A stretch of DNA of 64,000 nt from assembly GCA_016786465.1 (NCBI GenBank), contig JAEUWC010000003.1:62001-126000 (forward strand). Reading direction: 5' to 3'. Positions 1 through 64,000 of the stretch are shown piece after piece. The stretch comes from Bdellovibrionales bacterium. Lineage in GTDB: Bacteria; Bdellovibrionota; UBA1018. Every line of letters starts with the position of its first letter. The stretch's first letter is position 1. Both the position numbers and the translations under genes were made by a program. A model generated the notes under the pieces. That model saw only the letters and a list, made by a program, of their open reading frames with translations, searched no databases and was not told where the DNA came from.

Positions 1-33
1 TACCGAATTTAGAAGGAATGAGACGCTTTGGCC

Positions 34-936
34 ATGAAACTTCACGGCCGAGTGTTTGTGGGAGCATTCGTAGGTTTGGCCTTTTCAACCAGCCTTTTGG
101 CCCAGAAAAGGATCCGCTCGGTGGTTTACGGCGAAGACGACCGCAAAGACGGCGTCGAAGTCCTAGATGCCGGTTGGACGGACTGGCACGACCGAATGAA
201 GTCGGTGGTCAGCCTTTGGCCAAGCCACCAGATCACGATCGACTCTTCGAAGGGTACGGCCAGTTTCGAAACCGAAACCCATCGCAAACGCGAAAAACTT
301 TGCAAGAACGAACCCTTTGCCGGGCAAAAGGTTGGGCCATTTTGTTCAGGATCATTGATTGCCAAGAACCTGATTTTAACGGCCGGTCACTGCGTCGCTA
401 GCCAAAAATCGTGCATGGCAATGTCCTTTGTTTTTGATTACCGAATTGATCAGTGGGGAAGCGTGGGTCCGGAATCAGTTCCTTCGCAGCAGGTCTATGG
501 CTGCAAGAAATTGATTGCTCGTGAAGAAGAAGAAGACGGCGCCGACTACGCGATCATCGAATTAGACCGGGACGTCACGGATCGTCTGCCCGTGACCTTG
601 GAAAAAACCCTGCTGCCAGTGGAAGGCGATCCCGTGGTTTCAATTGGGCACCCGTCTGGACTTCCCGCAAAGCTTGCGGATTCAGCGGCGATTCGGTCGG
701 TCGAAGACAGTTATTTTTTGGCGAACCTAGACACTTTTTACAACAACAGCGGAAGCCCTGTGTTTGACGAAAACACGGGGAATCAGGTGGGGATTTTGGT
801 TCGAGGGGAAAAAGATTTTAAGATGACCTGGAAGGGTTGTCGCGTGATCAACGAATGTGCGGAAGACGAATGCGAAGGGGAAGCAGTAACCCGAATCGAT
901 TACGTGCTTCCCCTTTTAAAGCCTTTCGGAATCTAG
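34..936 (+). CDS. Exported trypsin-like serine protease (S1 family)
   Basis: Predicted periplasmic or secreted endopeptidase. An N-terminal Sec signal peptide (hydrophobic stretch ending SLLAQ) precedes a chymotrypsin-fold domain. The catalytic triad is readable: His119 in TAGHC, Asp171 in DYAIIEL and Ser239 in NNSGSP. The usual GDSGSP is here NNSGSP, as in V8/glutamyl-endopeptidase-like bacterial members. Cysteines near the C-terminus could form disulphides, which fits export. The ATG at 34 gives a normal signal peptide, but a TTG at 28 in the same frame lies closer to the AAGGA at 13-17 and may be the real start. The stop is 3 bp from the convergent next gene. Substrate unknown. Confidence 0.9.
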   Translation: MKLHGRVFVGAFVGLAFSTSLLAQKRIRSVVYGEDDRKDGVEVLDAGWTDWHDRMKSVVSLWPSHQITIDSSKGTASFETETHRKREKLCKNEPFAGQKVGPFCSGSLIAKNLILTAGHCVASQKSCMAMSFVFDYRIDQWGSVGPESVPSQQVYGCKKLIAREEEEDGADYAIIELDRDVTDRLPVTLEKTLLPVEGDPVVSIGHPSGLPAKLADSAAIRSVEDSYFLANLDTFYNNSGSPVFDENTGNQVGILVRGEKDFKMTWKGCRVINECAEDECEGEAVTRIDYVLPLLKPFGI

Positions 937-939
937 GAA

Positions 940-1518
940 TTACAGGCTGAAATTCAATCCGGCTAGGATTTGAACGCCGCCCATCTTGCTGGTTTGTCCA
1001 GCCACCGTGCTGGTGTCCTTCAGGCCAATATTGTAGCGACCATCGATCAAAAGCCCCAAGGTCGGTGCAATGGGAAACCGAAGCGCGCCGCTGAGCGTGG
1101 CGCCAAAGTTCGATTTAATGTCCACGGTGCTTGATCCGCTTCCCGTTACGGTTCCATCGGTCAATGGAAGGTCATAAAAAAGTCCGCCTGCGACCGAAAC
1201 GATAGGAAGAAGCTTGAAGCGCAAAAGAACGGGAATCATCAGCGAATTCCAAGTCGTTTTCGACACGCTTGGAACTTCGACGGTGTAAGGCGTGTAAAGT
1301 GCCCCCACTTCAAAATCAAATCCAGGAAACGCGCCAAAGCTCAATAAGCCACCAAATCCAATTGTTCCCGACGTGGTGGGTAAGGTCACCGGGGCCGGAG
1401 TAATGGATAGAGTCGGAATGTTATACGATCCAACTGCGCTTAGACCAAAAGCGTGCGCGGAGGGAGCGTTTGCTACTGCTGCCACGACGAGAGAAACTGC
1501 GAGAAGCATCTTTTTCAT
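940..1518 (-). CDS. Small outer-membrane beta-barrel-like protein
   Basis: 192 residues with a clear Sec signal peptide (MKKMLLAVS... ending SAHA). The rest alternates polar and hydrophobic residues with frequent Gly, Thr and Ser and ends in a hydrophobic strand with terminal Leu (LNFSL), as in small outer-membrane beta-barrels. No enzyme motif is visible. A good Shine-Dalgarno (AAGAGGA on the minus strand) lies just upstream of the ATG. It is 53 bp downstream of, and co-oriented with, the gene at 1572-2828, so the two may be co-transcribed. The barrel call rests on composition only. Confidence 0.6.
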   Translation of the reverse strand: MKKMLLAVSLVVAAVANAPSAHAFGLSAVGSYNIPTLSITPAPVTLPTTSGTIGFGGLLSFGAFPGFDFEVGALYTPYTVEVPSVSKTTWNSLMIPVLLRFKLLPIVSVAGGLFYDLPLTDGTVTGSGSSTVDIKSNFGATLSGALRFPIAPTLGLLIDGRYNIGLKDTSTVAGQTSKMGGVQILAGLNFSL

Positions 1519-1571
1519 AAAAATCCTCTTATTAAATTATTGAGTTGATGCCTTGGATTCTAGCTGTGGCT

Positions 1572-2828
1572 TCAGACCATGTCCATCCACATCCCATCGA
1601 ACTGGGTCGGAGGCGGTGAGCGGTCTCGATATTTTTGGACATCTTTCACGTTGAAGACGTCTTGGATTTCGTCCAGAAATTGCTTCTCGGTCATTTTGCG
1701 GCCATCGTCATCAAAGTAGCCGATGCGTCGAAACTTCGAGCTGAGGTGCGACATAGGAATCGTGAATTCGTAGACCGTGTAGTAAACGCCACAAACGTTC
1801 TTTTTTTCATCGATCACGTAAATGTCGGTGGCGCGGGTGCAAACCATGTCGCGCGTCCACGGGTTGACCGTTGAATTCCCTGTGCAAAGTACGCGGCCTT
1901 CCTTTTCTTTTGCGCTATCGCATTGGACGCCGATGACTTTTGCAAAAGGGTTGTTGGTAGGAAAAAAGGAAAGGACGTTCAATGCAAAGCTGAACATTCC
2001 CACAGCGGGTTTCAGCACCCCGCCTGCACTTCGTGCTTGCGAGGCCGTGGTTGCTTCGCAAACGGTGGCGGGTTTGATGACAGCGGTGGTCTTTACGGCT
2101 GGACGAAATTTTCCCATCCATTCCTTCAGTCGAGTGTAACCATTACCCTGATTCTTCATCACCTTTTCGTTCTTACTGATGTCGTAACCTTCGTATTCGG
2201 CGGCCTGATCCAGGACTTCTCCCCGAAACTTTTCAAACACAGCGCTTAGGTTTGTGTCTTTCGTCAGGCTGACTGACTTGATTTGTTCCGGTCTGATCTT
2301 GATCTGGTGAGCGGTAGCCATCTTTTGAATTCCGGCGATGGATTCATCAGTTCCCATCGCAAGAAACTTAAAATCGCAGGTCGGACAAGCTTTCGTAAAA
2401 TAGCTTTCCAAAACACTGCTTGCCACACCCATGGATTTTCCCGACGAAACATAATCAATGAAGACGAACTTAGGAGGGGGGGAACCTTGAAGCTTGTGCC
2501 CCAAAAATTGATTGAAATGCCCTTCCAGTTCAAAGGCCAAGGTCGAAAGGTTAGCCGTCTGTGCGGGCTTTAGGTTGTTTAGGCCGCCTAAAGGAAGATT
2601 CAGGGCGCTGTGGCCGCTGGTTTGCAAATAAGCGATCACTGGGGTGGGGCTACGACCGATACCGACAAAGACCGTGTTGGGTTCCGGAAACTTTTTTAGA
2701 ATCTTTTCAGACAGCGTTCGGATGCTGCTGTAATCGGCTTCGGTCAGCACGACTTCGCCGATTTCCACACGCTGGGCGTGTACTGAACCGATGGCTAGCA
2801 AAAATGAAAGGACTAGCTGAATTCCCAA
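1572..2828 (-). CDS. Exported protein of unknown function with a PRTase-like segment
   Basis: 418 residues starting at a TTG, with a signal peptide ending SVHAQ. I do not recognise the family. Residues about 50-150 contain FVGIGRSPTPVIAYL followed by FVFIDYVSSGKSM. This recalls a type I phosphoribosyltransferase layout, in which a strand ending in acidic residues is followed by a small-residue PRPP loop, but the match is weak and the second acidic residue is missing. The C-terminal half contains several cysteines (CEATT, CDSAKEK, CTGN, CTRAT, VCGVYY) that suggest an oxidising compartment. It is divergent from the biosynthetic operon that begins at 2951. The PRTase resemblance is inference only. 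Confidence 0.55.
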   Translation of the reverse strand: MGIQLVLSFLLAIGSVHAQRVEIGEVVLTEADYSSIRTLSEKILKKFPEPNTVFVGIGRSPTPVIAYLQTSGHSALNLPLGGLNNLKPAQTANLSTLAFELEGHFNQFLGHKLQGSPPPKFVFIDYVSSGKSMGVASSVLESYFTKACPTCDFKFLAMGTDESIAGIQKMATAHQIKIRPEQIKSVSLTKDTNLSAVFEKFRGEVLDQAAEYEGYDISKNEKVMKNQGNGYTRLKEWMGKFRPAVKTTAVIKPATVCEATTASQARSAGGVLKPAVGMFSFALNVLSFFPTNNPFAKVIGVQCDSAKEKEGRVLCTGNSTVNPWTRDMVCTRATDIYVIDEKKNVCGVYYTVYEFTIPMSHLSSKFRRIGYFDDDGRKMTEKQFLDEIQDVFNVKDVQKYRDRSPPPTQFDGMWMDMV

Positions 2829-2890
2829 GAGCCCCCCGACAGCACTAGAATACCAGGTCTTTAAGCCCTGTGTAAAAATTAACTATATGG

Positions 2891-2905
2891 AATAATTCAA
2901 TTATT
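2891..2905. promoter_or_regulatory. Perfect 7-1-7 AT-rich palindrome, candidate operator
   Basis: The 122-bp intergenic region 2829-2950 is far more AT-rich than its surroundings and separates divergent genes. It contains the perfect inverted repeat AATAATT-C-AATTATT. It lies 46 bp before the first gene of the biosynthetic operon, where a repressor or activator site would be expected. It does not match the Fur consensus well, and I cannot name a cognate regulator. No convincing Shine-Dalgarno precedes the ATG at 2951. Confidence 0.35.
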
Positions 2906-2950
2906 TCCAATTAGACATACTTGACTAAATTTGTTAAGTATTAGCCCGTC

Positions 2951-3712
2951 ATGGCTCGACCCTTTGAACTTTTACTGAACGGACTATTTCGACTTTTCGT
3001 TCGCGTCGCTTCGCGAATGGATCCGTGGGTGCGTTTTGAAATTCACGATGCCACGCGTGCTCCGCTGCGCGAAAACTTCCTAACGGATCTTGCCCAGTTC
3101 CGTGCGCGCGCCTACCAGAAAAGGCTTCCTCATCTGGCTGAAAAGTTCACCTTGCAGGCCGGCGGCACAGAAGAAAATCACGAAAGCCATTGGGACCTTC
3201 GCAGTATTCACGTGATTGCTCGTCGTCGCTACCCATTCAGCCTAAGTCCATTTCCGCGCGAAGAAAAAATCATCGCTGCTGTTCGTTTCACCCCAGCCCC
3301 TTTTGAAATGAACGACTTTATTGAATTGAACCACGACGAACAGGCGAATCTTGAAAAGGATGCCTTGGAAATCGGCCGCCTGATTTCGAATACTAGAATT
3401 CCCTTCGTGGGTCGTCGCCTTCTTTTCATCGGCGGAGAATACATCTGGTCCAACACCCGTTATCGCGCTTTAGCTGCGATCTGCCGTGCAGAAAAACTTC
3501 CACTTTTTCAAAGTTTTGGTCTGAAGCCCATCAGCGAACCGTTCTGGTTTGACGAAAGAAAAGGCAACTATACGGTGATCTGGGGCGACCTGACTTCGGT
3601 GATTTCCGCCGTGCGTGGTGCATTCAAAAAAAGGCTTCGCGAATACTTTCGCTTTAAGCCAAGACGCGCGCTGCCCGGGTATTCTGGGTCTAAGAAAGGA
3701 AAGTCCGGATGA
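2951..3712 (+). CDS. GNAT-fold acyltransferase-like protein (N-acyl amino acid / autoinducer synthase type)
   Basis: 253 residues, no signal peptide. The middle of the protein has a GNAT/autoinducer-synthase pattern: KIIAAVRFTPAPFE, then ALEIGRLISNTR (an acidic residue followed by G-R-L), and later LPLFQSFGLKPISEPFWF, resembling the closing GF.P segment. Enzymes of this type transfer fatty acyl groups from acyl-ACP or acyl-CoA to amino acids or other amines. First gene of a six-gene run: its stop overlaps the next start by 4 bp (ATGA), so translation is probably coupled. The N-terminus is basic and partly amphipathic, compatible with membrane association. The family call is from pattern only; an unrelated GNAT is possible. 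Confidence 0.5.
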   Translation: MARPFELLLNGLFRLFVRVASRMDPWVRFEIHDATRAPLRENFLTDLAQFRARAYQKRLPHLAEKFTLQAGGTEENHESHWDLRSIHVIARRRYPFSLSPFPREEKIIAAVRFTPAPFEMNDFIELNHDEQANLEKDALEIGRLISNTRIPFVGRRLLFIGGEYIWSNTRYRALAAICRAEKLPLFQSFGLKPISEPFWFDERKGNYTVIWGDLTSVISAVRGAFKKRLREYFRFKPRRALPGYSGSKKGKSG

Positions 3713-4605
3713 AGACCATGCACCGGATCCTTTTTGCAGATTCCCTTTTTTGGCTTTCAAGACCGATCTTGAAGCTCATGGACATTCGTTTTGAACGCGC
3801 CGTGGTTCGCCGAAAAGGGATTCGCTGGTGCCTGGATCTTCGTGAATCCATCGACCTTTCGCTTTTCTTTACCGGCACCTTCGAACCCGACGTTACCCTG
3901 TCTTATCAAAAGATTCTTCGACCCGGTGACCGTGTCCTGGATATCGGAGCAAACTTCGGTGCGCACACTTTGCGTTTCGCCCAAGCGGTGGGTCCGACCG
4001 GTCACGTTGTCGCCTTCGAACCCACGCGGTACGCATTGGATCGCCTTCGCCAGAATCTGGCTTTGAATCCTGAATTTTCTTCGCAGGTTGAAGTTCAGTT
4101 TTCGTTTTTGGGACGCACCCCATCTGCGGAAATTCCAAAAGCTGTCAGTTCCAGCTTTCGTTTGGCCAGCTTTTCTGAATCTGAAGAAAGAAACCCCAAA
4201 GATTTCGGCTTTGCCAAATCCACTGAAGGCGCAGCTTCAACGACGTTGGATCTTTTTACGGCCGGACTGCCCGGTCGTCCTGAAAACGCCATGGACTTCG
4301 TCAAACTGGACGTCGACGGCAATGAAACCGAAGTCATCGCCGGGGCCAGCAGCACTTTGAAGTCGTTGCGACCTGTCTTCTTGGTTGAAATCGCCCCGGG
4401 CCATTTTGAAGATCAGCCTGAACGATTTCACAGCTGGGTTTCTGGAATCCTGTCCCAAGGCTATCGGGTCTACGACTTAAAGTTTCAATCGCTGACGGCT
4501 GAAAGCATCGCCCTTTGGAAGGGGACGCCCTTGGGCGCTTATTCCAACGTCTGGATGGTGCCTGAAGAAAAAATCTGGTCATTCACTGAAAGGGCAAGGT
4601 CATGA
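3709..4605 (+). CDS. FkbM-family SAM-dependent methyltransferase
   Basis: 298 residues. The Rossmann methyltransferase core begins with RVLDIGANFGAHT (SAM-binding motif I, about residues 75-87) and VVAFEPTRYALDRL (motif II, acidic ribose-binding residue). The later FVKLDVDGNETEVIAG and FLVEI stretches are characteristic of FkbM/Methyltransf_21 proteins, which commonly O-methylate sugars, polyketides or lipids. Start and stop overlap both neighbours by 4 bp, indicating a tightly coupled operon. An N-terminal region of about 70 residues precedes the SAM domain. Substrate unknown; from context a lipid or acylated intermediate. Confidence 0.85.
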   Translation: MKTMHRILFADSLFWLSRPILKLMDIRFERAVVRRKGIRWCLDLRESIDLSLFFTGTFEPDVTLSYQKILRPGDRVLDIGANFGAHTLRFAQAVGPTGHVVAFEPTRYALDRLRQNLALNPEFSSQVEVQFSFLGRTPSAEIPKAVSSSFRLASFSESEERNPKDFGFAKSTEGAASTTLDLFTAGLPGRPENAMDFVKLDVDGNETEVIAGASSTLKSLRPVFLVEIAPGHFEDQPERFHSWVSGILSQGYRVYDLKFQSLTAESIALWKGTPLGAYSNVWMVPEEKIWSFTERARS

Positions 4606-5588
4606 AGTCCTACCCGGCTGAACACCAGATCGCTTCCCAGCTTTCGTTGAAGGAATTCAAAACAATTTCTGAAACGCAGATGCAAGGTCTTCGAGAATTC
4701 AGTTCACGCCTTCATCAGTGGCAGAAAAGGCATCCCATCTTGGATGGGTTTCTGACCTTGGCCCCGCTTTTGATTCTTTCGGGCGTTTGGGGTGTCGCGC
4801 TTTCGCTTGGCCTTCACTGGACATTGATGTCTTTGATTCACGGTTTTGTGGCCTATAGCTGGGTCGTGTATTCGCTTCATGAATGCGCGGGCCACGGTGT
4901 TCGAAACGATTCTCTTCGATACTGGATTGGCCAATCGTCGCGCCTTTGGATGGCGGATCCCGAATATTACCGCGAATTTCACCTTTCTCATCACACGAAA
5001 CTAGGCACGAATCAGGACGGAACATTCACCCACGCGGTGGGGACAGTCCGCCTTTTGAAAAGCCTATTGCCCTTTTCCGGAATTCTTTTTCCAAACGACT
5101 ACAAAGTCCACATGGGCGGGCCCAAGACGCGTTCGCAGGTCCTTTCCATGCGCGTGGGCCTGGCGTTTGTCGTCGCCCTTTCGGCGGTGGTTTGTGCGAC
5201 CTATGAAAGTGCGAATGGATTCTGGGTCACCTTGGTTTTTGGACCTTGGGTTTCATTTGTTTTGGATCGACTGCGCGAAAGCATCGAACATCAGCTGATG
5301 CCCCAGGACCGAACCTACGGCGCGCGCGAAATCGGTTGGACGTTTGCAGGACAAATCGTGGCAGGTGGTCCATGGGGTCAGCCTTTTCATTTTACCCATC
5401 ACTTGGCACCGGGTCTGCCCTGGTACCTTCAAGTGATTCTGGCAGGTAAAAGTCGCCGGGCATTGTTGCACGCAGATGCACAGCATCCAGTTTTGACCGG
5501 AAATTCGGCAAAAATGCTGCGCGATTTTGTTGAAAACCAACGCAAGATCTACCGCCAAGAAAGGATTCGAAATGCTCAGGCTTCTTGA
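4602..5588 (+). CDS. Membrane fatty-acid desaturase / hydroxylase family protein
   Basis: 328 residues with hydrophobic segments around 50-90 and 182-222. The three histidine boxes of integral-membrane di-iron desaturases are present: HECAGH (93-98), HLSHH (127-131) and HFTHH (263-267). A further conserved-looking ESIEHQ sits at 226-231. Such enzymes use O2 and electrons to desaturate or hydroxylate acyl chains or carotenoids. It overlaps the previous gene by 4 bp and the next by 17 bp. In this operon it may modify the acyl chain handled by the flanking acyltransferases. Desaturase and hydroxylase activities cannot be told apart from sequence. Confidence 0.88.
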   Translation: MKSYPAEHQIASQLSLKEFKTISETQMQGLREFSSRLHQWQKRHPILDGFLTLAPLLILSGVWGVALSLGLHWTLMSLIHGFVAYSWVVYSLHECAGHGVRNDSLRYWIGQSSRLWMADPEYYREFHLSHHTKLGTNQDGTFTHAVGTVRLLKSLLPFSGILFPNDYKVHMGGPKTRSQVLSMRVGLAFVVALSAVVCATYESANGFWVTLVFGPWVSFVLDRLRESIEHQLMPQDRTYGAREIGWTFAGQIVAGGPWGQPFHFTHHLAPGLPWYLQVILAGKSRRALLHADAQHPVLTGNSAKMLRDFVENQRKIYRQERIRNAQAS

Positions 5589-6213
5589 ATCCTTAACGGC
5601 ATTCTTTGGTGTGATTCACGTTTTTACGACCCTAGCGCTAGGCGTGGTCACGATGCGCGCGCTTGGTTCGCTTTCATTGGCGGGCCTTGTGGGGGCCGCA
5701 TGGCTTTATCTTTTTCCGCCGATTTTGTGGCGAATCGTACGCGTATTCACCGGTAATCCCGTGGGTGCATTTCGTGTTGGAAAAACGGGTAAGCCATCGG
5801 CTTGGGTCGCTTACTACAACCTTCAGTTTCTTTTTACCGTCGCGCCTTGGATTGAAAAATTCCTTCTTTTGATCCCAGGGGCCTATAGCGCGTGGCTTCG
5901 CCTTTGGGGAAGTCAGATTGGTAAGAAAGTGATCTGGACCCCAGGCGTGACGATCGTGGATCGCGGGCACCTGGAAGTTGGCGACTATGCATTTTTTGGA
6001 AACAACAGTTACCTCAGCGCGCACGTCGTATCCCGGCGCGATACCCGCTACATCCTTTACGTAAAAAAGCTTCGGGTCGGAAATCGCGCGTTTGTGGGCG
6101 CTTGGTCGATGCTTGGGCCCGGCGCCAAGGTCCAGGATCACGGTTACACCGAAATCCACAGCGCTATTTATGAAGACCGGACAGGAGTTCAAAATGAAAC
6201 CAAAGTCCACTGA
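5572..6213 (+). CDS. Left-handed beta-helix (hexapeptide) acyltransferase with membrane anchor
   Basis: 213 residues from the ATG at 5572; this start overlaps the upstream stop by 17 bp and removes an implausible extension. Two hydrophobic segments (about 8-28 and 33-55) suggest a membrane anchor. Residues about 118-205 show hexapeptide-repeat character (VIWTPGVTIVDRGHLEVGDYA, LRVGNRAFVGAWSMLGPGAKV), the left-handed beta-helix of bacterial acyl- and acetyltransferases. The repeat domain is short, so oligomers would be needed for a full active site. It probably acylates the operon product, but donor and acceptor are unknown. Confidence 0.7.
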   Translation: MLRLLESLTAFFGVIHVFTTLALGVVTMRALGSLSLAGLVGAAWLYLFPPILWRIVRVFTGNPVGAFRVGKTGKPSAWVAYYNLQFLFTVAPWIEKFLLLIPGAYSAWLRLWGSQIGKKVIWTPGVTIVDRGHLEVGDYAFFGNNSYLSAHVVSRRDTRYILYVKKLRVGNRAFVGAWSMLGPGAKVQDHGYTEIHSAIYEDRTGVQNETKVH

Positions 6214-7108
6214 GCTTTTCGAATCGCTTCGGACCCTAGGACTTCGTCACCGTTCCAGAAACTTGAAAGTGTCGAATCTTTCGCGCGTAGCGTGTGACCA
6301 ACGGATCATCAGTTTGGGTCGCGACGATCGGATGGCCGGCGAAACAAAAAAATCGCACACTTACTGGCCAGCAGAAACGTTTGGACTTCAAAGAAGCGGT
6401 TTGTACCAGTCGCTTTCGGATTCCCAAAAGGCGCGCGTCTTGGAAACGATGTCCCAACTTCGTCTATCTTTGGCTTGGTACATCGAAAAGGTGGGCTTGG
6501 CCTATTGTTCACGCGCGCTTTTGGAATGTGATTCTCACGAAGAAAAGCGCCTTTACGCGTTGATGGCGTCGGACGAAGCCGTTCACCAACGCATGGTGGA
6601 ACATTTCTTGGTCGATGGGGAACCGATCGAAGCCTTGGAAAAGCACCCGCTGCTTCTTTGCATTGCAGACGTGATTCAGAACGCGAAGCCCATGGCCGCC
6701 GTCTACGTGGTCCAGATTCTTTTGGAAGGATTTGGCATGAGCTACTATTCTGCGATGCGGTCGACCTGTGAATCGTCGCTTCTTCGCGGGGTCTTTGACC
6801 AGATTTTGAAAGACGAATCGCGCCACCACGGAGGCGGCTTGGCCCGTTTTGGCAGTAAGGATTTGGATGCCGAAGACCTGCGCGAAATCGAGCATCACAC
6901 GGGCCGTTTGATTCGCGCAATGAGCGGCGTGGGCTTTACAGGAATTGCGATCGAGACCGTCTTGAATCGTCCCCTGACACCGGAAGAAAAAGAAAAGCTT
7001 TTGGAAGAAACGGAATGGAATCGCCAGGCGCCCGTGCGTTTGGCCCAGATCCGAGAACTTTTGAGCCGGCACGAAGTGCCCGGCCTGAACCTAGCGAGGT
7101 CAGTATGA
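6194..7108 (+). CDS. Ferritin-like di-iron oxidase/oxygenase
   Basis: 304 residues from the ATG at 6194, overlapping the upstream stop by 20 bp. The four-helix di-iron signature is readable in order: Glu98 (YIEKVG), Glu128-x2-His131 (DEAVH), Glu178 (LLEGFG) and Glu208-x2-His211 (DESRHH). This E / ExxH / E / ExxH ligand set is that of ferritin-like carboxylate di-iron enzymes (soluble desaturases, AurF-like N-oxygenases, MiaE-like hydroxylases). The exact subfamily is not recognisable, and simple iron storage is unlikely given the length and operon. It is coupled by ATGA to a second, structurally different di-iron oxidase. Confidence 0.8.
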   Translation: MKPKSTELFESLRTLGLRHRSRNLKVSNLSRVACDQRIISLGRDDRMAGETKKSHTYWPAETFGLQRSGLYQSLSDSQKARVLETMSQLRLSLAWYIEKVGLAYCSRALLECDSHEEKRLYALMASDEAVHQRMVEHFLVDGEPIEALEKHPLLLCIADVIQNAKPMAAVYVVQILLEGFGMSYYSAMRSTCESSLLRGVFDQILKDESRHHGGGLARFGSKDLDAEDLREIEHHTGRLIRAMSGVGFTGIAIETVLNRPLTPEEKEKLLEETEWNRQAPVRLAQIRELLSRHEVPGLNLARSV

Positions 7109-7827
7109 GCGCACAAATGGACCGTTTGAAAAAGACATTGAAGGACTTTTTTGCTGAAAAGTCATCCACTTCAAAAATCATGGAAGCGTTCGAGCCAGGA
7201 AAGCCCTTGGATCGCCGGCTTTTCGCCATCTACTTGATCGAAACTTTTCATTACACTAGGCACAATGCCAGAAACCAGGCAGCCGTGGCCATCAACCATG
7301 TCGACTTGGATATTCGCTACATGAAGTACTGCCTAAAGCACGCGCACGAAGAAGCCGGACACGAAATGATGGCTTTTCATGATCTGAAGTCCCTGGGCTA
7401 CAAAGGAACCGTCGAAAAGCTTCCAGAACCACTGCCGCAGACACAGACCCTAATTGGGTACCTGTACCATGTTTCAAAGACGGGGAATCCTTTGGCGCGT
7501 CTAGGTTACAGCTTTTGGGCCGAACGTTCGTATCAGTACATCGAGCCCATGCTTGGAGCGATTCGCGACGAGTTTGGAATCAAAAAAGGAGGAATGACCT
7601 TTTTTGATGAACATTCCGATATCGACACCAAGCATGCCGCCGAAGTCGAAGAAGTGATCGAGCGCACTTGCAAAACCGACGAAGACTGGAAGGCCATAGA
7701 AGATTGCATGATCATGAGCCTGAAATTGACAGGCCTGATGATGAAAACCGTTTATGAAGAATTCCTGCTTCTTCAACAAGGCAAGAGCGATCGTTACGCA
7801 TTCCTAAACGAGTCCATCCAAAAATGA
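7105..7827 (+). CDS. Haem-oxygenase-like di-iron oxidase (HDO family)
   Basis: 240 residues, alpha-helical, TenA/PqqC-like fold family. The HDO ligand pattern is complete: Glu83-x2-His86 (EEAGH), Glu140 (FWAERSY), then His170-x3-Asp174-x2-His177 (HSDIDTKH). The same arrangement is used by UndA (fatty-acid decarboxylation to terminal alkenes), SznF and BesC, all O2-dependent di-iron oxidases. Its ATG overlaps the previous stop (ATGA). The C-terminus overlaps the convergent E2-like gene by 34 bp. The reaction is unknown; oxidative cleavage or decarboxylation of an acyl or amino substrate is plausible from the family. Confidence 0.85.
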   Translation: MSAQMDRLKKTLKDFFAEKSSTSKIMEAFEPGKPLDRRLFAIYLIETFHYTRHNARNQAAVAINHVDLDIRYMKYCLKHAHEEAGHEMMAFHDLKSLGYKGTVEKLPEPLPQTQTLIGYLYHVSKTGNPLARLGYSFWAERSYQYIEPMLGAIRDEFGIKKGGMTFFDEHSDIDTKHAAEVEEVIERTCKTDEDWKAIEDCMIMSLKLTGLMMKTVYEEFLLLQQGKSDRYAFLNESIQK

Positions 7828-8504
7828 ATAAAGCTTCCGACCTGAGTTCCATCCACCAGCCGGTGATCGAAAGAAAGCGAGCAGGGCAGCACCCACTGGG
7901 CACGCACTTGTCCGTCGACGACCATGGGCTTTTGAATCTTGGTTCCTACCACGATTTGGACCGACCAGGGCGTGTAGCGGTTCGGGGCCGGAATCCGGGG
8001 TGGACCCCCGTGAGCTCCCGCATTGCTGATCGAAAACGTGCCGAAGGCATCGGACCTGGCCAGTCCCCAGGCACGCATCCACAACCAGATGTTCATGCTG
8101 AAGCGAAGCAAAAAGCCCGGCATCCAAAGTACCAAACCGCCAATTTTTTTCTTCAAGGGCGAAACAGTGGTCTTCGCCGTTTCCGCTTTCTTCCGAATTT
8201 CTTGATCAATTTCCTGAACCGTTTTCTGATCGGCGTTTCGAATCCAAACCCCCCAAAGCTCAGAAGCTCCCGTATGAACTTGCAAGAAGGCATCCGACTG
8301 GGACAGGCGCACGATTTTCGATCCGTGCACCCAGGCCTTCAGCTGCGGAAAGGCTTCCAGGGTTTTCGCCGTCGCCCGACAAAGGCGGGCAGTCAGCTGC
8401 CGGTCAGTTTCCAAAATGGGAAGGTCAACAAAGGTGTGCACCCGGGAAGTTTCGATGCTTCGCCAGGTTTGCAAGGCCAGTTTTCGCCAGATGTCTTTCG
8501 CCAT
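7794..8504 (-). CDS. Stand-alone E2-type CoA-dependent acyltransferase catalytic domain
   Basis: 236 residues from the ATG at 8504. Longer in-frame starts would run into the divergent glycosyltransferase. The C-terminal part matches the 2-oxoacid dehydrogenase acyltransferase / chloramphenicol acetyltransferase fold: FGTFSISNAGAHGG and the active-site SFDHRLVDG with His214. No lipoyl or peripheral-subunit-binding domain is present and no E1 or E3 gene is nearby, so this is not a normal dehydrogenase E2. A hydrophobic stretch around 120-145 (GLVLWMPGFLLRF) may be membrane-associated. It sits inside the biosynthetic locus in opposite orientation and may transfer an acyl group to or from CoA in that pathway. 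Confidence 0.75.
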   Translation of the reverse strand: MAKDIWRKLALQTWRSIETSRVHTFVDLPILETDRQLTARLCRATAKTLEAFPQLKAWVHGSKIVRLSQSDAFLQVHTGASELWGVWIRNADQKTVQEIDQEIRKKAETAKTTVSPLKKKIGGLVLWMPGFLLRFSMNIWLWMRAWGLARSDAFGTFSISNAGAHGGPPRIPAPNRYTPWSVQIVVGTKIQKPMVVDGQVRAQWVLPCSLSFDHRLVDGTQVGSFIHFWMDSFRNA

Positions 8505-8536
8505 AATCAAGAACGTCTTTTCGAGGGCTGGATCGA

Positions 8537-9766
8537 ATGAAAAAGGTTCTGATCCTGACCCTACCGGTTCCTGGACACATGAATCCAGGGATTCGAATCG
8601 CTGACCAGCTTGCAAGGCTGGGTCACCAAGTCTTTTTTGCAAGTCTACGGGATACGCTGCCATTTATCAAACGATCGGGTGTTTCGGTGTCGCCATTGGT
8701 TTTTGGTGAACGCACTTTTCCGAAAGGTGCGCTTGCGGCTCGCCATTCGGGTTCAACCAAGAAAGGGGGCGCAAAAGCTTTTTTTTCTTCGGTTCAATTC
8801 ATGCGCAGCTTCAATGATGAAATTCTGTCAGATCTTCTGTCCCAATCGCGCGACTTGAAAATCGATTTGTTGGTTGCCGACGAACTGGTCGTTACGGCGG
8901 CCCGTTTCGCGGAACTTCTTGGGGTTTCGCATTGCAGTTTTGCTGCGGCCCTAAGCGTTCTTCCGGATCGTCGTGGAATCTGCCCGCCTCCAAGTTCGAA
9001 AAGTCTTCCTAGCCGAAGTTTGACTGCACGAATTCGCAACCGCGTTTCGGCTAAGGCCTTGGATTTTTGGGCAAGCACGACGTCCAAGTCGGTAGCCGAA
9101 TCGATCGATTCCGGATTTTCAAAGAAACTGCACTTAAGCCTTTGTCCGCAGGCTTTTGATTTTGATCGTGGATCGCTTCCGAAAAATTACGTCTATGTCA
9201 GCCCGCCGCATTCCGTTCAAGGGGCAGCCCAGGTTTCGGGGAACCGAAGTATGCGTCCGGTCCTTTATGCGGCTTTTGGAACCTTGATTCATTTTCAAGA
9301 ACGTCGTCGTGTCTTGGCGTTGATTTCTCAATTAGGGGCGCAGCTGGGGTTTGAAGTACACGTAGGACTTGGATCTTGGGCAGCAGAAGGTCAGGCGCAA
9401 GATTTTTCCGACTTTCATCCCGACGCGAAAGTTTACGAAATGGCACCGCAGCTGGAACTGATTCAGAAGGCAGACTGGGTGGTCACCCACGGCGGAATGA
9501 ATACGGTGATGGAAGCCTTATCGATGGGGAAGCCGGTTTTGGTACTTCCGTACAATCAAGATCAGTTTGGAATCGCAGCGCGCGTTCGGCACCACGGATT
9601 GGGAAAAAGCTTGGATTTCAAAGATGCCGATGCACAAAGGTTAAGTCGCATCCTTTCAGAACTGGCATCAGATGGTCGGTACAAAGAACGTGCCTTCAAT
9701 TTTCAGAAAAACTTTCAAAACATTCGCCAAGCAGGAGACCTGATCCATGAACGCTTCCTGGCTTAG
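8537..9766 (+). CDS. GT1-family (MGT/UGT-like) glycosyltransferase
   Basis: 409 residues, GT-B fold. The N-terminus MKKVLILTLPVPGHMNP with a GH motif is typical of UGT/MGT enzymes. The C-terminal nucleotide-sugar region includes VYEMAPQLELIQKAD (from residue 299), THGGMNTVMEAL (HGG at about 318) and PVLVLPYNQDQFGIA. These enzymes glycosylate lipids, carotenoids, macrolides and other hydrophobic acceptors. It is divergent from the E2-like gene with only 32 bp between them and overlaps the downstream hydrolase by 20 bp. In context it is the probable glycosylation step for the product of 2951-7827. Confidence 0.88.
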   Translation: MKKVLILTLPVPGHMNPGIRIADQLARLGHQVFFASLRDTLPFIKRSGVSVSPLVFGERTFPKGALAARHSGSTKKGGAKAFFSSVQFMRSFNDEILSDLLSQSRDLKIDLLVADELVVTAARFAELLGVSHCSFAAALSVLPDRRGICPPPSSKSLPSRSLTARIRNRVSAKALDFWASTTSKSVAESIDSGFSKKLHLSLCPQAFDFDRGSLPKNYVYVSPPHSVQGAAQVSGNRSMRPVLYAAFGTLIHFQERRRVLALISQLGAQLGFEVHVGLGSWAAEGQAQDFSDFHPDAKVYEMAPQLELIQKADWVVTHGGMNTVMEALSMGKPVLVLPYNQDQFGIAARVRHHGLGKSLDFKDADAQRLSRILSELASDGRYKERAFNFQKNFQNIRQAGDLIHERFLA

Positions 9767-11138
9767 CCTTTTGGCCCTTTTTCTTTTGATTTCGTCCCAA
9801 GCCCAGGCGGGTCAGGGATTTCGAAAATGCATTCCTTTAGAAAGCGATCGAAATCTTTTCTTGATCTGGAATGAATCGGATCTTTACGCCCGCGAAATTA
9901 AGTATCGGATTTCAGGTCACCCTTGTTCCAATTACAGCAGGGTCGTGAATCGAAGGGGTCTTTTCAAGACGCTGAAGCCGGACCAGACCGATATCCATCT
10001 TTCAAAAAGAACGTTGGCCGAACTAGATCAGGTTCGTCGGGGTGCAACTGAACCTTTGGACCCGGAAATGACGGCTTTCCAGTTCATTCGCAAAAACCCC
10101 ATTTACAACTTCACCGTCGAATCCAACCAAGTCCTGACTGCAAAGTACGGGCATGGTTTTTCGCAGGATGTTTACCGAGAATGGGTCCGAATTCAGGGTC
10201 CAAACGCCATCGTACAGGATCAGCTTTTTTCGCGCTTCCAGCAAATGCAGGGGATGTCCCGTGAACAACGGAATCAACACCTTCGTCAGGCAAATCCCAC
10301 AAACGCAGTTTTGCTGGTGGCATTGGGTCTAAATTGGGAAGAAGAACCCAATGAAGATTCGCGTGACTACGTGGTTGCGTTTTTTGACCTGGTTCGAAGT
10401 CTAGGCATTGACGTTAAGATCCTTCACCGTGAACGCTACGGGACGTTAGAAGTGAATCACGATCTTTTGGTTCCGCAGATTCGCGACGTCCTTTCGCAGG
10501 GGCGCGACGTGATTCTTTACGGCTTGTCCAAGGGCGCACCTGAAATCTTATCTGCGGCTTCTGAAGTCGTGGGTCCGTACTTGGATTCGAATCGCCATCA
10601 AACCCGGCTTCCGATGGGGTGGGGCCGGGTGTCAGGAGCATTCTTGGGGTCACCCATGATCGGCGGCGCTTTCGTTGCGCGCGCTTTTGGAAAGCGGGAA
10701 AGACCCGGATTTCGCAATTTCTTTTCCTTCATCGGTTTTGATGATGTCGCGGGAACGTTGAACGTCCTGCCTTCGATGTCACCCAAGTCGATGGACCGGT
10801 GGATGGCGCCGGTTTATGAAAAGCTACCCGACGATGTCAGGTACCTGACCGCAAGCGGCGTGATCGGTGGAAACGGGTTGCTGGTTGACGATACGACTGG
10901 GATGAATGCGTTCATTTCGATGAACCGCAAGTACCGGTTTTCTAAAGCTGCAAATGACGGCTTTATTGAATTTCCAGGAACACAGCTTCCCGTTAAGAAA
11001 TTTACCGATTCGCCCCTGGTATTGATTCAGGCTAGCCACATGATCCTGGATGGTTATTGGAACGGGGTTTCTCTTCGCGATACCGAAACCCGTCACGCCG
11101 CCTTCACGACTTTTCTGTCAGCGATTTTTCGGCGGTGA
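9747..11138 (+). CDS. Exported alpha/beta-hydrolase-like protein
   Basis: 463 residues with a signal peptide (MNASWLSLLALFLLISSQAQA). The centre resembles an alpha/beta hydrolase: AVLLVALGLNW, then VILYGLSKGAPEIL with a GxSxG nucleophile elbow (Gly259-Leu-Ser261-Lys-Gly263). His and Asp partners cannot be assigned with certainty; ASHMILDGYW near the end is a candidate His. The start is backed by AGGAGA and overlaps the glycosyltransferase end by 20 bp, so the two are co-transcribed. It could process or cleave an ester of the exported product. The stop abuts the convergent aldolase exactly. Confidence 0.65.
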   Translation: MNASWLSLLALFLLISSQAQAGQGFRKCIPLESDRNLFLIWNESDLYAREIKYRISGHPCSNYSRVVNRRGLFKTLKPDQTDIHLSKRTLAELDQVRRGATEPLDPEMTAFQFIRKNPIYNFTVESNQVLTAKYGHGFSQDVYREWVRIQGPNAIVQDQLFSRFQQMQGMSREQRNQHLRQANPTNAVLLVALGLNWEEEPNEDSRDYVVAFFDLVRSLGIDVKILHRERYGTLEVNHDLLVPQIRDVLSQGRDVILYGLSKGAPEILSAASEVVGPYLDSNRHQTRLPMGWGRVSGAFLGSPMIGGAFVARAFGKRERPGFRNFFSFIGFDDVAGTLNVLPSMSPKSMDRWMAPVYEKLPDDVRYLTASGVIGGNGLLVDDTTGMNAFISMNRKYRFSKAANDGFIEFPGTQLPVKKFTDSPLVLIQASHMILDGYWNGVSLRDTETRHAAFTTFLSAIFRR

Positions 11139-12203
11139 CTACGCGTTCCTTCCAATGTTGTTCAGGTCTTCGAAGCATTCTTTCAGGCGCTTCACGAAGT
11201 TTTCTTCACCCTTACGAAGCCATGCACGTGGGTCATAGTATTTTTTGTTCGGAGAATCCGGTCCTTCTGGATTGCCCAACTGGCCCTGAAGGTAGTCTTT
11301 CTTGCTGGTGTAGTAATTCTTGATGCCTTCCCAGAAGGCCCACTGCATGTCGGTGTCGATATTCATTTTGATGACGCCGTACGAAAGGGCTTCTTGGATT
11401 TCGCTTTTCGCAGAACCGGATCCGCCGTGGAAAACAAAGTTCACGGGTTTGGCCTGGGTTCCGAACTTCTTTTGAACAAAGTCCTGAGAATTCTTCAAAA
11501 TCATCGGCGAAAGCTTCACATTGCCGGGTTTGTAAACGCCGTGGACGTTTCCGAAAGACGCGGCGATCGTGAAATTCGGGCCGACTTCTTTCAGGTGTTC
11601 ATAAGCAGCTGCAACGTCTTCGGGCTGAGTATACAGCTTTGAATTGTCGATGTCGGTGTTGTCGACGCCGTCTTCTTCGCCACCGGTCACACCCAGTTCA
11701 ATTTCGATCCCGGTTTGCATCGCCGACATGCGCTTAAAGTACTTGCGCGAAATTTCTATATTTTCTTCCAGCGGTTCTTCCGAAAGGTCCAACATGTGGG
11801 ATGAAAACAAAGGCTTCTTATGGGTTTTGAAGTGGGCTTCACCCGCTTCCAGCATTCCGTCCACCCAAGGAAGAAGTTTCTTGGCCGCATGGTCGGTGTG
11901 AATGACGACAGGAACGCCGTAGTATTCGGCCATCAATTGAATGTGATGGGCCGCCGAGATCGCTCCTAAAGAAGCCGCTTTGTCATTTTCCAGTTTTAAC
12001 GACTTGCCGGCGTAGAATTGACCGCCGCCGTTTGAAAACTGAATGATCACCGGAGAATTCACGGCCTTTGCGGTTTCTAAAACCGCGTTCACCGAGTTCG
12101 TTCCGATCGCGTTGACCGCGGGTAGGGCGAACTGATTTTCTTTTGCAAATTGATAAAGATCCTGAAGGGCCGATCCAAAAACGATTCCGGGTTTAAGTTT
12201 CAT
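11139..12203 (-). CDS. fbaA: Class II fructose-bisphosphate aldolase
   Basis: 354 residues. Zn-dependent cleavage and formation of fructose 1,6-bisphosphate in glycolysis and gluconeogenesis. Family hallmarks: FALPAVNAIGTNSVNAVLETA near the start, HTDHAAKKLLPWVDGMLEAGE with the Zn and catalytic region, and FVFHGGSGSAKSEIQEALSYGVIKMNIDTDMQWA. Length and motifs fit the E. coli FbaA subgroup. I chose the ATG at 12203, preceded by AAGG at suitable spacing, over a GTG six bases upstream. Monocistronic as far as can be seen. Confidence 0.96.
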   Translation of the reverse strand: MKLKPGIVFGSALQDLYQFAKENQFALPAVNAIGTNSVNAVLETAKAVNSPVIIQFSNGGGQFYAGKSLKLENDKAASLGAISAAHHIQLMAEYYGVPVVIHTDHAAKKLLPWVDGMLEAGEAHFKTHKKPLFSSHMLDLSEEPLEENIEISRKYFKRMSAMQTGIEIELGVTGGEEDGVDNTDIDNSKLYTQPEDVAAAYEHLKEVGPNFTIAASFGNVHGVYKPGNVKLSPMILKNSQDFVQKKFGTQAKPVNFVFHGGSGSAKSEIQEALSYGVIKMNIDTDMQWAFWEGIKNYYTSKKDYLQGQLGNPEGPDSPNKKYYDPRAWLRKGEENFVKRLKECFEDLNNIGRNA

Positions 12204-12228
12204 GCCCACGACCTTAGCGGTTCCCGGA

Positions 12229-12681
12229 CTATTTGGTCAAGGAAACCATCGGATAGATTGCGCAAACCATGGGTTCGACCAGTTTCTGTCCGCCAGCGAC
12301 TTCTGCCGTCAGGGTTGCGGGATAGGCGCCCGAGGTCGAAGGGGTCGCGGTCATTTGAATTTCCAGGGTGAAGTCACGGCCGGAATAAACCAAGGGCGAT
12401 CCTGGGCGCTTTTCGCGGGTCAGATGGGCTCGGCGACGCATCAAGCGGTCGGTATGTCCCTGCATATCGGTTTCCAGGGTCGCGATTCGGTACGAAACCT
12501 TTTTTCTTGGGCTGACGAATTCTTCAATGTTCAAGGTCATGGGGACGCCACCCAAGGTGGGGTTCATGCCTTGACACTGAACTTCAAGGATTCCCACAGA
12601 TGCCGACTGACCCGACTGGGCGTACTGAAACGTAGCGATACCGGCGACAAACAGGACCAGGGTCATAACTAGCTTCTTCAT
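12229..12681 (-). CDS. Exported protein of unknown function
   Basis: 150 residues from the ATG at 12681, chosen for the strong GGAGA Shine-Dalgarno and a clean signal peptide (MKKLVMTLVLFVAGIATFQYA). The mature part is rich in beta-forming residues with two cysteines (VQCQG and MVCAI) that could pair in the periplasm. No family recognised. It is divergent from the LysR regulator at 12819, the classical arrangement for a LysR target, so control by that regulator is possible but unproven. Confidence 0.65.
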   Translation of the reverse strand: MKKLVMTLVLFVAGIATFQYAQSGQSASVGILEVQCQGMNPTLGGVPMTLNIEEFVSPRKKVSYRIATLETDMQGHTDRLMRRRAHLTREKRPGSPLVYSGRDFTLEIQMTATPSTSGAYPATLTAEVAGGQKLVEPMVCAIYPMVSLTK

Positions 12682-12818
12682 AAGATCTCCTTCGATCGTG
12701 CGATCGTTCGATTTGGCGGGCCACAGCGGCGGGCCAGGAATTTCTAATTTTTTGGATGCCCCAGACATACCCAGTCGAAGCGATTAGTAAAAATTAAATG
12801 ATATGATAGGATTACATC

Positions 12819-13718
12819 ATGATTTCTAATGATCTGAATCTGAACCATCTTCGTGTTTTTGAAAGCGTGGGACGCCATCGCAACATGACCCTTGCCGCAA
12901 AAGAACTGCACCTGACCCAGTCCGGGGTCAGCCAGCACATGAAGGCCTTTGAAGATACTTTGGGCGTAAAGCTTTTTGACCGGGTCAAACAAAAGCTGGT
13001 TCCAACCCGCGAAGGGTTAAAGCTTTACGAAAAGATCACCCAAGAACTGGCTCGAATCGAATCGGCTTTTTCGGAAGTTCGAAAAGCCCACCAGGAAATT
13101 TCTGGAAAGGTCGAAGTTGGAATGCCCATTGAATTTGGAAACAACGTTCTTGTCCCGCTTGTGGCCCAAGTTGCGCGAAAGCATCCCCAAATTCAGTTCA
13201 CGCTTCGTTATGGATTCGCGACTGAAATGAACGATGCAATCCTGAAAGGGCAGATGGATTTTGCTTTCATTGATTCGTTTTCAGTCGACCCTAGAATCGC
13301 GACCCAAAAGATCTATGAAGAAACTTTGTCGCTTTGCATTTCGCCTTCGCGCATTTCGAAGGGCGCGCGCGAGGATCGGGCCTTATTTTCAAAATTGGAA
13401 TACGTCGACTATCAGGCTGGAAATCCACTTTTAAAGATGTGGTTCAAGCACCACATGGGAATCCGGGACCCTGACTTGAACGTTCGTTCGATCTTGATGG
13501 ACGTGCAGGGTATTTCGCGTTTGATTCTCAGCGGCGTTGGCGCTGGGGTACTTCCGGATCACCATATCCAGAAACTGATTGCCTCGGGCGAGAAGCTGCA
13601 TATTTTCAAGGGGTCGGGAAAGCCGTTGAAAAACTCGATTCGGATTGCAGCGCTTCAAGGCAAGACTTTTTCGAAAGCTTCCCAGGTGGTTTTGGATGAG
13701 CTACGCTCGGGGTTATGA
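12819..13718 (+). CDS. LysR-family transcriptional regulator
   Basis: 299 residues. The N-terminal winged helix-turn-helix is typical (LNHLRVFESVG, MTLAAKELHLTQSGVSQHMKAFEDTLGVKLF), followed by a periplasmic-binding-like effector domain from about residue 90 (GKVEVGMPIEFGNNVLVPLV). The start is preceded by AGGA at good spacing. The upstream 12798-12820 stretch has ATGAT and ATCAT arms that could be an autoregulatory site. It overlaps the next membrane-protein gene by 4 bp. The neighbouring divergent gene at 12229 or the downstream gene are the natural candidate targets; effector unknown. Confidence 0.92.
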   Translation: MISNDLNLNHLRVFESVGRHRNMTLAAKELHLTQSGVSQHMKAFEDTLGVKLFDRVKQKLVPTREGLKLYEKITQELARIESAFSEVRKAHQEISGKVEVGMPIEFGNNVLVPLVAQVARKHPQIQFTLRYGFATEMNDAILKGQMDFAFIDSFSVDPRIATQKIYEETLSLCISPSRISKGAREDRALFSKLEYVDYQAGNPLLKMWFKHHMGIRDPDLNVRSILMDVQGISRLILSGVGAGVLPDHHIQKLIASGEKLHIFKGSGKPLKNSIRIAALQGKTFSKASQVVLDELRSGL

Positions 13719-14107
13719 AGATCAAGCTTCCTTCACCCACCGTTTATAAAGAAATCTTGGACACTGTGAATTCGCTTTCTTGGTTTTTGATGGACGGGTT
13801 CTGGATGCTCGGGGTGCCGAAGCTTGGCTACTTTTTCATTCTTCCTACGATCGTGACGGGTTTTTTACTTTTATTGGTGGAAAAGCGCCCCGCAATTACC
13901 CTGATCAACGTCGCGATCTTCTTTTGGATCTTGATGAACACGTTTTGGATGCTGTCTGAAACCCTGCAGAACCCGACTTTGCTTCTGGTCGCCAGAATTA
14001 GCTTTGGTTTAGGCGTGTCCGCGATCCTGGTTGCGGCCTTTGTTTCCAAGGACTTACGCGATACTTTTTCGCACTTCCGTCGGTTTCGCGTCTTGAAATG
14101 GCACTAG
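13715..14107 (+). CDS. Small multi-pass membrane protein with internal motif duplication
   Basis: 130 residues with hydrophobic segments at about 37-56, 61-80 and 89-110 and a weaker one at 20-35. The segment W23-FLMDGFWML is repeated as W71-ILMNTFWML, which points to an internal duplication of a helical hairpin. The C-terminus is basic (FRRFRVLKWH), so probably cytoplasmic. Family not recognised. It overlaps the LysR gene by 4 bp and is probably co-transcribed with it, so it may act in the same response. Confidence 0.65.
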   Translation: MKIKLPSPTVYKEILDTVNSLSWFLMDGFWMLGVPKLGYFFILPTIVTGFLLLLVEKRPAITLINVAIFFWILMNTFWMLSETLQNPTLLLVARISFGLGVSAILVAAFVSKDLRDTFSHFRRFRVLKWH

Positions 14108-14150
14108 TTGTCACTTGCTGAATCGAGGGTCCATGGATAGGGTCCCGCCC

Positions 14151-16211
14151 ATGAATCCTATTCCAGTGCTGACCGTCCTTTTGGGTCTGATTTCCGTATT
14201 CGATGCAAAAGCAGCCGTCAGCGACAGCGACCTAGATTTCCTGAAAGAAAGGGATTCAGGTTTGGCGATTCAGTTCGCGAACACTCAGTCGATTCGCACC
14301 CTGAGAAAGTACGGAGTCGGCAAAAAGTACACCAAGACCTTGCACAGCATTTTGGACCAAAACAAGGTCAAGCTTTCCATTCGCACGGGAATCTTGGTTC
14401 AGCAAAATCTTTACAAGGTCATGCCCAGCGAAATTCAGGTGATTTCAGTTTCGGATTTCCGAAAAGGCGATGAAGCCTGGAAGACCTGGATTCGCGCATC
14501 GGACATCGACAGCGGCAAGGTCGTGATCAAGAACTTTTCCTGCCTTCGCCCCGAAATGGTTCATTGCATGATTTCGTATTCCTTAGACGGTCAGCAGACT
14601 TTTTTTAAGGAATTCGACCTTCGACCAGGCGCGGTCTTCGCGAATCCTTTTGAAATTAAGATCCCAGGAGCCAATCGCGCAGTTTGGGTTGATCCCGACA
14701 CCTTGATGATTGCGGTACCCGGGTTGACGTCGACCAGTGCGAAGGATGACGGCAGCGCCGCGGAAATTAGAATTTGGAAGCGCGGTCAGCCGCTTCTTCA
14801 GTCACAGATCATTCTGACTTCAAAAGCGGACGACATGGGGCTACTTGCTTGGGAAGTCGAACAAGGCAAGTCGCACTATCCGTTGATCGCTCGCTGGTGG
14901 GGAAGTCCCTTGCGCGGACAGACGTACTATTATGTGAATGGCAAGCTTCACACGGTCAACCATCCGCAGCAGATCATGACATTTCATGCTGTTCACCAAG
15001 ACAGCCTGGTCTTGCAAGTTTTTGAAGATTGGACTGACGCCGTGTCTGGGCAGAAGTTTCAGGCCAATGACGTGATCGCGGTGAAGCTGACTTCTACCGG
15101 AGCACCCGGAGCTGCGAGTCTGGTTCTTCGCCCCAAAAAAAGTCAGGGTTTAAACGATATCGTGAACACAGGCGATGCCTTGGTTCTTTCCTATAGCGAA
15201 GATCTGGTCAAGAAGGTCGCGGTTCTAAAGTCAGACGCTTCAGGTTGGACTCAGAAAACAATTACCGCAACCCCGGTCGGCGGGGGGCATCGCGACTTGG
15301 ATCTTGGAACGAACGACGAATTTTCGTCGACGATTTTTCTGCGTTCGCAATCAGTGATTGCGCCGCCATCGATTCACGAATTGGATACAGCGGCTGCGAC
15401 TTTGGGGGACCTTCGCCAACTGCAACCCCTTTTTGATGCAAGCGGGATTGAATCTGAAATTCTTTGGGCGAAAAGCCAGGATGGAACGCAGATTCCCTAT
15501 CGGATTTTTGGTCGAAAGAAAGATCTGGAAAAGAAGCGCGGTAATCGTCCAACTTTAATTTATGGGTATGGGGCGTTCAGCATTTCGCTGACCCAGACCT
15601 ATTCACCTTTGGTGGGCAAACACTGGTTGGAAAAGGGCGGAATCTTCGTGATGGCCCATACCCGGGGTGGCTCGGAATACGGACATGACTGGCATCTTCA
15701 AGGTTCGGGCCCGAACAAACACAAGTCCATCGAAGACGCTGTGGCAGTCGCGCGTGATTTGGTCACACGGGGATACACAAAGCCTTCGAAACTTGGAATT
15801 TATGGCGCCAGCGCCGGCGGACTTTTGGCAACTTCCGCGATGATCGCTGCGCCGGATGCTTTTGGTGCGGTGGTTTCGCAGTTTGGGATTATGGATGTCT
15901 TTCAAGTTCCCGAATTTCGCGACGAATACGGCGATTCCAACGACCCTGTTCAGAAATCGATGATGGATACTTATTCCCCGTTTCAGGCGGTTCGATCCGG
16001 CGTGAAGTACCCGCCATTTTTTGCAATCACATCCACCCAGGATTGGGACGTTCATCCGCTTCACACGCGTCGTATGATTGCAAAGATGCAAAGCCTGGGG
16101 ATCAAGAAAGCTTACATGCACGAGCGTTCTTCGGGTGGACATACTGAAAGAACGGATGTTCAAGACGCCCTGATGTTTCGGTTTTTTCAGAAGAACTTGA
16201 GACTTCGATAG
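14151..16211 (+). CDS. Exported prolyl oligopeptidase family (S9) peptidase
   Basis: 686 residues. A signal peptide (ending DAKAA) is followed by a beta-propeller-like N-terminal region and a C-terminal alpha/beta hydrolase domain. Catalytic residues: Ser554 in YGASAGG, Asp633 in TQDWDVHP and His664 in SSGGHTERTD. S9 enzymes cleave short peptides after proline or basic residues; export suggests degradation of external or prey-derived peptides. The ATG at 14151 has AGGG at proper spacing. The in-frame ATG at 14133 would add a charged extension and is possible. Single gene, no obvious operon partners. Confidence 0.9.
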   Translation: MNPIPVLTVLLGLISVFDAKAAVSDSDLDFLKERDSGLAIQFANTQSIRTLRKYGVGKKYTKTLHSILDQNKVKLSIRTGILVQQNLYKVMPSEIQVISVSDFRKGDEAWKTWIRASDIDSGKVVIKNFSCLRPEMVHCMISYSLDGQQTFFKEFDLRPGAVFANPFEIKIPGANRAVWVDPDTLMIAVPGLTSTSAKDDGSAAEIRIWKRGQPLLQSQIILTSKADDMGLLAWEVEQGKSHYPLIARWWGSPLRGQTYYYVNGKLHTVNHPQQIMTFHAVHQDSLVLQVFEDWTDAVSGQKFQANDVIAVKLTSTGAPGAASLVLRPKKSQGLNDIVNTGDALVLSYSEDLVKKVAVLKSDASGWTQKTITATPVGGGHRDLDLGTNDEFSSTIFLRSQSVIAPPSIHELDTAAATLGDLRQLQPLFDASGIESEILWAKSQDGTQIPYRIFGRKKDLEKKRGNRPTLIYGYGAFSISLTQTYSPLVGKHWLEKGGIFVMAHTRGGSEYGHDWHLQGSGPNKHKSIEDAVAVARDLVTRGYTKPSKLGIYGASAGGLLATSAMIAAPDAFGAVVSQFGIMDVFQVPEFRDEYGDSNDPVQKSMMDTYSPFQAVRSGVKYPPFFAITSTQDWDVHPLHTRRMIAKMQSLGIKKAYMHERSSGGHTERTDVQDALMFRFFQKNLRLR

Positions 16212-16329
16212 TGTTTAAACTTTAGACAGGCGTCGCTTTCGCACCGACCGGCGTTGCGCAAGCTGGGGCCTTTTTCTAGTTGGCGTGGCATAAAATCTGC
16301 TTACTTCTTAGGTGATCTTTGAGGTTTTT

Positions 16330-17601
16330 ATGATTTTAACGACGATTCTAAGCCTCGTATTGCCGGCTTCCCTTGAAAACCAAGCCCATGCTTTTGGAAA
16401 GGGTCGTTGGCGTCCGGTTCCAGCTCCGTCGCCGACGAACACGCCTTCGCAGACCCCAACCGTTCCCGCGTCACCCAGCCCAAGTCCGTCGCCATCCCCA
16501 AGTCCTTCTGTTTCGCCATCGCCATCGCCATCGCCAAGCCCGACTGTGAAGCGCGTCGGCGATATTTCGGTTTGTTCGTTCAACATTCAGTTCCTGGGAA
16601 GCTCGGGGACACGTGACAATCGCGCTTTGGCAGATTTGATGAAGGAAGAAGGCTGCGAAATCGTCGTGATCCAGGAAATGGTCGCAGCACCTCACGAAAA
16701 TTATCTTTCGTTGAACCTTCTTGAAATTTTCCAGAATTTTCCGAGCACTCCGAAAAACATTCCGGAAGGAAGCATCGGATACAACTTCAAAGCCTATCCT
16801 TTCACGGATCCTGCCACGGCAGAAATGATTCGACCTGTTTCGAAGACCACTGCGTTCTTTGATGCCATGAAGGCAGCCGGATTTTCCGATTTCGTTTTGT
16901 CGCCGGATAACACCGGTCCGACCCAGAACCGTGTGAATTCGTCGGCGAACGAATGGTGGCTGACGTTCTTTTTGCCAGAAAAAGTTGAAATCGCGCGGGA
17001 TCTTCCTTACGGATTCTTGAGCCCGCAGCTGGTTGCGAATCCTGACTTTGATCGCGTTCCTTATGCCGTTCCGTTTCGAACAAAAGACAAGGCTTTTGAC
17101 TTTGTTTTGATTTCCGTCCACTTTCGTCCGGGATCCAGCCAAAAGGCACGTCGCAAACAAGAATTAGGTGCAATTCAAAATTGGATTTCCAATCCAGCCT
17201 TCACCGAACATGACTTCATTGTCTTGGGTGATATGAATATTGAAAACAAAAAGGAATTGGATGCCTTACCTTTTTTTAGCAGCCTGAATTCGGATTGCGT
17301 AGGGACAAACACGAATCCAAAGCCGACTTCGGTTCGTCCATACGATCATGTGATGGTGGATCGTCGTCACACGACGGAAGCGGAAGTTCCTACGGCAGGA
17401 AACTTCAGGGTGATCAATCTGATTGATCAGCTTTCAGATGATTGGTCGGCTCGCCACCCAGGCGAAGCTTACCCTGGCGGTGTTCGGGATCCAAGTGGTC
17501 AGGTCACCGGATATGTTCACGATGCGTTCCGGCTTGAATATTCAGACCATCACCCCGTTCAGTTTAAAATCACCGTCCCTGAAAAGGATGACGACCAATG
17601 A
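16330..17601 (+). CDS. Exported endonuclease/exonuclease/phosphatase (EEP) family protein
   Basis: 423 residues. A signal peptide is followed by a Pro-Ser low-complexity linker (about residues 30-75) and an EEP domain. EEP motifs are visible in order: SFNIQFLG, VVIQEM (metal-binding Glu), FIVLGDMNIENK (GDxN) and the C-terminal SDHHPV with catalytic His. EEP proteins hydrolyse phosphodiesters or phosphomonoesters in nucleic acids or lipids; export favours an extracellular nuclease or phospholipase role. The ATG at 16330 follows GAGG. It overlaps the next lipoprotein by 4 bp, suggesting joint expression. Confidence 0.85.
   Translation: MILTTILSLVLPASLENQAHAFGKGRWRPVPAPSPTNTPSQTPTVPASPSPSPSPSPSPSVSPSPSPSPSPTVKRVGDISVCSFNIQFLGSSGTRDNRALADLMKEEGCEIVVIQEMVAAPHENYLSLNLLEIFQNFPSTPKNIPEGSIGYNFKAYPFTDPATAEMIRPVSKTTAFFDAMKAAGFSDFVLSPDNTGPTQNRVNSSANEWWLTFFLPEKVEIARDLPYGFLSPQLVANPDFDRVPYAVPFRTKDKAFDFVLISVHFRPGSSQKARRKQELGAIQNWISNPAFTEHDFIVLGDMNIENKKELDALPFFSSLNSDCVGTNTNPKPTSVRPYDHVMVDRRHTTEAEVPTAGNFRVINLIDQLSDDWSARHPGEAYPGGVRDPSGQVTGYVHDAFRLEYSDHHPVQFKITVPEKDDDQ
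16513..16536. repeat. Perfect hexanucleotide microsatellite (TCGCCA)x4 within imperfect Pro-Ser repeat
   Basis: Four exact copies of TCGCCA, within a longer degenerate tract (about 16472-16541), encode a Pro-Ser linker between signal peptide and catalytic domain of the EEP protein. A 6-bp unit can change length without a frameshift, so it could vary linker length between strains. Confidence 0.8.
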
Positions 17602-18326
17602 AGAAAAGCATGACGGTGTTGGCTTCGATATCCGCGGGCCTTTCCTTAAATTTTCTGCTCAGTTCCTGCGGCAAAGAAAAAGAACCTTTCATGTACGACG
17701 GCGAAGGGCAGTACAGCCAGTATTCGGCCGAAGTGACCTTTCCGGGCAAAACCATCCTCTATGGCAAGACGGGAACGTCAAAGTTGAGCGACGAAGAAAG
17801 AAAGAAGCGTTGCGTGATCGACACGGATGCTGAATCGGATGAAGGCGCACTTGCGGAAGTGACCGACTTTTTGAATGCGACTTGGTTGGTGGACGTCTTT
17901 CAAGAACGCCAGATGGACCGTCCCGAACAGAAGATGCCTACCTATGCGTCGTTTTCCCTTTGGCCTTCACAAAGAAAGGCGCTTTTGAAATCGGGAAGTC
18001 TGGGCTTTGAGCGAGTCTTCAGTGATGACGAAGAAATTCACTACAAGAAAATTTGCATCAGCAAGCCGCTTCAGGATCCTGGTCGTTATCAAGGTTTTCG
18101 TATCATCGAACTGGTTGCCGAAAACAATGAAGGCATCGCCGTTTTTGCGGTCAAGGCGCACGAAGTACGCGGACGCCCGCATCCGGTTTTATTGATGACC
18201 CACAGAAAGTACTATCGGTACGGGCAGACGATTTCGCTTCAAGCCGAAACGGCAGTTTTCTTAAACGATCGCAGTGGCGAATCTTCGGTTCGTCTTTCAG
18301 TTTTTCCAGCTCGACAAGCGAATTAA
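17598..18326 (+). CDS. Lipoprotein of unknown function
   Basis: 242 residues with a lipobox (FLLSSC, lipidated Cys about 27) and an export signal. No known domain recognised; the mature protein is mixed alpha/beta with four further cysteines. It starts inside the stop of the EEP gene (ATGA), so it is translationally coupled and may work with that exported hydrolase at the membrane. The 3' end overlaps the convergent kefC-like gene by 4 bp. Confidence 0.7.
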   Translation: MKKSMTVLASISAGLSLNFLLSSCGKEKEPFMYDGEGQYSQYSAEVTFPGKTILYGKTGTSKLSDEERKKRCVIDTDAESDEGALAEVTDFLNATWLVDVFQERQMDRPEQKMPTYASFSLWPSQRKALLKSGSLGFERVFSDDEEIHYKKICISKPLQDPGRYQGFRIIELVAENNEGIAVFAVKAHEVRGRPHPVLLMTHRKYYRYGQTISLQAETAVFLNDRSGESSVRLSVFPARQAN

Positions 18327-20182
18327 CCGCGCGGCGCAGGTTCCCAGCCGTGATCCGTTTGGTCTTGCATCTGGGTCTGATCGGACAAAAGCATGGCTTC
18401 CAATTGTTGCGCGTATTCGCGGGTCGTGTTGATGAAGCTTTCTCGGTCGTCTTCGTGAAAGCGTTTGGCAAGATCCAAAATCGACTGCTGGTTTTTCTTC
18501 TGAAAGATTTGGGCTTTCCGAAAAACCCGTGCCGATGCCAATCCCAGGGACTTCAATACTTCGGTGCCTAAAAAAATTGCGCTTCCTGAAGTTTCAATAG
18601 CGACCTGGTCTACACCGTGGTGAATCAGTTTATAGGCATGAACGCGGTCATAAGACCGCGAGAAAATCTTTAAGCGTGGGTAGGATTTTTTGACTTCTTC
18701 AACAATTCGCAGCGTCGTTTCGGGTTCGTCAATGGCGATGACCAGTGCTCGTGCGTGTTCGATTCCTGCAGCTTTCAAGAGATCCATATTGGATCCATCG
18801 CCAAAGTAGGCTTTCATTTGAAATCGTGCCGTTAGTTCGATTTGTTCAGAATCAATGTCCAAGACCGTGCACTTGATTCCGTTGGCGTTCATGAATCGGG
18901 TCAGCGTTTGTCCAAAACGGCCAATTCCAATGACCAAAACTGGGTTTTCTCTTTCCACGGCGTCGATGTGATCGGGCTTACGGGCTTCTTGCGGCGTCTG
19001 ACAATCCAATCGCGACATCCCGTAACGAATGGTCAGTTGAATCAAAAGCGGCGCCAAAGCCATCGATACGGCGATTGAAGTCGTTAGCACCTGCGCTTGG
19101 CTAGGTAGCAAAAGTCCGGAAGTTTGACCGATGATCACAAAAGCAAATTCGCCGCCTTGGGCAAGGCTTGCGGCAAAAAGCAGACTTTCCGGCGCTGGGG
19201 TTCGAACCATTCGCGCAAGCGCGTAAAGAAGGATGCCTTTTCCAATGACGATTGCAGCGACCCAACCCAGGACGGTCAGGGGATAAGTCTGAATCAAGTC
19301 GATGGGGATACCCGCGCCGACGGTGATGAAGAAAAGACCCAAGAGCAGACCCTTGAAGGGTTCGATGTCGGCTTCAATCTGGTGGCGGTATTCGCTGTCT
19401 GCCAAGACCACGCCGGCTAAGAATGCGCCAAGCGCCGGTGACAGCCCAACCCAGGACATCAAGGCGGCGGACGCCATCACAATCAGAAGGGCCAGCGCCG
19501 TGAAGGTTTCTCGAATTTTTAACCTTCCGATCAAAGCAAACAATGGACGAAGCGCAAGGCGTCCGGTGGCGACGACGGCAACCACGGCTCCTAAAATCAA
19601 AAGGGCTTTGACCGCGGGCCCTTGGTTTTGCAGGGCACCGGCGGCATGAACATTTCCTTCCGGGGGAAGTTCGATGCGAACGATTTTTGGAAGCAAAGGC
19701 AAAATCGCCAAAACTGGAATGACGGCCATGTCTTGAAAAAGCAGGACCGAAAATGCGCGTTCGCCACCGACGCTTTTTGCGTAACCGCGTTCCTGAAGGG
19801 TAGGAAGGACAACTGCAGTTGAAGACGAACTGACGATCAGGCCGATGGCTACGGCACTTTGCCAAGGCAGTCCCAGTCCTAAAGAAAGAAGAAAGAATAA
19901 GGCCGCGGTTCCTAATACTTGAAGGCTTCCCAAACCAAAGATGGGTCCGCGAAGTTTCCACAAAAGCTTGGGATTCAATTCTAGACCGATCAAAAGCAGC
20001 ATCATGATGACGCCAAATTCGGCAAGGTGTGCGGCTTGTTCGGTTTGTCCTAGCAAGCCCAGTCCCGAAGGTCCGATCAGCACGCCTGCAATCAAGTAAC
20101 CCAGGACGGAACCCAGCCCCAATCGCTTGGCGATAGGAACGACCAAAACCATGGATGCCAAGACGACTAGGAAATCTTTCAT
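18323..20182 (-). CDS. CPA2 monovalent cation:proton antiporter, KefB/KefC type
   Basis: 619 residues from the ATG at 20182. The N-terminal 390 residues form a multi-pass CPA2 transporter (GYLIAGVLIGPSGLGLL, then LGAFLAGVVLADSEYRHQIEADIEPFKGLLLGLFF). The C-terminal RCK/TrkA-N domain starts at VLVIGIGRFGQTLTRF (GxGxxG nucleotide-binding loop) and continues to about residue 550. KefB/C proteins are glutathione-adduct-gated K+ efflux systems that acidify the cytoplasm against electrophiles. The upstream gene, overlapping by 4 bp, encodes the matching flavodoxin-fold ancillary subunit, which strengthens the call. Confidence 0.92.
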   Translation of the reverse strand: MKDFLVVLASMVLVVPIAKRLGLGSVLGYLIAGVLIGPSGLGLLGQTEQAAHLAEFGVIMMLLLIGLELNPKLLWKLRGPIFGLGSLQVLGTAALFFLLSLGLGLPWQSAVAIGLIVSSSSTAVVLPTLQERGYAKSVGGERAFSVLLFQDMAVIPVLAILPLLPKIVRIELPPEGNVHAAGALQNQGPAVKALLILGAVVAVVATGRLALRPLFALIGRLKIRETFTALALLIVMASAALMSWVGLSPALGAFLAGVVLADSEYRHQIEADIEPFKGLLLGLFFITVGAGIPIDLIQTYPLTVLGWVAAIVIGKGILLYALARMVRTPAPESLLFAASLAQGGEFAFVIIGQTSGLLLPSQAQVLTTSIAVSMALAPLLIQLTIRYGMSRLDCQTPQEARKPDHIDAVERENPVLVIGIGRFGQTLTRFMNANGIKCTVLDIDSEQIELTARFQMKAYFGDGSNMDLLKAAGIEHARALVIAIDEPETTLRIVEEVKKSYPRLKIFSRSYDRVHAYKLIHHGVDQVAIETSGSAIFLGTEVLKSLGLASARVFRKAQIFQKKNQQSILDLAKRFHEDDRESFINTTREYAQQLEAMLLSDQTQMQDQTDHGWEPAPRG

Positions 20183-20727
20183 CGGCCTGCCAACCCTTCT
20201 AAAAAGCTTCGATAGCGTTTGCGAATCTCGCGAAAGTCCTGGTCGGTTTGGTACTTCAGGGCCTGGTGCACGACAAAAGGGTCCAAGAATTCCATTCCGC
20301 AAAGGTTCGCTGATTGTTCAAGTGGCGCCATCAGTTCGCGAATCGTGAAGCGATTGTATCCATCTTTTGAATACGCTTTTTCGGGGCCACCGGTTGAAAT
20401 CGCGTGAACCCACTTTTTGGATTCCAGTTTTTCGCCGCCCGGTCCGTATGCCCAGCCGTATTCTAAAACCAGGTCGAGCCATTCTTTGATGATGGCCGGC
20501 GTGCTGTACCAGTAAAACGGATGCTGAAAGACGATGATGTCATGCGCTTCCAAAAGCATCTGTTCTTTCCTGACGTCGATGACAAAGTCAGGATAGTTTT
20601 CGTAAAGGTCGTGAAAAGTCAGGCCGTTGATTTCAACGGCTTCCTGGGCAAGCGCTCGGTTGACTTTAGATTTATGAATCGCCGGGTGCGCAAAAAGAAC
20701 TAAGATCTTAGGTGATGTAGGCGACAC
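20179..20727 (-). CDS. KefF/KefG-type NAD(P)H oxidoreductase ancillary subunit
   Basis: 182 residues, flavodoxin-like fold. Hallmarks: ILVLFAHPAIHKSKVNRAL (FMN phosphate-binding region), FQHPFYWYSTPAIIKEWLDLVLEYGWAYG and AISTGGPEKAY, as in quinone reductases of the KefF/G/MdaB family. It is needed for full activity of the Kef channel in known systems and may itself reduce quinone electrophiles. The only sensible start is a GTG at 20727. The stop overlaps the kefC-type start by 4 bp, and it begins 6 bp after the metalloprotease gene, so all three lie in one transcript. Confidence 0.9.
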   Translation of the reverse strand: MSPTSPKILVLFAHPAIHKSKVNRALAQEAVEINGLTFHDLYENYPDFVIDVRKEQMLLEAHDIIVFQHPFYWYSTPAIIKEWLDLVLEYGWAYGPGGEKLESKKWVHAISTGGPEKAYSKDGYNRFTIRELMAPLEQSANLCGMEFLDPFVVHQALKYQTDQDFREIRKRYRSFLEGLAGR

Positions 20728-20733
20728 GAAGGT

Positions 20734-21549
20734 CTAGCAGCCCCTTCTTCGTAAAATCGCATAATAGTGGTGCGGCTGAGGCGCTCCGTAAGACGAGCTG
20801 CACATAATGCTTCCTGGATCACAGCGCATCAGCTTTTCGTAAGGCATACCGGAACGACCCAAAACTGAAACACGAAAGTTATCGTATTCGTCGTCCAGCC
20901 CCATCATATGTCCCAGTTCGTGAGCAATGGTGTTGCTGCTCCAGTTCAGGCTCCAGCGTCTGAGGTAGGGACCGCGCGTATCGGCTTCTTGAAGATTCAC
21001 GGAAAAGTCAGCTGCCAATTCCGATTCAGCGACGCGGAATTGAAATTCAGTGTGTTTGACTTTCAGCGACCCCGCTTCCCAGATCCGGGAAGCTGAATTC
21101 ATTTTGGCTTGGATCAGCGCTAGATTGGCTCGATTGGCGGCCGAGCCTTTGAAATAGACAGAAACTTTCACGACCGGGGTTTCGTTGCTTCGAAGTCCTG
21201 CGCCATATCGATAAGGCATCGGGGCAATTCCCAAGTACGCCAGGGTGCCGCGCAGATTTTTTTCGTTCTTGTCGATCGGAGTCGCCAACGCATCAGCGGT
21301 ATTCGGACGGCAGGAAGACTTGGAATCTCGGTTCAGATTTTTCCGAAGCATCACGCAAGCCCAGTACTGTCTTAGCGGCGCGAAGCCCCACTGCATCGAA
21401 TATTTGACCAAGGTATCGCGCGAATAAGGACAAGAATCGGCTTTGCCGATTCCGCCCAGCGGTTTCAAGATTTCTTCTAGGCTTGCGCCCGTGTTTGCGA
21501 TCGCGATGGAAGAGAAGAGAAAAACTTTTGCGGTGAGCAAGAAAACCAT
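20734..21549 (-). CDS. Exported zinc metalloprotease with HExxHxxGxxD motif
   Basis: 271 residues from the ATG at 21549 (the longer frame adds an implausible leader). Signal peptide ending AIAN. The zinc site is AHELGHMMGLDDEYDN: His210, Glu211, His214 and Asp220, i.e. HExxHxxGxxD with Asp as third ligand, as in snapalysin-like enzymes. SIM249 downstream is a good Met-turn candidate of metzincins. Six or more cysteines in the mature part suggest disulphides. It lies 6 bp upstream of the KefF/G-type gene in the same orientation, an odd operon partner for a K+ efflux system. Confidence 0.82.
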   Translation of the reverse strand: MVFLLTAKVFLFSSIAIANTGASLEEILKPLGGIGKADSCPYSRDTLVKYSMQWGFAPLRQYWACVMLRKNLNRDSKSSCRPNTADALATPIDKNEKNLRGTLAYLGIAPMPYRYGAGLRSNETPVVKVSVYFKGSAANRANLALIQAKMNSASRIWEAGSLKVKHTEFQFRVAESELAADFSVNLQEADTRGPYLRRWSLNWSSNTIAHELGHMMGLDDEYDNFRVSVLGRSGMPYEKLMRCDPGSIMCSSSYGAPQPHHYYAILRRRGC

Positions 21550-21604
21550 GAGTCGTGTCCCCCCGGACTCGGCGATTTTGTGTTGCCCAGGGTTTGGCGT
21601 GGCG

Positions 21605-21648
21605 CGAGAAAAAAAACAAGGGGGCATGAAATCTTTTCACGCCCCCTT
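21605..21648 (-). terminator. Rho-independent terminator of the 21678-22103 gene
   Basis: Fourteen-base arms (21618-21631 and 21635-21648, one mismatch) around a 3-nt loop, with a GC-rich AAGGGGGC base. On the minus strand it is followed by TTGTTTTTTTT. It lies 30 bp beyond the stop of the membrane-protein gene and separates it from the metalloprotease-kef operon. Confidence 0.92.
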
Positions 21649-21677
21649 GAAAATGACTTTTTGCGTTAAAGCAAAAA

Positions 21678-22103
21678 TTACTTTTTATAGACGAATGACG
21701 CAACGACTCCAGCACCAACGCACTGAATCATGCCGGTCCAGGTCCAGCTCCAGAACAAGCTCATAGGCATCGGCGTGGTCGCGAACTGAATGAAGAAGTG
21801 CGAGATCATGAAAAAGCCCAAAAGCAGGCCGAAACGTGCGCCTTCTTTCCAGCCTTTGTTTTCATATCCTTTGGTGAAGATGAACGATCCCCACAAGGCC
21901 GCCATGGCCTGTCCACCGGTCATCCAACCCATGAAGTGGCTCATGTCTTCCTGAGTGCGCCAAAGATTGGCGGTCTGTTGGTAGACATCTTTCAAAAAGA
22001 AGCCGTGAATGAGCATGTCTGAAACGAAAATCCAGGCGAAGACTGCTCCAGCAGTCATCCACCAACGCTTCATGTTCACCTTACTGAAAAAAGCATCGAA
22101 CAT
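21678..22103 (-). CDS. Four-helix membrane protein of unknown function
   Basis: 141 residues with four hydrophobic segments at about 14-37, 59-80, 88-112 and 115-139, many Trp, Phe and Met, and charged ends. A His in the first helix (SDMLIHGFFL) and a second (MISHFF) are potential cofactor or metal ligands. The start has an excellent AAAGGAG Shine-Dalgarno at 22110-22116 on the minus strand. Monocistronic, ended by a strong terminator. Family not recognised. Confidence 0.75.
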   Translation of the reverse strand: MFDAFFSKVNMKRWWMTAGAVFAWIFVSDMLIHGFFLKDVYQQTANLWRTQEDMSHFMGWMTGGQAMAALWGSFIFTKGYENKGWKEGARFGLLLGFFMISHFFIQFATTPMPMSLFWSWTWTGMIQCVGAGVVASFVYKK

Positions 22104-22199
22104 ATTAAATCTCCTTTATAGGTTGTGGGTACACGACAAGTCTAAGGTGCGAATTTGGAACTTCCAGAAAAAAATGATTCCGTTTAGAAATTCCTACAC

Positions 22200-22775
22200 A
22201 TGAACTCTCGATTCGCTTTGCTTCAGAAAACTGGAATTCTTCTTCTGATTTTTGTTTTGGCCACGGTGATTGCGCCGTTTTCACCAGGGCTGTTGGCTGC
22301 GCTGATTCCGTTGGGGCTTTGGCAGTTTCCCGGAACCGAAAAACTTCCGCGCTTGGTTCGTTGGTCGTACGTCTTCTGGTGGGTTGAAGCGTTCTTGGGA
22401 TTTGGCCTTTTGATCCTGGCCTTTTCATTTCGCGATTCGATGGACCTTTTTCATATCGACGGTCCCGCCGGCCCCGAACTTAGGAAAAATCTTTCGCAGT
22501 TTTTCGCGCGCTATTCGATCTATGAACTGATCGTGACTCAGGCGCTGACGATCGCGTCCATCTGGCTTTACGCGAAAAAGCGAAAAGAATTGATCTGGGT
22601 TTTGGCGGCAGAACTTGCGGCAGGCCTTCTTTTTTCAGCCCATTACATCGCCAAAGAAAATTACCACTGGTATCTGATCTTTGACGAAGCGGCGCTTGTT
22701 TTTGGTGGCCTGATCGTTTGGTTCAGTTTCTACAAAGTTAGATTTGGATCCAAGTCCCCGGCTGTCCGGCCTTGA
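22200..22775 (+). CDS. Multi-pass membrane protein of unknown function
   Basis: 191 residues with about five hydrophobic segments (about 9-28, 33-45, 56-78, 105-125 and 133-175) and basic connecting loops. No recognised domain. Divergent from the membrane protein at 21678-22103. The 3' end overlaps the convergent M14 carboxypeptidase gene by 38 bp, and codon pattern and hydrophobicity favour this frame through that overlap. Function cannot be inferred. Confidence 0.65.
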   Translation: MNSRFALLQKTGILLLIFVLATVIAPFSPGLLAALIPLGLWQFPGTEKLPRLVRWSYVFWWVEAFLGFGLLILAFSFRDSMDLFHIDGPAGPELRKNLSQFFARYSIYELIVTQALTIASIWLYAKKRKELIWVLAAELAAGLLFSAHYIAKENYHWYLIFDEAALVFGGLIVWFSFYKVRFGSKSPAVRP

Positions 22776-24051
22776 CTTCGACTTGCTCAGATCGGAACAG
22801 GCTTCCCTGGCGAAAGAAATCGATCTTATAGATCCCAACCGGCAGTACTTTGTAGAATTCGCCGCCGCGTACCGGAAAACGGCCCACGCTTAAGCTGGTT
22901 CCCGTCACCACGACTTCATCCAAGCCCGATTTCGACGCATCCCAGATGCCGAAGCCTTCCTGGATTCTTTCAATGAATCGAATCATCGGTTCGCGGTTTT
23001 CCTGGTAAGTCTTTTTCAAAGTCGAAAACTTGGGCCACTTGTTTTGGGTCACTTCGATCGTCATCTGAAGATCGCCGTGGTAATTCAAGCTGTAGTCCTG
23101 CATCCCGCCATCCACTTCGTACCAATGAGAACCCTGGGTGACTCCGTCACGGAAAATTCGATTCGCCAAAAAGTCGGGAATCTGCGCGGCGTATTCTTTG
23201 GCTAGACCCTGAAAAAATGCGTCCAACGGATGTGGCGTCACTAACGTGTCCCAGGGGTAATTCACCACAAAGGTTCCGCCGTGGTAGTTCGCGGAAAGCG
23301 AAAAGTGACGTGCCTTTTGCCAATTCATCACCACTTGCACTTCCGTGGGGCGATTCGTTGGGACGTCCATCGAATTCGCTGTCGAAAAATCAGGGAAAGA
23401 CCGGTTCAAGTCAAAACCCTGAGAATTGGCGCGAGTACGGGCGACGTTTCCGTCCGGATTCATGGATGGCATCAGGTAGATTTCGGTCGAATCAATCAGC
23501 TGGGTGATTCGTGGATCCTTGCCGTAGTTTTCAAGCAGGTCTTCGGCCAGTTGAACAACCAAGTCGCGCCCGCTGATTTCGTCACCATGCATGGAAGCGA
23601 TGTATTTAAATTCGGGTTCGACTTCGTCGGTAGTCACGTTGTCGGAAATTTTCAAAACCCAAATTTCGCGTCCCTGTGTGCTTTTTCCGATGCTGATCAG
23701 CTCAGCGATTCCTGAATAGGTGCGAGCCAATTTTCGAAGCTTCGTCGCGATTTCGGTGTGGGTGGGGTAGTCCGGTGCGCTCAAATAAGAAGACGGGGTA
23801 GCTGACCAAGAAACTTTCAACTGATTTAGGTAAGCAAGGGTCCCCGCAGGACCGAAAACTTCATATCCGAATTCATCCACGTGATCGATGATCAGCGTTC
23901 CGCTTTGGTTCAACACGGGAAGGTGGATTCGATTCGGATCGCTGACCCAGGCGCCTTCCTGTGCCTGTTTACCCCAAATGACAGGATCTTGACGCCCGAC
24001 GGCGGTCGAAGGACTTGTTAAAAGCAATAGGGCGGCCCAGATGGGGATCAT
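22738..24051 (-). CDS. Exported M14-family zinc carboxypeptidase
   Basis: 437 residues with a signal peptide. Zinc ligands are His155 and Glu158 in SMHGDEISG and His257 in ANYHGGTFVVNYPWD. Substrate-binding NPDG (198-201) and DLNRSFPD are typical, and the catalytic Glu is likely in QMTIEVTQNKWP. The enzyme trims C-terminal residues from peptides or peptidoglycan stems. Beyond the catalytic domain, a C-terminal beta-rich module of about 75 residues (VVVTGTSLSVGRFPV onward) resembles the transthyretin-like module of carboxypeptidase N/D types. Export and domain make-up point to extracellular digestion. Confidence 0.92.
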   Translation of the reverse strand: MIPIWAALLLLTSPSTAVGRQDPVIWGKQAQEGAWVSDPNRIHLPVLNQSGTLIIDHVDEFGYEVFGPAGTLAYLNQLKVSWSATPSSYLSAPDYPTHTEIATKLRKLARTYSGIAELISIGKSTQGREIWVLKISDNVTTDEVEPEFKYIASMHGDEISGRDLVVQLAEDLLENYGKDPRITQLIDSTEIYLMPSMNPDGNVARTRANSQGFDLNRSFPDFSTANSMDVPTNRPTEVQVVMNWQKARHFSLSANYHGGTFVVNYPWDTLVTPHPLDAFFQGLAKEYAAQIPDFLANRIFRDGVTQGSHWYEVDGGMQDYSLNYHGDLQMTIEVTQNKWPKFSTLKKTYQENREPMIRFIERIQEGFGIWDASKSGLDEVVVTGTSLSVGRFPVRGGEFYKVLPVGIYKIDFFRQGSLFRSEQVEVKAGQPGTWIQI

Positions 24052-24129
24052 CTCTTATACAGTTAGCGGCGGCCAAGGGGGATTGCAACTCGGGACTGCT
24101 GCTGACACAATCTATACGAGGAGTTGGCC

Positions 24130-24384
24130 ATGTCGATATCGAGAATGTTTGCTGTGCTATTGCTAGGTGTCACGGTCGCAGGTGCTTTCAGTATGAAAGC
24201 ATCGGCCGACGATGCGAAGGCCGAAGAAACTCAGAGCAGCGCGGAATCCGAAGCCAAAGATCGGACGATCGCAGCTGAAGCCGGAGTGTCTCCGGAAACC
24301 GACCGCTACATGAAAGAGGCGGGCGGCCAGGTCGAAAGAATTTTCCAACAAGATAAGAATTCAGCAAAAGATCCTTCTCGCTAA
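24130..24384 (+). CDS. Small exported helical protein
   Basis: 84 residues from the ATG at 24130, preceded by GAGGAG with 6-base spacing. Signal peptide (MSISRMFAVLLLGVTVAGAFSMKASA), then a short hydrophilic, Glu/Lys/Ala-rich helical segment. No family recognised. The stop is 2 bp from the GTG start of the next exported beta-rich protein, so both form an operon. Confidence 0.65.
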   Translation: MSISRMFAVLLLGVTVAGAFSMKASADDAKAEETQSSAESEAKDRTIAAEAGVSPETDRYMKEAGGQVERIFQQDKNSAKDPSR

Positions 24385-24386
24385 AC

Positions 24387-25442
24387 GTGCTTCTTCAAAT
24401 TTTGTCTTTATTCGCGGCACCGACTTCTGTCGACGCAGCCACATTTGTCATCGTTGATCGGGCGCCCGTCCCAGGTTTTGAAGCTCAAGAACCTGCTGCA
24501 AGCGCCTTGGCTGATGCGCTCGAAGTTCTGGTCGGGGCGTTGATTCCTCCGACCACCAGCGCGCGATTCTTAGCGCAAACGGGAAACGCGACCACGGCTT
24601 CTTCGAAAGCGCTTTTCGGGGACGCGCAATCAGAACCCCAAAAATTTTCCGTACAGCTTTCTGCTTCGGGCGCGGTGTCCGCCGAAACCTTAGATCAAGC
24701 CAACGCAAGCGGTGGAAGCAATTCAGTCCCGCGACGGGGGATCGCAGCGCTTCCGGGTCTGAGCCTGACAATGCCTGGACGAAGCCTTTCTTTTTTGCCG
24801 CCCAAGATCGGATTCTTGGATCGGGATCAAAGTCTTTTCACTTTGAACTTCATGACATTAAGCATTGGGCCCGTTGCCAGGAATGTTTCACTGGGGATGA
24901 CGACATTCGGTGTGGGCTTTCAAACGGATTTCAAACCGGCCAGTGATGGAAAACCCTACCTTTTTCGTTGGACGGGGGTGCAGCTGTCTTCGGGGTTACA
25001 GTACAGCCATCTTTCGGCAACCTTTTCGACCCCGTTTAGTCAGTCGACTTCGGGAAGTGGCTTGAACATGTCGTGGGAAGCGCAGGCCAATGTCGGAGCG
25101 AAATCCGATATCGTTTCGGTTCCAACCACTTTGACGACGGGAATTCGGTTTCTTTATCTTTTCCATCTGTACACGGGATTCGGTTTGGACTTGAACGTCG
25201 GTTCGACACGGATGTCAGGGGTGACTTCGGGGCCGATCACCACCCTTTCGGGGTCGACTCCGGTCTATACGGGCACTGGGGTCTTGGATCTGGCAGGTGA
25301 CTCAAAAGCTCCGACATTCCTGACAACGCGATTCATTTTGGGATCGATGCTGCACCTTGGGCCAGTGAAGCTATTTGGTCAGGTGGCCGCTTCGAATCCA
25401 AAAGTGGGCGCCATGACTTTAGGTTTAAAAGTCGCTATCTAA
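24387..25442 (+). CDS. Probable outer-membrane beta-barrel protein
   Basis: 351 residues starting at GTG, with a short signal peptide ([17 protein letters not shown]). Residues about 30-110 are Ala/Ser-rich and may be a periplasmic or surface linker. From about residue 130 the pattern of alternating residues with Gly-rich strands ([36 protein letters not shown]) suggests an 8- to 12-strand barrel ending in a hydrophobic strand. It is 2 bp after the small exported protein. Function unknown. Confidence 0.6.
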
Positions 25443-25476
25443 TTCCGCATTCCTTGGATTAGACTTTGAAACCGAA

Positions 25477-27003
25477 ATGACCCCGGAATCGATCCTTTCG
25501 AAAGACGCTGTTGAATTCGTGACCGAACTTCATCGGCAGTTCAATCCTCGGCGCTTGGAACTTTTGCAGCTCAGGCGCGATCGTGCGGCGAAGCTGAAGA
25601 AAAATCCGCCAGACTTTCTTCCCGAAACGGCAAGCATCCGTGCAGGCGACTGGAAGGTTGCTCCGGCTCCAAAAGATCTGAACGATCGGCGCGTGGAAAT
25701 CACAGGCCCAGTGGATGCCAAGATGATCATCAACGCCTTGAATTCGGGCGCAAAAGTTTTCATGGCGGATTTCGAAGACTCGAATTCTCCAACCTGGGAA
25801 AATCAGGTTCAGGGCCAGATCAATTTGAACGCGGCCATTCGTCGCGAACTTTCTTTTCAATCACCTGAAGGAAAAAGTTATCGGCTGAAGGATCAGCTGG
25901 CCACGCTTTTGGTTCGCCCCCGGGGTTGGCATCTTCCCGAAAGGCATTTGAAGATTGAAGGTTTTGCACAAAAGGACGTTTCTGGAAGCTTGGTCGACTT
26001 CGGCCTGTATTTCTTCCACAACGCCAAGGAACTGATCGCGCGTGGATCGGGGCCCTACTTCTATTTGCCCAAAATGGAATCCCACCTGGAAGCGCGGCTT
26101 TGGAACGATGTTTTCACTTTTTCGCAAAAGAAACTGGGCATTCCGCACGGAACGATTCGGGCCACGGTTTTGATTGAAACGATTTTGGCCGCGTTTGAAA
26201 TGGACGAAATTCTTTACGAACTTCGCGATCACGCGGCAGGGCTGAACGCCGGACGTTGGGATTACATCTTTAGCTGCATCAAGAAATTCGGCGATTCGGA
26301 TGTACTTTTCCCGGATCGTTCGCAAATCACGATGACCGTGCCTTTCATGCGCGCTTATTCTGAACTTTTAGTGAAGACCTGCCACCGCCGAGGTGCGCAC
26401 GCGATGGGTGGAATGGCAGCGTTCATTCCTTCGCGTCGCGATGCTCAGGTGAACGAAGTCGCTCTTTCAAAAGTTCGCGAAGACAAAGAACGTGAATCTA
26501 GGGACGGGTTTGACGGGACCTGGGTGGCCCATCCGGATTTGGTGCCAGTGGCGATGGAAATCTTTGACCGGGTTTTGGGTGATCAGCCGAACCAGAAAGA
26601 CCGGCTTCGTTCTGAAGTTCAGGTTCAAGCAAAGGAATTGATCAGCTTTCAAATTCCTGGCGGGAAAATTACGGAAGCCGGGGTTCGCAATAACATCAGC
26701 GTTGCGATTCAGTACCTGGAATCCTGGCTGAAGGGGCTGGGCGCTGTTGCGATTTTCAATCTGATGGAAGACGCAGCGACCGCTGAAATCAGCCGTGCCG
26801 AACTTTGGCAGTGGATCCATCGGGGTGCGAAGCTTGAAGATGGACGCGCGATTGACCGCGCGCTTTATGAAAAATTGAAGAACGAAGAAGTGGAAAAACT
26901 GGGTGGGGTGAAGAACCCCAAGGCCGTCCAGTTGCTGGATCAATTGGTTTTAAACGACAAGTTTGAAGAATTTCTAACCCTACCTGCGTATCAATTTATT
27001 TAA
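25477..27003 (+). CDS. aceB: Malate synthase A (glyoxylate shunt)
   Basis: 508 residues. Condenses glyoxylate and acetyl-CoA to malate. Family motifs: [83 protein letters not shown] (shared metal/active-site region) and the catalytic-loop [11 protein letters not shown]. Length is close to E. coli AceB. It is 10 bp upstream of isocitrate lyase, forming the standard aceBA operon for growth on acetate or fatty acids. No aceK follows, so the usual isocitrate dehydrogenase kinase control is not encoded here. Confidence 0.97.
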
Positions 27004-27013
27004 AGGAGCAATC

Positions 27014-28345
27014 ATGAGTGCATCAAAATTAAACGACGCTGCGATGAACGGAACTTGGACCAACGGAATGACGGCGGAAGAACAAGTCGCAAGTCTGAAA
27101 AAGGCCTGGGAAACCAGCCCTCGCTGGAAGAACGTCAAGCGCGAGTACACCGCTGAAAGTGTCGTGAAGCTTCGCACTTCGATGAAGGTCGAACACTCGA
27201 TCGCCAGGTACGGCGCTAGCCGTCTTTGGCACGCAGTGAATCACGAAGCCTATGTTCCCGCGTTGGGCGCCATGACCGGTGCGCAGGCGGTTCAGATGGC
27301 AAAAGCCGGATTGAAGTCGATCTATCTTTCGGGCTGGCAGGTCGCAGGCGATGCGAACCTTTCGGGCCACACTTATCCGGACCAAAGCTTGTATCCTTCA
27401 AACAGCGTTCCCAACATCGTGAAGCGAATCAACAACGCGCTGATGCGTGCGGATCAGATTCAGGGTGTTGAAAACAAGCGCGATCGCGATTGGATGCTTC
27501 CGATCATGGCGGACGCCGAAGCGGGTTTCGGTGGACCACTTCACGGCTTTGAATTGATGAAAGGAATGATTGAAGCGGGTGCTTCCGGGGTTCACTTCGA
27601 AGATCAATTGGCTTCAGAAAAGAAGTGCGGACACTTGGGCGGAAAAGTTTTGATCCCGACTTCAAGTTTCATCAAGACTTTGACCGCGGCTCGGTTGGCT
27701 TCCGACGTTTTGGATGTTCCCACCCTGATTGTCGCACGAACGGATTCGTTGGGTGCAACGCTGATGACCAGCGACATCGACCCCCGCGATCAAAAGTTCC
27801 TGACCGGCGCTCGCACGTCAGAAGGATTCTTTGTCGTGAAGGACGGACTGGAAGCGGCGATTGCTCGCGGCCTGGCCTATGCGCCTTACGCCGACTTGGT
27901 TTGGTTTGAAACTTCAAAGCCTGACATGAAGCAAGCTGAAGAATTCGCAAAGGCGATTCACGCAAAATTCCCAGGCAAACTTTTGGCTTACAACTGCTCG
28001 CCATCGTTTAACTGGAAAAAGAATCTTTCGGATGCTGACATCGCCAAGTTCCAATCCACGCTGGGATCGATGGGCTACAAGTACCAGTTCATCACGCTTG
28101 CGGGATGGCACCTTCTGAACATGGCATCTTTCGATCTAGCCGAAGGTTACGCAAAATCGGGAATGACCGCCTACGTTGCGCTACAGGAACATGAATTTGC
28201 TTCTGAAAAGCGAGGCTACACGGCGACCAAGCACCAACGGGAAGTTGGAACCGGCTACTTTGACCAAGTCTTGATGACCGTCACGGGCGGCGAATCGTCA
28301 ACCGCAGCGTTGGCTGGTTCGACCGAAGCCGAGCAGTTTCATTAA
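27014..28345 (+). CDS. aceA: Isocitrate lyase (glyoxylate shunt)
   Basis: 443 residues. Cleaves isocitrate to glyoxylate and succinate. The active-site signature [15 protein letters not shown] (catalytic Cys) is intact, with [10 protein letters not shown] for Mg binding and [12 protein letters not shown] near the C-terminal half. An AAGGAG Shine-Dalgarno precedes the ATG. It follows aceB by 10 bp. Together these genes let the organism build sugars from two-carbon units such as those released by fatty-acid degradation. Confidence 0.97.
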
Positions 28346-28405
28346 TAAAGGTAAGGGCGGGCCTGGGCGAGCGCATTTCTGTTCGCCCAAGTCAAAGGCG
28401 CGCAT

Positions 28406-28681
28406 CTAGTGGCGGATCAGGTTGCCGTCTTTGTCGAATTTAGCCTTGAGCTTGATGCGGCTAGTTCCCAGAGCTTTGTTCTTTTTAAAGACATCGACCA
28501 CCTTTTTGACCGTCTTGCGATCCTGGTAATAGATCGTTTTGCTGGATCCGTTTTCAAGGCGTTCCTTGACCTTTCGCCCGTGGGGCGAAGGTGCTGGGGC
28601 AGGCGTCGAAGCGTCTTCCTGCGTCCACGCGTTTGTCGTCAATGAAAGGATCAAAACCAAGGCCCAATAAGCATTTTTCAT
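28406..28681 (-). CDS. Small exported basic protein
   Basis: 91 residues with a signal peptide (ending TNAWT) and a Pro/Ala linker, then a Lys-rich domain ending KFDKDGNLIRH. It follows a second small exported basic protein by 8 bp in the same orientation, so the two form an operon. No family recognised. Confidence 0.6.
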   Translation of the reverse strand: MKNAYWALVLILSLTTNAWTQEDASTPAPAPSPHGRKVKERLENGSSKTIYYQDRKTVKKVVDVFKKNKALGTSRIKLKAKFDKDGNLIRH

Positions 28682-28689
28682 GGTTGCCT

Positions 28690-29118
28690 CTATTTACCCA
28701 TGGTCTGATCAATCGCGTCTGCGCACTTGCTTTGGTCGCCCTGGCAAGCGACTTTTCTTAGTTCGCGGGTCTTCTTGTTTCGAATGCGAACTTTCGTCGC
28801 TGCGCCGTTTTCGTCATGGACGGTACGAAATGATCCTTGGGTACCGTCGGCGTTGGTGATGGTTCCGCGGGCGACGTGACCCTTGCCGAAGATTTTTCGT
28901 CTTAAGCGCATTTGCGTGGTTGAACCATCTGCGTTTTCGACGGTCGATTTGTCGCCAATGGTGTGTTTGTGAATCCCTTTACCGGCTTTGCGAAGTGAAC
29001 TTGCAGCCCTTTTTAAAGCGCTCGGTTTCTTTTCCGCTACCTGGGCAGCTTCCTGTGCGCTTGCACAAGTCATCGTCATTGCGATCAACGAAACAAGTCC
29101 TGTCGTAAACATCTTCAT
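28690..29118 (-). CDS. Exported basic repeat-containing protein
   Basis: 142 residues with a signal peptide (ending TCASA). The mature part is highly basic and has two related turns, NADGSTTQMRLRRK and NADGTQGSFRTV, plus a third ENGAATKVRIRNK, which look like short YD/hairpin-type beta repeats. A Cys pair near the C-terminus (VACQGDQSKCAD) could form a disulphide. Divergent from the Fur-box-preceded peroxidase operon; the Fur box lies 85 bp from its start and could also affect it. Confidence 0.6.
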   Translation of the reverse strand: MKMFTTGLVSLIAMTMTCASAQEAAQVAEKKPSALKRAASSLRKAGKGIHKHTIGDKSTVENADGSTTQMRLRRKIFGKGHVARGTITNADGTQGSFRTVHDENGAATKVRIRNKKTRELRKVACQGDQSKCADAIDQTMGK

Positions 29119-29202
29119 GATTTTCCCCCAAAAACTAGGTTAACCGACTATTTTGCCCAGCTTAATGTGTCCTTTTGGACCTCCTGCCTTTTTTTGAATA
29201 TT

Positions 29203-29221
29203 GATAATCAATATCATTATT
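29203..29221. promoter_or_regulatory. Fur box, 15 of 19 matches to consensus
   Basis: GATAATCAATATCATTATT matches the 19-bp Fur consensus (GATAATGATAATCATTATC) at 15 positions. It overlaps a perfect 17-bp palindrome (29198-29214, ATATTGAT-A-ATCAATAT). It sits 36 bp before the start of the di-haem peroxidase gene, where Fur-Fe2+ binding would block transcription. The match is read directly; Fur control is inferred. Confidence 0.7.
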
Positions 29222-29256
29222 GACCGAATGCATTGCGGACGGTATCCCAGGCTCCT

Positions 29257-30864
29257 ATGCAAACACGCGGGATGGTTCTTTTCTTTATAGGGGTTTCCTT
29301 CATTATACAGGGCTGTAACATCCTGGGTCCGAATCCACCCGCAAAGGCCAAACAATCTCAAGAAAGACCCGCAGATCCGGCGGATCCTGCAGAAGTCGCA
29401 ATCGGCGAGCGCCTATTCAAAGAAACCCGATTTGCCGAGCTTTTCCGAGCCACCAGTCACGGAAATGTGAATGCTCGGGTTGAGGGCGACCCTGTTTTGA
29501 ATCAGATCGGCGACGGCAAAACGACCCTAACCAGCCCCTTCGCAGGGCAGACCATGAGCTGCGTTGCCTGCCATTTTGTGGACCAGGGGAACAGCCAGGG
29601 ACTGGGAATGCGGTCCTACGCAGAATTCACCGAAAAAAGCGTGATCCCTGCTCGTGCTGACGGGAAGACCCATACACCTAGAAATTCACCCTCGCTTTTA
29701 CACGCGGCAGCCCCCAGAAACGTTCCCTCGGTTTTTCACTACGACGGCGAATTCGTGACCTTGGATGAACTGGTCATCGGCGGGTTCACGGGTAGGAACT
29801 TTGGTTGGATGCCCGATCAGAAACAAGAAGCCTTGGATCAAATCGTCCAAGTGATTCGCGAAGATGACGGCAGCGATGCCGTCGCTGCAGAATTCGGTGC
29901 GCTTCCGTACCGAGAACTATTGGCGGGAAAGTCGCCCCGAATCCCAAAAGAACTTCGCCTGCCTGCTGAATATCGAATTGATGTTTTACAAGCATCAGAC
30001 CAAGCAGTCTTGAACGTAGTCGCGCGTCTAGTCAGCGTTTATCTTGAAGACCTGGATTTTTCACGGGATGAAGAAGGCCACTTCAATGGTTCGCCTTATG
30101 ATGCATTTTTGAAAAAAAACGGAATTCCTCGCGGACCGAAAAGTTGGCAGAGCGATGACGAATACACTTCGGATTTGACCGAGCGGGTTTTGGCACTGAA
30201 GAATCCGAAGTGGGTTTCGGCATCAGAAGGAAGTTTTTCTTTTCACCAGCAGGCGTTTGAATTTGGCGAAGAAGAATTTGAAGGACTGAAACTTTTCTTA
30301 CGGCGCAAGCAGGATCCCGGGCAGTCTTCGCAGTTCGTTGGAAACTGCGTGGCTTGTCACGCGGCTCCTGCCTTTACGGATTATCGACTGCACAATGTGG
30401 GTGAAACCGAATTGCAGTACGATACTTTGAATGGGTTCGAATCCTTTAAGAAGCTATCGATTCCAAGCCTTGAAGATCGGCAAAAGGGTGCTTTGGTTCC
30501 CGCTAGTTTGGATTTGGGCGCATGGGCGGTTTTGGGGAATCCAGCGATGCCTCGTTCACAAACGGCGATCATGGAACTTCTTTGTCCATCCAACAGCTGC
30601 GATCCAAAGGCGAATAGCGAGCTGGCAGTTGCGACATTCAAGACGCCTCCGCTTCGCGATTTAGGACACTCGCAGCCTTACATGCACACGGGACGGCACC
30701 CCAGCTTGGAATCGGCGCTTTTGGTTTACGTCCAGGCTTCGAACCGGGGCAAAAGCGGTTACATGCGTGTGGTCGATCCAGAAGTCTTGAAGATGCAGTT
30801 GAATCCCAATGCGATTCCCCCCTTGGTCAAATTCCTGAAGTCTTTGAACGAGGACTACAATTGA
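29257..30864 (+). CDS. Di-haem cytochrome c peroxidase / MauG-like lipoprotein
   Basis: 535 residues from the ATG at 29257 (a TTG at 29233 is also in frame). Lipobox IIQGC gives an outer-membrane or periplasmic lipoprotein. Two c-type haem sites, CVACH (SCVACHFVDQG and NCVACHAAPAF), plus TPPLRDLGHSQPYMHTGRH near the C-terminus, are typical of the CCP/MauG superfamily. These reduce H2O2 or oxidise protein or small-molecule substrates. The next gene, ApbE-like, overlaps by 4 bp. A Fur box upstream suggests induction under iron limitation, an unusual setting for a haem protein unless it serves iron acquisition. Confidence 0.9.
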   Translation: MQTRGMVLFFIGVSFIIQGCNILGPNPPAKAKQSQERPADPADPAEVAIGERLFKETRFAELFRATSHGNVNARVEGDPVLNQIGDGKTTLTSPFAGQTMSCVACHFVDQGNSQGLGMRSYAEFTEKSVIPARADGKTHTPRNSPSLLHAAAPRNVPSVFHYDGEFVTLDELVIGGFTGRNFGWMPDQKQEALDQIVQVIREDDGSDAVAAEFGALPYRELLAGKSPRIPKELRLPAEYRIDVLQASDQAVLNVVARLVSVYLEDLDFSRDEEGHFNGSPYDAFLKKNGIPRGPKSWQSDDEYTSDLTERVLALKNPKWVSASEGSFSFHQQAFEFGEEEFEGLKLFLRRKQDPGQSSQFVGNCVACHAAPAFTDYRLHNVGETELQYDTLNGFESFKKLSIPSLEDRQKGALVPASLDLGAWAVLGNPAMPRSQTAIMELLCPSNSCDPKANSELAVATFKTPPLRDLGHSQPYMHTGRHPSLESALLVYVQASNRGKSGYMRVVDPEVLKMQLNPNAIPPLVKFLKSLNEDYN

Positions 30865-32072
30865 TCGGTTACACGATCGCAGGGGCATTCGCGCGAAGCG
30901 TGTCGGTCGTGATTTTGCCTTTGGCTATTTCTGGGTCATGGGCTGCTGCCGGGGCTTCGGAATTCGAAAGAACGAATTTCGTGATGGGAACACCCCTTAA
31001 GATTCAGGTCAGCGGGGTTTCCAAAACCGAGGCCGTCCAGATTTCAGAAAAGATTTTGGCTTCCGTTCGAAAGACGGAACGCCGGCTTTCAACTTGGGTG
31101 GCTGATTCAGAACTCAGTCTGTTGAACGCTTCTGAACCCGGGAAACTTTCGCGCCTTTCGGCGGATCTTTCGCGGGATCTTGAAAATGCTTTTTCGTGTG
31201 AATCGTGGACCAACCGGGCCTTTAGTCCAAAGCTAGGTCCATTGGTTCAGCTTTGGGAATTGCGAAAAAAAGGGCGATGGATTGATCTGAAACAGCTGGC
31301 GCGCACGGATCCTTCGCAAGTTCTGTCTTGGGCATCTGAAAGCAGCGAACTGATTTCAAAACAGGGAGCGCTATTTTGGAAAAAGAATCACCCTTTGGCC
31401 AGTCTGGAAGAAGGCGCTTTTGGAAAGGGTGTGGCCCTGGACGACGCATCGATCGGACTTATAGATTCGGCGGCGGAAGTGAACCTAAGCTTGGGTGGTC
31501 AACTGAAGCGTTTTGGAAAAGTAAGACAGAAAAAGCGTTGGGTGCCAGTGGCGGATTTTAGAAATCGAGATCGACCTTTAGTCGAAGTTCTCACTGCGGC
31601 TTCTGACGTTAGTACGTCTTCGCAAACTGAAAAAAGCTTCGAAGATGGCGGAAAAATTTTTGGCCATATCTTGGATCCCAGGACCGGAGCGCCCAGTGCG
31701 GCCCAGGGAAGCATGACGGTATTTACGGGGCAGGGGTGGCTTGCGGATTGCCTGTCGACGGGTTTTTTTGTCTTGGATCCTGCCGAAGCCGTCATGCTTT
31801 GGAAGCAAGCGCGGCTTCAGAACAAGGCCTGGGCCAGGGACGTGGAATGGCTTTGGATCGGCCCGGATGTGGGTATGAAGCCGGCCGGTGGACCTAGCCG
31901 TGGGGTCGCAGCGGGCCGTGGGGTCGCAGAGGACGCTATTGCCGCCGCAGGAGGCAGTACCCCGGATGTGTTAACTCGCAAGCCCGGCATCCGTGCTCGC
32001 GCAAGCTGTGGTTTGAAAGACCGGATTCGATTTCTAGGACCTAAGTTTCCGATCCAGTGGCAGGGGTGTTGA
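30861..32072 (+). CDS. ApbE-family FAD:protein FMN transferase
   Basis: 403 residues, exported. Hallmarks: FVMGTPLKIQV near the mature start, ERRLSTWVADSELSLLNA, EVNLSLGGQLKRFG, HILDPRTGAPSAAQGSM and WLADCLSTGFFVL, i.e. the FAD- and Mg-binding regions of ApbE. ApbE attaches FMN covalently to Thr in partner proteins such as Nqr/Rnf or flavin reductases. It overlaps the di-haem peroxidase by 4 bp. The C-terminal extension carries an 18-bp DNA duplication (31897-31929) encoding RGVAAG-RGVAED. The end overlaps the convergent RAYT by 39 bp, so the tail may have been remodelled by that insertion. Confidence 0.88.
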   Translation: MIGYTIAGAFARSVSVVILPLAISGSWAAAGASEFERTNFVMGTPLKIQVSGVSKTEAVQISEKILASVRKTERRLSTWVADSELSLLNASEPGKLSRLSADLSRDLENAFSCESWTNRAFSPKLGPLVQLWELRKKGRWIDLKQLARTDPSQVLSWASESSELISKQGALFWKKNHPLASLEEGAFGKGVALDDASIGLIDSAAEVNLSLGGQLKRFGKVRQKKRWVPVADFRNRDRPLVEVLTAASDVSTSSQTEKSFEDGGKIFGHILDPRTGAPSAAQGSMTVFTGQGWLADCLSTGFFVLDPAEAVMLWKQARLQNKAWARDVEWLWIGPDVGMKPAGGPSRGVAAGRGVAEDAIAAAGGSTPDVLTRKPGIRARASCGLKDRIRFLGPKFPIQWQGC

Positions 32073-32606
32073 TTGGGCCAGGACTGGTCCATCCGCAGAT
32101 CTCTTTTTTGATCTAGGCCGATAGACGACGAAACCCAATGCTTCAAGCGTGTTTTGACGAACGTATGCGCAGGCATTTCTGAAGTCGCGTCCCCATTCTA
32201 CGATCCGAGTAAAAGGGCGAGAATCCCAAAACTTCAAACCTTTTGATCGGCCGCGCTCGACTCCCAGAACCATGCGTGCAATCAGGCCAGAGAGAGCTCG
32301 AACAAATCCGTTAAAGCCGGATCTGGACCTAGGAAGCACAAGCAAATGCAGGTGATTTCCGCTGTTTGCTAGACGGTAAATCTTTACGCCTTTAGATCGA
32401 GCCAGCTTGTCCACCAGTGCACTGATTGCGGACCGTCGCTTGCCGTGTAGGAAGGATTTTTCTCCGCGTGCCAATGACGATCTTAGGACTAGGTGCATCG
32501 GACGCTTCATCGAAATCGGGCGTCGATCGCGGGGGTTTCCCTTTAGGAGCGCTCCGCCAAAGTCTTTAATTCGTTCCTTTTCGAATTGTTGAAAGGCAAG
32601 TTGCAT
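32034..32606 (-). CDS. REP-associated tyrosine transposase (RAYT), copy 1
   Basis: 190 residues, Y1 HUH transposase of the IS200/IS605-like superfamily. The HUH motif is in ANSGNHLHLLVL, and the catalytic Tyr is likely in ACAYVRQNTLEALG. RAYT proteins act on REP-type hairpin repeats rather than moving as ordinary insertion sequences. About 60 percent similar by eye to the second copy at 47410. The ATG at 32606 coincides with the predicted transcription start of its promoter, so the mRNA may be leaderless. A 19-bp x4 repeat lies 84 bp upstream. It overlaps the ApbE gene end by 39 bp. Confidence 0.87.
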   Translation of the reverse strand: MQLAFQQFEKERIKDFGGALLKGNPRDRRPISMKRPMHLVLRSSLARGEKSFLHGKRRSAISALVDKLARSKGVKIYRLANSGNHLHLLVLPRSRSGFNGFVRALSGLIARMVLGVERGRSKGLKFWDSRPFTRIVEWGRDFRNACAYVRQNTLEALGFVVYRPRSKKRSADGPVLAQSTPLPLDRKLRS

Positions 32607-32612
32607 GGGGTG

Positions 32613-32641
32613 GTTCTATGGGTAAGTTTCAGCGATGTCAA
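32613..32641 (-). promoter_or_regulatory. Sigma-70-type promoter of RAYT copy 1
   Basis: On the minus strand, TTGACA (32636-32641), a 17-bp spacer and TAGAAC (32613-32618) place the transcription start at or next to the RAYT ATG. The -35 box and first ten spacer bases (ATTGACATCGCTGAAAC, 32626-32642) are identical to those before RAYT copy 2. Confidence 0.65.
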
Positions 32642-32689
32642 TTCGAAAACAAAAAAAGTTCAGGAAGCCACCGGATGACCGCGAATCAA

Positions 32690-32765
32690 CAGCCCCGCGC
32701 CTTCGAATCAGCCCCGCGCCTTCGAACCAGCCCCGCGCCTTCGAACCAGCCCCGCGCCTTCGAAT
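32690..32765. repeat. 19-bp tandem repeat, four copies
   Basis: Four head-to-tail copies of CAGCCCCGCGCCTTCGAAY, differing only in the last base (T, C, C, T). A fifth unit is cut after CAGC as the stop region of the next gene begins. It lies between the RAYT copy 1 promoter and the 3' end of 32770-34158. No spacers, so not a CRISPR. Confidence 0.95.
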
Positions 32766-32769
32766 CAGC

Positions 32770-34158
32770 TTACCTTGATCCACCGACTTCGAACTGAATC
32801 GTCACACCGAAGCTTTGCGAAGAAAGCGCAGACCCCGAAGAATCCACGTTCGACTGAATTCCCCCTTTAAGCAAAAGATACGTGTGAGGCCCGGTGCGCT
32901 CGGCGCTTAAGTCAAAAGCGAATCCCGCTTCAAATAGCCCGCGTGAAAAGGCAAACGATGAAGACTGTGAAAGCATCGGCGCGTACCGAAAGAATCCAAA
33001 ACTTCTTCCGCCAGAAGCTTCTTCCAGAAGATTCAAACCCACCTGTGGGCCAAAGTAAGTCGGCAGACCCAGCCCCGACAAAATGACTTGGGCTGCAATC
33101 CCAAAGGTCGGTTCGCATTCCAAATCCAAAAACCCCAAAATACAGACAGGAACCTTCCATCCCATTCGAACTTCGGGTTGAATCAAAGAAAGTGCCGCCT
33201 GACTTTTGTCCTGCGCCCATAAAGAAAGCGCGCTGCCGTTGGCTTCGATTGTAAACGAACGGATCGAATCCTTGGGTTGGCGTCGCATTCCCAAGGTTCC
33301 ATTCACATTCAGAACCGTCTGCCCTGGAATCGTCAACACACCCATTCCGATTCCCATAAAACTTCGGACGGTTCTGTCCTCGACCACGCTTCGAATCTTC
33401 AATCGATAGAACGAAGCGTTTTCGGTTCCAGCTTTTCGGATTTCAAATACAGGAAGGTCGCGCGCATTGAACTTCAAAAGATTGATCCAAACGTAACCGG
33501 GTCCCATGTCGTGAAAAGTGTTCCACTTCTTGGACGTCAGCTTCGCATCCTGGGGGTAAAAGATTCCGGCATAGATCTGTTGATCCTCGGTCACAAAACA
33601 AGTCATATGTGTCCAAAGATGTGATCCCATGTTCTGAACTGTTTCCAGTTCCAGTCCGACACTTAAACACGACGGGTCCGTGTCCGAATAGGGTCGTGAC
33701 CCCAAAACCTCGATGTGCACCCAGCGCTCGATCAGTTCGTTGGGATTTGGCCGAAGGTAGACCGGAATAGAAAGCGTCCGTTGATCTAACCAAACCCCCA
33801 GAACACGCGAATCCACCTTAATGGGAAATGGCGATCCTACCGGATCGGTATCGGCTTCACCTTCTAACCTTGGCGAAGCGGACGTAAAACCGGGAAGGTG
33901 AAGCCAGACTCGAAGTCGGGTGACGAATTCAGGAAACTTCCCGACCCGTCTTTCAACGACATAATCTGCGGCCGTATTCAGTTCGACGATGCTTTCAGAA
34001 TGCAGGCCTGCTTTTGGGTCTTTCCACGGAGAAATCTTGGCCGAAATCTGCGCATGCTTCAAAGAGGTTTCAGCTGTCGTAGCGGCCAGCAAACGACTTG
34101 AAGTCCAGAAAGAAGCAATCATCCAGACCGCAACGAAAACCACCGGATTAAGGCGCAA
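32770..34158 (-). CDS. Exported protein, probable outer-membrane beta-barrel at C-terminus
   Basis: 462 residues, TTG start with a good signal peptide (MRLNPVVFVAVWMIASFW... ending LLA). In-frame GTG 34143 and ATG 34122 are weaker alternatives. The N-terminal half (cysteines at SCLS and TCFV) is a globular domain I do not recognise. The C-terminal 170 residues have barrel-like strands (GIGMGVLTIPGQTVLNVNGTLGM, HTYLLLKGGIQSNV, FGVTIQFEVGGSR). It starts 11 bp inside the TolC-type gene, so the two form an operon and may act together in export. Confidence 0.6.
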   Translation of the reverse strand: MRLNPVVFVAVWMIASFWTSSRLLAATTAETSLKHAQISAKISPWKDPKAGLHSESIVELNTAADYVVERRVGKFPEFVTRLRVWLHLPGFTSASPRLEGEADTDPVGSPFPIKVDSRVLGVWLDQRTLSIPVYLRPNPNELIERWVHIEVLGSRPYSDTDPSCLSVGLELETVQNMGSHLWTHMTCFVTEDQQIYAGIFYPQDAKLTSKKWNTFHDMGPGYVWINLLKFNARDLPVFEIRKAGTENASFYRLKIRSVVEDRTVRSFMGIGMGVLTIPGQTVLNVNGTLGMRRQPKDSIRSFTIEANGSALSLWAQDKSQAALSLIQPEVRMGWKVPVCILGFLDLECEPTFGIAAQVILSGLGLPTYFGPQVGLNLLEEASGGRSFGFFRYAPMLSQSSSFAFSRGLFEAGFAFDLSAERTGPHTYLLLKGGIQSNVDSSGSALSSQSFGVTIQFEVGGSR

Positions 34159-35431
34159 GCGTCGGGACCGTCCGTTGGCGGGTCAGCACTTCAAGGCGAA
34201 CCTGATTTTCCAAAAGTTGAAACTTGGCTCGGTGGTAAGCGCGCTTGGCTTGTTGGGCTTGAACCATCGATTGCAGCACTTCAAAAAGGTTCGTCAGCCC
34301 AAGCCGGTGATCCTGATTGATTTGCGCCAAGGTGGCCTGTGAAAGACGATCTGATTTTTCAAGATGAGTCACCTGTTCGATTCCGGATTGAATCGTCAGG
34401 TAAAGATTCCTTAAATCCGTTTCAGCCGCGCGATTTGCGCGTTGCCATTCCAGGCGCGCAGCGCTGTATGCTGCCTGTCCCGCACGAACCTGCGACTGAA
34501 TCACGCCTCCACTGAAAATATTCAGCGATAAAGTGATGGAAGCATCCCACGACACGGACTGAAGAACGCCCGGGCGCTGAAACCAGTAGTTTCCCGAAAG
34601 ATCCACGGATGGCAAATGGGCCCCCCGGTTCACCCAGATCGCGTCTTCTGCAGCTTGCGAATTTTTTTCAAGCGCAACAAGGTCGTCGCGGCCGCGCATC
34701 TTTGTTAGCAGGTTTTCTAGCGTGTCCATTTTCTTCGGCGGGCTGTGCTGAGCCGCAAGGTCACGTGACGAAATTTTTTCCGGGGTTAACCCTGTGATCA
34801 ATCGGATCGTTTCAGTCGCGGACGCGGTCTGCGCTTCGGCAGCATTTTTTTGCGCCAAAAGCGTTTCTAAGTTGGCTTCCATCGAGAGCACTTCGGCTGC
34901 GCGGGCTTTTCCGATTTTTCGATTGGCCTTCAGTTCTGCCAGGCGTTTTTGATTGGCGTCGATTTCCTGATCCAGGCCGGTCAAGTCTGACTTCAGAATC
35001 AACCACTGGTGGTAAATGCTGGAAAGTTCCAGATACGCTTGGCTTAAGACCCAGGCCGAACGAGCCTTTTGCGCTTCTTCAAGTTTTCCCGCCTGGCGAA
35101 GACCCGCATATTCTCGAAGTCCACGAAAAAGCGGTTGGGTCGCATTCAGGCGCGCCGAAGTCTGTCCCGACGGAAAAATGCTGCTTCCGATCGAATTCGT
35201 GGCCTTTTCCTGAATTTGCCGCGTGTATAGCGCGTTGATGGTGGGAAGAACGGAACCGATAGCTTGGCGGTAGGTTTCTTCGGCCCGGGCGACTTGGGTG
35301 ACTTCAATAGGTGCGCGTTCGTCGGTTTTCAATAGACCGACAAAAAGGCGATCCAATTCCGACGCAGTTGGCTCTTGGCTGGCGTCGGAACTGGAAATTC
35401 CTAGAAGTAGAATTAAAAAAGCGAAAGGCAT
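34148..35431 (-). CDS. TolC-family outer membrane efflux protein
   Basis: 427 residues from the ATG at 35431 with a signal peptide (ending SSSDAS). It has the duplicated OEP layout: long helical coiled-coil segments (KRLAELKANRKIGKARAAEVLSMEANLETLLAQ; DRLSQATLAQINQDHRLGLTNLFEVLQSMVQAQQAK) alternating with strands (SARLNATQPLF, SWDASITLSLNIFSGGV). It would form the outer-membrane channel of a type I or RND export pathway. No membrane-fusion or inner-membrane pump gene is adjacent; instead an exported protein of unknown function follows. Confidence 0.9.
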   Translation of the reverse strand: MPFAFLILLLGISSSDASQEPTASELDRLFVGLLKTDERAPIEVTQVARAEETYRQAIGSVLPTINALYTRQIQEKATNSIGSSIFPSGQTSARLNATQPLFRGLREYAGLRQAGKLEEAQKARSAWVLSQAYLELSSIYHQWLILKSDLTGLDQEIDANQKRLAELKANRKIGKARAAEVLSMEANLETLLAQKNAAEAQTASATETIRLITGLTPEKISSRDLAAQHSPPKKMDTLENLLTKMRGRDDLVALEKNSQAAEDAIWVNRGAHLPSVDLSGNYWFQRPGVLQSVSWDASITLSLNIFSGGVIQSQVRAGQAAYSAARLEWQRANRAAETDLRNLYLTIQSGIEQVTHLEKSDRLSQATLAQINQDHRLGLTNLFEVLQSMVQAQQAKRAYHRAKFQLLENQVRLEVLTRQRTVPTLAP

Positions 35432-35514
35432 GCAAAGGCTTGTCGGATTTTTTTCAGCATGACTCGATGGGCAGAGTTTGACTCGGCAGAAATTTCCACT
35501 ACGATCCAAAGCCC

Positions 35515-36375
35515 ATGGCCATTCGAAGATTTGCGATTCCGGATCTTACTTCACGTCTCAGTCGGTATGGAAAAGACCAGCCGGTCTTTCCTTCCCTTTT
35601 CGTTTCGCACGGAACGCCGATGATCGCGCTTTCGACCCCTGAAGAAGACCTTTACGTCGCGGCTTTGCATGAATTGGGGCAAGCTTTGCCCAAACCCAAG
35701 GCCGTCGTCGTGGTTTCGGCGCACCTAGCTACAGGCGACGATGCGATTTCGGTGAATTCCAGCCACCAGCTTTTGGCTTTTCACGACTTTGGTGGTTTTC
35801 CCGGCAAGTTGTACATGGAACGCTATGACTGTCCCGGAGACCCTGCGCTGGCTGCCGAAATTGTGGGCGCGTTAGCGTCGGCGGGAATGAACGCAGCCAT
35901 CGAAAAATCGCCGACGATCGATCATGGGGTCTGGGTTCCTTTAAAGCACCTTTTTCCAAAAGCGGATGTTCCCGTCGTTCAGGTCAGTCTTCCTTATCCG
36001 GATCGCCCGCAGATGACTTTAAAGCTGGGAAAAGTCTTGGGTGCGTTTCGCCAAAAGGGCGTCCTTCTTTTAGGAAGTGGGGGTGCCGTTCATAATCTTC
36101 AGGATTTGAAGTGGCACGAAAAGTCAGCAAAAGGGCAGGCACGCGCTCAAGAATTTGAAGATTGGCTTCTTGAAAAATTGAAAAAGAAAGATGTGGAATC
36201 GTTGATGAATTACGAAGAAGAAGCACCCCATGCTGCTTGGGCCCACCCAACCGCCGAACACCTTTTTCCGCTTTTCTTTACCGTGGGTTCAGCGCTTGAA
36301 GGCGACGAAGTCCATACTTTGACCCAAGGGATCGAATACGGAAGCCTTTCGATGTTCAGTTTCCTGATGTCTTAA
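35515..36375 (+). CDS. DODA/LigB-type extradiol ring-cleavage dioxygenase
   Basis: 286 residues. Family motifs: LFVSHGTPMIAL, VVVVSAHLATGD (metal His), FPGKLYMERYDCPGDP, IDHGVWVPLKHLFPKADVPVVQVSLP and LLLGSGGAVHNL. This is the YgiD/4,5-DOPA-dioxygenase branch, which cleaves catechols with Fe or binds Zn. Divergent from the TolC-type gene with about 80 bp between. The end overlaps the convergent PPC-domain gene by 20 bp. The natural substrate is not known for most bacterial members. Confidence 0.9.
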   Translation: MAIRRFAIPDLTSRLSRYGKDQPVFPSLFVSHGTPMIALSTPEEDLYVAALHELGQALPKPKAVVVVSAHLATGDDAISVNSSHQLLAFHDFGGFPGKLYMERYDCPGDPALAAEIVGALASAGMNAAIEKSPTIDHGVWVPLKHLFPKADVPVVQVSLPYPDRPQMTLKLGKVLGAFRQKGVLLLGSGGAVHNLQDLKWHEKSAKGQARAQEFEDWLLEKLKKKDVESLMNYEEEAPHAAWAHPTAEHLFPLFFTVGSALEGDEVHTLTQGIEYGSLSMFSFLMS

Positions 36376-36871
36376 GAATCAGTTCTTTGTAACCCGAAGC
36401 AGGTTCTAATTCGCGTGCGAATTCAATGTCCGTGAATTCGACCAAAACGATTTCTAGTGTCGTAAATACTTTGGACCCCGGCATCAAATGACCCCCCAGT
36501 GTCTTTCCGGTCTTGTCTGAAACAGAAATGTGCAGGTGGATTCCATCTTTGGATCCAGTGCCCGAAAGCGAAACGACTTCCAGGGGGCCGTCGATCTGCG
36601 TTGCTGAATCCTGATTCGCCATTCGAAGGAATGCAGTCTTTAGGCTGCCCACCACTGAAACCGTCGAAGCTGCTTTGATCTGGTGGGCTTTCAAAAGGTT
36701 TTGGATTTCAAGGCTTGGGTCCTGGTCGGGACGAAGTCGCATGATCCAATGCTTTTGATGTTTCGAGAACCCTTGCAGCTGGCCGGCTTCGCATTCTTTG
36801 GCCGTGAAAACCGAAAGGAAAGCGCTACTGAAAGCCGCAATAAAATAGACCCCAAAAAATTTTGATCCCAT
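36356..36871 (-). CDS. PPC (DUF296) domain protein with N-terminal signal/anchor
   Basis: 171 residues. Residues about 45-160 match the PPC/DUF296 domain (MRLRPDQDPSLEIQNLLKAHQIKAASTVSVVGSL, IHLHISVSDKTGKTLGGHLMPGSKVFTTLEIVLVEF), including the GGHL motif. Most bacterial PPC proteins are small cytosolic trimers. Here it is preceded by a hydrophobic segment (FFGVYFIAAFSSAFLSVF) that looks like a signal peptide or anchor, so it may act outside the cytoplasm. Start at the ATG 36871. Only 11 bp from the divergent cysE start. Confidence 0.75.
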   Translation of the reverse strand: MGSKFFGVYFIAAFSSAFLSVFTAKECEAGQLQGFSKHQKHWIMRLRPDQDPSLEIQNLLKAHQIKAASTVSVVGSLKTAFLRMANQDSATQIDGPLEVVSLSGTGSKDGIHLHISVSDKTGKTLGGHLMPGSKVFTTLEIVLVEFTDIEFARELEPASGYKELILKTSGN

Positions 36872-36882
36872 AATCACGGCAT

Positions 36883-37431
36883 ATGCCCATTTTGGACTTT
36901 TTGAAAGCGTATCGTCGATACGACCCGGCGACCCGAAGCACGTTAGAAGTTCTTTTTCTATACCCAGGGGTCAAGGCGGTCTTCTTTCATCGAATTGCTC
37001 ATGCCTTAGACTGTGCGCATATTCCTTTCATCCCGCGCGCGATTGCTGAATTTTCGCGCTTCTTGACCGGAATAGAAATCCATCCGGGTGCAAAGATTGG
37101 AAAACGCCTGGTCATTGATCATGGAATGGGGTTGGTCATTGGTCAGACTTCCGTCATTGGGGATGACTGCATTCTTTTTCATGGGGTCACTCTGGGGGGC
37201 ACTCATTTTGAAAAAAAGAAGCGCCATCCGACTTTGGGCAATCACGTCGTGATCGGCGCAGGTGCAAAAATCTTGGGAAATATCCGCATTGGGGACGGGG
37301 TGCGTGTCGGAGCAAATTCAGTCGTCATCCAGGATGTCCCGGATCATACGACCGCAGTGGGGATCCCCGCAAAAGTCGTCGCCACCGGAGGCGTTCAACC
37401 CGGAAAAGAGCTGGAGCACGGAAACTTATGA
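36883..37431 (+). CDS. cysE: Serine O-acetyltransferase
   Basis: 182 residues, the short EpsC/CysE form. Acetylates serine with acetyl-CoA, the first step of cysteine synthesis. N-terminal helical region, then left-handed beta-helix with [71 protein letters not shown] and catalytic His residues in IDHG and KRHP. It overlaps cysK by 4 bp, so both enzymes are made together and likely form the cysteine synthase complex. Confidence 0.95.
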
Positions 37432-38420
37432 GCCTATTTGACAGCATCGTCGACACGGTGGGGAACACCCCAATGATTCGGCTTTCGCGAATGACGTCCG
37501 GGCTTCGCGCGGACGTTCTTTTGAAGCTGGAATTTTTCAATCCCTTGGGAAGTGTGAAGGATCGAATCGGCAAGTCCATGATCGAAGACGCGATCGCATC
37601 AGGTGCCCTGAAAAAGGGAATGAAGGTCTTGGAACCCACCAGTGGCAATACGGGTATTGCCTTGGCTTTTGTTTGTGCCGCTAAGGGCTTTCCACTGACT
37701 TTGGTGATGCCAGAAACGATGTCGCTAGAAAGGCGCACGCTTTTGCTGCTTCTGGGCGCAGATCTTGTTTTGACACCGGGACCCTTGGGAATGAAGGGGG
37801 CTGTTGGCAAAGCGCTTGAAATGGCTGCAGCGGATCCGAATTTCTTTTTGACCCGTCAGTTTGAAAATCCAGCGAACCCAAAAATACATGAACAAACGAC
37901 GGCCGAAGAAATCTGGCGCGATACATCCGGCAAAGTCGATATTGTGGTTTCGGGTGTGGGCACAGGCGGAACGATTTCGGGAATTGGGCGAATCTTGAAG
38001 AAAAAGAAGCCCGGCGTTCGAATGGTCGCGGTTGAACCCACAGAATCCCCTGTCATTTCAGGTGGCGCTGCGTCCCCTCATAAAATTCAGGGAATTGGCG
38101 CAGGATTCATCCCCAAGAATTTGGATCGAGCGATTGTGGATCAAATCGAAAAGGTTTCGTCCCAGGAAGCCGTCGCCATGGCCAAACGTCTGATTCGCGA
38201 AGAAGGGGTCCCAGTCGGGATCAGTGCGGGAGCCGCGATGGCAGCTGCGCTGAAAGTCGCTTCTGAACCCGGATCCCAGGGTAAAACTTTAGTGGTGATC
38301 ATTCCTAGCCAGACGGACCGATATCTTTCCACGGTACTAGGGCAGGAAGAACAGGATCGAGCGAAAGCGCTTGCGGTGCAGACTGTCGATCCAAAATGGA
38401 TCGGCCAGATTTCAAGCTAG
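37428..38420 (+). CDS. cysK: Cysteine synthase A (O-acetylserine sulfhydrylase)
   Basis: 330 residues, PLP fold type II. PLP lysine in [18 protein letters not shown], substrate loop in [13 protein letters not shown] and phosphate loop in [15 protein letters not shown]. Converts O-acetylserine and sulfide to cysteine. Coupled to cysE by a 4-bp overlap. Its stop and the dinB stop lie in the arms of an AAGCTAGG...CCTAGCTT inverted repeat (38414-38453), which has no T-tract. Confidence 0.95.
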
Positions 38421-38435
38421 GTCTTTATCGATTTA

Positions 38436-39596
38436 CTATTCTGATCCTAGCTTCAGAAGCGGTTTTCCAAATTTGGATTTCACCTGGTCTCGAAGCTGCG
38501 AAAGCTTTTCTTTCCTAGGGTCCCCCAATTCAGGCCGATCCGGGTCAAAAAGATTCGTCTGAACGTTTTCTTCGCCCAGTGCCAATCCGATTCCAATCAA
38601 ACGGATCGGCTGTTCGCCGTCCCAGGCTTGATAGAAAAGCTGAAGGGCTTCGGCGACCAAAAACGATTCGTTTCGTGTGGAAAATGGAAAGGTTCGCGAT
38701 CTGGACAAAGTGGTGAAGTCTGGGAACCGAAGTTTCAGCTTTAATGTGACTCCAAGTTGTTCTTCTTGCCGCAGTTCCTCGCAAAGCTCTTGTACGAATT
38801 CGCGAATCGTTCGTTCCAGAAGGCCTGCATCAAAACAGTTCTTCGAAAATGTGGTTTCGCGCGAAATGGATGGACGTTTTGAACGACGGTGAAATTGGAT
38901 GCTCCCTAATCCCTCGGATGCGCGTTTTAAATACCTTCCCATGCCTCCAGTTTCGCGCTCTAGGAATTCCTCGGACACTCGGTGCAGGTCGGAAATCCGA
39001 AACCAGGCGCGGGAATGCAGAATTTTTTCAAGCTGGGGACCGACTCCGGGCAGAACTTTGACAGGTAGCGGCGCCAAAAAATCCTTTTCCCGCCCAGGCT
39101 GGATCTGAAGCATTCCGTTGGGCTTGCACTGATCGGTGGCCACTTTCGCAATCAGTCGATTGGATCCAATTCCAATCGAAGCCGTCAGTCCGGTTTCATC
39201 CTGAATTCTTTTCCGGATCTTCGTTGCCGCTTCGGTTGCAGATCCCCAAAGCCCTTCCGTGCCGGTCATGTCCAGATAGCCTTCGTCGATGCTCACGGCT
39301 TCAATAATGGGTGAAAAATCCCGCAAAATGCCGAAGATTTTCTTCGATGCTTCAGAATACTCTTTGAAATGATGCGGTACGATAATCAGGTCTGGGCAAA
39401 TTCTTTTTGCTGTGCTGACGGGCATTGCAGAACGCACGCCCGACTTTCGTGCTTCGTAAGATGCTGAAGAAATCACACCGACTCCGGCAGATCCTCCGAC
39501 GGCAACCTTCTTTCCAACAAGTGCCGGATTCAATAGACGCTCCACAGCAACAAAGAAGCTGTCCAGGTCGATGTGAAAGATTATTTTTGTTTGCAT
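38436..39596 (-). CDS. dinB: DNA polymerase IV (Y-family translesion polymerase)
   Basis: 386 residues. Catalytic motifs IIFHIDLDSFFVAVE and AVSIDEGYLDMTG (usual SIDEAYLD, with Ala replaced by Gly), then two helix-hairpin-helix-like DNA-binding segments and a little-finger domain. The C-terminal tail QTNLFD is a likely sliding-clamp binding motif (QxxLF). Error-prone bypass of DNA lesions. A conventional SOS box was not evident upstream. Confidence 0.95.
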   Translation of the reverse strand: MQTKIIFHIDLDSFFVAVERLLNPALVGKKVAVGGSAGVGVISSASYEARKSGVRSAMPVSTAKRICPDLIIVPHHFKEYSEASKKIFGILRDFSPIIEAVSIDEGYLDMTGTEGLWGSATEAATKIRKRIQDETGLTASIGIGSNRLIAKVATDQCKPNGMLQIQPGREKDFLAPLPVKVLPGVGPQLEKILHSRAWFRISDLHRVSEEFLERETGGMGRYLKRASEGLGSIQFHRRSKRPSISRETTFSKNCFDAGLLERTIREFVQELCEELRQEEQLGVTLKLKLRFPDFTTLSRSRTFPFSTRNESFLVAEALQLFYQAWDGEQPIRLIGIGLALGEENVQTNLFDPDRPELGDPRKEKLSQLRDQVKSKFGKPLLKLGSE

Positions 39597-39729
39597 CTTT
39601 ACAATCTAGAAGTCTCAGCTAGAAATTTCTGTCAACGAACAAAATTCCCAGCTGGTGGGGGGAATTCAATTGAGCGCCAAACGGGCACGTCGCGTGCGAT
39701 GTTTTGCTCTCTAGAAGAAGGGAATAGTC

Positions 39730-41106
39730 ATGATGAAGATGCTCCGGATTTTACCCGTGCTTTTTATCGCTGTCGCTGCTCAGGCAGGAGTACCGACGAC
39801 GATTGGTATCATTGATTCAGGTGTGGATTACAAACACACCCAGCTGACCAACCAAATGTGGACGAATTCGGGCGAAGTCCTGAATGACACTTTGGACAAC
39901 GACGGAAACGGCTTTGCCGACGACGTCTATGGTTGGAACTTTGCTGAAAAGAACAACCAAGTGATCGACTACAAATACTTGGGAACCTTTTCACGCGACC
40001 CATATACCTATTTCGAATATCAACTGAAGTCCTTTGAAGGCACCATCAGCCAGGCTGAAAAAGACTGGGTTAACCAGAAAAGGCAAGATCAGAACTTCAT
40101 GGCCGAAATGTCGAAGTTCGGTAACTTCGTTCACGGCACTCACGTTGCCGGGATTTCAGCTAAAGGCAACATGTCGAAAATCATGGGCCTGAAGATCATT
40201 CCAACGGAAGCCGGTGGTTTGGCTGCGCTTTTGGAAGAGCAAATGGAATTCGCGACCCAGGGGATGACCCCAATGGCCGCAACTCCTTTTCAAGACATTC
40301 TGATTAAGCAATTCTTGGGTTTCATCGCGGACCAAAACACGAAGAACCTGATTCCTGTTGCTGAATATCAGACGACGATGGGTGTTCGCGTCGCGAACGG
40401 ATCTTTCGGATCCAGCGTTCCTGCGCTTCGTGAAGTCGTGAAGAATCTTCTGACCGGCATTATGAAGAAGAACCCTCCGACGGATGCTGAATGTGAAGCG
40501 TACGCCAAGTACACCGTCGAATTGATGCTTCAGAAGGGCAAAGCATTTGCTCAAAAAGGTCCGGACACTTTCTTCGTTTTCGCAGCCGGCAACGACGGCG
40601 AAGACAACGACGTGCTTCCTGTTTTCCCAGCGGGCCTTCGCGAAACCAACACGATCTCGGTCGCGGCTACGCACGGCTTGGATAAGTTGGCAGTTTTCTC
40701 GAACTACGGAAAAGCGACCGTTGACGTTGCTGCTCCTGGCGTCGGAATCCTGTCGGCAATTCCTGGCAACGAATTCCTTCGCGTCAGCGGAACCAGCCAA
40801 GCGGCTCCGTTTGTCACGAACGTGATTGCCAAGATGCTTGAAGAAAATCCAAACATGAATCACCAGGAAATTCGCTCGGTGATTATGGAAACGGTCGACA
40901 AGAAAGACTGGTTGGTCGAGAAAGTCATTTCGGGTGGTATCGTCAACCCAAGCCGCGCAGTTTACGCTGCAAGCTTGATGAAGACCAAGACCCGTGTTGA
41001 TGCGATTTCAACCGCAATCAAGTCGATTCCTGACATGGTTGTCGTGAAGTCTGCCCAAATTGCAGGCGGCGTTTTCTTGCCAATGCCTCAGTTGATCGTC
41101 TACTAA
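39730..41106 (+). CDS. Exported subtilisin-like serine protease (S8)
   Basis: 458 residues. Signal peptide ending QAGVP, essentially no propeptide. Catalytic triad: Asp in IGIIDSGVDYKHT, His in FVHGTHVAGI and Ser in RVSGTSQAAPFVTNV; oxyanion region FAAGNDGEDND. A long helical insertion (about residues 85-120 and 160-200) lies between the Asp and Ser segments. Strong GAAGG Shine-Dalgarno at 7 bases from the ATG. Absence of a pro-domain suggests another maturation route. The stop overlaps the convergent antiporter by 4 bp. Confidence 0.93.
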   Translation: MMKMLRILPVLFIAVAAQAGVPTTIGIIDSGVDYKHTQLTNQMWTNSGEVLNDTLDNDGNGFADDVYGWNFAEKNNQVIDYKYLGTFSRDPYTYFEYQLKSFEGTISQAEKDWVNQKRQDQNFMAEMSKFGNFVHGTHVAGISAKGNMSKIMGLKIIPTEAGGLAALLEEQMEFATQGMTPMAATPFQDILIKQFLGFIADQNTKNLIPVAEYQTTMGVRVANGSFGSSVPALREVVKNLLTGIMKKNPPTDAECEAYAKYTVELMLQKGKAFAQKGPDTFFVFAAGNDGEDNDVLPVFPAGLRETNTISVAATHGLDKLAVFSNYGKATVDVAAPGVGILSAIPGNEFLRVSGTSQAAPFVTNVIAKMLEENPNMNHQEIRSVIMETVDKKDWLVEKVISGGIVNPSRAVYAASLMKTKTRVDAISTAIKSIPDMVVVKSAQIAGGVFLPMPQLIVY

Positions 41107-43355
41107 GAATTTCCAGAAGGCCCGTCCGCTGGTTCAGCGTGACGGGCCTCTTCTTGAACTTCCCACGAATCTAACTTTTCTTTTTCTCCTACTAACCAAA
41201 GAATATCTTTTTCAGCGATCACGAAAGCCGAATCCGGATTGATCACGCGCTTTCCGTTTCTTTCAACACCCACAAGCAGTGTCCCCAATAGTTCACTTTT
41301 TCCGGCATCGCGAATCGACTTTTCGATTAACGGAGAAGACTTTGGAACGCGAACCTGTCGAAGTTCGTAAGACGATAGATCGCGAAAGCGTTCACGAAGT
41401 CCAGGCGGCCTTTCGATCACCGCCCGAACCTTTTCGATTTGTTCGTCTGTTCCAAGAACCAAAAGTTCGTCCTTGGGTAGGACCATTTCATCGGACTTAG
41501 GCGCGACTAAGGTTTGAAGCCCACGCTGAATCGCAACGACGTTTAAGCCGTGTTTGGATCGAAGTCCCGTTTCGCCCATCTTCATTTTGACCAGTTCCGA
41601 ATTCGGATGAACTTTCATTCGGACCAAATGGGCATCCCAGGGTGCCAGGTCGCGAAGGACGTCTTGCCGGCGGCGGGATTTGACGTTGGGTTCAAACGTC
41701 TTTAGGAACTGTGCTTCCACCCAATGGTAGGTCGCGTTCAATTGCCTATAGAAAACAACCGACACGACGACCACGGCGCCAAGGCTTCCGATCAAAAGGC
41801 TACGGATCGAAAAGAACTGGTGGCTAACGCCGACCATCAACGCCAAGGTTCCCAGTCGAAAGGTCAGTGCTTCAAACGAACGAATCTGTTTGGATAGCCC
41901 AAACATTTTGATCCAAAACGGACTGGCGGCGATCATCGCAACCGCCCAGCTCAGACTTTGCGTCTGAAGCTTTCGAAGTTCAGGAAGAAGTTTGAATGCC
42001 TTAGGTTGAACGAATTCGTGAACCAGAATGAAAATCGCTGTGACAATAAATCCGTTCAAAGACCATTTGATCAGGTTTTTTGAAAAATGGGTTCGATCTT
42101 GAACCGTTGCCTTTCGATTCATCGACCAAGCGGCGTATCGCGCCAGCAGGTCTTTCATCCGAGCAGGCACGCGATCTTCGATCCAAACGGCGGCCTTGTG
42201 GGAATTGCGGATCAGGTAGGGTGTTAAAAAAGTCGTGATCAAAGACACGCAGATGGCAACTGGATACAGATCTGAATGGGTCGCGTGGGTGGTGATTCCT
42301 AGACCCGCCATCATGAACGAGAATTCTCCGATTTGGGCCATCCCAAATCCAACCTGAATCGAAGACCGAAGCGTTTGTCCGGTCGCGATTGATCCCAAGG
42401 TGACGAAAGTGATTTTTCCAACGACCACTAGGGTTGAAACCGAAAGAATCATCGGAAGGTGGGTCCAGATGTCGCGAGGATCGATCAAAAGTCCGACGGA
42501 AACGAAGAAAACGGCAGAAAACAAATCGCGAAGCGCTTGAAGGCGTTCTTCGATCCGGTAGCTTTCGGTGCTTTCGGCCAAGATCGAACCCATGATGAAG
42601 GCCCCAAGTGCGGTCGAAAACCCTAAACTTGCAGCGATCACGACCAGGCCCAGGCAAAGCGCAATGGACACAACGATCAGCATTTCTTCGCTACCGGTTC
42701 GACCAATCAGGCGAATAAAGGGTGGGACCAGAAAGTATCCGGCTAAAAACCAAATGCCGATAACCAAAATCATTTTTCCAGCCGTTCCCAAAAGCGACAG
42801 ACTTGAAAAAGTTTCGCCCATGGATCCCATGGCCACTAAAAGCAGAATCGCAATCAGGTCTTCTACGATCAGGATCGCGAAAATGGATTCTGCGAAACGA
42901 CGGGTCTTTAAGCGCAGGTCTTCCAGCGCTTTATAAATAATGGTTGTTGATGAAATGGAAACCACGGCGCCCAGGAAGATCGAAGCTTGTAGGTTCCACC
43001 CCAAGATATGAAGTCCGAACAAAGTCCCGGTGAACAAAAGCGCGCCGACTTCAAAAAGCGCGGTCAAAACCGGGGCGGCGCCCACTTTCATCAGTTTTCG
43101 AAACGAAAATTCCAGGCCCAAACTGAACATCAGAAATACGACCCCCAGTTCAGCCCAGATTCGAATGTTGGGAAGGTCGCGAACCAAGGGCATGGGTACC
43201 TGGAACTTTTGCCCCGACGTGTAGGGGCCGACCAATAGGCCAGCGATAATATAACCCACGACCACGGGCTGTTTAATCCTGTGGAAAAGGAAGGAAACTA
43301 GGCCGCCTAAAGCAAGGATGATCGCTAAATCGCGAATCAGGTCAGGAAGGTGCAT
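41103..43355 (-). CDS. CPA2 cation:proton antiporter with second membrane block and two RCK-C domains
   Basis: 750 residues. The CPA2 transporter module (about 1-385; GGLVSFLFHRIKQPVVVGYIIAGLLVGPYT, GAFIMGSILAESTESYRIEERLQALRDLFSAVFFVSVGLLI) is followed by a further four-helix membrane block (about 430-560). Two tandem TrkA-C/RCK-C domains (about 580-735) end in LRQVRVPKSSPLIEKSIRDAGKSELLG and ILWLVGEKEKL. No NAD-binding RCK-N domain is present, so it should respond to a ligand other than NAD, unlike the Kef protein at 18323. Monocistronic. Confidence 0.88.
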   Translation of the reverse strand: MHLPDLIRDLAIILALGGLVSFLFHRIKQPVVVGYIIAGLLVGPYTSGQKFQVPMPLVRDLPNIRIWAELGVVFLMFSLGLEFSFRKLMKVGAAPVLTALFEVGALLFTGTLFGLHILGWNLQASIFLGAVVSISSTTIIYKALEDLRLKTRRFAESIFAILIVEDLIAILLLVAMGSMGETFSSLSLLGTAGKMILVIGIWFLAGYFLVPPFIRLIGRTGSEEMLIVVSIALCLGLVVIAASLGFSTALGAFIMGSILAESTESYRIEERLQALRDLFSAVFFVSVGLLIDPRDIWTHLPMILSVSTLVVVGKITFVTLGSIATGQTLRSSIQVGFGMAQIGEFSFMMAGLGITTHATHSDLYPVAICVSLITTFLTPYLIRNSHKAAVWIEDRVPARMKDLLARYAAWSMNRKATVQDRTHFSKNLIKWSLNGFIVTAIFILVHEFVQPKAFKLLPELRKLQTQSLSWAVAMIAASPFWIKMFGLSKQIRSFEALTFRLGTLALMVGVSHQFFSIRSLLIGSLGAVVVVSVVFYRQLNATYHWVEAQFLKTFEPNVKSRRRQDVLRDLAPWDAHLVRMKVHPNSELVKMKMGETGLRSKHGLNVVAIQRGLQTLVAPKSDEMVLPKDELLVLGTDEQIEKVRAVIERPPGLRERFRDLSSYELRQVRVPKSSPLIEKSIRDAGKSELLGTLLVGVERNGKRVINPDSAFVIAEKDILWLVGEKEKLDSWEVQEEARHAEPADGPSGNS

Positions 43356-43540
43356 TTTTTGGGCAAATGGAATTGGAAAAGCCTAAAGGCCTGTCGGCTA
43401 ACCTATGGAATTCCTTTAGCTTTAACATTGGTGGCCCGAACTATTTTTTCAGTTGAAAAAGGCAGGGGCTATGTCAGACTAAAAAAGTCAGGAATTAGGG
43501 GATTTCTATCCGTTTTGCTGTACGTATGAAGGGGAATCAA

Positions 43541-44059
43541 ATGAAGTCATTTTCAAAGAGTTTTGTTGGAATGGTGGGACTAGCGGCATTGACCGGGATG
43601 ACCCTGGATTGGGCGCTGATCCCAAAGGATGCAGAAGCAAGGATCTGTCTTTTCGGCGGCAAGAAGTGCCGTGCGAAGAAGGCGGATGAATTGGCCCGCA
43701 AGGGTCAGTCTGAATGCGAAAAGAATCCCAATGGCGCGAAGTGCGGACGCCTTCAAAAGCGCCTGGGCCGGGTCTTGAATCGCAAGAATATGTCGGGCTA
43801 TCGCAAGGCTCACGGTCTGAATGAAGTTTCTTCGGATATGCGCTCGAACATGATGATTCAGAACCGCATTAAGAAGCAGTGCGAAATGGCAGGAATTCCT
43901 GCTTCGTCGGCTGAATGCGCAGCTCGTTTGAAAAACTACAACGGCTTCAAGGCTTCAACGACTCCGACGAATACGAATGTCGGAACCACTGGTCAAGCCA
44001 ACCTTTCGGGTCACAACAACCTGATTGGGAATGGTTCGACGACTGGCTTTCGCCAATAG
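43541..44059 (+). CDS. Exported Cys- and Lys-rich protein of unknown function
   Basis: 172 residues from the ATG at 43541, chosen for the GAAGGGGA Shine-Dalgarno 6 bases upstream. Signal peptide, then a basic helical domain with cysteine pairs (ICLFGGKKC, ECEKNPNGAKC, CEMAG...ECAARLK) and a Thr/Asn/Gly-rich, low-complexity C-terminal tail (SGHNNLIGNGSTTG). No family recognised. The magnesium transporter gene follows after 29 bp and may be co-transcribed. Confidence 0.65.
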   Translation: MKSFSKSFVGMVGLAALTGMTLDWALIPKDAEARICLFGGKKCRAKKADELARKGQSECEKNPNGAKCGRLQKRLGRVLNRKNMSGYRKAHGLNEVSSDMRSNMMIQNRIKKQCEMAGIPASSAECAARLKNYNGFKASTTPTNTNVGTTGQANLSGHNNLIGNGSTTGFRQ

Positions 44060-44088
44060 TGTGAATTGAGGTATTCTCGGAAGTAAGC

Positions 44089-45510
44089 ATGGCTTCTTCC
44101 GAGAACGACAACAAAACGACTTCAAGTTTCGGCGGGTCCTCCGGTTCTCAAGATTCCGGAGAGGAGACCAGCGCCCCAAGGCGCATGGAATCCTTAAAGC
44201 CCGCCGAAATTTCGTTTATTGATTCGTTGTTGGAATCTTGGTCGTCACTGACCCATACCGAAAGAAAATCCGCATTTTTACAACTTTCCAGAACAGCGGC
44301 CGAAGAACTTTTCTTGAATCTCAAGGCCAACGGTCAGGCCGAACTTTTAGAAGAAGTCCCCCTGCTGGAAAAACGTTCGTGGATGCGGCTTTTGGCGCCG
44401 GACGACGCTGCTGACTTGATTCAAGAATTGCCGTTGGACGAACGTGAAAACGCGCTTGGGCTATTGGATCATCAAACCCGGCGTGAAGTCGCAGCACTTT
44501 TGCATTACGCAGAAGACGCGGCCGGCGGTCTGATGAATTCGCGATTCGCGCGGCTTCGCCCAGATATCGATGTTGACGAAGCGATCAAGTACCTTCGTGC
44601 GCAGGCCAAAAGCCAGGTGGAAACGATTTACTATGCCTACGTGATCGATAGCGATCAGAAGCTTTTAGGGGTGGTTTCATTTCGTGATCTTTTTTCGGCA
44701 GCGTCAGACAAAAAAGTTCGCGACATCATGCAACCGGACATCGTCCGAATCCCGGATGACATGGACCAGGAAGAAGTTTCAAAGCTTTTTTCCAAGCATG
44801 ATTTGATCTGCATTCCCGTTGTCGACAAGGATGGACATATCAAAGGGATCGTCACCAGCGATGACATTTTGAATGTCGTTCAGGAAGAAGCGACCGAAGA
44901 TATTCAAAAGTTGGGCGGCTTGGAAGCTCTGGAAGATCCGTATTTGAAAACCAGTTTCTGGCGAATGGTTCAAAAGCGCGCCGGCTGGTTGTCGGTTCTT
45001 TTCGTAGGAGAAATGTTCACCGCGTCGGCGATGGGTTACTACGAAAAAGAATTAGAAAAGGCGGTCGTCCTGGCGCTTTTCATCCCAATGATCATCAGTT
45101 CGGGCGGTAACTCGGGATCACAGGCTTCGTCGCTGATGATTCGCGCACTGTCGCTTGGCGAAGTCCGTGGGCGGGACTGGTTTCGGGTTTTTCGGCGCGA
45201 AGTCGCAAGCGGCGTGGTGCTGGGCGGGCTACTTGGGTTGATTGGTTTCTTTCGTGTTTTTTTCTGGCCGAATCGCGAAAAGCTGTACGGGGCTCATTTC
45301 GTCCACATCGGATACGCCGTGGCTTTCAGTCTGATTGGCGTCGTCCTTTGGGGAACGATCGCCGGATCCATGCTGCCGTTTCTTCTCAGGCGGGTGGGGT
45401 TTGACCCCGCTAGCGCGTCGGCTCCGCTTGTGGCCACGCTTGTAGACGTGACTGGGCTTGTCATTTACTTCTCAGTCGCAAGTCTGCTTCTCAGTGGCGC
45501 GGTCATGTGA
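44089..45510 (+). CDS. mgtE: Magnesium transporter MgtE
   Basis: 473 residues with the full MgtE layout: N-terminal helical domain (about 35-160; LLAPDDAADLIQELPLDER), two CBS domains (about 165-290; DIMQPDIVRIPDD, VVDKDGHIKGIVTSDDIL) and five C-terminal transmembrane helices with the conserved SSGGNSGSQASSLMIRAL. A Mg2+ channel gated by intracellular Mg2+ binding to the CBS region. An M-box riboswitch is not present in the 29 bp before the start. Confidence 0.95.
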   Translation: MASSENDNKTTSSFGGSSGSQDSGEETSAPRRMESLKPAEISFIDSLLESWSSLTHTERKSAFLQLSRTAAEELFLNLKANGQAELLEEVPLLEKRSWMRLLAPDDAADLIQELPLDERENALGLLDHQTRREVAALLHYAEDAAGGLMNSRFARLRPDIDVDEAIKYLRAQAKSQVETIYYAYVIDSDQKLLGVVSFRDLFSAASDKKVRDIMQPDIVRIPDDMDQEEVSKLFSKHDLICIPVVDKDGHIKGIVTSDDILNVVQEEATEDIQKLGGLEALEDPYLKTSFWRMVQKRAGWLSVLFVGEMFTASAMGYYEKELEKAVVLALFIPMIISSGGNSGSQASSLMIRALSLGEVRGRDWFRVFRREVASGVVLGGLLGLIGFFRVFFWPNREKLYGAHFVHIGYAVAFSLIGVVLWGTIAGSMLPFLLRRVGFDPASASAPLVATLVDVTGLVIYFSVASLLLSGAVM

Positions 45511-45572
45511 CGGCGACGATCTGGGACGTCAGGACGATTGCATCTTGTCGCGTGCAGTAGTTGAATAGGCGA

Positions 45573-47060
45573 ATGCACCCAATCAAGAATCTTTTTACTC
45601 GTCAGGTTCTGTTCTTCAGTTTGATCACCGTTTTTTTCTTTGCGTGTGTCAGCGCGCAAAAGCGGGCCAAAGAACAACTGGATAAAGGCAATTACGCGGA
45701 AGCGGTTCAGCTTTACGAATACGTTCTGAAGCGAAACCCAAACGATCCCGAAGCCACCAGCGGCCTGAAGGCTGCGCGCGCCGGTTACTTGGATAAGAAA
45801 CTGATCGATGTCCGAATGGCCCGGCAAAGCGGAAACTTTGTCGCTGCCGGAGAAACTTTGCTGGAAGTCATTCAAAAGCAAAAGGATTGGGGAATTGCAG
45901 CTGGTTCCAAATCTTCGCTGACCCAGGCCGAAGAATCTGAGGAATTTTTCAAGGCCACTCGCAAAGTCGTGAATGATGAAGTCGCGGCAGGGCGTCCGCT
46001 GAAAGCTTCACAGTTTGTGGTGAAGTTTGAAAAGGTCTTGAACACCTTGAATCCGAAAATGGTGGGTCAGATGAATGCCAAGATTTCGGACGCAGGAAAA
46101 AAAGACTGCGAAGCGCGCCAGAAAAAGATCCCCAAAGAATCCAATTTCTTTACGCGTGAATTCTTGGCGCAGTACTGCGCATTTTTTGGTGCTTCGTTTT
46201 CGGGCGGAAAAGGTTCTGCGCCCAAGTCCGGTGACGGAGCAATCACGCTTTTTGGCGACGTGATGGTTGAAAACGCGGTTGAAGGGCTGACAGGAACACG
46301 GAAGCTTTTGTTTGAACAGGCTTTAATCGATGGTTTCAAATCAACGGCTTGGTTCTACCCCAGTACGCAAGAAGCCTTGGGAATTCGAATCAAGGGCGCG
46401 TTCACGGAAAAGCACAACAAGACCGTGATCGTCAGCCGGCACAATTACACGATTCAAGAACCCTATACGGCGTATGAAGATGTGAAGAAGTCGCGGACCT
46501 ATCCGGTAACGACTTCCAAGCAGGTCAATGGACGTTGGCAAGAAGTGACGGAATACAAGACGCAGGAATACTACGAAAAAGTTCCAGTGACCCGTCATCG
46601 CGACATCCAGCAGGTTTACACCTATAGCGCGACTGAACATGATCAAAACCTGGCCTTAGATCTTTGGGCAGGTTGGAATTTGAAGGGAAGTTCAGCACAG
46701 GTTGCGTTTGCAAACAACGCCAAGGGATCTGGAATCGAACACAAAGAAAATCAACCAAACATCGGATTAAAGCCGGCAGTTCCTCAGCTGGTTGACGTCG
46801 ACGCTTGGCTTAAGACCAATGCCGCCGATTGGAAGGCTAAGGTCGCAGACGCGCTATCGCTGCGTTGGGTTGAACTGTACTGCAAACCGTCTTCGGACGG
46901 AAACGACCCAGCTTCAGTGCAAGAAGACGTGCACCGTTGCACGCGTCAGCGTCCAACTGGATCGGTTACTTCGTACAGCTCGTTTGCTGAAAGCTGGTTT
47001 CAAAACCAGATGGGCATGAGCGTGGCTGAAACGCTGGCGGTTTTGGTGGCGAAGAAATGA
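45573..47060 (+). CDS. TPR-containing lipoprotein of unknown function
   Basis: 495 residues. Signal peptide with a Cys at the end (VFFFACVS), probably a lipoprotein though the lipobox is atypical. A TPR motif (AKEQLDKGNYAEAVQLYEYVLKRNPNDPEATSGL) follows. Residues about 290-360 hold a Tyr/Val-rich repeat pattern (YTAYEDVKKSRTYPVTTSKQV, YKTQEYYEKVPVTRHRDI) typical of beta-sandwich proteins in delta/Bdello lineages. The next lipoprotein gene overlaps by 4 bp, so they probably act as a pair at the cell envelope. Confidence 0.7.
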   Translation: MHPIKNLFTRQVLFFSLITVFFFACVSAQKRAKEQLDKGNYAEAVQLYEYVLKRNPNDPEATSGLKAARAGYLDKKLIDVRMARQSGNFVAAGETLLEVIQKQKDWGIAAGSKSSLTQAEESEEFFKATRKVVNDEVAAGRPLKASQFVVKFEKVLNTLNPKMVGQMNAKISDAGKKDCEARQKKIPKESNFFTREFLAQYCAFFGASFSGGKGSAPKSGDGAITLFGDVMVENAVEGLTGTRKLLFEQALIDGFKSTAWFYPSTQEALGIRIKGAFTEKHNKTVIVSRHNYTIQEPYTAYEDVKKSRTYPVTTSKQVNGRWQEVTEYKTQEYYEKVPVTRHRDIQQVYTYSATEHDQNLALDLWAGWNLKGSSAQVAFANNAKGSGIEHKENQPNIGLKPAVPQLVDVDAWLKTNAADWKAKVADALSLRWVELYCKPSSDGNDPASVQEDVHRCTRQRPTGSVTSYSSFAESWFQNQMGMSVAETLAVLVAKK

Positions 47061-47407
47061 AACAGGTTTATCTAGCAGCGCTTTTGGTCGTTTTGAGCTC
47101 GTGTGCACACTATTCCCACGTCGAAATGGGAACCGGTGATTTTTCCGGCAAACAGGTCGAAAGTTGTGCTCCGTACTTTCTCTTGATTTCTGGGCAACAT
47201 CTGCGCCCGCGCTTGGATTATGCGTTGGTTGAACACAAGTTGGATCGACAGCATATTTATTCGATCAGCCAGCGGACCTGGCCCTATCTTTATCCAATCT
47301 ATTTCGAGAAGTGCTTGGTATTGACCTTAAATTCCGAAGGCGCAAAGAAAGCCAAAGAGGCCGAGGACGTTCCAGGAATAGAAATCAAGAAGTCGGCCAA
47401 GGAATAG
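47057..47407 (+). CDS. Small lipoprotein
   Basis: 116 residues. Lipobox VLSSC at residue 16, short mature protein with three further cysteines and a Lys/Glu-rich tail. Its start overlaps the TPR lipoprotein stop (ATGA), so expression is coupled. The stop is 2 bp from the convergent RAYT copy 2. No family recognised. Confidence 0.65.
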   Translation: MKQVYLAALLVVLSSCAHYSHVEMGTGDFSGKQVESCAPYFLLISGQHLRPRLDYALVEHKLDRQHIYSISQRTWPYLYPIYFEKCLVLTLNSEGAKKAKEAEDVPGIEIKKSAKE

Positions 47408-47409
47408 CT

Positions 47410-47973
47410 TTACGAAGCTGAATCGTGCTTCGACCTAGCGCCTATTACCTTGAGCTTTGGGCCAGTTGGCATCCGCGGCTGAAAAGGGATGAATCCAAGC
47501 GCTTCCAGTATATTTTGTTTTAAGTACGCGCACGCGCGCCGGTAATCTTTTCCCCATTCCAGAATCCGGGTGAAAGGACGGGCGTCCCAGAACTGCAGGC
47601 CTTTGGCGTTCCCGCGTTGCGCGCCTAGGGTCACGCGAGCAATCAGCCCAGAAACTGACCGAATAAAGCGTAAAAACGCGGTTCGCGATTGGGGCAAAAC
47701 GATCAGGTGCAAGTGATTTCCGCTATTGGCGAAGCGATAGATCTTCACGCCCTGACTTTTTGCGGATCGATGAACCAGGTCACGGATGATCCGGGAACGT
47801 TTCGCGACCAAAAAAGAAAGCGACCCTTTGGCCATCGATGATCGCAGGACCAGGTGCATCGGGCGTTTTAGCGAAATGGGGCGAGCGTCCCTGGGGTTTC
47901 CCTTCAGCAGCGAGCCACCAAAGTCCTTGGTTTTAAGCTTTTCGAATTCTGGGAAAAGAAGCTGCTTGGCCAT
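47410..47973 (-). CDS. REP-associated tyrosine transposase (RAYT), copy 2
   Basis: 187 residues, paralogous to the copy at 32034. Shared landmarks: KDFGGSLLKGNPRDARPISLKRPMHLVLRSS, HUH motif in ANSGNHLHLIVL, WDARPFTRILEWG and the catalytic-Tyr region ACAYLKQNILEALG. C-terminal tails differ. The predicted promoter leaves only about 3 nt of leader. The 383 bp between it and exonuclease III hold REP-like hairpin repeats. As with other RAYTs it is probably a domesticated or semi-autonomous mobile function. Confidence 0.87.
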   Translation of the reverse strand: MAKQLLFPEFEKLKTKDFGGSLLKGNPRDARPISLKRPMHLVLRSSMAKGSLSFLVAKRSRIIRDLVHRSAKSQGVKIYRFANSGNHLHLIVLPQSRTAFLRFIRSVSGLIARVTLGAQRGNAKGLQFWDARPFTRILEWGKDYRRACAYLKQNILEALGFIPFQPRMPTGPKLKVIGARSKHDSAS

Positions 47974-47982
47974 TCTTGATTG

Positions 47983-48011
47983 TAATTAACCTTTGGTTTC
48001 AGCGATGTCAA
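47983..48011 (-). promoter_or_regulatory. Sigma-70-type promoter of RAYT copy 2
   Basis: Minus strand: TTGACA (48006-48011), 17-bp spacer, TAATTA (47983-47988), putting the start site about 3 nt before the ATG at 47973. The segment 47996-48012 is identical over 17 bases to that of RAYT copy 1. Confidence 0.7.
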
Positions 48012-48210
48012 TGACCTTTGCATAAAATGGGATCAGCGGGCTTTTTTGGGCCTTAGAATCGATCAGCAGGGTCTAGTTTTGATCTGACTTGGGGTGTAAT
48101 TCGAAGGGTAAGGCAAGCCAGGCTGGGTTCTGGCTTTAAATGGAATGCCCCAGTTCGTTCAGAGCCTTGCGCCATCATTGCGTGCTGGGCATGGACATTG
48201 TCCTGTTTTT

Positions 48211-48268
48211 CCCGGCCAAGCGCATTTCGGCTCGGCCTTTTGTCCCGGCCAAGCGCATTTCGGCTCGG
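48211..48268. repeat. Two 25-bp direct repeats with REP-like bulged hairpin
   Basis: The 25-bp sequence beginning CCCGGCCAAGCGCATTTC occurs at 48211-48235 and, identically, at 48244-48268 (period 33 bp). Each copy can fold as CCG-GCC / GGC-T-CGG with a single-base bulge around an 11-nt loop, the shape of REP elements. It lies 238 bp upstream of RAYT copy 2. Confidence 0.8.
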
Positions 48269-48356
48269 GCTGGTCGTCGAAGATGGGGGCTAAGCTTCAA
48301 GGCTCGCCTTGGTTCAGATTTTCGCCCTACCGGGCCGGGCTTCGAAGCCGCGCGCC

Positions 48357-49121
48357 TTAATCTTTGATTTCCAGCCGAACTGGGCAGTGATCGCTGCCCA
48401 TGACTTCAGATTGAATCAGGGCTGACTTCAGTCGGTCTGCGGCTTCGGGATTGACTAGGTGGTAATCAATTCTCCAACCCACGTTCTTTTCACGAACACC
48501 GGGGCGATAGGACCACCAGGTATAATGCCCGCCGCCAGGTTCGAATTTTCGAAACGCGTCGATGTAGCCTTTGCCGGTCATGAAATCCATCCACGCGCGT
48601 TCCTGGGGAAGGAAACCTGCGTTGTCTTGGTTCGACTTGGGGTTTCGCAGATCGATTTCTTTGTGCGCAATATTGAAATCGCCACAAAGAACGATGTCCT
48701 TGCCCCCCTTGCGTAACTTTTCCAGCCACTTGTACATGGCGTCGCAAAAGGCCAGTTTGTAATCCAAGCGCGCATGGTCGCGCTGCGAATTGGGGAAATA
48801 GGCGCTGATCACGTGGACGTTCTTGTATTCGGCGCGAAGCACACGGCCTTCGCGGTCAAATTCGGGAATCCCGATGCCACGCTGAACATCGAGGGGTTCC
48901 TTGGCCAGGTACAGGCCAGTACCGCTATACCCGGCTTTTTCCGCGCTGAACCAGTGGCTTTCATAGCCCTTTGGCGCACGGATTTCGAAGTCCAGTTGGT
49001 CTTCGGTGGCCTTGGTTTCCTGCAGACAAATGACGTCGGCGTCTTCCTTGGCCAACCATTTCAAAAAGCCATTCTTGGTTGCGGCACGAATGCCGTTCAC
49101 ATTCCAGGTTGTGATGCGCAT
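48357..49121 (-). CDS. xthA: Exodeoxyribonuclease III
   Basis: 254 residues from the ATG at 49121. AP endonuclease and 3'-exonuclease of base-excision repair. EEP-fold motifs: TWNVNGIRAA, VICLQETKA (metal Glu), YSGTGLYLAKEP, VLCGDFNIAHKEIDLRNPKSN and MGSDHCPVRLEI (catalytic Asp/His). Length and NIAHKEIDL fit the ExoIII subgroup rather than eukaryotic-like APE1. Divergent from the thioredoxin-like gene. Confidence 0.95.
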   Translation of the reverse strand: MRITTWNVNGIRAATKNGFLKWLAKEDADVICLQETKATEDQLDFEIRAPKGYESHWFSAEKAGYSGTGLYLAKEPLDVQRGIGIPEFDREGRVLRAEYKNVHVISAYFPNSQRDHARLDYKLAFCDAMYKWLEKLRKGGKDIVLCGDFNIAHKEIDLRNPKSNQDNAGFLPQERAWMDFMTGKGYIDAFRKFEPGGGHYTWWSYRPGVREKNVGWRIDYHLVNPEAADRLKSALIQSEVMGSDHCPVRLEIKD

Positions 49122-49161
49122 ATGGACTTCATCGCACGGGTTGGGGTAAATCTGAAGTCCT

Positions 49162-49761
49162 ATGGCACTGATGCACACGCAAGTTCGGCCTGGCTTCGAG
49201 CTGGGTCAGTTTAAAGCTCCTGATTTCAATCTTCCGGGCGTTGACGGAAAGTCCTACAGCCTAAAAAACTTCCAGGATTCAAAGGCCTTGGTTGTGATTT
49301 TCATGTGCAATCACTGCCCGTACGTGATCGCCGTTCAAGATCGAATCAATGACTTGGCTAAGCGCTTCAAAAAACAAGGCGTCGCCCTAATCGGCATCAA
49401 CCCGAATGACCCAGTAAAATACCCGGCAGATAACTTTGAAGCCATGAAGGTTCGCGCCCAAGAACGGGGCTTTGAATTTCCTTACGTCCAAGATGAATCG
49501 CAGGACGTCGCACGCGCGTACGACGCGGTCTGCACGCCGGACCCCTATGTTTTCGAAAATCTAAAGCCCGGGCAGGGTACGGACTTTGTCCTTCGCTACC
49601 ACGGTCGAATCGACGACAATTGGAAAGAACCCGCCCAAGTGAAGGCCCAAGAATTGGCCACAGCGCTGGAACAGATTTTAGCGGGTCGCACAGTCAACCC
49701 CGACCAGAAGTCAGCGATGGGTTGTAGCATCAAGTGGAAGGAATCAGGAAAATGTTCATGA
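49162..49761 (+). CDS. Thioredoxin-fold (AhpC/TSA-TlpA-like) protein with CNHCP motif
   Basis: 199 residues, no signal peptide. Peroxiredoxin-like framework (FKAPDFNLPGVDGKSYSLKNFQ) with a CxxC-type active site in FMCNHCPYV and a cis-Pro region near CTPDPYVF. This CNHCPY group is common in environmental Gram-negatives and is annotated as thioredoxin family; the substrate is unknown. ATGs at 49162 and 49171 are both possible. The next gene starts 10 bp before its stop. Confidence 0.85.
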   Translation: MALMHTQVRPGFELGQFKAPDFNLPGVDGKSYSLKNFQDSKALVVIFMCNHCPYVIAVQDRINDLAKRFKKQGVALIGINPNDPVKYPADNFEAMKVRAQERGFEFPYVQDESQDVARAYDAVCTPDPYVFENLKPGQGTDFVLRYHGRIDDNWKEPAQVKAQELATALEQILAGRTVNPDQKSAMGCSIKWKESGKCS

Positions 49762-50156
49762 CGAAAAGTTACGTATGGGTTTGGGCTTTTCTGACGGTTG
49801 CACCCAGTGCTTGGGCCTGTTCTGAATCGTCGGTCAAAGATTTTGAAGTACCGCAGAATGTTTGGAGCGTCTGTGCCGAAACCGCAAAAAAGTATGCCCT
49901 GGGCTTTGCCGAAAACATGGTGAAGATCGAAAAATCAGACAAAGGATACTTGGGGCCTGTCGGCGGGTGGTCGCATGAGAAGTCGGCTCCACCTTTGTAC
50001 GTGACTAAAAACCGAAGCGGAAATTCGCAGTTGATTGGATACAACGTGGGCTTAACGGCCAAAAATCACTGGCAGTGCAATTTTTGCGTGGACTTTGCCC
50101 TGGACGGGCAAAAGTGCCGCATCGAAGCCGTACGAAAACACATGTGCGCGCGCTAG
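49752..50156 (+). CDS. Small exported cysteine-containing protein
   Basis: 134 residues from the ATG at 49752 (49758 also possible). Signal peptide ending SAWA, then CSESS at the mature start. The C-terminal part holds CNFCVDF, KCRIE and HMCAR, suggesting two or three disulphides. It overlaps the thioredoxin-fold gene by 10 bp, so it may be a redox partner or client of that protein. Its stop borders the 111-bp tandem repeat. Confidence 0.65.
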   Translation: MFMTKSYVWVWAFLTVAPSAWACSESSVKDFEVPQNVWSVCAETAKKYALGFAENMVKIEKSDKGYLGPVGGWSHEKSAPPLYVTKNRSGNSQLIGYNVGLTAKNHWQCNFCVDFALDGQKCRIEAVRKHMCAR

Positions 50157-50161
50157 GACAG

Positions 50162-50389
50162 CTGCCGCCCGCGAATATCTCAATGTATCCGGCCGGCCAT
50201 TACCGCCGCCGGACATTGCTTGTGCGTCCGAACGGCTATCGCCTCCGGACGCTGCACCCCGCATTCGCTCGACTACCGTCCGCGAATATCTCAATGTATC
50301 CGGCCGGCTATTACCGCCGCCGGACATTGCTTGTGCGTCCGAACGGCTATCGCCTCCGGACGCTGCACCCCGCATTCGCTCGACTACCG
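50162..50389. repeat. 111-bp tandem duplication with internal hairpins
   Basis: Two copies of a 111-bp unit (core 50169-50279 and 50280-50389) differing internally at one base (C/T in GGCCGGC-C/T-ATT). Each unit contains alternating CGGAC and GTCCG arms that can pair, and CCGGCCGG. A related fragment TACCGCCGCCGGA recurs at 50200, 50311 and 50385. It fills the space between two convergent genes and supplies the last codons of the M1 aminopeptidase. Confidence 0.93.
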
Positions 50390-53300
50390 CCGCCGGATAC
50401 GAGCACAAATCGCGTCTTCGGCCACACGCGAAGCGAGGGCACGATAAGCGACAGCTGGAATTTTTCCTTCTTTCTTCCGAAGCCACTTTTCAGCCGCTTC
50501 AATCTGTTCGGGGTTGCAGCGGCTTGGATAAAGATGCCTGACAAATCCTTCTAGATAATCGTCATCGCCCTTGGGTAAAACGCGTTCTAGCTGGTTGAAA
50601 AAGTCATTTTCGGCCGCGACGACTTCTTCGGGCACGTTCGGCACATCGGTCGATAACCAGGTCGTCATGGCGGTCTTCAGAAGATCGGGCGATCCGATTG
50701 CGGTAGCAAACGATTCCAACCACTTCTTTTTGTTCGCCGGATCGATAAAAGCAGCCATCACAGCTTGTGAATTTCTTTTTGCCTGATCGGTTGGATCAAT
50801 CGCCAATTCAAATTCCAAGCGTTCTTGCGCAGACGGATCGCCCCGTTTCGCCAGCACCGTGATCGCAGCCCAGCGTTGTTCGGCGTTCAGTCGGCTACCT
50901 GCAGGCAAAGCCTTTTTCTTTCCCTTAGGGATAGGACCCAAAAGGGTTTTCAAAGTCGTCAGCGCTTCAGGGCTTTCGGCGGCATGTGCAAATGTTCCGA
51001 ACCAAATCCGCTTTAAGTCGCTTCCCTTAGCGGCTCCCAAAAAGCCCTTTTTCAAAACGGTTTCGACCTGAGGACGAAGCGCTGCCCTTTGTTCCGAATT
51101 CAAAAACTTCCAAAGAGTCATGTCGTTGGCTTCAGCAGGAATCAGGTAAGACATCAGACGCGAAAGGATCAGTGTGTTTTTTTCTTTCGGCAGCGAATCC
51201 AGAATCATTCCGGCCATTTTTTCAGCTGAAAAATTTCCAGAAATCACCGCTTCCCAAAGTGCGTGCCAAACCATCTGTCTGGAAATCACAGGTTCCAGCA
51301 AGTCACGATGGGTTTCCAGGGTTTCAAGGCTTCGTGGGTCCAGCTTCACGCGCACGTAGGCCGAATCATCGACGTTTGGAAGAACCAGGTCCGGGCAAGG
51401 GCGGCCGATCATTTCGGGAACTTCGGCAAATTCCGAATTCATGAATACTTCGACCGATTCGTCAGCAACCAGCTTTTGGCCGCGGGACTTGCGCAAATTT
51501 CTGACGGGGGCCGGTTTGCCTTTTTTGCCCTTCTTTGGGGCCTGAAGTACTTCGGGGTGCGTGTAGTACAACCCGACTTCCAACTGATGCGGGCGGATGA
51601 CGTTCTTCGCGCCCGGCGCCGATTGTTTGATTCTGAAACTTTTGACCACCCAATCGATGTCGTCTTCCTCGTCTTCATCATCTTCGGAAGATTCTTTTTC
51701 GTCATCTTCTGAAGGTGACGGCTGGGGTTCGGGCGCTGATGTTTCGTCTTCGCCCAAAGGTCTAGGCGTAGGCGCGGGTGAAGGATAGGCTTGGGTGGGG
51801 GTCGGGGCCGGCGAAGGTGATGGCGAAGAACTGGCGTGAGTTTCAGGACCGGCAGGATCTTCGCAAGCCATCTGGACTTCGATGGTGTTGAGTCCGGGTG
51901 TTTGAAGCCAGTGCCTTTGCCAGGCCATTAAATCCCGCGATGATGCTTCTGAAAAAACAGCCATCAAATCGGTCAGCGTCGCGTTTCGGTTGGCAAATTT
52001 TGAAAAGTAGCGCTGAAGTCCGTCGCGAAACGCGTCTTCACCGATCATTTTCCAAAGCTGCTTCATCAAGGCAGCCCCCTTGCCATAGGTGATCCCGTCG
52101 AAAAATGAATACGCTTCAGAAGTATCCTTCACCGAAACGTCAACGACGTGCGTGGTGGCTAGGCTGTCTTCCCAGTAAGCCCATTCCTTGGAACCTTGGA
52201 AGAAAGACTGCCATGAATCTTTGAAAAGCTGGGTCTGATCAATCGCCCAGTTTGCAGCAAAAGTAGCGAACCCTTCTTTCAGCCAAAGACCGTTCCACCA
52301 ACGAAGCGTAACGAAGTTCCCAAACCACATATGGGCCAATTCATGAAGGATCGTTTCAGCGCGTTCCCGTTTTTGGTCTTGGGTCGGCGCGACCCGGTAA
52401 AGGTAGCTTTCGGTGAAAGTCGAAGCAGCTAGATTCTCCATCCCTGAAGCGTTCAGTTCAGGAACGATGATCTGATCATACTTTTTGTACGGAAAATCTT
52501 TTCCAAAATGGGTGGAAAAAAATTCCAAACCCTGGCGTGTGACTTTGAACCAGTCTGCAGCATCGACAAACTTGGCTTGTGATTTTCGGGCAAAAAGCCG
52601 AAGCGGCACCGATGCGCTTTTGTCATCCCATGAATGAAAAGGTCCCGCAATCAAGGGAAATACATGCGGTGACATCGGGTCCGTTTCGGGAAAGTTCCAG
52701 TCCTTGACGTCTTTCGGGGGCTTTTCACCGCCTTTGACGGGCTTGCTGGGAAGCACGGCCGAAATCACGGTCCAGTCTTTGGGGGCTCGAACATCCAGGC
52801 GAAAACGAAGTTTTAAATCCGGTTGGTCAAAGCAGGGAAAAAGTCGGTGCGCAAAATAGGGTTCAAAATTGGTGTACAGATAAGACGTTTGGTCCAATTC
52901 GTCTTCGTATCGGTGCAATCCGTTTCCATTGGTTTCATACGCACGACGATAAGCGATTTCGATCTTGTTGGGGCCGGGCTGAAGTTCTTTGGGCGAAAGC
53001 CAGATGTGCAATCCGTCGTAACGGTCTGAATCGATCTTTTCTTGCTTCACGCTGTTGATCCAAAGTTCGTCGATCAAAGCGCCATCCAGATCCAAGGGAA
53101 CTTTTTTGGAATCCGTCGGAGAATTCGGACGATCGCGAAATCCAAATTCCAAAGTCGCGCGCGCTTGAAAATAGGATTTGGAGCCCGTCAAATCGACGGA
53201 CAGAAGAATCTTTTGATTCTGGATCTGCTTGGCGCGAGATGCCGCAACGTCTCGTAAAAGTGGTTCAACTGTGACTGTTGGAAAGGTAGGGCCTTGGGGC

Positions 53301-53407
53301 GCGATAACCGCTTCGGGTGACGCCGAAGGACTGGGTGATGTTTCCGGTGTCTCGGGCGCCTGGGACAAAGTCAAAAGGGCGAGGGTTCCAAATGCCAAGC
53401 GTTTCAT
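50384..53407 (-). CDS. Exported M1-family aminopeptidase N-like protein with low-complexity insertion
   Basis: 1007 residues, gluzincin aminopeptidase. Signal peptide, then a Pro/Ser/Glu-rich segment (about 20-38), an N-terminal beta domain, and the catalytic site [28 protein letters not shown] with HExxH and a distal Glu. [10 protein letters not shown] is the GAMEN-type exopeptidase motif (here SGMEN). About residues 525-590 are a Pro/Ser/Thr and then Asp/Glu-rich linker interrupting the protein. C-terminal helical domain follows. Its last residues, RIRRR, come from the adjacent repeat sequence. It overlaps comEB by 4 bp. Confidence 0.92.
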   Translation of the reverse strand: [1007 protein letters not shown]

Positions 53408-53859
53408 TTTTTATAGGGTTCCATTTTCTCGACTTCGATCCCGACTTCTTTCAAGACGTCTAGGGAATCGCGGACTCGGTAGTCCTGGTGGTAATAGACC
53501 TTTTTTACGTTGCCTAAGTTGATCAAGCGCTTGGCGCACTGAACACAGGGCAGATGGGTGACGAATGCGACTTTTTCGGTGAATCGTGGAGCATCGCAAT
53601 TAATGACCGCGTTTTCTTCTGAATGCAGGCATCCGCAATTGCCGGGTTCTTCACGATCGCAGCCGTTATGCAGTCCCGTGGCGTTTCCGTTGTAGCCAAT
53701 GGCCAAAACTTTTCTGAAGTCCGTGGAAGTAATCACGGTGCCGACTTGCAGCCTGTGGCAAGTCGATCGAAGCGCTAAAGTGTGCGCCAGTGCCATGTAC
53801 ACCGACGGAAAACTGGGGCGTTCTCGCGAAGCCTTCTTTTTGGTCGTTGAGGTAGACAC
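53404..53859 (-). CDS. comEB: dCMP deaminase (ComEB-like)
   Basis: 151 residues. Zn-dependent deamination of dCMP to dUMP for thymidylate synthesis. Zinc and catalytic motifs HSEENAVI (HxE) and PCVQCAK (PCxxC) are intact, and the N-terminal RSTCHRLQVGTVI with GYNGNATGLHNGCD matches the bacterial dCMP deaminase/ComEB group. It sits between orn (1-bp overlap) and the M1 aminopeptidase (4-bp overlap) in a three-gene operon. Confidence 0.92.
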   Translation of the reverse strand: MSTSTTKKKASRERPSFPSVYMALAHTLALRSTCHRLQVGTVITSTDFRKVLAIGYNGNATGLHNGCDREEPGNCGCLHSEENAVINCDAPRFTEKVAFVTHLPCVQCAKRLINLGNVKKVYYHQDYRVRDSLDVLKEVGIEVEKMEPYKK

Positions 53860-54407
53860 TAAGTTTTTTCCCCGGCTTTTGGGTTTACGAATGAAAGGTA
53901 GTGGTCCAATTCACGAATCGATTCGTGAATATCGTCCAGTGCCCGGTGACCATTCTTCTTCTTGAACTGGATCCCGTAGCGGTCGCGATAAACTTCCTTG
54001 AAAGAACTGACGTCGATCATCCTATAGTGGAGTCTTTTTGACAGGTTCTGCCAGTATTGGTCAATAAAGCGGCGATCGTTGCCGATGCTGTTTCCGCAAA
54101 TCACGACCCTTTCGTCCTTTGGGTAATGACGTTCGACCAGCGAAATCAGTTCTTTTTCGACCTGGTCAATGGGGGTTCCCTTGGGAACGTCGGCGGTCAG
54201 GCCGCTTTTTCCATGGTTTTCTTTGCACCAGTCGTTCATCCCGTCCAGGACCGACTGCGGCTGGAAAACCACGCGGTGCAGGCTTTCCAAAGGTTTTAAG
54301 TCCACGCCCGTCACAATGGCGGCAACTTCCAGGATATGGTCCTTTTTTTCGTCCAACCCCGTCATTTCGAGGTCCATCCAGAAGAACTTTTTAGAATGAC
54401 CGGCCAT
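53859..54407 (-). CDS. orn: Oligoribonuclease
   Basis: 182 residues. Degrades 2-5 nt RNA fragments and, in many bacteria, pGpG from cyclic-di-GMP turnover. DEDD motifs: FFWMDLEMTGLD (Exo I, DxE), GNSIGNDRRFIDQY (Exo II) and YRDRYGIQFKKKNGHRALDDIHESIREL (Exo III with catalytic His). Length matches Orn. First gene of the orn-comEB-M1 operon and divergent from fusA. Confidence 0.95.
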   Translation of the reverse strand: MAGHSKKFFWMDLEMTGLDEKKDHILEVAAIVTGVDLKPLESLHRVVFQPQSVLDGMNDWCKENHGKSGLTADVPKGTPIDQVEKELISLVERHYPKDERVVICGNSIGNDRRFIDQYWQNLSKRLHYRMIDVSSFKEVYRDRYGIQFKKKNGHRALDDIHESIRELDHYLSFVNPKAGEKT

Positions 54408-54559
54408 GGTGTTTGCGTCTCCTTAGGAAGTCGTGTCTTGAGTCCTTAAATCTACCCTGGGATCGGCGCCCTAGGCTAGCCATCTCCCTGTTTTTTAATT
54501 GATTAAGTTAGTCGTTTGCGAGTAAACCTGTCGCCACTCAAAAATTTTAAGGAGACCCC

Positions 54560-56671
54560 ATGTCTGGATCGAAAGTACCTATTGAAAAAGTGCGTAATAT
54601 TGGGATTTCTGCCCACATTGACTCGGGCAAGACCACCCTTTCCGAGCGCATTCTTTTTTACACCAACAAGATTCACGCGATTCACGAAGTCAAAGGCAAG
54701 GACGGCGTCGGCGCCGTCATGGACTCGATGGATTTGGAACGTGAAAAAGGCATCACGATTCAATCCGCCGCAACTTATTGCGAGTGGAAGGGCTTCAACA
54801 TCAACTTGATCGACACTCCAGGACACGTCGACTTCACCGTGGAAGTCGAACGTTCGCTTCGAGTTCTAGACGGCGCAGTTCTGGTTCTTTGTTCAGTCGC
54901 AGGCGTTCAATCTCAGTCGATCACTGTTGACCGCCAGATGAAGCGTTACAAAGTTCCTCGCATCTGCTTTGTCAACAAGATGGACCGCGCTGGCGCAAAC
55001 CCGTTCCGCGGCGTTCAAATGCTTCGCGACAAGCTGGCTCACAACGCTCATTTGATTACCTATCCCATCGGCGCTGAAGACCAATTCAAGGGCGTGGTCG
55101 ACCTAGTCACCATGCGCGCATTCTATTTCGACGGCGAAAACGGCGAAAAAGTTCGTGAAGAAGAATGTCCAGCCGACATTTTGGGCGAAGCCAAGAAGTA
55201 CCGCGAAAACTTAGTCGCTGCTGTCGGCGACTTCGACGAAGAAGTCGGCATGAAGTACCTGGAAGGCCAGGACGTTTCCGTAGACGAACTTCGCCGCGCG
55301 ATTCGTAAGGCGACGCTTTCGCTGAACTTCACCCCAGTGATGACGGGATCTGCGTACAAGAACAAAGGCGTTCAGCTTTTGTTGGATGCGGTCACTTATT
55401 ACCTTCCAAACCCATCCGAACGCGAAAACATCGCTTTGGACCAAAACAACAACGAAGAAAAAGTCGTTTTGAAATCGGAAGCGAACCTTCCTTTCGTTGC
55501 TTTGGCGTTCAAACTGGACGAAGGCCGCTATGGTCAGCTGACTTACATGCGGATCTATCAAGGCAAGGTCAATAAAGGCGACGTGATCTTCAACTCGAAC
55601 AACGGAAAGAAAGTCAAAATTCCCCGTCTGGTCCAGATGCACTCGAACGAAATGAACGAAATCGAAACCTGTCAGGCAGGCGATATCGTCGCTTTCTTCG
55701 GTGTCGATTGCGCCACCGGTGACACTTTCACTGACGGCACTGTTAAGTACACGATGACTTCGATGTTCGTTCCAAACGCCGTGATTTCTTTGGCGATTGC
55801 GCCAAAGGACAAGGCGGGTTCTGCGAACTTCTCGAAAGCCCTGAACAAGTTCACCAAAGAAGACCCGACTTTCCGGGTTCACCGCGATGAAGAATCCAAC
55901 GAAACAATCATCAGCGGCATGGGCGAACTTCACTTGGAAATTTACTGCGAACGCATCAAGCGGGAATTCAACTGCGAAGTCGTCGTCGGTAAGCCTCAGG
56001 TCGCGTTCCGTGAAACCATCACGCGCAAAGCTGAATTCAACTACACCCACAAAAAGCAGTCGGGTGGTAAGGGTCAATTCGGTCGCGTCGCGGGCTTCAT
56101 CGAACCGTTGCCAGCAGATTCAGCGCAGACTTACGAATTCGTCGACGATATCGTCGGCGGTGTGATTCCGCGTAACTTCATCCCTGCCTGCGATAAGGGC
56201 TTCCAAGAAGCGGTCAAAGAAGGCCGTTTGATCGGGTTTCCAATCGTCGGCGTTCGCGTCACCATCAACGATGGCGCTTACCACGATGTTGACTCGGACG
56301 AATTGTCGTTCCGCACGGCTGCGATCATGGGCTTCCGCGAAGCTTATGAAAAAGCTGGCGCTTCGGTTCTGGAACCGATCATGAAACTGGAAACCCAGGC
56401 TCCGGAAGAATTCCAGGGTACGGTCATGGGTCAGATCAACCAGCGCCGCGGCATCATCGTCAACAGCGGAACCAACGAAGGTTACGCGATCATCGAAGCC
56501 GAAGTTCCTTTGACGGAAATGTTCGGATATTCGACCGACCTACGTTCGGCAACCCAAGGAAAAGGCGAATTCACGATGGAATTCGCAAAGTACTCGGTCG
56601 TTCCACGTAACGTCCAAGACGAAATGATGAAGAAGTACCAAGAAAAGAAAGCAGCTGGCGCCAAGAAGTAA
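54560..56671 (+). CDS. fusA: Elongation factor G, spd/mitochondrial EF-G1 type
   Basis: 703 residues, five EF-G domains. The P-loop [10 protein letters not shown] has Ser where classical bacterial EF-G has Ala (AHIDAGKTT). [16 protein letters not shown] and [12 protein letters not shown] match the mitochondrial EF-G1/spdEFG1 group known from spirochaetes, planctomycetes and delta-type bacteria. In that group EF-G1 performs translocation and a separate EF-G2 recycles ribosomes. NKMD (NKMDRAG) and domain IV/V motifs are normal. Strong AAGGAG at 54549-54554. Not located in a str operon (no rpsL, rpsG or tuf nearby). Confidence 0.93.
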
Positions 56672-56680
56672 AAGGTGCCC

Positions 56681-56738
56681 GCGCCTTTTGGCGCAATTCA
56701 TTTCCCCGTCTGGGTGCTACCCAGGCGGGGTTTTTTTT
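56681..56738 (+). terminator. Rho-independent terminator after fusA
   Basis: Main stem 56704-56715 / 56719-56730 (12 bp, one G-U pair) with a GCT loop, then eight T at 56731-56738. A smaller GCGCC-TTTT-GGCGC hairpin (56681-56694) precedes it without a T-tract. Ends fusA transcription before the next gene. Confidence 0.95.
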
Positions 56739-56765
56739 AAGACCTTTTTGTTTTACAGAGGCGAA

Positions 56766-57335
56766 ATGTCAGACTCAAAAGTTTCGATTGGACCGTTTAC
56801 AGTTTCAGGTGCGAATCAGGTTCAGGAAATCTTGGATCAAAAGGGAATCGCTTACGAAAGAAGCGATGACCAAAACAGTTTGGCAATCCAGGAAGAAGAG
56901 TGGGCAAGAAACCCGACTACGGCTCGCCACGGTGCTGCTTATCAGCCCGCCTACATTTCGCTGGTGCTTGATCGATCGGGCTATGAACAAGTGAAGGAAA
57001 GTCTGGTTAAGTTTGGGGTCGTGAATCCGCCTAACCTGCAGGAATTGGAAGCCGAATCGGACGAACCGCTGCCGCTTCCCGATTTCAATGAAGACGAAGA
57101 ATACTGCTGCCCAAAGTGTGGGTATTCCCCGGACGTTGAATCCTTTGGTGGAATGGGCCAAGACCAGCACCCTGAACTGCGGTGCGTGAATCACGACATC
57201 CCATTGATGAAGGTTTCAACGCTTTCGCGTTCGCGCAAAAAAACGGATGTCGGCCGCGACAGTTTTATTTGGGGAGCAGTCATCCTTTTGGTCGGGCTGC
57301 TGATCGTCGTAACTGTTTTTGAAATGCATGGGTAA
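56766..57335 (+). CDS. Membrane-anchored zinc-ribbon-like protein
   Basis: 189 residues from the ATG at 56766, preceded by AGAGG; the longer frame would cross the fusA terminator. N-terminal 100 residues are acidic and alpha/beta, reminiscent of DUF2007-type small signalling domains. EEYCCPKCGY (about 118-126) with later RCVNHD forms a probable zinc ribbon. A single C-terminal transmembrane helix (FIWGAVILLVGLLIVVTVF) anchors it with the bulk in the cytoplasm. Function unknown. Confidence 0.65.
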   Translation: MSDSKVSIGPFTVSGANQVQEILDQKGIAYERSDDQNSLAIQEEEWARNPTTARHGAAYQPAYISLVLDRSGYEQVKESLVKFGVVNPPNLQELEAESDEPLPLPDFNEDEEYCCPKCGYSPDVESFGGMGQDQHPELRCVNHDIPLMKVSTLSRSRKKTDVGRDSFIWGAVILLVGLLIVVTVFEMHG

Positions 57336-57438
57336 ATGCCGGTCTGCGCCCAGGACGCGGTAAGTTGTCGATGAAATACGCCTTGCGTCACTAAAAATAG
57401 AACTTTGAAGGTCGATCGCTCGAGGTTACAGGCTTCGC

Positions 57439-58305
57439 ATGCAAAAAATTCGAAAGAATCTGTTGGCAGGTTTCGGTTTCCTGACTTTTTTTGTGACCAG
57501 CGCGAATGCAGATGTCCTTTATCAGGCTTACACGGATCTTGTGCCATTGAAGCCTTTGTCGACGCGAGAATTGCTTCAGGTTTTTTCGGATCAGGCGAAC
57601 TTGGTGAATCAGATTCTGGCACCCAAGTTGGTCGAACGTGATCAAAAGATTGCGTCTTACAAGGCTGAAATTGCTAGAATTCGAGCCGAACTCAACGGAA
57701 AGCTAACGAAGTGCGGAACGGACGCATCCTGTGCGAAAGGGGTAGCCACCCGGGCCTCCATTGAGATTCAAGTTCAAGAGAGAAATATCGTCGCAGCGGA
57801 ATCCAGCTACGAGACTGCTCGGTACAATGAAAACGCCAACGCGCGACAAGGCCAGCTTCGCGGCTTGATGTATCACGGGATGCTTCGCCTTCTTGCGGAT
57901 TCAAAGGTCCGCATGACTCAGGGTCAGACGATCATCCAGCCGACCTTTGTTTTTCATGCAGATGAGGCTTCTCGGGATGCTTACTGCAAGGCTTCTCCGC
58001 AACCGCTGGTCAATCCGCAGTACTGCGGATCCCCGGTCACCAATGACTTGCATAACGCGTTTGTTTACTGGTCTAGGATCCATTCGGATCAATACATCGA
58101 AGAGATTGCGTTTTTTGACACGAACTTTTGGTACCACCTAGAAGGGCCCACTTATAAAAAGCTGGAAGCCGTCAGCGAAGCCCAATTGGACGCCCTTTTC
58201 AAAACTGTGGTCGACAAGTTTGATGCATACACGACCTGCCAGGCTTCAAGGTACGTTTCCGACGAGGCGTGTGCGCAAACCGTTCAGAAGGCGCAGAGGA
58301 TCTAA
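57439..58305 (+). CDS. Exported coiled-coil protein of unknown function
   Basis: 288 residues. Signal peptide (ending TSANA), a coiled-coil segment about 50-135 (RDQKIASYKAEIARIRAELNGKL...SIEIQVQERNIVAAESSYETARY) and a C-terminal domain with a cysteine set (YCKASPQ, YCGSP, CQASRYVSDEACAQ). No known family. Isolated transcription unit between the zinc-ribbon protein and the ABC exporter pair. Confidence 0.65.
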   Translation: MQKIRKNLLAGFGFLTFFVTSANADVLYQAYTDLVPLKPLSTRELLQVFSDQANLVNQILAPKLVERDQKIASYKAEIARIRAELNGKLTKCGTDASCAKGVATRASIEIQVQERNIVAAESSYETARYNENANARQGQLRGLMYHGMLRLLADSKVRMTQGQTIIQPTFVFHADEASRDAYCKASPQPLVNPQYCGSPVTNDLHNAFVYWSRIHSDQYIEEIAFFDTNFWYHLEGPTYKKLEAVSEAQLDALFKTVVDKFDAYTTCQASRYVSDEACAQTVQKAQRI

Positions 58306-58357
58306 ACCCAAACGCTTTCGATGGAGTATTGCGTTTCCCGCGGCTAGAATCATTTAG

Positions 58358-60247
58358 ATGAGCTGGTCTGGGAAATGGCACGACCTTCGCGACGTCCGCG
58401 CCGCGCTTTGGACATATCGTCGGTATGTCGCAGTAGGGCTATTTTCGTTGGCGCTAGTCGACGCGTTGGAATTGATGCCGCCCCTTTTGCTGAAAGAAGC
58501 TGCCGACGTGGTCGCGGCTGCCGTGGGATCAGAAAAATCGGGACTGGGTTCGTCGGTATCGTCTGATCTGACGCTTTCAAAGTTGACCCGAATTGCGGGC
58601 CTTTATCTTTTGGTCGCGATCCTTCAGGGGTTCTGTCGCTACGGTTGGCGAATGTACCTGATTCGCGCAAGCCACTGGGCAGGACGCGACCTTCGCGAAA
58701 AATTTGCCAAGCACCTTTTCAGCTTAAGCCCCAGTTTTTTTGACCGAAGCAAGATCGGGGATTTGATGACTCTGGCGACCCAGGATGTGGAATCCGTCAA
58801 GGTGGCCATTGGTCATGGTGTCCTGGTTTTAGCCGATGCGTTTTTCTATCTGGTCACCGTTCCTTTTGTGATGATCCATTTGGCGCCGGGGCTGACGGTT
58901 TGGGTATTGGCCCCGATGCTGATCATGCCTTGGATCGTCCGAAAATCAGAAACGGAAATCCATCGCCGCTTCACCCAGCTTCAAGAAGCGCAGTCCAAGC
59001 TTGCAAATATCGCCCAAGAAACCTTTGCGGGGATTCGCGTGGTGAAATCGCTTTCTGCTGAATCGATTCGCAGTCGGCTATTTTCCGAAGCCGGACAAGA
59101 AATTCAGAAAAAAGGTCTTAGGCTTGCTCGAATTCAAGCGGCCTTTGGGCCAAACTTGGATTTCGTTTTGTCGTTAAGCCTTTTGGTTCTTTTGGCATTG
59201 GGCGGGTATCAGGTCATCCAAGGCGCAATCACGATTGGAACCTTCATTGCTTTTCACCGCTACTTGCACAAGTTGTCCTGGCCCATGACGGCCGTGGGTT
59301 TGGGACTGAATTACTTGAAGCGTGCGGCGGTCAGTTCGGATCGCTTGGATCAGGTCTTTCTTCAAAAATCGGATGTTGAAAACAGTAGCCCAGCTTCAGG
59401 CGCGGTTTCTGAAATGCGCGTGAATCGAATGGACATCGAAGCCAGGAATCTTTGCTTTCGTTATCCGGGCTCGGAATCGGTGGCCGGTGGGCGCCTTGCC
59501 TTGGATCACGTCAGTTTCAAGATCCCGGAAAAATCAAAGATCGCTTTGGTTGGGCCGCTGGGGTCGGGAAAATCGACCCTGATGTCGCTTCTGGTTCGAT
59601 CTTATCCCGTGAATCGGGGGCAGCTTTTCATCGGCGGCGTGGACGTGAACGATTGGGACCTTTCCCAGCTTCGCGAAAAAATTTCGTGGGTCAGTCAGGA
59701 TGTTTTTCTTTTCAGCGAAACCGTGGATTGGAACCTTCGCTTGGGTTTAAGCCTGGAAGCTTCAACCCAGAACGCGTCCGAAGCCTGGATCCAAGAAGCT
59801 GCACGTTCAGCAGCCGTTTTTGATGAAATTCAGGGGATGCCTCAGGGCTTTGAAAGCATGCTCGGAGAGCGCGGAGTGAATCTTTCAGGTGGTCAAAAAC
59901 AAAGGATCACGCTTGGGCGCGGGCTGGTTCGGTTGAAGGAACGGACTTCGGTCCTGCTTCTGGATGACGCGCTTTCCAGCGTCGACGTTCAAACTGAAAA
60001 GCGAATCATTGATTCGGTTCTGAAATCTGAAAATGTTCCAACGCTTTTTATCGCGGCTCATCGTCCTTCGACTTTTTCGTTTATGGATCAGATCCTGGTC
60101 TTTGACCAAGGACGCTTGGTCGATCAGGGAAGTTTCCAGGAACTTTCAAGTCGACGTTCGGGTGTCTTTAAAAAAATCTTGGATGAAGCGAAAGCCAAGC
60201 AGGCGTTAGCAGAACTATCCCAGGAAGACGGGGGGCAAGACTTGTGA
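58358..60247 (+). CDS. ABC exporter half-transporter with degenerate ATPase site
   Basis: 629 residues. N-terminal six-helix exporter domain (about 20-320), then an ATP-binding domain: Walker A LVGPLGSGKSTL, ABC signature NLSGGQKQR, Walker B LLLDDALSSVD. The catalytic Glu after Walker B is replaced by Asp, as in the regulatory half of heterodimeric exporters (YheI/TmrA-type). The next gene, overlapping by 4 bp, encodes the partner with a canonical Glu. Together they should form one heterodimeric multidrug or lipid exporter. Confidence 0.9.
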   Translation: MSWSGKWHDLRDVRAALWTYRRYVAVGLFSLALVDALELMPPLLLKEAADVVAAAVGSEKSGLGSSVSSDLTLSKLTRIAGLYLLVAILQGFCRYGWRMYLIRASHWAGRDLREKFAKHLFSLSPSFFDRSKIGDLMTLATQDVESVKVAIGHGVLVLADAFFYLVTVPFVMIHLAPGLTVWVLAPMLIMPWIVRKSETEIHRRFTQLQEAQSKLANIAQETFAGIRVVKSLSAESIRSRLFSEAGQEIQKKGLRLARIQAAFGPNLDFVLSLSLLVLLALGGYQVIQGAITIGTFIAFHRYLHKLSWPMTAVGLGLNYLKRAAVSSDRLDQVFLQKSDVENSSPASGAVSEMRVNRMDIEARNLCFRYPGSESVAGGRLALDHVSFKIPEKSKIALVGPLGSGKSTLMSLLVRSYPVNRGQLFIGGVDVNDWDLSQLREKISWVSQDVFLFSETVDWNLRLGLSLEASTQNASEAWIQEAARSAAVFDEIQGMPQGFESMLGERGVNLSGGQKQRITLGRGLVRLKERTSVLLLDDALSSVDVQTEKRIIDSVLKSENVPTLFIAAHRPSTFSFMDQILVFDQGRLVDQGSFQELSSRRSGVFKKILDEAKAKQALAELSQEDGGQDL

Positions 60248-62007
60248 AAAAGTCAGGCACCGGAGCGCGGCTTTTAAAAATTTCGCTGGAACATCCAAGG
60301 GCCTTGGTTTTATCGACCTTTTTCTTGGGCTTAGCGACGGCGACCCAGTTGGCCGAACCTTGGGTCCTGGGTCGTTTCATCGATGAAGCTTTGGGACCCA
60401 AGAATATCGAGCGACTTTATTTCTACCTGATCGCGATGGGGTGCCTTTTTGTCCTTCGCTGGGTATCCGCCATCTTGGAAGCTTACTTTATGGAAAGTCT
60501 GGGACAGTCGGTGTCTCAAACGCTTCGCACGCGCGTCTTTGATCACTTTCTTTCTCTTCCGCAAAATTTTTACGATAAATCATCCGCTGGTCGCTGGATC
60601 ACGCGGGTTACAAATGACATTTCGTCGATCCAAGAAATGTATTCGTCCGGGATCGTGACCTTTTTAAGCAATCTTTTGGTGGTCCTAGGGACCGTCGTTT
60701 TGCTTTTTCAGATTCACCCAAGGGCCGCAGCCGGGGTGCTTTTGGTTTTGCTTCCCGTCATTGCGCTATCCGTTTTCTTTAGTCGTTGGCTTGAAGAAGC
60801 CTATCGCAGCGAACGGTCATTGCTTTCGCAGCTGAATTCGTTCTTGGCCGAAAACATTCAAGGAATTCGTGTTCTTCAGCTTTTTGAAAAAACATCGGAA
60901 CAGTTGAAACGTTTCAATTCATTGAACGAAGGTCATGCGGCGGCACGAATCGCAACAACCCGAACCTACGCTTTTTTTCAGCCGCTTTTGACCCTGGCAT
61001 CGGGAATCAGTCTGGGGCTTTTCATGGTCTTGGGCGCAAAGGCTGTTTTCAATCGCGACCTGGAAGTCGGACCTTGGGTCAGTTTTTCAACTTACACGCT
61101 GATGCTTTTTCAACCTTTGAAGGAACTAGCAGATCGGTGGAATACGTTTTTGTCGGCTGCTGCATCTGCTGAACGGGTTTTTGAAGTGTTTGAAGATCGC
61201 CCAGAACCCGGGCGATTGTTCAGTGATCGCCCGCTTCCCGGCGCACGCCGCATTCAAGGCGAAGTGATTTTCGACCGCGTTGGGTTTCAGTACGCAAGCG
61301 GACGTCCGGTTCTTAGCGATGTTACGGCTAGGATTGAACCGGGGCAAAGGATTGGGCTGGTGGGTGCGACGGGGGCGGGGAAGACCACCCTGATTTCTTT
61401 GCTGCTTCGTCTTTACGAAATTACGTCGGGGCGCATCTTTATGGATGGCCGCGAAGTTCGGGAATGGGATCGTGCGGAACTTCGTAAAAACATCGGTTTG
61501 GTTCAGCAAGATGTATTTTTATTTTCGGGGCAGATTTCCGATAACTGGATTTTGGATGACGAAGTTCGCGCACAAAGGATCCGCGATCGCCAAGTCAGCC
61601 AGGTGAAAAGTCCACTGGATCGGTTGTTACAGGAAACCGGTTGGGATCTGGCGCGGGATCTTTCGCGCCCGGTGAATGAACGCGGAACGAACCTAAGCCA
61701 GGGCGAAAGGCAGCTAGTCGCGTTTGTTCGCGCGGCTTTAGGTGACCCGGGTCTTTGGATCCTGGATGAAGCGACTGCGAACATCGACCTAGAAACTGAA
61801 ACCCTGCTTCATCATGCACTTAAAGACCTGGGTCAAGGTCAGACGCAGATTTTGATTGCGCACCGGCTTTCGACCATCGAAGACTGTGATCAGATTTGGG
61901 TGATGCATCAGGGGCGTTTGGTTGAATCGGGTGCGCACCGTGTTCTGCAACAATCGGGCGGCATTTATTCAAAACTTTTGGCGCTGGACCGCGCCGCTTA
62001 CAGCTAG
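60244..62007 (+). CDS. ABC exporter half-transporter, catalytically competent partner
   Basis: 587 residues, GTG start inside the upstream stop. Exporter membrane domain (about 15-310) followed by Walker A LVGATGAGKTTL, signature NLSQGERQLVAF and Walker B LWILDEATANID with catalytic Glu. The LSQGE signature is the non-consensus form seen in the YheH/MdlB-type half, pairing with the LSGGQ/Asp half encoded upstream. The two complement each other in the usual asymmetric manner. The threonine aldolase gene follows after 9 bp and may share the transcript. Confidence 0.9.
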   Translation: MKKSGTGARLLKISLEHPRALVLSTFFLGLATATQLAEPWVLGRFIDEALGPKNIERLYFYLIAMGCLFVLRWVSAILEAYFMESLGQSVSQTLRTRVFDHFLSLPQNFYDKSSAGRWITRVTNDISSIQEMYSSGIVTFLSNLLVVLGTVVLLFQIHPRAAAGVLLVLLPVIALSVFFSRWLEEAYRSERSLLSQLNSFLAENIQGIRVLQLFEKTSEQLKRFNSLNEGHAAARIATTRTYAFFQPLLTLASGISLGLFMVLGAKAVFNRDLEVGPWVSFSTYTLMLFQPLKELADRWNTFLSAAASAERVFEVFEDRPEPGRLFSDRPLPGARRIQGEVIFDRVGFQYASGRPVLSDVTARIEPGQRIGLVGATGAGKTTLISLLLRLYEITSGRIFMDGREVREWDRAELRKNIGLVQQDVFLFSGQISDNWILDDEVRAQRIRDRQVSQVKSPLDRLLQETGWDLARDLSRPVNERGTNLSQGERQLVAFVRAALGDPGLWILDEATANIDLETETLLHHALKDLGQGQTQILIAHRLSTIEDCDQIWVMHQGRLVESGAHRVLQQSGGIYSKLLALDRAAYS

Positions 62008-62016
62008 GGAATAACC

Positions 62017-63060
62017 ATGAGCCTTCGAAGTTTCGGTAGCGACAATCATTCAGGCGTTCACCCAAAAGTTCTTTCCGCGATTGCTGAAGCCAACCAAGAC
62101 CACGCGCATTCGTATGGATTGGATCCTTGGACGAAAAAGGCGCAAGACCTTTTCAAAGCTGAATTTGGAAGCGAAGCCGTCGGCCATGTGGTCTTTAGCG
62201 GAACGGGATCGAATGTCTTAGGCATGGCATCGGCATTGAAGCCTTTTCAAGCGGTGGTCTGTTCCGCGACGGCTCATATTCAGACTTCAGAAACCGGAGC
62301 GCCCGAGCGTTTCCTGGGTTCGAAGCTTCTTTTGGTTCCGCCGGATTTAAAAGACGGAAAAATTCGTGTCACGGATCTGGAAAAAGTTTTCAAGGAAACG
62401 GGAAACATTCACCACGTTCAACCCAAGTTGGTTTCGATCAGCCAAGGTTCGGAAGTGGGGACGGTGTATCGGCCAGAAGAAGTTCGTGAGATTTCTAAAT
62501 TTTGTAAAAAGCATTCTGCGGTCTTTCACATGGATGGGGCACGTCTGATGAATGCGGCAGCTTCCTTGGGGCTAAGCCTTCGCGAAATGACCACCGATCT
62601 GGGTGTGGACATTCTTTCTTTTGGGGGAACCAAGAACGGAGCCCTTTGCGCAGAATCAGTGATCTTTTTGAATCCTGCGCTTTCGGATGGCTTTGAATTT
62701 TTGCGTAAGCAAGGAATGCAACTGGCCAGTAAGCAGCGGTACCTGTCCGCGCAGTGGATTGCGCTTTTAGAAAAAGGGTTTTGGAGAGAACTGGCCGCAC
62801 ATTCGAATCAAATGGCGAAGAAGGTCTTGGCAGGAATTCTAAAACGGGTTCCGGATGGCAAACCTGCGCACCCAACCGATATGAATGCCGTTTTCTTAGA
62901 GGCCCCGCTGGATGTCTTGGAAAGGGCGCGCGCAAAAGTTCCGTTTCACCTTTGGACGGAATCACCTGCCGGCCCGGGGCGCGCCGTGGGGCGGATCATG
63001 GCTTCATGGGACACGACGGAAAAGGACGTGGAAGCCCTTTTTAAAAGCTTTGATGCATAA
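62017..63060 (+). CDS. ltaE: Low-specificity L-threonine aldolase
   Basis: 347 residues, PLP fold type I. N-terminal FGSDNHSGVHPKVLSAIAEANQDH replaces the usual SDTVT start of most threonine aldolases but is standard for this subgroup. HMDGARLMNAAASLG contains the PLP-binding Asp, and SFGGTKNGA holds the PLP Lys. Cleaves threonine or other beta-hydroxy-amino acids to glycine and aldehyde. It starts 9 bp after the ABC exporter gene. Confidence 0.9.
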   Translation: MSLRSFGSDNHSGVHPKVLSAIAEANQDHAHSYGLDPWTKKAQDLFKAEFGSEAVGHVVFSGTGSNVLGMASALKPFQAVVCSATAHIQTSETGAPERFLGSKLLLVPPDLKDGKIRVTDLEKVFKETGNIHHVQPKLVSISQGSEVGTVYRPEEVREISKFCKKHSAVFHMDGARLMNAAASLGLSLREMTTDLGVDILSFGGTKNGALCAESVIFLNPALSDGFEFLRKQGMQLASKQRYLSAQWIALLEKGFWRELAAHSNQMAKKVLAGILKRVPDGKPAHPTDMNAVFLEAPLDVLERARAKVPFHLWTESPAGPGRAVGRIMASWDTTEKDVEALFKSFDA

Positions 63061-63064
63061 CGGA

Positions 63065-63802
63065 TCACTGAAACCCAAATCCGATTTTGGTTCCCAGCGT
63101 GTGCATTCCCGCAAGGTTGTACGAACCTTCTAGCACCAGCTGCAGCCCGATGGTCGGGTGACCTAATTTCAATCCGATAAAGGCTTCACCCGTGTAATTG
63201 AAGTCAGTCGATCGAAACGGAATCCCGCCGGTCATCGACGGGTCGGGTTCCAAAAGTCCATGCGCATTGATGAATGAAATTCCAATATAGGGGTCCGCGT
63301 ATTCCAGCTTTCTTCCAATCACAAGCTGGGGCGACCAGGTGTGCACCTGTGCGTACATAACCGACGCATAGCTGTAGCAGATTCTAAAGGCCCAGTTGAC
63401 GCCTTCTTCGGGATTGTAAAGGGTCCACTGAATATGGCCGCCGACGATGTAAAGTCCCTGATACAAAATCGCGCTGACGCCGATATTTGTTTTTTCCCCA
63501 ATTCCTTTTGCAGCATGAAGTTTCAGCGTCGGCAAAACACCGATTTCTGGCGCTGATGATCCGGCGTCTTCCAGTGCGGGCCCAAGGCCTGTGGAATACT
63601 TCGCAAGATTGGCCGTAATTCCAAGTTCTAAACCGGGTTTGGTTCCAAGCGCGGTTGCTCCGTCAAAGGGCCGATGTTGCAAACCCCCGCCGACGGTCAT
63701 CATCAGTTCTTTGCTGACGGGACCCGTAAGGTTGCTGAATGTCGGGAGCTGTCCGTAAGCCGAAGAAAATCCGACTATGGAAAGAACCAGCCCAAGAATC
63801 AC
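63065..63802 (-). CDS. Probable outer-membrane protein
   Basis: 245 residues, GTG start, short signal peptide (ending SSAYGQ). The body has repeated Gly/Thr/Tyr-rich strands (GIGEKTNIGVSAILYQGLYIVGGHIQW, YTGEAFIGLKLGHPTIGLQLVLEGSYNLAG) and ends in LGTKIGFGFQ, a hydrophobic C-terminal strand with terminal aromatic region typical of beta-barrels. No family recognised. It follows the partial gene at the window edge by 5 bp, so they likely form an operon. Confidence 0.6.
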   Translation of the reverse strand: MILGLVLSIVGFSSAYGQLPTFSNLTGPVSKELMMTVGGGLQHRPFDGATALGTKPGLELGITANLAKYSTGLGPALEDAGSSAPEIGVLPTLKLHAAKGIGEKTNIGVSAILYQGLYIVGGHIQWTLYNPEEGVNWAFRICYSYASVMYAQVHTWSPQLVIGRKLEYADPYIGISFINAHGLLEPDPSMTGGIPFRSTDFNYTGEAFIGLKLGHPTIGLQLVLEGSYNLAGMHTLGTKIGFGFQ

Positions 63803-63807
63803 TTGGG

Positions 63808-64000
63808 TTACTGGGCGGGCTTTTGTGCCGCAGCGTCAGCTGGCTTGGCGTCGGTTTTCGCTGCATCAGCTGGCTTGCCAGCGTCCGTTGGTTGAGCAGC
63901 CGTGTCCGCAGGTGCAGCCGGCGCCGCAGCTTGTGGAACGGCCACGCCGTCCATCACGCTTTTGCGGCTTTGAGTTCCGGTCAACACCGTTAAGGTCAAA
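63808..64000 (-). CDS. C-terminal end of a protein with Ala/Pro/Lys-rich tail (partial)
   Basis: Only the last 63 codons are present; the gene continues past the right edge. The visible part begins with a beta-type segment (LTVLTGTQSRKSVMDGVAVP) and ends in a low-complexity tail of Ala, Pro, Asp and Lys. Such tails occur on periplasmic or wall-spanning proteins. No function can be assigned. It lies immediately upstream of the outer-membrane-type protein. Confidence 0.5.
   Translation of the reverse strand, partial: LTLTVLTGTQSRKSVMDGVAVPQAAAPAAPADTAAQPTDAGKPADAAKTDAKPADAAAQKPAQ

What the first reader, a model, noticed from the sequence alone, without database searches (positions are those of the whole stretch)
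2951..7827. Six-gene coupled operon with three different di-iron oxidase types and two acyltransferases
Seen: all five junctions overlap by 4-20 bp, so the genes are translationally coupled. Motifs identify a GNAT/autoinducer-synthase-like protein, an FkbM methyltransferase, a His-box membrane desaturase, a hexapeptide acyltransferase, a ferritin-like di-iron enzyme (E/ExxH/E/ExxH) and a haem-oxygenase-like di-iron oxidase (HxxxDxxH). Known: each family modifies lipids, amines or natural products. Inference: the set makes an oxidised, desaturated, methylated, acyl-derived molecule. I recognise no described cluster with this combination.
Basis: partly seen in the sequence, partly recalled or inferred. 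Interest (0 to 1): 0.88.

Follow-up and report, generated by a model that had tools for sequence, protein, structure and literature searches.

The report
Predator-bacteria oxidised fatty-amide gene cluster
Six tightly packed genes, plus two just downstream, form a real and evolutionarily conserved but undescribed cluster in bacteria of the Bdellovibrio phylum; it most likely makes a fatty-acid amide that three different iron oxidases, a methylase and several acyl- or sugar-adding enzymes then decorate.

Summary
In detail: six + strand genes at 2951-7827 with all five junctions overlapping (4, 4, 17, 20, 4 bp). Families: FeeM/LuxI-like N-acyltransferase, FkbM methyltransferase, three-His-box membrane desaturase, membrane-anchored hexapeptide acyltransferase, an unnamed ferritin-like di-iron protein (E98, E128xxH131, E178, E208xxH211) and a haem-oxygenase-like di-iron oxidase (HDO). 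The genes are not scattered: 15 other Bdellovibrionota loci carry orthologues in shuffled order, three hold all six, and two fuse FkbM to the HDO. Two wider patterns appeared. The N-acyltransferase/HDO pair is linked in 63 of 82 HDO loci across six phyla, usually separated by tens of bases. The hexapeptide/ferritin pair recurs in two other cluster types, one with a GH3-type ligase in place of the N-acyltransferase. Best reading: a specialised pathway that makes an N-acyl amino acid (or amine), oxidises it with up to three di-iron enzymes, then methylates, O-acylates or glycosylates it. The pathway class is well supported; product and reaction order are inferred. No described cluster of this content was found in ten open-access full-text searches.

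The parts
2951..3712 (+). Gene 1: FeeM/LuxI-like GNAT N-acyltransferase (253 aa), predicted to form the N-acyl amide
   Evidence: Family alignment keeps R112, F118/E119 and E140xxR143, which line up with TofI RLLP and ELSR; Pfam FeeM in 9 of 20 family members; fold matches to RpaI, TofI, BjaI, LasI, EsaI and FeeM at E 1e-7 to 3e-5
3709..4605 (+). Gene 2: FkbM-family methyltransferase (298 aa)
   Evidence: PF05050 1.4e-18, TIGR01444 1.4e-21; orthologue fused N-terminally to the HDO in L009 and L010
4602..5588 (+). Gene 3: integral-membrane fatty-acid desaturase/hydroxylase superfamily (328 aa)
   Evidence: PF00487 6.7e-10; invariant H93/E94, H127xxHH131, H263xxHH267
5572..6213 (+). Gene 4: membrane-anchored hexapeptide (left-handed beta-helix) acyltransferase (213 aa)
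   Evidence: NCBIfam TIGR02353 and WcaF-type models match 21 of 22 orthologues; invariant H151 aligns with the galactoside acetyltransferase His; hydrophobic N-terminal segment
6194..7108 (+). Gene 5: ferritin-like di-iron protein of an unnamed family (304 aa)
   Evidence: E98, E128xxH131, E178, E208xxH211 invariant in 30 homologues; AlphaFold model pLDDT 87.6; structural neighbours R2lox, aldehyde-deformylating oxygenase, CmlI, AurF
7105..7827 (+). Gene 6: haem-oxygenase-like di-iron oxidase, HDO (240 aa)
   Evidence: PF14518 5.8e-19; invariant E84xxH87, E141, H171xxxD175xxH178, the 3H/3C set (residue numbers count from position 7102, one residue before the ATG); PDB 3DDE at 7.6e-86
7797..8504 (-).
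   Evidence: PF00198 3.5e-19; orthologue in the L012 cluster (7e-12); related protein in L172 (5e-6)
8537..9766 (+).
   Evidence: TIGR01426 3e-34; homologues inside the L012 and L173 clusters (7e-38, 1e-40)

Best explanation
A patchily distributed biosynthetic gene cluster of Bdellovibrionota that makes a decorated N-acyl amino acid or N-acyl amine (aminolipid-like) metabolite. Step 1 (inferred from family): gene 1 transfers an acyl group from ACP or CoA to the amine of an amino acid, as FeeM and LuxI do. Step 2 (inferred from linkage): the HDO, gene 6, oxidises that N-acylated product or its amine precursor, and FkbM methylates a group the HDO exposes. Step 3 (inferred): the membrane desaturase and the ferritin-like protein oxidise the acyl chain or head group. 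Step 4 (inferred): hexapeptide and CAT-fold acyltransferases O-acylate, and the GT glycosylates. In some relatives an RND/MMPL protein and periplasmic partners are encoded alongside, presumably for export. Shown here: gene content, family assignments, conserved catalytic positions, conserved linkage. Not shown: substrates, order, product.
For: Conserved clustering with shuffled order, which implies selection for linkage. Of 16 HDO-bearing Bdellovibrionota loci, window included: GNAT in 14 (the two without are contig fragments ending near the HDO), hexapeptide 14, ferritin 12, desaturase 9, FkbM 5; all six in the window, L009, L010 and L162. FkbM-HDO fusion in L009 and L010. A FeeM-like GNAT lies within 2 kb of the HDO in 63 of 82 loci across Bdellovibrionota, Pseudomonadota, Myxococcota, Bacteroidota, Actinomycetota and Planctomycetota, usually same strand and mostly under 100 bp away, against one hit further off in about 1,076 kb of flank. 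The hexapeptide/ferritin pair persists where the amide-forming step looks replaced by a GH3-type ligase (PF23571, PF03321). Profile and fold place gene 1 with AHL synthases and FeeM. An RND/MMPL gene sits in L008, L045 and L047. Characterised HDOs act on amino or fatty acids (PMC13108848).
Against: No substrate or product evidence. Gene 1 in the window hits no family alone. GNATs are versatile and could acetylate a protein or sugar. FkbM, WcaF-like hexapeptide and GT families are also common in polysaccharide loci. No dedicated ACP, NRPS or PKS lies in the cluster. GT and CAT genes recur in only 3 and 2 of 16 loci, so their membership is weaker; the CAT gene is on the opposite strand.
Confidence: 0.6

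Rival explanations
1. Structural membrane aminolipid pathway: gene 1 plays OlsB, the hexapeptide or CAT enzyme replaces OlsA as O-acyltransferase, and the oxidases hydroxylate the lipid as OlsE/OlsC do. The product is a bulk membrane lipid rather than a secreted metabolite.
For: The aminolipid review describes the same two-step logic and groups OlsB with FeeM and AHL synthases (PMC11631085). A distant HDO locus (L050) carries GNAT-like, PlsC-like, TylF-like and Asp/Asn-hydroxylase genes. The window's genome has a second lipid-modifying locus next to an RND homologue of the cluster's partner (L184).
Against: Patchy distribution: the ferritin profile is in 53 of 369 phylum genomes and 4 of about 35 sampled in the window's family, unlike a core membrane lipid. 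FkbM and GT genes are unusual for such lipids. Gene 1 is closer to FeeM/TofI than to the OlsB Pfam family (PF13444 in only 2 of 20 members).
Confidence: 0.17
2. N-oxygenation pathway: HDO and ferritin-like protein together oxidise an amino group (oxime, nitro, nitrile or N-N product, in the SznF/AurF style), later N-acylated.
For: Several characterised HDOs are N-oxygenases (PMC13108848). CmlI and AurF are among the structural neighbours of gene 5 with the highest TM-scores (0.59, 0.55).
Against: Gene 5 has a 4E/2H set; the position four residues before E208 is I204, so the third His of the AurF/CmlI 3H/4C set is missing (AurF numbering from memory). The HDO profile shows no significant match to SznF; its best characterised hit is the desaturase/acetylenase MboA (0.0012), then BesC (0.024). 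No NRPS as in diazeniumdiolate clusters.
Confidence: 0.1
3. Surface polysaccharide or glycolipid modification locus: FkbM, WcaF-like acetyltransferase and GT modify a sugar, the oxidases being accessory.
For: Gene 4 matches WcaF and galactoside/maltose acetyltransferases; gene 8 is a GT; FkbM proteins methylate sugars (general knowledge).
Against: The GT is absent from most orthologous loci while the GNAT/HDO and hexapeptide/ferritin pairs persist. No sugar-nucleotide, Wzx or Wzy genes were recognised beside it. Three di-iron enzymes have no precedent there that I know of.
Confidence: 0.08
4. AHL-type quorum signal: gene 1 is an AHL synthase and the rest tailors the signal.
For: Fold and motif similarity to TofI, LasI and EsaI.
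Against: Similar also to FeeM, which does not use SAM; no LuxR-type receptor was recognised next to it; Pfam's autoinducer synthase family was not among the hits of any of 20 members while FeeM was hit by 9.
Confidence: 0.05

Closest known systems
FeeM / N-acyl amino acid synthase clusters (soil eDNA)
   Same: FeeM-like N-acyltransferase as the presumed first step; small cluster without PKS or NRPS
   Different: The window adds three di-iron oxidases, FkbM, hexapeptide and CAT acyltransferases; sequence similarity to FeeM is weak (about 10% identity in the structural match)
Ornithine-lipid type aminolipid pathways (OlsB/OlsA plus OlsE/OlsC)
   Same: N-acylation, then O-acylation, then oxygenase tailoring
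   Different: No OlsA/PlsC in the window cluster; O-acyltransferases of other folds; HDO, ferritin-like and FkbM enzymes are not part of ols systems
Characterised HDOs (MboA, BesC, UndA, SznF, PolF)
   Same: Haem-oxygenase fold with 3H/3C ligand set; genetic link to amino-acid or fatty-acid tailoring
   Different: The window HDO belongs to an uncharacterised subfamily whose only close structure is 3DDE, a structural-genomics entry without assigned function; linked to a FeeM-like GNAT, unlike MboA's ATP-grasp ligases
AurF/CmlI and ADO/R2lox ferritin-like oxygenases
   Same: Helical di-iron core, E...ExxH...E...ExxH
   Different: No strong sequence match (best PDB profile E 3e-4, short helical match); best fold match E 5e-3; lacks AurF's third His

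Membership tests
FeeM/LuxI-type N-acyltransferase (gene 1) | GNAT fold of the FeeM/AHL-synthase type | tested here: met
   Model pLDDT 82.5; matches to RpaI, TofI, MesI, BjaI, LasI, EsaI and FeeM at E 1e-7 to 3e-5; profile hit to TofI 1.4e-6
FeeM/LuxI-type N-acyltransferase (gene 1) | Conserved Arg and ExxR signature | tested here: met
   R112 and E140xxR143 align with TofI R(LLP) and E(LS)R
FeeM/LuxI-type N-acyltransferase (gene 1) | Uses acyl-ACP/CoA and an amino acid or amine | not testable with these tools
   Needs biochemistry
LuxI AHL synthase | SAM binding and Pfam autoinducer synthase match | tested here: inconclusive
   No family member hits the LuxI Pfam at E 0.1 while 9 of 20 hit FeeM; SAM binding not testable
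HDO superfamily (gene 6) | Haem-oxygenase-like domain | tested here: met
   PF14518 5.8e-19, 3DDE 7.6e-86
HDO superfamily (gene 6) | 3His/3carboxylate ligand set | tested here: met
   E84, H87, E141, H171, D175, H178 invariant in 12 homologues
AurF/CmlI N-oxygenases (gene 5) | 3His/4carboxylate ligands, Pfam AurF above cutoff | tested here: not met
   AurF score 13.4 against cutoff 29.6; I204 instead of the third His (AurF numbering from memory)
Ferritin-like di-iron superfamily (gene 5) | E...ExxH...E...ExxH on a helical bundle | tested here: met
   Invariant in 30 sequences; helical model pLDDT 87.6; R2lox/ADO/CmlI as nearest folds although E is only 5e-3
FkbM methyltransferase (gene 2) | PF05050 / TIGR01444 above cutoff | tested here: met
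   68.1 bits against 22.7, 77.4 against 37.7
Membrane fatty-acid desaturase (gene 3) | PF00487 above cutoff, three His boxes | tested here: met
   39.6 bits against 29.7; invariant boxes
Hexapeptide acyltransferase (gene 4) | Left-handed beta-helix repeats and catalytic His | tested here: met
   Family profile hits maltose/galactoside O-acetyltransferases 7.6e-9; invariant H151 aligns with their His; the Pfam Hexapep cutoff alone is not met (21.6 against 27)
Ornithine-lipid (ols) pathway | OlsA/PlsC O-acyltransferase beside OlsB (PF13444) | tested here: not met
   No PlsC in the cluster; PF13444 in only 2 of 20 gene-1 relatives

The most novel reading that the evidence does not exclude
The cluster defines a new natural-product class: an N-acyl amide built by a FeeM/LuxI-like enzyme and processed by an HDO subfamily dedicated to N-acyl amides, with an unnamed ferritin-like oxygenase working together with a membrane acyltransferase. 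The GNAT-HDO pair would be a general, so far undescribed two-enzyme module spread over six bacterial phyla.
Probability: 0.4. Interest if true: 0.75.

Novelty: new variant of a known kind. Interest (0 to 1): 0.58.

Why it matters
Only about a dozen HDOs have known reactions (PMC13108848). The linkage found here names a concrete substrate hypothesis, N-acyl amides made by the neighbouring enzyme, for a large uncharacterised HDO subfamily present in culturable Pseudomonas, Corallococcus, Vibrio and Flavobacterium. It also points to a small-molecule product family in Bdellovibrionota, and to an unnamed ferritin-like family recurring in three types of oxidative cluster.

Tried and rejected
(1) Filing gene 5 with AurF: rejected on Pfam cutoff and missing third His. 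(2) Filing the HDO with UndA, SznF or CADD: no profile hit among characterised HDOs better than MboA at 0.0012. (3) genome-contig scan with gene 5 alone: no relatives; replaced by whole-genome profile searches. (4) Gene 9 (9747-11138, hypothetical) as a cluster member: it overlaps gene 8 by 20 bp, but no homologue was found in the fetched related loci, so it was left out. (5) Promoter and terminator scan: counts near the shuffled expectation, uninformative. (6) Gene 5 profile in 15 genomes with related HDOs from other phyla: only two weak hits around 1e-9, so the window-type cluster looks confined to Bdellovibrionota. Four Myxococcota genomes of 193 have strong gene-5 orthologues; in L191, L193 and L194 they lie in the Rieske-type cluster; the L192 context was not resolved. 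(7) Chance neighbourhood: rejected, since order and orientation vary while content persists.
Full report
Observation. The window lies in a Bdellovibrionota genome (3.63 Mb, 30 contigs, 97% complete; G000; the phylum is inferred from named relatives of the same family and order). Six + strand genes run from 2951 to 7827. Overlaps are 4, 4, 17, 20 and 4 bp; the last is an ATGA at 7105-7108. GC content is that of the surroundings, so there is no sign of very recent import.

Families. Gene 1 hits no family alone, but 9 of 20 relatives match Pfam FeeM, its profile matches the AHL synthase TofI (1.4e-6), and its model (pLDDT 82.5) matches RpaI, TofI, MesI, BjaI, LasI, EsaI and FeeM. R112 and E140xxR143 align with the TofI Arg and ExxR. 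Gene 2 is FkbM. Gene 3 is a membrane desaturase/hydroxylase with three His boxes. Gene 4 is a hexapeptide acyltransferase with a hydrophobic N-terminus; its invariant H151 aligns with the galactoside acetyltransferase His. Gene 5 is ferritin-like with an invariant E98, E128xxH131, E178, E208xxH211 set; its model (pLDDT 87.6) resembles R2lox, aldehyde-deformylating oxygenase, CmlI and AurF only weakly. Gene 6 is an HDO with an invariant 3H/3C set; its only close structure is 3DDE, of unknown function, and MboA is the nearest characterised one (0.0012).

Boundaries. Immediately downstream lie a CAT-fold (E2-like) acyltransferase on the other strand, which keeps its DHRLVDG motif, and a GT1 glycosyltransferase. 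Both have relatives in the L012 cluster, and the GT also in L173, so they probably belong. Gene 9 (9747-11138) has no such support.

Conservation. Sixteen Bdellovibrionota loci, window included, have an HDO of this clade linked to other members: GNAT in 14, hexapeptide 14, ferritin 12, desaturase 9, FkbM 5, GT 3, E2 2, a propeller protein 5, RND plus periplasmic partner 3. All six genes are together in the window, L009, L010 and L162. Order and orientation differ between loci. In L009 and L010 the FkbM and HDO form one 544-residue frame. In the HDO tree the Bdellovibrionota loci fall in or next to one group, although with modest support.

Wider pattern 1. Scanning species genomes with the HDO profile and asking what lies nearby gave a FeeM-like GNAT within 2 kb in 63 of 82 loci, usually directly upstream on the same strand, in Bdellovibrionota, Pseudomonadota, Myxococcota, Bacteroidota, Actinomycetota and Planctomycetota. 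Only one GNAT hit lay further away in about 1,076 kb of flank, and that one is inside the L090 cluster. In many Pseudomonas, Corallococcus and Flavobacterium loci a DUF3419 gene is nearby, directly downstream in those inspected (PF11899, 4.4e-28 in L060). In a Vibrio the next gene is a 2Fe-2S ferredoxin and in a Pseudomonas an FMN reductase, consistent with a need for electrons.

Wider pattern 2. The hexapeptide/ferritin pair (genes 4 and 5) recurs in two other cluster types: with the GNAT, Coq4 and a PEMT/ICMT-like membrane methyltransferase (L165, L167-L169), and, with the two genes sometimes several genes apart, with Rieske proteins, a ferredoxin, a sterol-desaturase-superfamily protein, a GH3-type ligase and a second ferritin-like protein (L170-L180, not every gene in each). 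In the last type a GH3 ligase, whose family makes amides, stands where the other clusters have the FeeM-like enzyme. That type also occurs in a few Myxococcota. This supports an N-acyl amide as the common scaffold, but it is inference.

Mechanism. Shown: gene content, conserved catalytic positions, conserved linkage, fusion. Inferred: amide formation by gene 1; oxidation of that product by the HDO (paired with it across phyla) and methylation by FkbM (fused to the HDO); further oxidation by genes 3 and 5; O-acylation by genes 4 and 7; glycosylation by gene 8; export by the RND protein in relatives. In the window's own genome the RND homologue sits elsewhere, beside two desaturases, a fatty-acid hydroxylase and a sulfotransferase (L184).

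Known or not. The two-step N- then O-acylation logic is that of aminolipids (PMC11631085), and the HDO and ferritin chemistry is known in kind (PMC13108848, PMC13185094). None of ten open-access searches showed a cluster with this content or described the GNAT-HDO pairing; MIBiG and subscription journals were out of reach. Verdict: real, conserved, ordinary in its parts, unusual in its combination; a new variant of N-acyl amide/aminolipid-type biosynthetic clusters.

Noticed in passing
L184:8700-17122 (G000:C1:13700-22122, same genome as the window): Second lipid-type locus: RND/MMPL homologue convergently overlapping a periplasmic partner, then FA_desaturase, FA_hydroxylase, FA_desaturase and a sulfotransferase.
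   Followed up: partly
L009:1192-2826 and L010:6269-7903: FkbM methyltransferase fused to the haem-oxygenase-like oxidase in one 544-residue frame, in two related MAGs.
   Followed up: partly
L060:9365-10462, L065:10763-11857, L061:10723-11820: DUF3419 (BtaA-like aminocarboxypropyl transferase family) directly downstream of the GNAT-HDO pair in Zooshikella, Pseudomonas and Corallococcus; also near it in Flavobacterium.
   Followed up: partly
L170-L180, L191, L193, L194: Large oxidative cluster in Bacteriovoracia-type genomes and a few Myxococcota: Rieske proteins, ferredoxin, sterol-desaturase-type protein, two ferritin-like proteins, SDR, hexapeptide, with a GH3-type ligase in several of the L170-L180 loci.
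   Followed up: partly
L165:7903-11523 (similar in L167-L169): Ferritin-like, hexapeptide and FeeM-like GNAT genes next to a Coq4 homologue and a PEMT/ICMT-like membrane methyltransferase.
   Followed up: partly
L050:1861-5517: Distant HDO next to GNAT-like, PlsC-like acyltransferase, TylF-like methyltransferase and Asp/Asn beta-hydroxylase genes, reminiscent of ornithine-lipid logic.
   Followed up: no
window 9747-11138: Hypothetical protein (463 aa, signal-peptide-like N-terminus) overlapping the glycosyltransferase gene by 20 bp, no Pfam or NCBIfam match, no homologue in the fetched related clusters.
   Followed up: partly
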